A DNA stretch of 34,339 bases from Candidatus Omnitrophota bacterium. GTDB taxonomy: Bacteria > Omnitrophota > Gorgyraeia > Duberdicusellales > 4484-171. The stretch spans positions 1 through 34,339 of the forward strand of contig JAQUWY010000018.1 of NCBI GenBank assembly GCA_028692655.1. Reading direction: 5' to 3'. Made by a program: the position numbers and the translations under genes. This document shows, piece after piece, positions 1 through 34,339 of the stretch. Numbering within the stretch: the first letter of the stretch is position 1; each line of letters starts with the position of its first letter. The notes under the pieces were generated by a model. That model was not told the origin of the DNA. It saw only the letters and a program-made list of their open reading frames with translations, and ran no database searches.

Positions 1-2
1 AG

Positions 3-470
3 TCTATCAGGATCACTGCTCCGCATAAGCTTTCGGAAGATGAAATAAATAAGATGGTAAAGGAAGCTGAGAAGTATGCCGGCGAGGATACCAAAAGAAA
101 AGAAACCGCTGAGCTTAAGAACCAGGCAGACACTTTGGTTTATAGCACGGAAAAAGCCCTGAAAGAACATGGTGACAAAATCCCGGAAGAAGATAAGAAA
201 ACCATAGAAACAAAACTGGCCGCTTTAAGAGATTTGCTCAAAGCGGCTTCAGCGGATAATGAAGCCATAAAAAAGGCTACGGAAGAATTGACCAACGCTT
301 CACATAAGCTGGCGGAACAGATTTATAAAGCAAGCAATCAACAGCAACAACAAGGCCAGCAGGCTTCTGGGCCAGAAGGCCCTGCCGGAAGCCAGGAAGC
401 AGCTTCAGAGGAGAAACCTAAGGATCCGGAAGTGGTAGACGCTGAGTATAAGGAAGAAGACAATAAATAG
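3..470 (+). CDS. dnaK: Chaperone DnaK (Hsp70), C-terminal part; 5' end outside window
   Basis: Frame is open from base 3 (SIRITAPHKLSEDEINKMVKEAEKYAGEDTKRKE...), typical DnaK lid domain and acidic tail; dnaJ follows. Confidence 0.95.
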   Translation, partial: SIRITAPHKLSEDEINKMVKEAEKYAGEDTKRKETAELKNQADTLVYSTEKALKEHGDKIPEEDKKTIETKLAALRDLLKAASADNEAIKKATEELTNASHKLAEQIYKASNQQQQQGQQASGPEGPAGSQEAASEEKPKDPEVVDAEYKEEDNK

Positions 471-549
471 AGCACCTGAACGTTAGAGCACCAGTCACCA
501 GTAGAGAATTTCTGCTCTGGTGTTCTGGCGTGCCGGTGCACTGGTGCAC
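470..549. repeat. 8-bp-period degenerate tandem array, head-to-head halves (gcacca / tggtgc)
   Basis: gagcacct gaacgtta gagcacca gtcaccag ... tggtgttc tggcgtgc cggtgcac tggtgcac; starts at the dnaK stop codon. Confidence 0.7.
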
Positions 550-557
550 AATAAGAT

Positions 558-1658
558 ATGATGAGCACAACAAGAGATTATTACGAAGTTTTAGGCGTAA
601 ACAAGGGTGCCGGGGTTGATGAGATTAAAAAAGCTTATCGGCAGCTGGTTATGAAATTCCATCCTGACAGGGTTGAATCCGCCCAAAAAAAAGAAGCCGA
701 AGAGAAGTTCAAGGAGATTTCAGAAGCATACGCTGTCTTAAGTGATCCCAAGAAAAAACAGCTTTATGACCAGTATGGCCATGCGGGCATAGATTCCCGG
801 TATTCTACGGAAGATATCTTTAAAGGAGCTGATTTTTCCAGTATTTTTGGCGGCGGCGGCGGAAGCTTCAGCGATATTTTTGAACATATTTTTGCTGATT
901 CAGGTTTTGACATTTTTGGTTCCGGTTCTCGGGGCCAAAGGCGGCAGAAAGCCGGAAGTGACTTACAGCTCAGAATTGCCATAACGCTGGAAGAAGTAAG
1001 CACCGGAGTTGAAAAAGACATTTCCTATAATCGTTACGACGCTTGTCCGTCCTGTAAAGGCACTGGAGCTGAATCAGGATCAGGGAAAACTACTTGCTCT
1101 ACCTGCCGAGGTTCGGGTGCAGTTCGCAGCGGGATGGGTTTTATAAGTTTTACTCAAGAATGCCCATCTTGTCATGGAGCAGGCCAGATTATCAAGAATC
1201 GGTGCAAAAACTGTTCCGGCCAGGGTGTGGTTAGGGCAAAGAAAAACCTGAAAGTTAATATCCCCAAAGGTGTAAGTACGGGGTCGGTTTTACGCTTAAA
1301 AAGCGAAGGAAATTACGGCTCAGGCGGCCGGGGTGACCTTTATTTACATATTGAAGTTTTGATCCATTCCCTATTTAGCCGGGAAGGAGACAATATAAGA
1401 TATAGAGTTTCTGTGGGGGTGCTTAAAGCTATATTAGGTTCGGAAATAGAAGTGCCGACTCTTTACGGAAAGGTGAAGATGAAAATTCCCGCCGGAACTC
1501 AACCGAACACAGTCTTTAGGCTAAAGAATAAAGGAATAGCTAACCTGCATAGCCGAAGAATGGGGGATGAGCTGGTAGAAGTTGAAATAGAGATCCCTAA
1601 ACGGCTTTCTTCTCAGGAGAGAAAGATTCTTCAGGAGTGGGAGAGAATTAAAAGTTAA
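558..1658 (+). CDS. dnaJ: Chaperone DnaJ (start ATG 558 or 561)
   Basis: J domain with HPD, G/F-rich region, four CxxCxGxG-type zinc motifs. Confidence 0.97.
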   Translation: MMSTTRDYYEVLGVNKGAGVDEIKKAYRQLVMKFHPDRVESAQKKEAEEKFKEISEAYAVLSDPKKKQLYDQYGHAGIDSRYSTEDIFKGADFSSIFGGGGGSFSDIFEHIFADSGFDIFGSGSRGQRRQKAGSDLQLRIAITLEEVSTGVEKDISYNRYDACPSCKGTGAESGSGKTTCSTCRGSGAVRSGMGFISFTQECPSCHGAGQIIKNRCKNCSGQGVVRAKKNLKVNIPKGVSTGSVLRLKSEGNYGSGGRGDLYLHIEVLIHSLFSREGDNIRYRVSVGVLKAILGSEIEVPTLYGKVKMKIPAGTQPNTVFRLKNKGIANLHSRRMGDELVEVEIEIPKRLSSQERKILQEWERIKS

Positions 1659-1660
1659 TA

Positions 1661-2047
1661 GTCCACATTCTATAGAATATACAGGTTGAGGCTTAAAAAA
1701 AGTCCACGGTCCACGGTCGATAGTCCATAGACGACAGGCTATATAGGTTGAGGTTGAGGTTGAGGTTAAGGTTAAGGTTGAACCATTGTTGCAAACCCGC
1801 ATTGCAACGAGGTTGAGAAAAACTAAAAAACCAAAAGACCAAAAAACAGAAAACTAAAGAACTAAAAATAAAAAGACTGAAAAACTGAAAGACCAAAAAA
1901 CCAAAAAACACAAAAGCTAAAGAAATTAAAACCTTGCCTACCGGCAGGCAGGCGCTAACCAAAAACCGAACACCGCAAACCGATAATTTGATTCAAAACT
2001 TGAGACTTGCAACCTGAGACCTGAAACTTGTAACCTGCGACTCGAAT
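1661..2047 (+). repeat. Composite repeat cassette copy 1 (subfamily A)
   Basis: Order: 7-bp gtccacg module, 6-bp ggttRa array, 34-bp palindrome, 8-bp accaaaaa module, ccttgcctaccggcaggcagg palindrome, aaaccga module, cttgaga heptamers. Confidence 0.9.
1781..1814. repeat. 34-bp imperfect palindrome AACC-att-GTTGCAA-acccgca-TTGCAAC-ga-GGTT, copy 1
   Basis: Inverted repeat read directly; identical 34-mer at 7978-8011. Confidence 0.9.
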
Positions 2048-2073
2048 TAAAGCTGTTTTTAGGAGAGAGAAAA

Positions 2074-2373
2074 ATGCCGACATACGATTACAAATGCTTA
2101 AAATGCGGAGATAAATTCGAAGTTTTCCAAAAAATGAGCGATAAGCCGCTTACCACCTGCCCTAAATGCAAGGGCCAGGTTCGCCGCCTGATCGGTTCAG
2201 GCTGTGGATTGATTTTTAAAGGTAAAGGTTTCTATGCTACCGACTATAAGAAAAGTACCTGTTCTACTAAAGCTAAGGACGAGCCCAAAGCGAAATGCAA
2301 CGGCTGCGATAAGCCGAAAGCTGACTGCAGCCAAACGTCAAACAAAAAAGATTCCGGAAATAATTCTAAGTAA
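2074..2373 (+). CDS. FmdB-family zinc ribbon protein
   Basis: MPTYDYKCLKCGDKFEVFQKM...TTCPKCKGQVRRLIG; RBS aggagag. Confidence 0.9.
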   Translation: MPTYDYKCLKCGDKFEVFQKMSDKPLTTCPKCKGQVRRLIGSGCGLIFKGKGFYATDYKKSTCSTKAKDEPKAKCNGCDKPKADCSQTSNKKDSGNNSK

Positions 2374-2455
2374 AATTAAAACGACAGCCCGTTTTTGTTT
2401 TCTAACAACTTAGCTGTAAATATTGACCGTGAATGGTCAGGTGAGGAGATTAAAT

Positions 2456-3673
2456 ATGGTTTCTAAGGCCAGAAAGCCTTCAATAAAGCCCTTTAAAGCT
2501 ACGCATTTTAACCCTTCAAAAGTAAAATCTTATTCAAAAGTTGTATGCCCCCCTTATGATGTTATAAGCAAAGCTCATTTAGCCTGCCTGCGCGAAAGGT
2601 CTCAGTTTAATTTTTCTCATTTGTTGATTACCGACAAGGGCGGTTACGCCGCGGTAGGGAGAAAGCTGAATGAATGGCTCAAAAGCAAGGTATTAATCGA
2701 TGATGACAAGGATTGTTTTTACTTATATGAGCAGGCATTTAAGGTGGGAAAGAAAACTTTTAAACGTTATGGGGTGTTGTCGCTTCTTAGAATGGAAAAG
2801 AAAGATATTTTCCCGCATGAATACACTTTATCTGCCCCTAAGGTTGACAGGAAGAAAATGATACGGGCAGTAAAGGCCAATTTAAGCCCTATATTCTGTA
2901 TTGCCGTAAAGCCCGTAAGAACACTTAAAAATATTTACTTGTCATTTAGCGCAAAAAAACCTTTTGCGTCTTTTAAGGATGAGGAGGGAATTCATAATCG
3001 CGTATGGAAGATTTTTGATAAGCGGGATATAGAAAAAATAAGCCAAGCTTTCAATAAGGCAAAACTTGTTATAGCTGATGGGCACCACCGTTTTGAGATA
3101 TCTTACGATTATTTCCTGAAAAACAAAGACAAATTCCAAGACCTCGATTATGTTCTTGCGTTTGTAACGGATGTACAAGAAGGGCTCTTGATATTGCCTA
3201 CACACAGAGTCATTTCTTTAGACGAGAGTAAAGATAGTTTTATACGGAAAGCCGGAAAATACTTTAAATTAAAAAAAGTTACCAAAGGCGGACTGGAAAA
3301 TAAGTTAAGCAAGGCAAAGCGGTTTGCTTTTGGGCTTTGCTGGGGTAAAGAATTCTTTCTTTTAGAGTTGAAAGATGCGGCGATTTTAGGTAAGATAAAA
3401 GACAAGAGTTATCGTAACTTAGATACCTACGTTTTTCATCAATTGGTTTTGCCGTTGTTTAAAACAAGCGGCGGCATCAAGTATACACACAGCCTAAACG
3501 AAGCAGCCAGCATGGTCAAGGGCACTGCGGCGGCATTCATTTTGCGGCCGGCAACACTTAAGGCTGTTTTTTCCATTTCAAGCAAGGGGTGCCGGCTTCC
3601 TCAAAAGTCGACTTATTTTTATCCGAAGTTGACCTCGGGGATTGTTGTTAGGCGATTTCTAAAACACGGATAA
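2456..3673 (+). CDS. DUF1015 family protein
   Basis: VVCPPYDVIS and VIADGHHRFEIS motifs; RBS gaggag before ATG 2456. Confidence 0.9.
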   Translation: MVSKARKPSIKPFKATHFNPSKVKSYSKVVCPPYDVISKAHLACLRERSQFNFSHLLITDKGGYAAVGRKLNEWLKSKVLIDDDKDCFYLYEQAFKVGKKTFKRYGVLSLLRMEKKDIFPHEYTLSAPKVDRKKMIRAVKANLSPIFCIAVKPVRTLKNIYLSFSAKKPFASFKDEEGIHNRVWKIFDKRDIEKISQAFNKAKLVIADGHHRFEISYDYFLKNKDKFQDLDYVLAFVTDVQEGLLILPTHRVISLDESKDSFIRKAGKYFKLKKVTKGGLENKLSKAKRFAFGLCWGKEFFLLELKDAAILGKIKDKSYRNLDTYVFHQLVLPLFKTSGGIKYTHSLNEAASMVKGTAAAFILRPATLKAVFSISSKGCRLPQKSTYFYPKLTSGIVVRRFLKHG

Positions 3674-3785
3674 ACACAGATTTCAGGAGATACAGATACT
3701 CACGGATATAGAGAAAAGCGGATAGGCGCGGAAAAAATCCGCTTAAATTAGCGTAGGTATCCGCGTGAATTTGCGCGTAAGCGGG
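3661..3785. repeat. Intergenic repeat of acacggataaacacagattt / aatccgcg type, including inverted repeat AAGCGGAT...ATCCGCTT (3716-3744)
   Basis: Degenerate recurrence of cacgga/cacaga and atccgc units; begins inside the last codons of DUF1015. Confidence 0.65.
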
Positions 3786-3792
3786 GCGAACA

Positions 3793-4632
3793 ATGAGGAT
3801 ATTTAAAAAACCTTTTGGTTATAAGCTAAACAATAAGAAAAAAAAGATACCGGACGGCTTATGGCAGAAATGTTCGCAATGCTCTAATCTTATTTTCAGT
3901 AAGTTATTAGATGAGAATTTGAAAATATGCCCAAAATGCGGGTATCATTTTTCACTTACTTGCTGGGAACGGATAGGATTTATCACTGACCCGGGGACTT
4001 TTAAGGAGGAATTTAAAGACCTTGAGTCTCTGGATCCCATTAGTTTTTCCGGCCCTAAAACATATCGAGAGAAATTAGAAGAGGCTAAAAGTTCAACCGG
4101 CTTAAAAGAAGCTGCAGTTATCGGTGTGGCGAAGATCGAAAACTATGACGCTGCTTTAGGAGTAACTGATTCACGTTTTATAATGGGCTCTATGGGTTCG
4201 GTAGTTGGGGAAAAAATTACCAAAATAAGCGAGGTGGCGCTTGAGAAGAAAATTCCGCTTATAATTATTTCGGGTTCCGGCGGCGGGGCCAGGATGTACG
4301 AAGGTATGTTCAGCCTTATGCAAATGGCAAAAACCAGCGCGGCTCTGGCTCGCCTCAAGAAGGCAAATCTTCCTTTTATTTCGATATTAACAAATCCTAC
4401 CATGGCGGGGGTTATGGCTTCTTTCGCCGGGTTGGGAGATGTTACTATTGCCGAACCCGGAGCTTTAATAGGTTTTACCGGCCCCAGAGTTATAAAACAG
4501 ACTATAAAACAGGACCTGCCTAAAGGGTTTCAAACCTCGGAATTTAACCTTGAACACGGATTGATTGACTTGGTTGTCAGCCGTAAAGAGCTAAAAACAA
4601 CTTTGGGTAAATTATTATATTATTTAACTTGA
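3793..4632 (+). CDS. accD: Acetyl-CoA carboxylase carboxyltransferase subunit beta
   Basis: N-terminal CxxC zinc ribbon (KCSQCSNLI...CPKCGYHF), SGSGGGARMYEG, GFTGPRVIKQT. Confidence 0.95.
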   Translation: MRIFKKPFGYKLNNKKKKIPDGLWQKCSQCSNLIFSKLLDENLKICPKCGYHFSLTCWERIGFITDPGTFKEEFKDLESLDPISFSGPKTYREKLEEAKSSTGLKEAAVIGVAKIENYDAALGVTDSRFIMGSMGSVVGEKITKISEVALEKKIPLIIISGSGGGARMYEGMFSLMQMAKTSAALARLKKANLPFISILTNPTMAGVMASFAGLGDVTIAEPGALIGFTGPRVIKQTIKQDLPKGFQTSEFNLEHGLIDLVVSRKELKTTLGKLLYYLT

Positions 4633-4665
4633 CATATAAAGGTTTAAAATTTAAAATTTTAGCTT

Positions 4666-5769
4666 ATGGCACAAGTAGCTTTAAAGAATATTAATAAACT
4701 TTACAACGGCAATATATCCGCGGTTAAGGATGTTAACCTTAACATTGAGGACAAAGAGTTTGTTGTTTTGGTAGGCCCCTCGGGCTGTGGAAAATCAACT
4801 ACTTTAAGAATGGTAGCCGGTTTGGAAGATCCTACAAGCGGCGGCATCTATATAGGTGATAAAAAAGTCAATAATGTTCCGGCTAAAGATAGAAATATTG
4901 CTATGGTGTTCCAGAATTACGCTCTTTATCCGCATATGAATGCTTACAGCAATATGGCCTTTGCTTTAAAACTGCGTAATTACTCAAAAGCTGATATTGA
5001 TTCCAGAGTAAAAGAAGCCGCACAAATTTTAGGAATAGGCCATCTTATGGACAGGAGGCCTAAGGAGATTTCCGGAGGTGAACGCCAGAGAGTGGCTGTG
5101 GGTAGGGCGATTGTGCGAAAGCCGGAGGTATTTCTTTTTGATGAACCACTAAGCAATCTTGACGCTAAGATGCGCGTGCAGATGCGCACGGAAATCCATA
5201 AGCTTCATTTAAAAATACAAACAACCATGATTTATGTTACGCATGACCAGACTGAAGCTATGACGCTTGGAAACCGTATAGCGGTCATGAAAGGCGGCGA
5301 AGTCCTGCAATTTGACACACCTCTAAATGTTTATGACAATCCGGTGAATAGGTTTGTGGCCGGGTTTATCGGTTCCCCTCCCATGAATCTTATAAAAGGG
5401 AAAATAATAAAAGACGATGGCAGCTTGCATTTCGATGAAGGTAATTTTAAAGTCAGAATACTTAAACAAATGAATGACAAACTCAGTAAGTATATAGACA
5501 AAGAAGTAATTTTCGGCGTAAGGCCGGAAAACATATATGATAAGTTATTTGCTTCCAATGCTACTCCGGATAACACTTTAACGGTTCTATGCGAAGTAAT
5601 CGAAACGATGGGTTCTGAAAACTACCTTTACTTTTCTACAGGAAGTAACACCATGATAGCGGTTGTTGAAGCCGCGAATAAGCCCGCTGTGGGTGGCATG
5701 GTTGAGGTTGTTTTTGACATGAAGAAGGTTCATTTTTTTGATCCTTCAGAAGAATTTACCATTGTGTAA
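4666..5769 (+). CDS. Sugar-type ABC transporter ATPase (UgpC/MsmX/MalK-like)
   Basis: Walker A GPSGCGKST, signature SGGERQR, Walker B VFLFDEPLSNLD, C-terminal OB-type domain; no permease genes adjacent. Confidence 0.93.
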   Translation: MAQVALKNINKLYNGNISAVKDVNLNIEDKEFVVLVGPSGCGKSTTLRMVAGLEDPTSGGIYIGDKKVNNVPAKDRNIAMVFQNYALYPHMNAYSNMAFALKLRNYSKADIDSRVKEAAQILGIGHLMDRRPKEISGGERQRVAVGRAIVRKPEVFLFDEPLSNLDAKMRVQMRTEIHKLHLKIQTTMIYVTHDQTEAMTLGNRIAVMKGGEVLQFDTPLNVYDNPVNRFVAGFIGSPPMNLIKGKIIKDDGSLHFDEGNFKVRILKQMNDKLSKYIDKEVIFGVRPENIYDKLFASNATPDNTLTVLCEVIETMGSENYLYFSTGSNTMIAVVEAANKPAVGGMVEVVFDMKKVHFFDPSEEFTIV

Positions 5770-7009
5770 TTTTCTTGCCTGCATAATTTTAGCGTTACTT
5801 TTTATCGACTCTCTTGTTCTGGCTTTTTCCAAAATGCCCGCGGTTGGTTTATTCTTCCTAACCGCATCTGCAACGGCCTTTCTGATTTTTCGTAAACTTA
5901 AAAAACATATTTTCTCGGGATATCACGGAGATATCGATTCAATAGAAGGAAAAATCAACCTTGCAGCGGAGAATATAACCGAGAAAGAAAAAATCCTCCA
6001 GAGCCTTTCGCCCAAACATGAGAAAATCTCTTTTTTATTTGAAGTTTCCAAGAAATTTATTGAGTTATCTGAACCGGAAGAAATCTATGATTTTCTTTTG
6101 TCTACCTTAGACAAGCTATTTCCCCAGGCAGACAATATCCTTGTTTTTGATTTTGAAAAAGGCCAGGATAACCTAAGCTTAGTTCGTTCGCTGAAAAGAA
6201 AATTTGCGGTTATAAAAGAAAAAAAAGGCGGAATAATAGACAGCTGGATTTTACGGCACAACAGTTCATTGTTGATAGATGATTTAATAAAAGATTTCAG
6301 GTTTGATTCTTACAGGGTGGAGGCTTATACGCAAAGAGGATGCCAGTCTTTCGTAGGCAGTCCATTTTCGATTGCCGAAAAACCTTTAGGCATCGTAAGA
6401 ATGGAATCGGTTAATCCCGGAGTATTCAGCTTTGATGATTCACGCCTCTTGCGCAATATCTGTGAACTGGCGGCTGTTGTGCTTGAAAGGGGAAGGCTTT
6501 TTGAAAAAGCCAGGGAATTGGCAATCAGGGATTCTTTGACTGGCCTTTATTTGAAAGACTATTTTTTTGACCGCCTCAACCATGAGTTTAAGCGTATGAA
6601 TGAAGGCACTTCCTGTGGAGTAATAATGGCTGATATTGACGATTTTAAAAAAATCAACGATACTTACGGGCATGTTGTCGGCGATAAAGTTATTATTGCT
6701 ATTTCTAAGATACTGGCCGCATTAACTAAGATTCCGGGTATGATTTGCGGCCGTTTTGGAGGAGAAGAATTTGTAGTTTTGTATCCTGGCTGCGGCTTAC
6801 AATCTCTCGTTGGTCTTGCTGAACGAATTCGCCAGGAAGTAAATAAAACAGATTTAAGTTTCCGTAGGAATACTGTTCATTTTACGGTATCGCTGGGGCT
6901 GGCTCTATACCCTGATACCGGCAAAGACGCCTTGAGCTTGGTTAAGGCGGCAGATGAGAGGCTTTACAAAGCAAAAAAAGAAGGCAAAGATAGAATATGT
7001 TTTTCTTAA
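5738..7009 (+). CDS. Membrane GAF-GGDEF diguanylate cyclase
   Basis: N-terminal TM, GAF-like region, RDSLTGLY, RFGGEEFVVLY; overlaps upstream gene by 32 bp so the start is uncertain. Confidence 0.88.
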   Translation: MILQKNLPLCNFLACIILALLFIDSLVLAFSKMPAVGLFFLTASATAFLIFRKLKKHIFSGYHGDIDSIEGKINLAAENITEKEKILQSLSPKHEKISFLFEVSKKFIELSEPEEIYDFLLSTLDKLFPQADNILVFDFEKGQDNLSLVRSLKRKFAVIKEKKGGIIDSWILRHNSSLLIDDLIKDFRFDSYRVEAYTQRGCQSFVGSPFSIAEKPLGIVRMESVNPGVFSFDDSRLLRNICELAAVVLERGRLFEKARELAIRDSLTGLYLKDYFFDRLNHEFKRMNEGTSCGVIMADIDDFKKINDTYGHVVGDKVIIAISKILAALTKIPGMICGRFGGEEFVVLYPGCGLQSLVGLAERIRQEVNKTDLSFRRNTVHFTVSLGLALYPDTGKDALSLVKAADERLYKAKKEGKDRICFS

Positions 7010-7965
7010 TAGCTGGATTTATATTGTTTGCCGGGTTTCTGTTCAACGAGTTTTTTCTCCTTAAAAGATTCCGCCGGAAAGAAGCAAACAGGGAACACTC
7101 GTTAGCGGAGGATGTCCGGATTTTAGAGAAAAGAGGCGAGGATATAAACAACGAAGTTAAGAAGTGGGAAAATATCTTGTCAGAACGCTTTTCGTTTTAC
7201 GATATCACAAGAAAGATAACACCATATCTTGATAAAGAAGAGCTGGCCCGGGCGTTTATAGGGGAGATGAAATATCTAAACGGGGTTGAAAGCGTGGAGT
7301 TTTACGGCTCTTCCCGAAGAAAGGGCTGGCTTACTTTTAAACTCAAATCCTTTGAGCAAGATTATATATGTATTAAAACCACTTCCCATGAGGTCATAGA
7401 ATGCCTGCCTTATTTTATAAAGTTATTTATTCTCTGCCTTGAAAGAATAGACCTGTACCGAAAGCTTCAGGAGCTATCCATACATGATTCATTAACGGGG
7501 ATTTACAACCGTAGGTATTTTATGCAGCGGTTTGCCGAAGAGTTCCAACGGGCAAAACAATTTAATCTTAATCTGGCTTTTCTTATGATTGATATAGATA
7601 ACTTTAAAAAAATCAACGATACTTATGGGCATTTAGTGGGGGATGTTGTTTTAAGAGAAGTAGCAGTTGTTATAAAAGAAAGTACCCGCGAAATAGATTT
7701 TCTTGCCAGGTTTGGCGGAGAAGAATTCTCGGCAGTTTTGTTAGAAACAGGTAAGGATGAAGCGGTTGGGGCGGGTAAGCGTATAAATGAGAGGGTGATT
7801 CAGAAAAAGATTCACGCTTTTGATGAAATTTTAAGTGTGAGTGTAAGCATAGGCGTAGCATGCTTTCCTCAAAATGCTTTATACCCCGATGTTCTTCTGG
7901 AAGTAGCTGATAAAGCGATGTATCAGGCTAAACTTTCCGGCCGTAACCGCGTTTGTTTCTTCTAA
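6997..7965 (+). CDS. Membrane-anchored GGDEF diguanylate cyclase
   Basis: HDSLTGIYNRRYF, REIDFLARFGGEEF (GGEEF with RxxD I-site); overlaps previous gene by 13 bp. Confidence 0.9.
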   Translation: MFFLIAGFILFAGFLFNEFFLLKRFRRKEANREHSLAEDVRILEKRGEDINNEVKKWENILSERFSFYDITRKITPYLDKEELARAFIGEMKYLNGVESVEFYGSSRRKGWLTFKLKSFEQDYICIKTTSHEVIECLPYFIKLFILCLERIDLYRKLQELSIHDSLTGIYNRRYFMQRFAEEFQRAKQFNLNLAFLMIDIDNFKKINDTYGHLVGDVVLREVAVVIKESTREIDFLARFGGEEFSAVLLETGKDEAVGAGKRINERVIQKKIHAFDEILSVSVSIGVACFPQNALYPDVLLEVADKAMYQAKLSGRNRVCFF

Positions 7966-7977
7966 ATCCAATTCATC

Positions 7978-8278
7978 AACCATTGTTGCAAACCCGCATT
8001 GCAACGAGGTTTTGCAACGAGGTTATAGGCTGTACAGGTTGAGGCTTAAAAAAAGTCCACGGTCCACGGTCGATAGTCTATAGACCATAGACGATGCAGA
8101 TTGAGGCAAAGGCAAAGGCTAAGGTTGAGGTTAAGGTTAAGGTTGAGGTTGAGGTTGAGGAAAACCGAAGAACCAAAGAACTGAAATACTGAAAGACTAA
8201 AAAACGAAAAGACTTTAAAGCCTTGCCTACCGGCATGCAGGTGCTAAGCGAAAACCGAACACCGCAAACCGAACTGTA
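7978..8278 (+). repeat. Composite repeat cassette copy 2 (subfamily B) preceded by 34-bp palindrome (7978-8011)
   Basis: gtccacg heptamers, ggttRa hexamers, gaaccaaag/actgaaat module, ccttgcctaccggcatgcagg, aaaccga module. Confidence 0.9.
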
Positions 8279-8302
8279 GTTTTACGATATTTAATTTTTA
8301 GG

Positions 8303-8330
8303 TTGTAAAAAACTCTGTTTTGTAGATAAT
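8303..8330 (+). promoter_or_regulatory. Candidate sigma70-type promoter for pgi (TTGTAA-N16-GATAAT)
   Basis: Spacing and hexamers read from sequence between cassette copy 2 and pgi. Confidence 0.45.
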
Positions 8331-8355
8331 AGCCTTTAGTGAAAGGAAACATAAT

Positions 8356-9792
8356 ATGGACAAGAACTTAGAAAAATATTTTTTAGAAGTTTGTGGAGTC
8401 GGCAAAGATGAATTGCCTCAGGACAATCCTTACCGGCAGATAGGCTTTGACGGTGAAAAGAACCGTTTGGGCTGGGTTAAGACGGCGGCTTTTGCCCAGA
8501 TAAAGAAAGCCCTGGAAGAAGTTCTGCCATCGCTTGAAGGTAAAGATAAATTTATTTTTATAGGCATGGGCGGCTCTATTAATGGAATAAAGCCGCTGCT
8601 ATTTCTTTCCGATAAGAAATTCTGTTATACTTTGGATAATCTTGATCCTGAGGCGATAAAGGATTTATTGTCGTCTTTGGGGGGTTTGGACAGGACGTTA
8701 GTGGTTGCGATTTCGAAGTCCGGAACAACAAAGGAAACTCAACTGCTTGCTTCGGCCATGAGGGAGGTATTTCTTAAGCTGCCGGGAGGAGAGGATTGGA
8801 AAAAAAACTTCATATGGCTGAGTGACCCCGAAGCTTTCGGCAAATTAGATGAGCTCGGCTGGCAGGGAGTAAAAAAAGTAGCTATACAGTTTAACGAAAA
8901 GAGCGATATCGGAGGCAGATTTTCTAGCCCCAATACGCTTATCTTTTTCTTGCCATTATTTCTGATATTGCAAAAAAGTTTCCGTGAACTTGAGGGTATA
9001 TATAATTCTTTTTTATCTTCACAAGAGGCCATACGTTCTAAAGCTTTTCGTTTGGCCGAGGAATATAAAGATAAAGCCCGGGCATATTTTTCACCTATGA
9101 CCGGGGAAAAGATGGGAGCTTCGTTTTCTTCCTGGATAGTCCAGCTTTTTCAGGAGTCGCTGGGGTCAAAGCTTGAAGGCCTGGAAGTTAAAACTCTTCC
9201 CAATACGAAAGATAAAGATTGTTTCTTCCCGGTGGAATTGGGGATGGATTTCGATTGTCCCATAGTCGAGATTATGAGCCAGATGTATTTTTTTCAGGTT
9301 TTTGTAGCTTATTATTCTGCCTTCAAAAAAATAAATTTTGTTAATCAGGAATTTGTTGAAAAATATAAGTTTCAAATGAGGAAGCTTCAAGAACAGGAAC
9401 AACATACCAATTTAGAAGTTTTAAAGCTTGAAGATATAGTAAAATCAATCCGCGAAAAGATTAAGCCCAGCCAGAAATTTATAGAAGTGGTCCTTTATTT
9501 CTACCCTGAGGCCGGAGTGATAGAGGATATACGTAAAAGAATAGAAAATGTTTTTAAGGATAAAAAAATTCTTGTTTTTATCGGCAGTGATTGGAATCAT
9601 CAGTCTTATCAGGCGGCTTTTGGGAGCAAAGACACTTTCTATCTTTTACTTCTACTCCCGGAATATAAGCTGGATTTTTCTTTTTTACCGCCGGAAATTC
9701 TCAAGCATAATGTTGAAACTCTTAAAGTCATAGGCGAGGCAACATATCTTACCCTCAGAGATAAGTCCCTTCTTCTGGGATATTCTAATTAG
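8356..9792 (+). CDS. pgi: Glucose-6-phosphate isomerase
   Basis: SIS-type motifs FIGMGGSINGIKPL, VAISKSGTTKET, SDIGGRFSS. Confidence 0.88.
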   Translation: MDKNLEKYFLEVCGVGKDELPQDNPYRQIGFDGEKNRLGWVKTAAFAQIKKALEEVLPSLEGKDKFIFIGMGGSINGIKPLLFLSDKKFCYTLDNLDPEAIKDLLSSLGGLDRTLVVAISKSGTTKETQLLASAMREVFLKLPGGEDWKKNFIWLSDPEAFGKLDELGWQGVKKVAIQFNEKSDIGGRFSSPNTLIFFLPLFLILQKSFRELEGIYNSFLSSQEAIRSKAFRLAEEYKDKARAYFSPMTGEKMGASFSSWIVQLFQESLGSKLEGLEVKTLPNTKDKDCFFPVELGMDFDCPIVEIMSQMYFFQVFVAYYSAFKKINFVNQEFVEKYKFQMRKLQEQEQHTNLEVLKLEDIVKSIREKIKPSQKFIEVVLYFYPEAGVIEDIRKRIENVFKDKKILVFIGSDWNHQSYQAAFGSKDTFYLLLLLPEYKLDFSFLPPEILKHNVETLKVIGEATYLTLRDKSLLLGYSN

Positions 9793-9894
9793 CAGGTAAA
9801 CTCAACGGGGTTATATTTAGCGGCTTACAGGGATTGTCATTGCTGCCAAAGGGCTCAGGGCTTCTCTGGTTGAGACGGCCGGCTCTGTAACTGC

Positions 9895-9923
9895 TTGAAA
9901 AAACAAGAGTTTTGTGGTAATAT
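9895..9923 (+). promoter_or_regulatory. Candidate promoter for pta (TTGAAA-N17-TAATAT)
   Basis: Hexamers and 17-nt spacer upstream of pta. Confidence 0.5.
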
Positions 9924-9970
9924 TCAACTTGTTTTAAATCCGGAAATAATTAAACGAAAGGAGTTTGGCT

Positions 9971-10936
9971 ATGGAAAAAGTTATTCAGGATTTACGCGAT
10001 AAAGCCAGAAAGGATCCCAAAGTAATAGTCTTCCCTGAAGCCAATGACGATAGGGTATTTGAGGCAGTAAAAAGGATTAAAGACGAAGGGATTGCTAAGC
10101 CCTTATTGCTTACTCAGGACAATCTTGAGCCGGAACGCCAGGAAGAGTTTGCCAATCTTTTCTTTGAGCGCAAACAGGCTAAGGGCGTGACTTTTGAAGA
10201 AGCGCGGGAATTAATGGAAAATCCTTTATATTATGGCGCAATGCTTACTAGATATGGTTATGCTGACGGGTTTGTGGCCGGCGCTAAATTTACCACCTCT
10301 TCAGTTATCAGGACAGCCCTGAGCTGCCTTGAGGTAGATAAAAAAGCGGGAATCGTATCGAGTTGTTTTATTATGGCTATTCCTAACTGCTCCTATGGTG
10401 AAAGAGGGGTATTCATATATGCTGATTGCGGTGTGATACCTTATCCTACAAGTGATCAGCTTGCTAATATTGCGGTTTCCAGCGCTTATTTTGCAAAAAC
10501 AGTTCTGGATATTGTTCCCAGGGTTGCACTTTTGAGCTTTTCAACTAAAGGGAGTGCCGCAGGAAGGTGGGTTGATAAGATAAAAGAAGCGGTAGAAATT
10601 GCTAACGGCAAAAACAGCGGATTTATGATTGACGGAGAGCTTCAAGGCGACAGTGCGCTTGACCCGGAAGTGGCAAGCCGAAAACTTGACCAGAGTGATG
10701 TCGCCGGCAAAGCCAATGTATTGATTTTCCCTAACCTTGATGCCGGAAATATCTGTTATAAATTGACCCAACGTCTGGCTAAGGGCAGGGCTGTCGGGCC
10801 TATAGTTTTAGGAACGATTCAGCCGTGCAGTGATCTGTCCAGAGGTTGCGAGGTAGAGGATATAGTTGATTGTGCCGCGGTTACTGTAATCAGGGCTCAG
10901 AACAGAGAGCTTCTCAGGCAGAAGGAACAGGATTAG
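9971..10936 (+). CDS. pta: Phosphate acetyltransferase
   Basis: KVIVFPEANDDRV, DGFVAGAKFTTSSVIRTAL, NVLIFPNLDAGNICYKL; RBS gaaaggag. Confidence 0.92.
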   Translation: MEKVIQDLRDKARKDPKVIVFPEANDDRVFEAVKRIKDEGIAKPLLLTQDNLEPERQEEFANLFFERKQAKGVTFEEARELMENPLYYGAMLTRYGYADGFVAGAKFTTSSVIRTALSCLEVDKKAGIVSSCFIMAIPNCSYGERGVFIYADCGVIPYPTSDQLANIAVSSAYFAKTVLDIVPRVALLSFSTKGSAAGRWVDKIKEAVEIANGKNSGFMIDGELQGDSALDPEVASRKLDQSDVAGKANVLIFPNLDAGNICYKLTQRLAKGRAVGPIVLGTIQPCSDLSRGCEVEDIVDCAAVTVIRAQNRELLRQKEQD

Positions 10937-10999
10937 CCCGACGCAAAAAAATCAGTTACAAACAAAATTTATCAGCTATTAGCAAAAGGTTTAAAGCCA

Positions 11000-12097
11000 G
11001 TGAAAATATTAGTTATTAATTGCGGCAGTTCGTCAATAAAGTATAAACTCTATGATACCAAGATCAGTTCTTTATTGGCCAAGGGCCTTATCGAGAGGAT
11101 AGGAGAGAAAAACTCTAAGGCGAAAAATCATACAGAGGGGATAAAACTTCTTATATCCAGGATTATAGAAGAAGGTGCTGTTGATAAATTGGAAGAGATA
11201 TCAGCTATAGGCCATAGGGTTGTTCACGGAGGGGAAGTATTCACTCAACCGCACATAATCGACGATGCTGTTATAGGCAAGATAAAGGAATGCGTGCCTT
11301 TAGCGCCTTTGCATAATCCGGCCAACCTGGCAGGTATTTTAAGCTGCGCTAAGGTGCTTCCCGATACGCCTCAGGTTGCTGTATTTGATACTGCTTTTCA
11401 TCAGACCATGCCCGAGGCAGCTTATCTATATGCTATACCCGGGTATTTTTATAAAAAATATAAAATACGTAAATACGGCTTTCATGGTACATCACACCAA
11501 TTTGTGGCTTGCCAGGCTGCTGATATTTTAGGGAAACCTCTGGAAAAAATTAAATTAATCACATGCCATCTAGGTAATGGCTGCAGCATTACCGCTATAG
11601 ATAAAGGAAAATCTATAGATACATCCATGGGTTTTACGCCTCTGGAGGGGTTAATTATGGGCACTCGCTCCGGGGACATCGATGTGGCTGCTGTTTTTCA
11701 TATAATGAAAAAAGAAAAAAAGCATATAGCTGATATGGATGAAATTTTAAATAAGAAAAGCGGCCTCTTGGGGATATCAGGTTTAAGCAATGATTTTAGG
11801 TCTATTGTCGAGGCTGCTAAGCGCGGTAATCGTTTTGCAAAATTAGCTTATGATATGTTTTCTTACCGCATTGAAAAATATATAGGTGCCTATTATTTTG
11901 CTTTAGGCGGGGCAGATGCGATATGCTTTACCGGCGGGATAGGGGAAAATTCCAAAAAGTTTATTTCAGATATCAAAAAAAAGCTTAAGAGAATCATAGA
12001 CAGTAAAACGAAAATCATGGTTGTGCCTACTGACGAAGAACTGATGATTGCCCGTTTGACTTATAAAATGGTTAAGGGAAAACAAAAATGCCATTGA
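11000..12097 (+). CDS. ackA: Acetate kinase (GTG start)
   Basis: VINCGSSSIKY, GHRVVHGGE, FDTAFHQTMP, YGFHGTSHQ, FTGGIGENS. Confidence 0.97.
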   Translation: MKILVINCGSSSIKYKLYDTKISSLLAKGLIERIGEKNSKAKNHTEGIKLLISRIIEEGAVDKLEEISAIGHRVVHGGEVFTQPHIIDDAVIGKIKECVPLAPLHNPANLAGILSCAKVLPDTPQVAVFDTAFHQTMPEAAYLYAIPGYFYKKYKIRKYGFHGTSHQFVACQAADILGKPLEKIKLITCHLGNGCSITAIDKGKSIDTSMGFTPLEGLIMGTRSGDIDVAAVFHIMKKEKKHIADMDEILNKKSGLLGISGLSNDFRSIVEAAKRGNRFAKLAYDMFSYRIEKYIGAYYFALGGADAICFTGGIGENSKKFISDIKKKLKRIIDSKTKIMVVPTDEELMIARLTYKMVKGKQKCH

Positions 12098-12107
12098 GGA
12101 GGCAAAG

Positions 12108-12470
12108 ATGATGAGAATGATGCTAAAGTCAAAAATAAGTTACGCCAGTGTTACTGATGCTCAGCTTTATTATAAAGGGAGTATAGCTATTGATGAGGCC
12201 ATAATGAAAGAGGCTGATTTGCTTGAGGGTGAGAGGGTCGATGTTCTAAATTTGCATAATGGAGCCCGCTTGCAGACTTATGTCATAAAAGGAGAAAAGG
12301 AGAGTGGAGTTATCTGCTTAAACGGCCCGGCTGCCCGCTTGGGGTTTAAAGGGGACAAAATCGTTATTATATCTTACGGAATGCTTTCCGACGATGAAAC
12401 AAAAGCCTTTAAGGCTCGTTATGTGGAGTTAGATGAAAACAACAAAATTAAGGATACATACTTGGCCTGA
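12108..12470 (+). CDS. panD: Aspartate 1-decarboxylase (start 12108 or 12117)
   Basis: KISYASVTDAQLYYKGSIAID with GS self-cleavage site, NGPAARLGFKGD. Confidence 0.95.
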   Translation: MMRMMLKSKISYASVTDAQLYYKGSIAIDEAIMKEADLLEGERVDVLNLHNGARLQTYVIKGEKESGVICLNGPAARLGFKGDKIVIISYGMLSDDETKAFKARYVELDENNKIKDTYLA

Positions 12471-12960
12471 GAGGATTTTAAGAAAAAAACTTCGGCAAGT
12501 AAGAGCCGTTGACTCGCGTGTGCGAAATCTCTTGGAAGAGATGAGTTCTTTTATGCACATAAATGACGGCGTTGGCCTTGCTGCGAATCAAGTTGGTTTG
12601 GATGCGAAGTTGATTGTGGTGCAATGGCAGGATAAATTATTTAAATTAGCCAACCCGAAAATAATAAAACGCCAGGGTATAACTAAATTTTGTGAAGGGT
12701 GCCTGAGTTTTCCCGGGCTGGAATTAGAAGTTAAACGAGCCGAGAAAGTCTGGGTTTCGGGGCTTGATGAAAATAATCAAGATGTTGATTTAGAGCTGGA
12801 AGGAGTGCTGGCGATTATTTTTCAACATGAAATAGACCACGTCAACGGCATTGTTTTTATCGACCGTATATCTTTGCTTGAGAGATTAAAAGCGGCTTTT
12901 AAGCTTAAGGAAATATCAAGGAGAACCAGAAATGCATTGCGTAAACAAGGAAACAAATAG
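12433..12960 (+). CDS. def: Peptide deformylase
   Basis: GVGLAANQVG, EGCLSFPG, HEIDHVNG; overlaps panD by 38 bp. Confidence 0.96.
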   Translation: MKTTKLRIHTWPERILRKKLRQVRAVDSRVRNLLEEMSSFMHINDGVGLAANQVGLDAKLIVVQWQDKLFKLANPKIIKRQGITKFCEGCLSFPGLELEVKRAEKVWVSGLDENNQDVDLELEGVLAIIFQHEIDHVNGIVFIDRISLLERLKAAFKLKEISRRTRNALRKQGNK

Positions 12961-13129
12961 CAGGGATTGCCCTTGCACGTATTCTTCCTGTTCACGGAAG
13001 GGGGTGTGCTGTGAATGTGTAAAATATCACTTATCTAATGATGAGCTTCCAGGTTGTTTCTTCCCGCCTGAAGCTGAGAAAACTTATAACCGTTCACGGG
13101 AATATTACATCTCTTTATTTAAAAAATAA
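12932..13129 (+). CDS. Small Cys-rich protein, DUF6485-like
   Basis: CPCTYSSCSRKGVCCECVKYHLSNDELPGCFFPPEAEKTYNRS; overlaps def by 29 bp. Confidence 0.8.
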   Translation: MHCVNKETNSRDCPCTYSSCSRKGVCCECVKYHLSNDELPGCFFPPEAEKTYNRSREYYISLFKK

Positions 13130-13133
13130 ATAT

Positions 13134-14075
13134 ATGGAAGTTAAGAACACTGAAATTATTATAATCGGGGCTGGAATTGCCGGTGTGAGCGCTGCGGTTT
13201 ATGCTAAACGTTCAGGCCTTGATTTTGTTCTATGCGAAGAAAAAGCTGTCGGCGGCCAGCTCTTGTTGATGGAAAAGATAGATAATTACATAGGGTTGGG
13301 GCTGGGATTAAAAGGCTGGGATTTAGCCAATAATCTTGATAAAACTTTGTCTGAGCTGGGCATACCTGTTGTTTCGGGTAAAATAACCGATAGCGTGATT
13401 AATGAATCTGCGTCCAAGGTTGATGTGATGATTGAAGGGGTAACTTATGAAGCGAAAGGGTGTATTGTAGCTACAGGGGCGGCTTTTGAAAAACTGGGCG
13501 TTAAGGGTGAAGCTGAATTTTCCGGTAAAGGGGTGTCCTATTGTGCGGTATGTGATGGTTTTTTCTTTCGTGATAAAAACGTGGCGGTTGTAGGAGGAGG
13601 AAATACTGCGGTTGAAGAAGCTATGTATCTGTCAGGCATAGCAAAGAAGGTTACGCTTATACATCGCCGGGATAAACTGCGAGCCCTTGATTATCTACAA
13701 AAAGAAATGGCTCAGAAAGATAACATTGAAGTTGTATATAATAGTGTGGTTGAAGAAATCAACGGCAGTAGAATTTTAGAAAAGATATCTCTTAAGAATG
13801 TTGCCGATAATCAACGGCAGGAATTAATAATTGACGGCTTATTTGTTGCAGTGGGGGTTAAACCTAATACAGAGCAGTTCAAGGGCAAGCTTTCGATGGA
13901 TGAGAAGGGGTTTATTATTACGAATGAAGAGATGCAGGCTTCTTCTAAGTTGATTTGGGCCGCCGGTGATTGTCGTAGGCGGCCTTTACGGCAATTGATA
14001 ACCGCAGCTTCCGAAGGGGCTATAGCCTCTATGGGCGCATATAAGTATCTTAAGGGCCGATATGTAAGTGTTTAG
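13134..14075 (+). CDS. trxB: Thioredoxin reductase
   Basis: GAGIAGVSAAVYAKR, CAVCDG redox motif, GGGNTAVEEA, AAGDCR; start at internal ATG 13134. Confidence 0.93.
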   Translation: MEVKNTEIIIIGAGIAGVSAAVYAKRSGLDFVLCEEKAVGGQLLLMEKIDNYIGLGLGLKGWDLANNLDKTLSELGIPVVSGKITDSVINESASKVDVMIEGVTYEAKGCIVATGAAFEKLGVKGEAEFSGKGVSYCAVCDGFFFRDKNVAVVGGGNTAVEEAMYLSGIAKKVTLIHRRDKLRALDYLQKEMAQKDNIEVVYNSVVEEINGSRILEKISLKNVADNQRQELIIDGLFVAVGVKPNTEQFKGKLSMDEKGFIITNEEMQASSKLIWAAGDCRRRPLRQLITAASEGAIASMGAYKYLKGRYVSV

Positions 14076-14081
14076 ATAAAA

Positions 14082-15059
14082 GTGAAAAAGAAATTCTTTT
14101 TTATTTTTCGTCTTATTATAACTGCTTCAATCCTCATAGCTCTTTTTAAATTTGTACCCTACAAAAAAATAGTTGAGGTATACAAGAACTCTTCAAAGTT
14201 GTATCTTGTCTTAGGGGGTGTCTTGTTTTTTCTCAGTTACCTGGTGGCTTTATTCAGGTGGAGATTCTTGCTTGTTTCTTTGAAAATAAAAGCTTCCCTG
14301 AGGGAAGTGTGTTACTCTTTTTTTTGCGGGCTTTTTTTTAATTTATTTTTTCCTTCCTTTGTAGCCGGAGATGTTTTCAGGGCTTTTAGTATTTCTTATC
14401 GGCACGGCCATCCGGGTAAAATTGCTTCCTCGATCTTAATGGACAGATTTAGCGGTTCTACAGCTCTCATGCTTGTGGCTGTTTTTTCCTTTTTCGCGGG
14501 AAGAAACCTGTTTCAAGACAAAACCGTCGTGTTTTCTCTAGTGGTTCTTTTTAGCGCTATTACTTTTATTTCTCTGATAATATTCAGCAAGACGTTTTTT
14601 CTGTTTCTAATGAAGATTTTCAAGAAGCAGTCGGGTTTGAGAAAGAAAATACTTTCTTTTCATGACCATCTTTATTTTTTTAAAAAAAACCCGGCAATTT
14701 TTTTTAAAAGCCTGCTTTTTTCTTTCCCGATTCAAGTTCTTACTCCCTTAGGATTTTTTGTCGCCTCGAAAGGATTTCATCTAGATATAGGGGTCTTGTA
14801 TTTTTTGACTTTGGTGCCTATAGTGGGGGCAATCGCGCTTATCCCGATAACTATTGCCGGGGCAGGTACCCGGGAAGCCTCAGCGGTTTATTTCTTTTCT
14901 CTTGTAGGTATCGACAAAAGTATCGGACTGGGTATTTCGTTGCTTAACCTGATCTTTATGATAATCATGGGTATTTTAGGAGGAATCCTTTATGTTAGTG
15001 TATATCATAGATGGTTTCAATCTCGTCCATCGGGTAAAAAACCTGAAAAATTCAGTTGA
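14082..15059 (+). CDS. Lysylphosphatidylglycerol synthase TM-region family (UPF0104) membrane protein
   Basis: Multiple TM segments; NLFFPSFVAGDVFRAF...ASSILMDRFSG. Confidence 0.85.
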   Translation: MKKKFFFIFRLIITASILIALFKFVPYKKIVEVYKNSSKLYLVLGGVLFFLSYLVALFRWRFLLVSLKIKASLREVCYSFFCGLFFNLFFPSFVAGDVFRAFSISYRHGHPGKIASSILMDRFSGSTALMLVAVFSFFAGRNLFQDKTVVFSLVVLFSAITFISLIIFSKTFFLFLMKIFKKQSGLRKKILSFHDHLYFFKKNPAIFFKSLLFSFPIQVLTPLGFFVASKGFHLDIGVLYFLTLVPIVGAIALIPITIAGAGTREASAVYFFSLVGIDKSIGLGISLLNLIFMIIMGILGGILYVSVYHRWFQSRPSGKKPEKFS

Positions 15060-15447
15060 GCCCCACTGCAGTTTAATCCGATATATAAGAATGAATAAAC
15101 TTACCGGCAGCCGCAATAATAAAGTCATTATTGTTTTTGACGGTTCATATAATCTTGCGGCTTTCCAGGAGAGAGGGGATTATGAATTATTTTTTAGCCA
15201 GAACTTAAGTGCTGATGAGCTTATTCACAAGAAGCTGAAATCTTTATTAAATAAGAGCCAAGTCGTTGTGGTGAGCGACGATAGAGAGATAAGGGACTTT
15301 ACTAAGCGTGAAGGAGCCAGGAGTCTAAGAATTAATGAGTTTATAAAAATAAAACAGCCGGATGTATCAGAGGCAAAAGATATTGACTATTCTCTCCAGA
15401 GAGAAATTACCGAAGAAATGAGAAAGATATGGTTGAAGGATAAGTAG
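14992..15447 (+). CDS. YacP-like NYN domain (PIN-like) ribonuclease
   Basis: YIIDGFNLVHR, VIIVFDGSYN, VVVSDDREIRDFTKREGAR; overlaps upstream gene by 68 bp. Confidence 0.85.
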   Translation: MLVYIIDGFNLVHRVKNLKNSVEPHCSLIRYIRMNKLTGSRNNKVIIVFDGSYNLAAFQERGDYELFFSQNLSADELIHKKLKSLLNKSQVVVVSDDREIRDFTKREGARSLRINEFIKIKQPDVSEAKDIDYSLQREITEEMRKIWLKDK

Positions 15448-15762
15448 TCGATAGTCTACAGTCCATAGGCTATACAGGCTGAGGCTCGAGAAAGTCCATA
15501 GACGACAGGCTATATAGGTTGAGGTTAAGGTTGAGGTTGAGGTTAAGAAAAACTAAAAAACCAAAAGACAAAAAAACAGAAAACTAAAGAACTAAAAACA
15601 GAAAGACTGAAAAACTGAAAAACCAAAAAACACAAAAGCTAAAGAAGTTAAAACCTTGCCTACCGGCAGGCAGGCGCTAACCAAAAACCGAACACCGCAA
15701 ACCGATAATTTGATTCAAAACTTGAGACTTGAGACCTGAAACTTGGAGCTTACGGCTTATTC
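15448..15762 (+). repeat. Composite repeat cassette copy 3 (subfamily A)
   Basis: Same module order as copy 1 but without the 34-bp palindrome; abuts the NYN stop codon. Confidence 0.9.
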
Positions 15763-15782
15763 TAAGAGGTTCGCAACTGAGT

Positions 15783-15811
15783 TTGACTCCACAAGGCATT
15801 TCGGATATAAT
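15783..15811 (+). promoter_or_regulatory. Near-consensus sigma70-type promoter TTGACT-N17-TATAAT
   Basis: -10 ends 6 nt before ATG 15818. Confidence 0.75.
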
Positions 15812-15817
15812 TTAAAC

Positions 15818-17080
15818 ATGATAAAATTCGTAAAATGTCTTTTATTTCTACCGGCAGTGCTAACGTTCACCAGTCTTTTGTTTCTTCCGGCAAAGGGGCA
15901 GGATTTTTATTCCGAGGTTAGTTCACAAGAAACCCTTGGTTCCCAAATTCTTTATAAACAATACATCGATAACGGCACCTACTATTTCCATGAGAGCCTG
16001 TATAAGGAAGCAAAAGAACTGTTCTGGAAAGCTATAAATCTATCTCCCGAAAATCCTGATGCCTATATTAATTTAGCTATTGTCCACATCAAGGAAGGCA
16101 ATATTGAAACCGCTCAACGGTTACTGCAGAAAGCTAAAACGCTTCATCTCGACGGTTATTATCAAGAGGAGATTCTTTTATATAATCTAGGCGTATGTTT
16201 TTTTGAAAAAAAGGATTACGCTGAGGCAGAAAAGTATTTCTCACAATCCCTGGCTTTGCATCAAGATTTCGGCGAAGCCAAATATTATTTGGCATTGTGT
16301 TTAGAGAAACGGGGAGATCATCAAAAAGCTTTTGTTTATATGTTTTCGGCCCGGAATTCTTTCAGGAGCCAAGAGAACGTTAGCTACCGGAAAATGGCTG
16401 AGGATGCTTTAGAAAGATTAAAAGAAATATATAAGGTTAATAACATTTCATTAGCCAGGTCTTTTTTAAGAAAAGGCAAAAAAGCTGCCCGCCAAGGTGA
16501 TTGGGATCAGGCCTTTATTCTTTTGAAGGAAAGCGAGATGCTTAACCCCAAAGATTCCAGAGTTTATTATGAGATAGCCCTGCTGTATATACAGAAACAG
16601 TCTTATCATAACGCTGTAGAGTACTTTAATAAAGTTATAGAGGCTAATCCTTCGTCGTCGCAGGCTTATCAGCAGATAGGCCGTGCCTATCGGGAAATAA
16701 AGTATTATCCTCAGGCTCAGGAAGCTTTTTCTAAGGCTTGTGAGTTTTCTCCGGATGATGCGAGTATATGTTATGAACAAGGTGTGACTTATCTGGAAGA
16801 AGGCAAAGTTAATTCTGCCAGGAAATATCTCAATAAAGCTAAGAGGATGGCTTTAAAAGAAAAAGATTTTAGTTTGGTTAAAAAAATAGATTTTGCTCTC
16901 AAAAGAGGTTCCAAAATTAAATATAAAAAGCCTAAACCGCCTTATATGCCTAAAAGAGATGAAGCAGTCAGGCCAATACGAAAATTTTATCCCCGGCAAT
17001 CTTCATTGAATAACCGAGGCTCCTTGAGCCAAGGGTATTACATCACTGATGTAGATTTGGAAACTCAGCCGTCTAAATAG
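15818..17080 (+). CDS. TPR-repeat protein with signal peptide
   Basis: MIKFVKCLLFLPAVLTFTSLLFLPAKGQ then repeated TPR motifs (ALNPKDSRVYYEIALLYIQ, ANPSSSQAYQQIGRAYRE). Confidence 0.88.
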   Translation: MIKFVKCLLFLPAVLTFTSLLFLPAKGQDFYSEVSSQETLGSQILYKQYIDNGTYYFHESLYKEAKELFWKAINLSPENPDAYINLAIVHIKEGNIETAQRLLQKAKTLHLDGYYQEEILLYNLGVCFFEKKDYAEAEKYFSQSLALHQDFGEAKYYLALCLEKRGDHQKAFVYMFSARNSFRSQENVSYRKMAEDALERLKEIYKVNNISLARSFLRKGKKAARQGDWDQAFILLKESEMLNPKDSRVYYEIALLYIQKQSYHNAVEYFNKVIEANPSSSQAYQQIGRAYREIKYYPQAQEAFSKACEFSPDDASICYEQGVTYLEEGKVNSARKYLNKAKRMALKEKDFSLVKKIDFALKRGSKIKYKKPKPPYMPKRDEAVRPIRKFYPRQSSLNNRGSLSQGYYITDVDLETQPSK

Positions 17081-17105
17081 CCCGCCTTCTCTTATCAACA
17101 TTAAG

Positions 17106-17133
17106 TTGACAGATTTAAGTTTATGTATACAAT
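17106..17133 (+). promoter_or_regulatory. Candidate tRNA promoter TTGACA-N16-TACAAT
   Basis: Consensus -35 upstream of the tRNA-like fragment and tRNA-Glu. Confidence 0.6.
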
Positions 17134-17160
17134 TGTATATTATTCGCGGCAGAAATTTAC

Positions 17161-17241
17161 GGCCCCATCGTCTTTCCGTTTGAGCTTTGCTCAACGGAAC
17201 CCCGCCGAATTGTATTTATAGAGGAGCGGGGAGCACGGCCA
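17161..17241 (+). pseudogene. Partial tRNA-Glu 5' copy (GGCCCCATCGTCT...AGCACGG) interrupted by two hairpins
   Basis: 13/13 identity to bases 1-13 of the tRNA at 17296, then hairpins 17174-17199 and 17200-17231, then AGCACGG. Confidence 0.55.
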
Positions 17242-17295
17242 GTTTTGTTAGTTTGATATGTTTTAAGGACAAGTATTCGCCATTGATTATATAAT

Positions 17296-17370
17296 GGCCC
17301 CATCGTCTAGCACGGTCTAGGACATATGGTTCTCAGCCATAAGACACCGGTTCAAATCCGGTTGGGGCTA
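17296..17370 (+). tRNA. tRNA-Glu (anticodon CTC), no encoded CCA
   Basis: GGCCCCA acceptor pairs TGGGGCT; anticodon stem TATGG-TTCTCAG-CCATA; T arm ACCGG-TTCAAAT-CCGGT. Confidence 0.93.
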
Positions 17371-17498
17371 CTTATTTTCATAAACTTTAACAAGCCAATA
17401 ATAGTTCCCGGTTCATCCTTCGTCATTTTATTCCTCAGGACTAATTCGACTAAACATTTTTCTTCGCTTTTGGCTTGAAAAATGCAAGTCTCATTGAG

Positions 17499-17513
17499 AA
17501 TCCGGTTGGTGCT
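17499..17513 (+). repeat. Partial duplicate of tRNA-Glu 3' end
   Basis: aatccggttggtgct vs tRNA aatccggttggggct (14/15). Confidence 0.6.
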
Positions 17514-17515
17514 AG

Positions 17516-17536
17516 TATTTTTGCTTTGCAAAAATA
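17516..17536. repeat. Perfect hairpin TATTTTTGC-TTT-GCAAAAATA
   Basis: 9-bp inverted repeat read directly. Confidence 0.8.
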
Positions 17537-17552
17537 CAGAGCAATCGACCAA

Positions 17553-17590
17553 TTCGACTTTGCTCAGGGTCGATACTGAGCCATGTCGAA
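17553..17590. repeat. Palindrome TTCGAC-n3-GCTCAG-n8-CTGAGC-n3-GTCGAA
   Basis: Two nested perfect 6-bp stems. Confidence 0.85.
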
Positions 17591-17680
17591 GTATCGAGAA
17601 TCGAAATTTGAGATTTGATTAATGAAGATTATCGATTGCGGTCTAATCTCGATTTTCTATTTTCGAAATACTTTATTATA

Positions 17681-17710
17681 AAAAAATCCGCCCAAAAGGG
17701 CGGTTTTTTT
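17681..17710. terminator. Bidirectional intrinsic terminator (AAAAAAATCCGCCC-AAAA-GGGCGGTTTTTTT)
   Basis: 6-bp GC stem, A/T tracts on both sides; lies between tRNA (+) and PilZ (-). Confidence 0.9.
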
Positions 17711-17736
17711 ATTTGATGGCTTACTTCGGAAAAAGA

Positions 17737-18078
17737 TTATTTCTGCAGAAGGTAAAACCTAATATGATTAAAAATCTGATTTTTTGATTTAGGGCTAATT
17801 TTTGTAAACTTTATGCCCATAATAAAAGGAAATTCAGGGTTGTTAGTTTCATTACGGCGAACCACTTCACCTGTCGCCAGAATTGGTGTTTTTGATTCCG
17901 GAACGTATATTCCCAGTTCGATTGTCTCTCCTATATCCATCTTGTAAGGAGCTAGTATACAAATTCCATTTTCTGAAATATCCTGGCTAAGGGCATTACG
18001 TTCTACGAGATATTTCACCGAACAGCGTATGACAGATAAGGGTTCCTTTAATCTAAATGACTTTCTTTGGTTTATCAT
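17737..18078 (-). CDS. PilZ domain protein
   Basis: RKSFR (RxxxR) and DISENG ([D/N]xSxxG) motifs. Confidence 0.88.
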   Translation of the reverse strand: MINQRKSFRLKEPLSVIRCSVKYLVERNALSQDISENGICILAPYKMDIGETIELGIYVPESKTPILATGEVVRRNETNNPEFPFIMGIKFTKISPKSKNQIFNHIRFYLLQK

Positions 18079-18471
18079 AGTTTCACCTCACAATTTTATC
18101 TCCGCTTTCAAGATAACACATAATTCCTGTGGTTTAAAGGGTGGAAGGTGTTACGAAATTAAAACGTTTACAGGTAGCGTTGCTATAAGGATTTAAGCGG
18201 CGCGTTAGGAGTTGGTTGAAAAAAATTAAGCCTGATTTCTTGCAGGTTTTTAACAGGCTGCAACAGGAGGCGAATACCGCCAGCCACGGGAGAGGTGATT
18301 CGCCTTGGCCCTGTTACAACCGTTGCATTAAACATTATACTCTCAATTTAGAAGTATTAAAAGAAAAGAGTGGATAAAAATATTAAATAGAAACAGTTTT
18401 AAGCCCTAAGCCATAAGCTTTTTAAAGAGTGTAAAATTGTAGAGATGTGTTTACATATTTTGTGTAAAGGC

Positions 18472-18513
18472 GAACGGTATACGGTTGCGTAACTCGTATC
18501 GTTATTCGTTTGC
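18472..18513. repeat. Short heptamer array (gaacggt atacggt tgcgtaa ctcgtat cgttatt cgtttgc)
   Basis: 7-bp phase, inverted halves. Confidence 0.5.
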
Positions 18514-18575
18514 CGGCTGCGTTAATAAAATCTTATGAATAGAGACGGTTGACGTTTAACGACAGCCGTTTCAAG

Positions 18576-18815
18576 CTACCTGCCGGTAGGCAAGGCTTTA
18601 AAGTCTTTTCGTTTTTTAGTCTTTCAGTATTTCAGTTCTTTGGTTCTTCGGTTTTCCTCAACCTCAACCTTAACCTTAACCTTAACCTTAACCTTAGCCT
18701 CTGCCTTTGCCTCAATCTGCATCGTCTATGGACTATGGACTATCGACCGTGGACCGTGGACTTTTTTTAAGCCTTAACCTGTATAATCTATCGCCTGTGG
18801 ACTGTGGTTTGCGAC
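18576..18815 (-). repeat. Composite repeat cassette copy 4 (subfamily B, reverse orientation)
   Basis: Reverse complement matches copy 2 across the gtccacg, ggttRa, accaaag/actgaaa and palindrome modules. Confidence 0.9.
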
Positions 18816-18862
18816 CGTAAATTCTTGTAGCTTAACGTACAGCTTGAGATTTTCGGCCAGAA

Positions 18863-19048
18863 TTACCAATGGGGAGAAAGGAGGGAGTCAAAAAATCGTT
18901 TCGCAGTCTTTTTATTCTTGTCATGCTGGATGTTATGTTTTACCTGAGTTTTTTTAAGTAAATTAGTATTATCCCAGTTTTTTCGCATTCTGTTAGCCGG
19001 GCAGCCGGAAAGCATAAGGATGATTACGGGTATTATTAAAAATTTCAT
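18863..19048 (-). CDS. Small putative lipoprotein
   Basis: MKFLIIPVIILMLSGCPAN lipobox; extended -10 TGTTATAAT 7 nt before ATG. Confidence 0.5.
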   Translation of the reverse strand: MKFLIIPVIILMLSGCPANRMRKNWDNTNLLKKTQVKHNIQHDKNKKTAKRFFDSLLSPHW

Positions 19049-19127
19049 AGAAAATATTATAACATAAGAACAAGAAAAATGGTAGTTCTTGAGTTTTTAA
19101 CGGTAAGCAGGGTTTTCTCTAATATAT

Positions 19128-19155
19128 TTGGCTTTTTTTATAGTTATGATATAAT
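19128..19155 (+). promoter_or_regulatory. Candidate hisF promoter (TTGGCT-N16-TATAAT)
   Basis: Hexamers and spacing. Confidence 0.5.
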
Positions 19156-19199
19156 TTAGCCTGCATTTTACACAAATACTTTTAAGAAGGAAGCTTCCT

Positions 19200-20102
19200 A
19201 TGCTGGCAAAACGCATAATACCCTGTTTAGATATAAATAACGGCCGGGTGGTAAAAGGGGTTAATTTTATTAACCTTAGAGATGCCGGTGACCCCGTAGA
19301 TAACGCTAAAGTTTACGAACAAGAAGGAGCTGATGAACTTGTTTTTTTGGATATTACCGCCAGCCACGAGAAGCGTTCGACCACGATTGATTTAGTAAAC
19401 AGGGTGGCTGAGGTTGTGTTTATGCCTTTTGCAGTGGGCGGTGGAGTTCGAAATGTTGGCGATATCAAAAGGCTTCTCTTGGGCGGAGCAGAAAAGGTTT
19501 CTTTAAATACCGCGGCAGTCAATAATCCTTGGATAGTAAAGGAAGTATCGAGTATCTTTGGCAGTCAATGTATAGTTGTGGCAATAGACGCAAAATTAAG
19601 ATATAGTCCTGAGCAGAGCCTAAGGGCAATAGACGCAAAGTCAAAATACAAGACGAAAGGCGTAGGACGTAGGACGAAGGACGTAGGACGAAGGACGAGT
19701 GGTGTTGGATGTAGAAAAAACGTCTCGCATCTCACATCTCACGTCTCACGGAACGAGTGGGAGGTCTATATCAATGGCGGAAGAATTCCAACAGGAATGG
19801 ATGTAGTTAAATGGGCCAAGAAAGTGGAAAAGCTGGGTGCAGGAGAAATACTCCTTACCAGCATGGATTATGATGGGACCAAGAAAGGCTTTGATATAGA
19901 ATTGACAAGAATCGTGGCAGATGCCGTTAATATCCCGGTTATAGCTTCCGGAGGAGCCGGTAAGCTGTCTGATTTTTATGAAGTCTTTACTAAGACTAAG
20001 GCTACAGCGGCTCTGGCAGCATCTATATTCCATTACCGGGAAATAGGCATTAAAGAAGTCAAAAAATACCTTAAGAAGAAAGGAGTGGAAGTGCGGATAT
20101 AA
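19200..20102 (+). CDS. hisF: Imidazole glycerol phosphate synthase subunit HisF with in-frame repeat insertion
   Basis: [72 protein letters not shown]; extra segment between AIDAK and EWEVY. Confidence 0.96.
19652..19749. repeat. 14-unit heptamer array inside hisF
   Basis: gacgaaa ggcgtag gacgtag gacgaag gacgtag gacgaag gacgagt ggtgttg gatgtag aaaaaac gtctcgc atctcac atctcac gtctcac, continuous 7-bp phase. Confidence 0.85.
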
Positions 20103-20107
20103 TAGGG

Positions 20108-20149
20108 AAATGCGAAATATAAAATTAAAAATGCAAAATTGAAAATAAA
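20108..20149. repeat. Heptamer array between hisF and hisI
   Basis: aaatgcg aaatata aaattaa aaatgca aaattga aaataaa. Confidence 0.6.
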
Positions 20150-20162
20150 GAGGGAGATATAC

Positions 20163-20564
20163 ATGAAAACGAAAAAAAAATCAACAACTAAGAAAATAAC
20201 CCCGGGCACAAAAGCAAAAGGTAAAATAAAACTTAATAAAAAAATACCCAGAATTCCAGAGTTAAAACTGGATGCAAGCGGGCTTATTCCGGCCATCGTG
20301 CAGGATAGAAAAACAAAAAAAGTCTTGATGCTTGCCTATATGAATAAAGCTTCCTTAAGAATTACTTTAAGCGAGGGGCGTACTTGTTTTTATTCGCGGT
20401 CAAGGAAGTGCTTCTGGCGCAAGGGAGAAACAAGCGGCCATATCCAGAAAGTCAGCCAAATATATTATGATTGCGATAAAGATACCTTGTTGATATTGGT
20501 TGAGCAAACAGGAGCTGCTTGCCATACAGGGAAAAAAAGCTGTTTTTATAGAAAAATAATATAG
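20163..20564 (+). CDS. hisI: Phosphoribosyl-AMP cyclohydrolase with Lys-rich N-terminal extension
   Basis: [61 protein letters not shown] gaggga precedes ATG 20163. Confidence 0.93.
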
Positions 20565-20589
20565 CATTTAAAGCAGTTATTATAATGTA

Positions 20590-22131
20590 ATGAGAATGAA
20601 GAATATTTCTATGGATATGAACCCATCATTGGAACAATTCAAAAAATTAGCCAAAAATAATAATCTTATTGTCTTTTCGCATAAGTTCTACTCGGATTGG
20701 CTGGCTCCTGCTGCGGTTTATTGTAACTTGAGAAGAAAAATCAAAGGTGAAAGTTTTCTCCTCGAATCATTGGAGGGCCAGGAGAAAATTTGCCGTTTTT
20801 CTTTTTTAGGATTTATGCCGATTTGCACCTTCAAAACTAAAGGAAACAAAGCCTATATTAAATATTCCGGCCGTAACCAAGTAATAACTTCCAAAGTTTC
20901 CCGGCCTTTGGCAGAACTTAGGAAAGTTATGAAAAACTTCAAAGTAGCCCCGAAAGAGAATTTACGTTTTTTTGGAGGTTTTCTTGGGTATGTTGGCTAT
21001 GATACAGTAAGGTTTTATGAGCCTATAGGCAAAGAATTACCCGACCCCCTGGGTACTTATGATACCTATTTTATCCTGCCTAAATTTTTGATAATTTTTG
21101 ACCATGTGAAAAAACAAATAGAAATACTTTCTTTTGTCCGGATCGAGAACTCTAAGTTAAAAAAGCCCTGTTCTATAGCTGATTTATATAAAGCGGAAGA
21201 AAATGAACTGAAGAGCTTGTATAGAAAAATATCTAGCCCCTGCAAATTGCCTGAATTACCATTTTCTTCTTCGCGTTCCAGAAAAATATTAAGTTCAAAC
21301 TTTAAGAAAAAAGATTTTATTGCTGCCGTAAAAAAGGCTAAACAGCATATATACAAGGGAGATATTATACAGGCAGTTATTTCTCAAAGGTTCAGCACCA
21401 AGTTTAAGTCAGATCCTTTCTCTGCTTATCGTTACCTTAGGATACTCAATCCTTCTCCTTACATGTTTTATCTTGATTTTAAGGAGCTTCAGGTTACCGG
21501 GTCTTCTCCTGAAATGCTCCTGCGTTGCGAAGGCGGAGAGTTAATAACGCATCCTATAGCCGGAACAAGGCCCCGGGGAAAGAATGAACAGGAGGATTCG
21601 AAACTTAAGGAATCTTTACTCGCAGATATCAAGGAAAAGGCTGAACATATAATGTTAGTTGATTTGGCCCGTAATGACTTGGGAAAAGTCGCCAGTAAGG
21701 GTACGGTGGGTATAAAATCTTTCATGGAGGTTGAAAGGTTTTCTCATGTAATGCATATTGTCAGCGAAGTAAGGGCGAAATTATCTGCTACAGAGGATAT
21801 TTTCTCAGCTTTGACAAGCTGTTTTCCTGCCGGAACCGTGAGCGGGGCTCCAAAAGTCAGGGCTATGCAGATCATAAATGAGCTTGAACCGGAAAAAAGA
21901 GGTATATATGCCGGTTCTGTAGGATATTTTTCCTTCACAAAGAGCCTTGACACCTGTATAATAATCAGAACTATTGTCTTTAAGGGTGGTAAAGCTTATG
22001 TTCAAGCCGGGGCTGGTATTGTAGCCGACTCTCGGCCTGAAAACGAATATAAAGAAACGATTAATAAGGCAAAAGCTCAATTCTTAGCGCTTGAGCTTGC
22101 TGCCGGAGCCGAGGAGCTAACCAATAGTTGA
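20590..22131 (+). CDS. trpE: Anthranilate synthase component I
   Basis: VTGSSPEMLLRCEGGELITHPIAGTRPRG, GTVSGAPKVRAM, AGAGIVADSRPE. Confidence 0.93.
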   Translation: MRMKNISMDMNPSLEQFKKLAKNNNLIVFSHKFYSDWLAPAAVYCNLRRKIKGESFLLESLEGQEKICRFSFLGFMPICTFKTKGNKAYIKYSGRNQVITSKVSRPLAELRKVMKNFKVAPKENLRFFGGFLGYVGYDTVRFYEPIGKELPDPLGTYDTYFILPKFLIIFDHVKKQIEILSFVRIENSKLKKPCSIADLYKAEENELKSLYRKISSPCKLPELPFSSSRSRKILSSNFKKKDFIAAVKKAKQHIYKGDIIQAVISQRFSTKFKSDPFSAYRYLRILNPSPYMFYLDFKELQVTGSSPEMLLRCEGGELITHPIAGTRPRGKNEQEDSKLKESLLADIKEKAEHIMLVDLARNDLGKVASKGTVGIKSFMEVERFSHVMHIVSEVRAKLSATEDIFSALTSCFPAGTVSGAPKVRAMQIINELEPEKRGIYAGSVGYFSFTKSLDTCIIIRTIVFKGGKAYVQAGAGIVADSRPENEYKETINKAKAQFLALELAAGAEELTNS

Positions 22132-22171
22132 ACTGATAGTTTAAGAAAGCGGCAAAGAGGAGGAAGATAAT

Positions 22172-22426
22172 ATGTTAAGAATACGATTAAGAAGGCCGGG
22201 TAAATCTGTTAAAGGGAGGTATCACTATAAAATTGTGGTAATTGAAGGTAAATTTGCCCGGGAATCAAAATTTCTGGTTCAAATCGGCCATTATGACCCT
22301 TCAAGGCAGTTGCTGAAGTTTGATATTGAAAAGTATCAGGCTTGGCTGGCTAAAGGGGCGACTCCTACCGAAACTGTAGCGACTTTATTTAAACGTTACA
22401 AAAAACAAACGGCAAAAGCGGCCTGA
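22172..22426 (+). CDS. rpsP: 30S ribosomal protein S16
   Basis: MLRIRLRRPG...KIVVIEGKFARESKFLVQIGHYDPS...WLAKGATPTETVATLFKR. Confidence 0.9.
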   Translation: MLRIRLRRPGKSVKGRYHYKIVVIEGKFARESKFLVQIGHYDPSRQLLKFDIEKYQAWLAKGATPTETVATLFKRYKKQTAKAA

Positions 22427-22493
22427 GCCAATAAAGCAATATATGGTCTGGTTTTGAAAAATTAACAATGAGAAATAATACAAGGAGGGCGTA

Positions 22494-22772
22494 ATGCAGG
22501 GACCTAACAGTGGAATGCTTCAGATAGTTCCTTTAATTTTTATTTTTGGAATCTTTTATTTTCTCATAATACGCCCCCAGCAGAAAAAACAGAAAGATCA
22601 TCTTGCGATGATACAGAATATAAAGAAGAATGACGAGGTTGTTACTGTGGGCGGAGTTCACGGAACTGTTATTAATGTTAAAGAAAAGACTTTTATTGTG
22701 CGAATAGACGAAAACGTGAAAGTTGAAATCGATAAAAGTTCAGTAGCTTATATTAAGAAGGTAAGGCAATGA
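22494..22772 (+). CDS. yajC: Preprotein translocase subunit YajC
   Basis: IFYFLIIRPQQKKQKDHLAMIQNIKKNDEVVTVGGVHGTV. Confidence 0.94.
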   Translation: MQGPNSGMLQIVPLIFIFGIFYFLIIRPQQKKQKDHLAMIQNIKKNDEVVTVGGVHGTVINVKEKTFIVRIDENVKVEIDKSSVAYIKKVRQ

Positions 22773-24928
22773 TCAAAAATACAGATTTGAAGCTCAGGGT
22801 TGGAGTAATCCTCACACTGGTGGTTCTAAGTATTTTGTACGTGTTCCCTTTGAAAAAAAACGTAAATCTTGGCTTAGATTTAAAAGGCGGAATGTATGTC
22901 CTGCTTAGAGCCGATACGTCTTCGGTGCCTGCTAAAAGAAAGTCAGATGCTATAAGTGCTGCGGTTGAAAAAATACGCAGCCGTATAGATGCCTACGGGG
23001 TCAAGGAAACGTCAATCCAGGTTCAGGGAGAAAATTCCATTCTTGTCCAGGTGCCGGGCCTTGTGGATAGAGAAATAATAGACCGCTTGAAAGAAGTGGG
23101 AAAACTTGAGTTTCAGCTGGTAGAAGAAGACAAAGAAAAAATTTCCTTGGCTTTGAAGGGAGAAGTGCCCGAAGGCTGTGAGTTAAAGGAATATGAAAAC
23201 TCTCAATTGCTTATACGAAAGAGCCCTTCTCTTGTTGGAAGTGACCTGGCTGATAGTTTTGTAGGCTTTGATTCTTATGGTATTGCCGAAGTCCGCCTGA
23301 AATTTACTTCTGCCGGGGCAAGAAAATTCGCTAAGGTAACTGAAGATAACGTAGGTAAGCGACTGGCAATTGTTTTAGACGGCAGTGTCAAGAGCGCTCC
23401 TCAGATAAGAGAGCCTATAGCAAGCGGAGAAGCCCAGATTACCGGAGATTTTTCTCTGGATGAAGCAAGGCTTATAAGCTCGGTATTAAATTCAGGAGCT
23501 CTTCCCATACCTTTAGTGGTGGAAGAAGAACGGAGTGTCGGCCCGCTCTTGGGCTCAGACTCGATTCAGAGAGGAATACGTTCTATATTTTTGGGAGCCG
23601 TCCTTGTCATTATTTTTGTACTTATCTATTATCTTTTAGGCGGTGTGATTACTGTCATCTGTCTTTTTCTCGATCTTTTGTTTATCCTTGCCGGCTTGCA
23701 TCTTTTTAAAGGTACGCTGACGCTTCCCGGCATCGCCGGTATGATTTTGACTTTGGGCATGGCGGTAGATGCCAATATTTTGATATTCGAAAGAATAAGG
23801 GAAGAGCTTAAGGAAAATAAACCTTTCAGCATCGCCGTAAAGAATGGTTTTAACCGGGCTAAAAGAACAATATTTGATGCAAATGTTACAACCCTGATAG
23901 CCGCTTTCTTTCTTTTTTATTATGGCACGGGGCCCATAAAAGGATTCGCTGCTACTTTATCTTTGGGTATCATAGCCAGTATTTTTACTGCTGTATTTGT
24001 AGGCAGGACAATTTTTTCTTTTTTAATAAATTTAAAACTGAAAAAATTTACAATGCTTTCTGTTATATCGTCTTCCAAGATAAACTTTGTTAAGGCCAGA
24101 TGGTTTTGCATTGTTGCTTCTTTAATCATAATCGGCGTGGGAATGTTTAGCTTTTACTCTAAAAGGGATGATATCTACGGAATAGATTTTAAGGGGGGGC
24201 AAATCCTTGAATATAAGATTACTCCCGCGGTTAACATTGAAGAAGTAAGGGCAACTCTTAAGGCGAAGGGCTTTGATAGCCTCATCATCCAGGAGTTTAA
24301 GGATATTACCGGAGGCATAATCATAAAAAGTAAAGATGACATTTCATCAGAGCTCCAGAAAACTTTAGAAGAGAGTTTCCAAAATGTAGAGGAGCTTAAA
24401 ATCACTACGGTAGGCCCGGCTGTAGGCAAAGTCTTGAGGAGTAAGGCTTATATGGCCATAGCACTTTCCCTTTTAGGTATACTTCTATATGTTGCTGTGA
24501 GATTTAAGCATTTTGACTTTGCCTTTGCGGCTGTGATAGCGCTTTTCCACGATGTTTTTATCTGTCTTGGGTTTGTGGCCTTGGCCGGGTTTGAGGTGAA
24601 TCTTTTGACTGTAACGGCGTTGTTGACGATAGCCGGATACTCCATAAATGATACTATCGTTATCTACGACCGGATTAGAGAGATATCTCCGCATATGCGC
24701 AAGGCACCATTAAAAGACATAGTTAATAAAGCCATTAACAGCACGCTTTCCCGGACGATTATTACTTCTTTTACCACAATTCTTGTAATAGCTTCTATTT
24801 TTATTCTAGGAGGCGAAACTCTTAGAGGATTTTCTTTCACTTTGCTGGTAGGGGTAATTTTTGGCACCTATTCTTCGATATATATCGCTTCTCCTTTGGT
24901 TCTTTTGTTTAGAAAGACCCGTGTTTAA
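22769..24928 (+). CDS. secDF: Fused SecD-SecF translocase subunit
   Basis: LGLDLKGGMYVLLRAD, GMAVDANILIFERIREEL (SecD); YGIDFKGGQILEYKI, GYSINDTIVIYDRIRE (SecF). Confidence 0.95.
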   Translation: MIKNTDLKLRVGVILTLVVLSILYVFPLKKNVNLGLDLKGGMYVLLRADTSSVPAKRKSDAISAAVEKIRSRIDAYGVKETSIQVQGENSILVQVPGLVDREIIDRLKEVGKLEFQLVEEDKEKISLALKGEVPEGCELKEYENSQLLIRKSPSLVGSDLADSFVGFDSYGIAEVRLKFTSAGARKFAKVTEDNVGKRLAIVLDGSVKSAPQIREPIASGEAQITGDFSLDEARLISSVLNSGALPIPLVVEEERSVGPLLGSDSIQRGIRSIFLGAVLVIIFVLIYYLLGGVITVICLFLDLLFILAGLHLFKGTLTLPGIAGMILTLGMAVDANILIFERIREELKENKPFSIAVKNGFNRAKRTIFDANVTTLIAAFFLFYYGTGPIKGFAATLSLGIIASIFTAVFVGRTIFSFLINLKLKKFTMLSVISSSKINFVKARWFCIVASLIIIGVGMFSFYSKRDDIYGIDFKGGQILEYKITPAVNIEEVRATLKAKGFDSLIIQEFKDITGGIIIKSKDDISSELQKTLEESFQNVEELKITTVGPAVGKVLRSKAYMAIALSLLGILLYVAVRFKHFDFAFAAVIALFHDVFICLGFVALAGFEVNLLTVTALLTIAGYSINDTIVIYDRIREISPHMRKAPLKDIVNKAINSTLSRTIITSFTTILVIASIFILGGETLRGFSFTLLVGVIFGTYSSIYIASPLVLLFRKTRV

Positions 24929-26813
24929 TGTATTTAAAATTTATGTGAATAAAGATATACCGCAAGAGACGGCAGCTCAAAATCTGCTGTCTCTTGGGTA
25001 TCAACGGGTTGACGAAACCCTCGAAGAAGGTGACTTTTCTTTTCGCGGAGATACGCTTGAAGTATTTCCGGTTAATTTTAATTTTCCCGTCAGAATAGAA
25101 TGGGAATTTGAAAGCATAAGGAATATTTACAGTTTTGATAAAATCCTCGGGAAAAAGATCATTGATTATGATCTTCTCATCATAATACCTCATCTTAAAA
25201 AAACGAAACGATACTTAGACGAAAATTTTCCTTTAGACGCTGTGCTGAGGATAGAGAAAGGCGACTATGTGGTTCACACCCGTTATGGTATAGGAAAATT
25301 TCTAGGCACGCGTAAGCTCAAAGTACGGGAAAAAGAGGATTATTATTTTGAGATAGAGTATTACAAGGGAGACAAGTTGTATGTTTCTAAAGAGGAAGCA
25401 CATTTAATCCAGAAGTATTCTAATTTTAATTTAAGGAGGCCCCGGCTTTCGCGTTTAGGTTCCAAAGAATGGACGAAAACAAAAGAAAAGGTACAGAAAG
25501 GTATAAAGGCTTTTGCGCTTGAAATATTGCGTATGGAAGCGCAGAGAAAGGTTATAGGCGGCTTTAGGTATGTAAAAGATGACCAATGGCAAAAAAAGTT
25601 TGAGGATGCCTTTCCTTATGAGGAAACAAAGGACCAGATTGAAGCAACCCGCCAAGTAAAAGCTGACATGGAAGGCCCCAACTGTATGGATAGGATGATT
25701 TGCGGAGATGTAGGCTACGGCAAAACAGAGGTTGCCATGAGGGCAGCTTTTAAGGCAGTAGTCAGCCAAAAACAAGTTGCTTTTTTGGTTCCTACTACAA
25801 TTCTTGCTTACCAGCATTATAATAACCTGGTAAAGCGCTTGGCAGATTTCCCTTTTTGCGTGGAAATGCTTTCAAGATTTCGTTCGCAGTCTGAGCAGAG
25901 AGAGATTGTAAAAAGGCTTAAAGAAGGTAAAGTTGACATTATTGTAGGGACCCACCGCCTTATATCTGAAGATGTGGTTTTTAAGGATTTGGGCCTTTTG
26001 ATTATCGACGAGGAGCATAAATTTGGTGTGGAACACAAAGAAAAAATTAAAAAAATCAAAGTAGGAATTGATGTCTTAATTTTGACTGCAACTCCTATTC
26101 CCAGGACACTTTATATGAGCTTGATTGGCATCAAAGGTATTTCTTTAATTAAAACACCTCCTCGGCAGAGATTAGCAATAAAGACTAAGTTGATTGAATT
26201 TGAGCCTGGAAAAATAAAAGAATCGATTGTGAAAGAATTTAGAAGAGGCGGCCAGGTTTTCTTTATTCACAACCGCATACAAAGTATATATAAACTGCAT
26301 GATTTATTACGTAGGCTTCTTCCGGCGGGAATACGTATAGGAGTGGTGCACGGAAGAATGCCGCCTCATTCCATGGAGAAGATAATGCTCGATTTTATTA
26401 ACAAAAAAATTGATTGTTTGCTTTCGACAGCAATCGTTGAATCCGGCATTGACATTCCCGCGGCAAATACTATTATTATAGATAACGCCCATAGGTTTGG
26501 ATTGGCTGATTTACATCAATTGCGCGGCAGGGTAGGAAGATTTAATGTTCAGGCTTACGCGAATTTAGTAATTCCTTCTCAAAGAGTTGTTTCTGCCGAA
26601 GCCAGGAAAAGGCTTGAGATGGTGGAGGAGTTTTCTCATTTAGGTGCGGGGTTCGAGGTGGCCATGAACGATCTGGAATTAAGAGGAGCCGGTAATATCC
26701 TTGGCAAAGAACAGCATGGTTTTATATGGATGGTGGGTTTTGACCTGTATTGCCGCTTGCTTAGAAAAGAGATAGAATACCTAAAGCAGGCTTTTAGAAT
26801 CGGGTTAAATTGA
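24921..26813 (+). CDS. mfd: Mfd-like transcription-repair coupling factor, shortened at both ends (GTG start proposed)
   Basis: RID/CarD-like KGDYVVHTRYGIGKFLG; MICGDVGYGKTEVAMRAAF; DEEHKFGVEHKEKIK; ELRGAGNILGKEQHG; about 630 aa. Confidence 0.9.
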   Translation: MFNVFKIYVNKDIPQETAAQNLLSLGYQRVDETLEEGDFSFRGDTLEVFPVNFNFPVRIEWEFESIRNIYSFDKILGKKIIDYDLLIIIPHLKKTKRYLDENFPLDAVLRIEKGDYVVHTRYGIGKFLGTRKLKVREKEDYYFEIEYYKGDKLYVSKEEAHLIQKYSNFNLRRPRLSRLGSKEWTKTKEKVQKGIKAFALEILRMEAQRKVIGGFRYVKDDQWQKKFEDAFPYEETKDQIEATRQVKADMEGPNCMDRMICGDVGYGKTEVAMRAAFKAVVSQKQVAFLVPTTILAYQHYNNLVKRLADFPFCVEMLSRFRSQSEQREIVKRLKEGKVDIIVGTHRLISEDVVFKDLGLLIIDEEHKFGVEHKEKIKKIKVGIDVLILTATPIPRTLYMSLIGIKGISLIKTPPRQRLAIKTKLIEFEPGKIKESIVKEFRRGGQVFFIHNRIQSIYKLHDLLRRLLPAGIRIGVVHGRMPPHSMEKIMLDFINKKIDCLLSTAIVESGIDIPAANTIIIDNAHRFGLADLHQLRGRVGRFNVQAYANLVIPSQRVVSAEARKRLEMVEEFSHLGAGFEVAMNDLELRGAGNILGKEQHGFIWMVGFDLYCRLLRKEIEYLKQAFRIGLN

Positions 26814-26860
26814 AATTAAAATTTAAGTTCCGAAAGAGAAAAATAAAAAAGGCAGGTGTG

Positions 26861-27751
26861 ATGAAAACGAAGATTTTTCTTATTTTGTTTATCGCTTTAC
26901 AATTAGGGGCCAGCGCTGAGGAGATAACCCGTATAGTTGCCAAAGTAAATAATCAGGTAATAACTTCTAGGGACCTGGATGACTATTGTAAGGCTTTAAA
27001 TTATGATATTTCCGACAGCCGCCAAAAGATTTCCTTGCAGGGCCAGGAATTTAATAAAGAAGCGCTGAAACGTTTAATTGAAGATAAGTTGGTTCTTGGT
27101 GAGGCTATCAGAGAAAAAATACAGATTCCGCAGCCAATGATTGACAATAGGCTTGATCAGATAATATCTTCTTATCCTTCACGCCAGGATTTTGAGGCTT
27201 CACTCTTAGAAAAAGGGTTTACTGTTACTTCCTTAAAGAAAAAAATCGAGAGCCAATATATGATGCGGGAAGTTATCGATAAATATGTCAAATCAATGGT
27301 TAGCGTTTCTCCTCAGGAAATATTTTCTTATTATTCTCAGAATAAAGATTCATTTCAGTCTCCTGAGATTTACATTTTTTATATAGCTAAATCTCAGGAG
27401 AAAAGTATTCTGGAAGATATTTCTAAGCTGATCGAGGCGGAAGGTATTATCGGAGCCCAAAACGCTTACTGGGGCCTGCTTATGAAAATGGAATCTACAA
27501 AAGAAGAGCTAAAGGCTGATATAGCCGAGGTACTGGAAAAATTAAAGAGCGGTTCTTGGAGTATAAAGCAAGGGGAAGACCTGTATTACTTGATATACCT
27601 CGATAAGATAATGCCAAGCCGCCTTTTATCTTTCGAGGAAGTGCAAAGGCAGGTCTATTCTTATTTATGGGAAGAAAATTTCCAGAAAAGGTTTAAACAG
27701 TGGATAGGCGAACTAAAAGATAAAGCTGTAATCGAAAACTACTATGAGTAG
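26861..27751 (+). CDS. SurA-like periplasmic chaperone, parvulin domain weak or degenerate
   Basis: Signal peptide MKTKIFLILFIALQLGASAEE; SurA_N-like EEITRIVAKVNNQVITSRDLDDY. Confidence 0.75.
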   Translation: MKTKIFLILFIALQLGASAEEITRIVAKVNNQVITSRDLDDYCKALNYDISDSRQKISLQGQEFNKEALKRLIEDKLVLGEAIREKIQIPQPMIDNRLDQIISSYPSRQDFEASLLEKGFTVTSLKKKIESQYMMREVIDKYVKSMVSVSPQEIFSYYSQNKDSFQSPEIYIFYIAKSQEKSILEDISKLIEAEGIIGAQNAYWGLLMKMESTKEELKADIAEVLEKLKSGSWSIKQGEDLYYLIYLDKIMPSRLLSFEEVQRQVYSYLWEENFQKRFKQWIGELKDKAVIENYYE

Positions 27752-28667
27752 AAAGCGCCTGGTAATTTCTTCCGGAGACCCTGCAGGCTGCGGCCCAGTT
27801 ATTACTGCTGGGGCTATACAGGATTTAAGGGTGCCGGGAGTAGATTTAATTGTTGTCGGAGATAAAAAAGTTTTTTTATCCTTGCCTTCTTGTAAGAAAT
27901 TTTTCAAAAAAGTTACCTTTGTAGATGTGGGGACCGCACAGATAGGTGTGCTCAAAAAAGGCGAAGCTTCCAGGCTTTCCGGCCAAGCCGCATTGAACTA
28001 TATAAATAGGTCCCTGGATATTATCTCAGGTAAAAGGGCTGCCTTGGTAACTGCACCGGTTTCTAAAGAAGCCATCTGCCTTGTCCATAAAGATTTTAGC
28101 GGCCACACTGAATATTTAAGCAATTTTTTCAAATCTAAGAATGTGGCGATGATGATGGTTTCCCCTTCTTTTAAAACAGTCCTTTTTAGCCGACACATAC
28201 CTTTATCTAAAGTTTCCGGGCAGATAAAGGAAGAAGCTTTGTTAAGGGCTTTTAAACTCATTTATCAGGAGTTAAAAAATAAATTCAATCTGCCTAATCC
28301 GTGTGTTGCTTGTGCTTCTTTAAACCCTCATGCTGGTATGAATACCTTTCTGGGAAGAGAGGAAAAAATAATTTTAGAAGCAATAAAGAAATGTCCATAC
28401 CCTATGCAGGGCCCGCTTTCTGCCGATACCATTTTCGTTAAGGAAAGTCTTAAAAAATATGATTGCGTTATTAGCCTTTACCACGATCAGGGAATGATAC
28501 CGTTTAAATTGCTGGCTATGAAAAAAGGGGTTAACTTAACATTGGGTTTGCCAATAATAAGGACTTCACCGGCGCATGGTGTTGCTTATGACGTTATCCG
28601 TCAGGGTAAGGCTCCTTTTTACTCTTCGATGCTTGAGGCAATGAAATTAGCCATCAGGCTGCTGTAA
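27744..28667 (+). CDS. pdxA: 4-hydroxythreonine-4-phosphate dehydrogenase
   Basis: SSGDPAGCGPVI, HKDFSGHTEYL, SLNPHAG, LYHDQGMIPFKLLAM, RTSPAHGVAYDV. Confidence 0.95.
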   Translation: MSRKRLVISSGDPAGCGPVITAGAIQDLRVPGVDLIVVGDKKVFLSLPSCKKFFKKVTFVDVGTAQIGVLKKGEASRLSGQAALNYINRSLDIISGKRAALVTAPVSKEAICLVHKDFSGHTEYLSNFFKSKNVAMMMVSPSFKTVLFSRHIPLSKVSGQIKEEALLRAFKLIYQELKNKFNLPNPCVACASLNPHAGMNTFLGREEKIILEAIKKCPYPMQGPLSADTIFVKESLKKYDCVISLYHDQGMIPFKLLAMKKGVNLTLGLPIIRTSPAHGVAYDVIRQGKAPFYSSMLEAMKLAIRLL

Positions 28668-28671
28668 TTAA

Positions 28672-28920
28672 TAATACAGGTAGAGGCTTAATAAAGTCCA
28701 CAGTCCATAGTCCATAGACGATAGACTATATAGGTTGAGGTTGAGGTTAAGGTTAAGGTTGAGGTTAAGAAAAACTAAAAAACCAAAAGACAAAAAACAG
28801 AAAACTAAAGAACTAAAAACAGAAAGACTGAAAAACTGAAAGACCAAAAGACCGAAGAACATAAAAACTAAAGAAGTAAAAACGCTAACTGAGAACCGAA
28901 TATCGCAAGCCGATAGCTTG
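28672..28920 (+). repeat. Composite repeat cassette copy 5 (subfamily A, lacks both palindromes)
   Basis: Aligns to copies 1 and 3; lacks the 34-bp palindrome and ccttgcctaccggcaggcagg. Confidence 0.9.
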
Positions 28921-28949
28921 GCCTGTGACATGATACTCAATGCAATAGT

Positions 28950-29732
28950 ATGATTAAACAGAAGCATTCCCTGGGCCAGGTATTCTTAAAAGACAAAAAG
29001 TATATAGAAAGAATAGTTTCGGCTTTAGACGTTAAAGGCAAAAACGTTCTCGAGATAGGCCCGGGAGAAGGCGTTTTAAGTTCCCGTATCGTTTCTAAGG
29101 CGAATAAACTTTACTGTGTAGAAATTGACCCGGATTTATGCCGCTTATTAAGGGATAAATTTAAAGTTATACAATCGGTAAAGATTATCTGTTCAGATAT
29201 ATTAAATTTTCCGATACAGAAGTTAAACAAAAAAGTAGTAGTCTTGGGTAATGTGCCATATTATATAAGCAGCAGCCTAATTGATTATTTAATTTGCAAC
29301 CGGCGTTATATTTATTCGGCACATCTTACTCTGCAGAAAGAATTTGCCCGTAAATTAACCGCTGTTCCCGCGACAAAACCGTATTGTGCTTTAAGCTGCT
29401 ATGCCCAGTATTACTCGGACATTAATAGGTACTTTGATATTCCGGCAGGGGCATTTAAGCCCACGCCTAAGGTGGATTCTACTTTTATTTCTTTGGAATT
29501 TTACCGGAAGCCTCGCTATGGCTGTAAAAATGAAGTTTTTCTTTTTAAAGTTATTGATTCAGCTTTTTCCCAACCAAGAAAAAAAATAGTGAATCTAATG
29601 CCGGGAGTAAAAAATAAATGCGATTTCTTTTCTCGCCTCAACGTTGATCCTAATGCCAGGCCGCAGGAATTGTCTCTTGTTGACTATATTAAAATAACTC
29701 AAAAATTAAGTGCGAATAAATATTTTTTATAA
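28950..29732 (+). CDS. rsmA: 16S rRNA dimethyladenosine transferase RsmA/KsgA
   Basis: HSLGQVFLKDKKYIERIV, NVLEIGPGEGVLS, VLGNVPYYISSSLI. Confidence 0.95.
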   Translation: MIKQKHSLGQVFLKDKKYIERIVSALDVKGKNVLEIGPGEGVLSSRIVSKANKLYCVEIDPDLCRLLRDKFKVIQSVKIICSDILNFPIQKLNKKVVVLGNVPYYISSSLIDYLICNRRYIYSAHLTLQKEFARKLTAVPATKPYCALSCYAQYYSDINRYFDIPAGAFKPTPKVDSTFISLEFYRKPRYGCKNEVFLFKVIDSAFSQPRKKIVNLMPGVKNKCDFFSRLNVDPNARPQELSLVDYIKITQKLSANKYFL

Positions 29733-29758
29733 GTAAATATATGATAAAATATTCATTT

Positions 29759-30397
29759 ATGGGAAATGCTTCTACAAAACAAAAGAGCTTCACATTAATA
29801 GAGTTAATAGTTGTGATTGCCATTATTGCTGTATTAGCGGCGATAGTGGCACCTAATGCATTTAGGGCTATTGAAAAAGCAAAAGTCGCCAAGGCCAGAG
29901 CTGATTTAAGTGCCATAAAAGCTGCTATAAGTATGCTGTATTCTGATACCGGAAAATTTCCCCGCGGCTGCCCTGCGCTTACCTTTGCTAATACTGTTTC
30001 GCGGATTGACTCTAATAACGGAGGCTTGACTACTAAACCCAATGCTGATGAACCTTCATCGAGCGATCCAAGCTGTGTGTGGTCTCAAAACGAAGTTGTT
30101 TATTGGGATGGGCCTTATGTTGATGCGGTTAAGGTGTATGACCCATGGGGCACGCCTTATTCTTTTGACGGCAGCTATTGCGTCTGCGCAAATAAAGTTT
30201 GCCCTCCAAGTAGTATCCAGGTATCCAGTTGTGTAAGCAGCCGTTACACAAGCAGTAATTTTATTTACGCTGAATGTATGAATATCTGCGGAGAATCCTG
30301 GTGCGATACTGCCCCGCCGGTAATAAGGTCGCTGGGCTCGGATAAATCATACGGTACCTGTGATGATATGATAGAAGGTTTTATTCCTGTTAGATGA
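29759..30397 (+). CDS. Type II secretion/type IV pilin-like prepilin (GspG-like)
   Basis: KQKSFTLIELIVVIAIIAVLAAIVAPNAFRAIEKAKVAKA. Confidence 0.9.
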   Translation: MGNASTKQKSFTLIELIVVIAIIAVLAAIVAPNAFRAIEKAKVAKARADLSAIKAAISMLYSDTGKFPRGCPALTFANTVSRIDSNNGGLTTKPNADEPSSSDPSCVWSQNEVVYWDGPYVDAVKVYDPWGTPYSFDGSYCVCANKVCPPSSIQVSSCVSSRYTSSNFIYAECMNICGESWCDTAPPVIRSLGSDKSYGTCDDMIEGFIPVR

Positions 30398-30414
30398 TAA
30401 AGCGTTATATCTAG

Positions 30415-31929
30415 ATGAAAAATTCTGCCTTAGCACATCATCGTCCTCAGTGGAAAACTCATATTGGGTTTCTTCTTGCCGCGGTAGGCTCAGCTATCGG
30501 CCTGGGCAATATTTGGAGATTTTCTTATTTATGCTATAAAAATGGCGGAGGAGCTTTTCTTGTACCTTACATTACCGCTCTTTTTATCGTGGGAATACCT
30601 TTGATGATTTTGGAAATCGGCTTGGGCCATAAAATGAGAGGCTCGGCTCCGGCGAGTTTTGCCAGTGTTTCCAGAAAATGGGAGTGGCTGGGGTGGTGGC
30701 AGGTGATTTTTGTGATGTTTGGAATTGTATTGTATTATTCGGTAGTTATATCCTGGTGTTTGAGTTTTTTGTTTTTTTCTTTTAATCTTAGTTGGGGCCA
30801 GGATCCTAACGCTTTCTTTTTTAAGAAATTTCTTATGGTAAGTAAAGGCCCTTTTAATATCGGGGATGTAAGGACAGGCATAATCTTTTCGTTGCTTTTA
30901 GTGTGGTTTTTAAATTGGTTGATTGTTTTTAAAGGGGTGCAAAAGGGGCTTGAGAGAGCGAACAAGATCTTTATGCCGCTGCTTTTTATCTTAATCGCGA
31001 TTATCGTATTTTGGGGATTCAAGCTTCCTGGAGCGAGAGAAGGCATACTTGTTTACTTAAGGCCTGACTTTACCCGCCTTATGGATGTAAGAGTTTGGAT
31101 GGATGCCTTCAGCCAGATATTTTTTACTTTAAGTTTAGGATTCGGTATTATGATTGCTTACGCTTCTTATCTTCCGGTTAAAAGCGAAATAGTGAGAGAT
31201 TCGTTAATTATAAGCGGAGTGAATTGCCTGTTTTCGTTATTCGTCGGTTTGGGTGTTTTTGCGGTATTGGGCTATATGGCTCATACGACTTCTGTGCCCA
31301 TTAGCAGTGTTGTATCTGAGTCGATAGGCCTTGCTTTTATAGCTTTCCCAAAAGCTATAAGTTTACTGCCGGCGTTTTCAAGAATATTCGGAGTTTTATT
31401 TTTTGGCAGTTTAGTTATTGCCGGGCTGTCTTCTTCCGTATCTATCATTGAAGCCTTTACTTCAGGTATAGTCGATAAATTTCATTATTCGAGAAAGGCT
31501 GTTGTTTCAAGTTTAGTGGTATGCGGTTTTTTAGGGAGTGTCATCTTTGTTACGCAGGCCGGATTATATTGGCTTGATATAGTTGACCACTTTTTAACTC
31601 AATACGGCCTGGTTATCGCAGCGATTTTTGAGTCCATTATACTTGGCTGGATATATAAATCTAACCGCTTGCGACAGCATATAAATCATTATAGCAGCTG
31701 GCGTTTGCGTGGATGGTGGGATATTTGTATCAAGGTTGCTGCTCCCTTGGCCCTTACGGTAATTTTGGTTTCATCATTGGTCGAAGAACTCAGTTGTGCA
31801 TACGGGGGGTATTCCCGGTTGGCTTTAGTCTTGATAGGCAGAGATTGGCTTATCTACACGCTGTTTTTTGCGATTTTAGTAGCTTCTCACCATTGGAAGA
31901 TAGATCCAAGAGAAAGAATGCTCTCGTAA
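30415..31929 (+). CDS. Sodium-dependent (NSS/SLC6-type) transporter
   Basis: GFLLAAVGSAIGLGNIWRFSYLCYKNGGGAFLVPYI. Confidence 0.93.
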   Translation: MKNSALAHHRPQWKTHIGFLLAAVGSAIGLGNIWRFSYLCYKNGGGAFLVPYITALFIVGIPLMILEIGLGHKMRGSAPASFASVSRKWEWLGWWQVIFVMFGIVLYYSVVISWCLSFLFFSFNLSWGQDPNAFFFKKFLMVSKGPFNIGDVRTGIIFSLLLVWFLNWLIVFKGVQKGLERANKIFMPLLFILIAIIVFWGFKLPGAREGILVYLRPDFTRLMDVRVWMDAFSQIFFTLSLGFGIMIAYASYLPVKSEIVRDSLIISGVNCLFSLFVGLGVFAVLGYMAHTTSVPISSVVSESIGLAFIAFPKAISLLPAFSRIFGVLFFGSLVIAGLSSSVSIIEAFTSGIVDKFHYSRKAVVSSLVVCGFLGSVIFVTQAGLYWLDIVDHFLTQYGLVIAAIFESIILGWIYKSNRLRQHINHYSSWRLRGWWDICIKVAAPLALTVILVSSLVEELSCAYGGYSRLALVLIGRDWLIYTLFFAILVASHHWKIDPRERMLS

Positions 31930-31958
31930 AGCTACACGTAAAAATAAATACTGCGAAT

Positions 31959-32846
31959 ATGAAAAAAAAGAATCTATTTATATCGGTTGTTTTATTTGTT
32001 TTGGTATCTGTATTTATTTTCTTTCTGATTTCCGGCATAAAAAAGTTTAATTCGAAAGTTTGTTTATTAAAAAAAATATGTTTTGATATTGAGCTAAACG
32101 CTAAACATTCAGGTTTGGATTATTCTCTGTATATTGAAGAATTAAAAATCCCCAGCCTAAGAGCTTTCAAAAACGATGATGAAAAGTTTCCTGCCGCAAG
32201 CCTGATAAAAATTCCTATTCTGGCGGCCTCCTTGGAAGCAGTTAAGGAAGGAAAAATTTCTTTGAGTGATGAGGTCATAATCAACAAAAAGGACATTACC
32301 GGCGGCTCAGGAGAACTGAAGAAAAAAAAGCTTCCTTTAAAACTTACGTTTAACGAGTTATTAGAATATATGATATCGGTAAGTGATAACACAGCAACCA
32401 ATAAAGTGATAAGTTTGCTGGGTGATGATTACCTTAACCTTAAATTTAAAAATATGGGATTAACCAAAACTTGCCTTTCCCGGAGGATGATGGACTTTCG
32501 CAGCCGGCGTAAGGGGCGCGAGAATTATACCGCGGCCAAAGATATCGCGCTTATCCTCGAAAGAATTTATTATGGAAAGCTCATAGATTCAAAGTCGTCT
32601 TTGCTGGCTTTGGATATGCTTAAAAAACAGAAAGTTAATGACCGGCTTCCAAAATATTTGCCCAAAGGTGTTGTCGTGGCACATAAAACAGGCCTTGAGA
32701 AAGGGGTAGTCCATGATGCCGGTATTGTTTTTGGGGCAGAGAGTGATTATATCATTTGCGTTTTGGTCAAGAATACCCCAAATTATTCCAGGGCAAAAAA
32801 GTTTATTGCCCAAACGTCTTTATTGGCTTATAATTTATTGCAGTGA
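31959..32846 (+). CDS. Serine beta-lactamase-like hydrolase (class A-like fold)
   Basis: SLIK (SxxK), SVSDN (SDN), HKTG (KTG); N-terminal membrane anchor. Confidence 0.85.
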   Translation: MKKKNLFISVVLFVLVSVFIFFLISGIKKFNSKVCLLKKICFDIELNAKHSGLDYSLYIEELKIPSLRAFKNDDEKFPAASLIKIPILAASLEAVKEGKISLSDEVIINKKDITGGSGELKKKKLPLKLTFNELLEYMISVSDNTATNKVISLLGDDYLNLKFKNMGLTKTCLSRRMMDFRSRRKGRENYTAAKDIALILERIYYGKLIDSKSSLLALDMLKKQKVNDRLPKYLPKGVVVAHKTGLEKGVVHDAGIVFGAESDYIICVLVKNTPNYSRAKKFIAQTSLLAYNLLQ

Positions 32847-32874
32847 ATATATAATCTTTAGCCGGGAGGATTGA

Positions 32875-33174
32875 TTGAGAATTTCTGGTTTTTTGCTGGG
32901 TTTGGCATATTTGCTTAATTTTGGCTTTACGGTTCTTTACTGGCTTATCTTAGTTAGAGCGATAACAAGCTGGGTGAGCCCGGATCCCCGTAATCCTATA
33001 GTGCAATTTCTTTATAGAGTTACTGAGCCTATCCTGGCTCCCGTAAGGATGATACTGCCTTTGGGGAATAGGCGGGGAATTGACCTTTCTCCCTTGGTGG
33101 CTTTTTTGGGGATTATCATTTTAAGGAAAGTTATAATTTCTCTATTGATAAACTTGGCTAATAAATATAGTTAA
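32875..33174 (+). CDS. YggT family membrane protein (TTG start)
   Basis: LILVRAITSWVSPDPRNPIVQFLYRVTEPILAPVRMILP. Confidence 0.92.
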   Translation: MRISGFLLGLAYLLNFGFTVLYWLILVRAITSWVSPDPRNPIVQFLYRVTEPILAPVRMILPLGNRRGIDLSPLVAFLGIIILRKVIISLLINLANKYS

Positions 33175-33178
33175 TATC

Positions 33179-33850
33179 ATGGAAGGCATTTCTACAGTTA
33201 TACCGATGACCATAATTGTCCTGATATTCTTCTTTGTTGTCAGGGTGGCAACGATAGTCCTTAAGCTTACAGGGATGGATGAACGCACTGCTTGGTTTCA
33301 ATCGATCTCGGCTTTTACCGGAACCGGTTTTACTACTAAAGAAGCGGAAACTATACTTGAAGATAGAATCAGAAGGAAGACCATAGTCATTCTTATGGTC
33401 CTTGGCAAGGTGGGAGTAGTTTCGGTTATTGGAGGTTTGTTTGTTTCTTTCGGCAAGGGACATGTTTATAACGATTTAGTAAAAACAGCCGTAATCCTTA
33501 TTTTTATTTTTATTTTATATAGAGCGGTAGCTTTTAGAAAATTTTCCCGGGCTCTTAACAGGTTTATTGAAAAAAAAGTTGTTTCAGAAAGGCTGGTAGG
33601 CCAAAAAACTTTAGAAGAGTTATTTCATCTGCCTAAAGGTTACGGTTTAGCCCAATTAACCATAACCGCCGAAAGTAAAGAGCAGGAGTTGACTTTGGCT
33701 CAGGCCGGATTCATACAAAAAGATATTTTGGTTCTTTCTGTAGAACGTAAGCATAAATTAATCTCGTTTCCTCACGCCAGTGATGTTATAAAGCAGGGTG
33801 ATAAGCTTCTCTGTTACGGTTTAATAAAAAACATAAGGTCTTATGCATAG
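33179..33850 (+). CDS. Membrane protein with C-terminal TrkA-C (RCK_C) domain
   Basis: N-terminal TMs; ELTLAQAGFIQKDILVLSVERKHKLISFPHASDVIKQGDKLLCYG. Confidence 0.8.
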   Translation: MEGISTVIPMTIIVLIFFFVVRVATIVLKLTGMDERTAWFQSISAFTGTGFTTKEAETILEDRIRRKTIVILMVLGKVGVVSVIGGLFVSFGKGHVYNDLVKTAVILIFIFILYRAVAFRKFSRALNRFIEKKVVSERLVGQKTLEELFHLPKGYGLAQLTITAESKEQELTLAQAGFIQKDILVLSVERKHKLISFPHASDVIKQGDKLLCYGLIKNIRSYA

Positions 33851-33924
33851 GCGCGCTGGTTTTGAGCTTATTTTATAAAAAAGGGTCAAAGTCTTAGTTA
33901 TTGCATCAAAACAAGGAGGCTGCA

Positions 33925-34339
33925 ATGATGGTTTCGGATTATCTGAGTGAGAAATTTTGCATTATGGATTTAAAGGCAAAAGACAAAAAGGAGGCTGTCG
34001 AGGAGATAGCCGAAAAGCTGTCACGAGAGTCTAAGCTTGCCGATAAAAAGAGATTTATCAAGGACGTTCTGGAAAGAGAAGAATTAGGCTCTACTGGTAT
34101 AGGCAACAATGTCGGCATACCCCATGCTCGTACGGATGCGGTTAAGGGGTTCGTTATAGGTTTCGGGAAGTCTAATTCGGGAATAGAATTTCAGGCTTTA
34201 GACGGTGAAAAGTTTAATCTGGTATTTCTTATGGGAGCCGATCCGGAGGAGCTAAATCTTTATTTAAGAATTTTAGCCGAACTTTCAAAATTATTGATGA
34301 ATAAGTCTTTCCGGGAAGCCCTAACCGCGGCCGGCAGTG
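33925..34339 (+). CDS. PTS IIA-type (fructose/mannitol) domain protein, 3' truncated by window
   Basis: Manual translation MMVSDYLSEKFCIMDLKAKDKKEAVEEIAEKL...STGIGNNVGIPHARTDAVKGFVIGFGKSNSGIEF; RBS aaggagg. Confidence 0.88.
   Translation, partial: MMVSDYLSEKFCIMDLKAKDKKEAVEEIAEKLSRESKLADKKRFIKDVLEREELGSTGIGNNVGIPHARTDAVKGFVIGFGKSNSGIEFQALDGEKFNLVFLMGADPEELNLYLRILAELSKLLMNKSFREALTAAGS

Follow-up and report, generated by a model that had tools for sequence, protein, structure and literature searches.

The window analysed here, a stretch of 34,339 nucleotides from a Candidatus Omnitrophota bacterium, carries the same 34-bp palindrome at two places that differ in their relation to a duplicated low-complexity cassette, which raises the question of what this palindrome is and how it reached them. 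We conclude that it is very probably a non-autonomous repetitive extragenic palindrome (REP) belonging to a system with a REP-associated tyrosine transposase (RAYT, or TnpA-REP). The full sequence of the 34-mer is AACCATTGTTGCAAACCCGCATTGCAACGAGGTT, and an earlier note on this DNA was right that two identical copies occur, copy 1 at 1781–1814 (+; AACC-att-GTTGCAA-ACCCGCA-TTGCAAC-ga-GGTT) and copy 2 at 7978–8011 (+). The strand folds as a hairpin with an imperfect stem (AACC-ATT-GTTGCAA / TTGCAAC-GA-GGTT) and a DNA minimum free energy of -7.9 kcal/mol (z = -2.8). Searches of the window's own genome returned 3–6 matches, depending on the stretch searched, compared with none for the reversed-pattern control; together with the fold, this argues that the 34-mer is not a chance sequence. 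Copy 2 begins 12 bp after the stop codon of a GGDEF-type ORF (6997–7965) and is followed in tandem by the extra half unit already noticed, TTGCAACGAGGTT (8012–8024, +), an exact 13-bp repeat of 7999–8011 that duplicates the right arm and tag, that is, the last 13 bases of the 34-mer. The half unit may result from slippage or from an aberrant RAYT cut. A search for further half units gave only the known sites and weak, chance-like matches; a left-half duplicate is present at the 5' REP of a RAYT unit in a related genome, G017, described below.

Five related low-complexity intergenic cassettes were observed in the window, at 1671–2045, 8024–8275, 15447–15750, 18576–18803 (-) and 28680–28925, composed of GTCCACGG/CATAGAC words, a ggttRa array, an A-rich array, the palindrome CCTTGCCTACCGGCAGGCAGG, and CCGAACACCGCAAACCGA. 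As described before, REP copy 1 lies in cassette copy 1 with the ggttRa array on one side and the A-rich array on the other, and REP copy 2 precedes the whole of cassette copy 2. Cassette copies 3 and 5 had been proposed as natural empty sites, and they behave as such: the two arrays join directly as GGTTAAG-AAAAAC (15541–15553, +, and 28763–28775, +), and the palindrome appears as a clean gap when they are aligned to cassette copy 1. The arrays are also joined directly within cassette copy 2 (GGTTGAGG-AAAACC; 8153–8166, +) and in cassette copy 4, which has the inverse orientation (18650–18663, -), giving four empty junctions rather than the two claimed. Because the junction is empty in four of the five cassettes, gain of the palindrome in cassette copy 1 is the simpler reading. 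Relative to cassette copies 3 and 5 the insert measures about 35 bp; at the copy 1 junction, its placement is uncertain by 5 bp (GGTTG).

The window's own genome (G000) is a Candidatus Omnitrophota-type metagenome-assembled genome of 1.65 Mb in 62 contigs, 91% complete. It holds six REP copies, two in the window and four at other positions outside it (C1:3965; C56:5269, -; C57:14525; C57:19460, -). All six are intergenic, which has a chance probability of about 3e-6 given 12% intergenic DNA, and both orientations occur. The C1 copy follows the stop codon of a short ORF, with no cassette around it and an A-rich stretch about 70–100 nt downstream, and each of the C56 and C57 copies borders an A-rich array, in one orientation or the other. 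The earlier note had held that the 34-mer sits at differing positions, and had named one fixed cassette position for all other copies as the finding that would speak against this; looked at genome-wide, the six copies do not share one position, and one is in no cassette. Association with arrays was borne out in part: none of the six copies is more than about 100 nt from a low-complexity intergenic array (chance about 0.01, a post hoc value based on about 46% of the window's intergenic DNA being that close), but the positions differ and the array is of the ggttRa type only once. The A-rich arrays of C1, C56 and C57 resemble those of the cassettes, and G017 has its own arrays, of GTAGTTTGTTGTTAG type. 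An exact 21-mer was absent from GTDB contigs and an exact 17-mer from IMG/VR, two collections from which own-genome records may be left out.

Hairpins with the same loop were found in related genomes. In G017, from a sister genus of the same family, the stem reads GTTCCAA/TTGGAAC in place of GTTGCAA/TTGCAAC and the loop ACCCGCA is unchanged; the hairpin of G006 is AACCAAATTAACAA-ACCCGCA-TTGTTAATTTGGTT. A survey of 384 genomes of the class found the 13-mer CAAACCCGCATTG in 45, with up to 36 occurrences per genome and about 200 sites in total, compared with 7 for the reversed control. Across 38 copies, 93.8% of stem cells were paired, both arms had changed in five of eight pairs, and the covariation score was 0.338 against 0.080 for shuffled data (0 of 500 shuffles reached the score) and at most 0.104 for slid controls, although most copies had been preselected for stem pairing (7 or more of the 8 pairs), so that both the paired fraction and the score are inflated. 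Safer evidence than the covariation score is that complementary stems come in several forms (GTTGCAA, GTTCCAA, TTAACAA and ACTCCAA). G186, G246, G174, G281 and others contain REPIN-like pairs of opposed copies about 24 bp apart, which form one larger palindrome. Six hairpin copies, five of them pointing the same way, were observed between unrelated genes within about 9 kb of one G017 contig (C47; L023, 8282–17280). G186 (L051, L123), where REPIN-like pairs occur, G163 and G220 have 13–36 ACCCGCA half-sites each, and no Y1 gene with flanking ACCCGCA hairpins was found in these three genomes. Their hairpins are either orphan populations or moved by another transposase. At 27 Y1 loci in five genomes with orphan hairpins, no flanking pair was present, and the only hairpins were two single, distant ones.

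The suggestion of a matching REP-associated Y1 transposase proved fruitful, since palindromes with the same loop bracket a Y1 gene in related genomes. An ORF of 219–220 aa lies between two hairpin copies in G006 (C26) and G017 (C70). Both proteins match Pfam Y1_Tnp above the cut-off and also NCBIfam REP_Tyr_transpos, though with scores of 55 and 71 bits that fall short of the cut-off of 80 set for this model; the TnpA-REP structure 4er8 was matched by sequence with E = 0.004. At G017:C70 (L024, about 4010–4060), the downstream hairpin abuts AGAATACCTATAAGGGATTGAAAC, which resembles a CRISPR repeat end. Relatives and GTDB contigs supplied a sample of about 100 distinct Y1 genes, among which ACCCGCA hairpins were present on both flanks of a transposase of about 220 aa in six genomes (G017, Elusimicrobia UBA5214, Omnitrophica GWF2_43_52 [G281], G184, G109 and G006) and flanked none of the other roughly 90 genes. 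The HUH motif THIH is conserved, as is a C-terminal W..SSY region. The flanked transposases occupy similarity ranks 1–6 to the G017 protein, the query itself being one of the six. A tree, which is independent of this ranking, placed five of the six in one clade (86/70), and the loop-type label changed twice on it, compared with 5.8 times after shuffling. The other RAYTs of this larger clade go with different palindromes, whose loops are mostly ACG, CCG or CGT. The flanking hairpins are direct in G017, G006 and G281, inverted in G109 and UBA5214, and mixed in G184.

Direct flanking hairpins, from which recombination or excision could leave a solo copy, raise the prospect that solo hairpins did not move alone but are remnants of an IS200/IS605-like REP-RAYT-REP unit whose gene was lost. 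We regard this as unlikely: no trace of a transposase surrounds the copies in the window's own genome, there are more hairpins than cognate RAYT genes wherever several were counted, and G109 and UBA5214 have inverted flanking pairs. The own assembly, 91% complete, yielded no cognate RAYT, the best matches being paralogues of 300–335 aa with 31–38% identity, so that the copies there look orphaned. Probably their RAYT has been lost, or else its gene belongs to the roughly 9% of the genome that is missing from the assembly.

We also considered that the 34-mer might be an immobile functional RNA hairpin, such as a terminator, mRNA stabilizer or protein-binding site, under selection at gene ends. 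Its placement is compatible with such a role, every copy being intergenic and both REP copy 2 and the C1 copy lying close behind a stop codon, and compensatory stem changes would likewise be expected. Yet one copy sits inside a low-complexity array, both orientations occur, the neighbouring genes are unrelated, and in six genomes hairpins of this type go together with a transposase gene. Nor is there a T tract; the 34-mer was not listed by a terminator scan, on which grounds an intrinsic terminator was rejected, and it belongs to no Rfam family, an Rfam search of the window having returned a tRNA only. An RNA function is thus very improbable.

The earlier note had related the AACC and GGTT ends to the ggtt hexamer and suggested target preference or homology-based entry, a reading that our results do not support. 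A 5' AACC and a 3' GGTT occur together at the base of 24 of 84 RAYT-flanking palindromes, a set that includes the ACCCGCA type, and at least one of the two occurs in more; a control placed farther out gave 0 of 4, a small sample. The AACC...GGTT pair is found at RAYT-flanking palindromes in loci without a ggttRa array as well. The own genome contains an example at C54:23351–24327 (L030, L196, L197), where a Y1 gene has a 37-bp palindrome, AACCTTACAAAACAGTTTGAAACTGTTTTGTAAGGTT, on both sides. This palindrome, AACCTTACAAAACAGTT-tga-AACTGTTTTGTAAGGTT, has a third, solo copy at C34:128667 (L195). The C54 gene and its palindromes are a second REP/RAYT system in this genome. Since the tag recurs at unrelated RAYT-flanking palindromes, including those of C54, it is the element's own and was not borrowed from the ggttRa array. 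Spread of the palindrome by slippage or through GGTT microhomology with that array, independently of a transposase, would fit the GGTTG ambiguity at the copy 1 junction and the slippage-like half unit at 8012–8024, but it is the least probable of the alternatives weighed here, given the same tag on palindromes of other sequence and the copies outside the window, which do not lie in ggttRa arrays. Length and palindromy also brought a loxP/dif-type recombination site and a CRISPR repeat to mind, which were set aside for the lack of a tandem array and the linkage to a Y1 transposase. An integron attC site was rejected for arms that, by eye, do not fit the core motifs RYYYAAC/GTTRRRY.

For the preferred explanation, a REP mobilized by a RAYT, we propose the following mechanism. 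In single-stranded form, the 34-mer folds into a hairpin whose ACCCGCA loop is conserved, whose stem is specific to the lineage and whose base is formed by AACC and GGTT. The RAYT is an HUH/Y1 single-strand endonuclease that, by analogy with TnpA-REP (PMC8266576), would bind this hairpin as single-stranded DNA, presumably recognizing loop and stem. It may then have cut beside the hairpin base, the hairpin being moved or copied into intergenic DNA, and one such event could have placed copy 1 in the array junction.

REPs typically number tens to hundreds of copies, whereas copy number is low here, with six in this genome and up to 36 half-sites in G186. The system resembles the GTAG REPs and their RAYT/TnpA-REP (the REPtron; PMC2817692, PMC3733652, PMC8266576) in having an intergenic palindrome of 20–40 nt (here 34 nt), compensatory stem changes, a specific Y1/HUH transposase gene flanked by the repeats, and opposed repeat pairs in some genomes. 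It differs in that a 5' AACC pairs with a 3' GGTT in place of a one-sided GTAG, in its 7-nt ACCCGCA loop, in its occurrence in Omnitrophota and Elusimicrobiota, and in the direct flanking REPs of three of six units, those flanking RAYT having been described as inverted (PMC2817692). Unlike REPINs (PMC3116915), the repeats of the window and its genome are single units, plus one half unit. Like the ends of IS200/IS605 elements (IS608, ISDra2), the hairpins lie at both ends of a Y1 gene and can be read on one strand in three units; unlike in that family, solo hairpins dominate, and the best curated protein match is REP_Tyr_transpos and not an IS200/IS605 TnpA model. We assign the 34-mer to a variant RAYT group, as a REP-type element rather than a GTAG REP. 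More tentatively, this may be a system distinct from GTAG REPtrons, marked by a loop, ACCCGCA, conserved with its transposase subclade, a freely drifting stem, a symmetric AACC/GGTT and orphans that outlast the transposase. A literature search, mostly of papers available without subscription, found no report of REPs in Omnitrophota.

REP/RAYT mobile hairpins are best known from Proteobacteria, and the present findings add a low-copy form from uncultured Omnitrophota and Elusimicrobiota. With the loop fixed along with the transposase subclade and the stem free to vary, these hairpins offer a natural experiment on RAYT recognition, and the window itself provides a duplicated intergenic cassette that holds the palindrome, alongside four paralogous sites that are empty.
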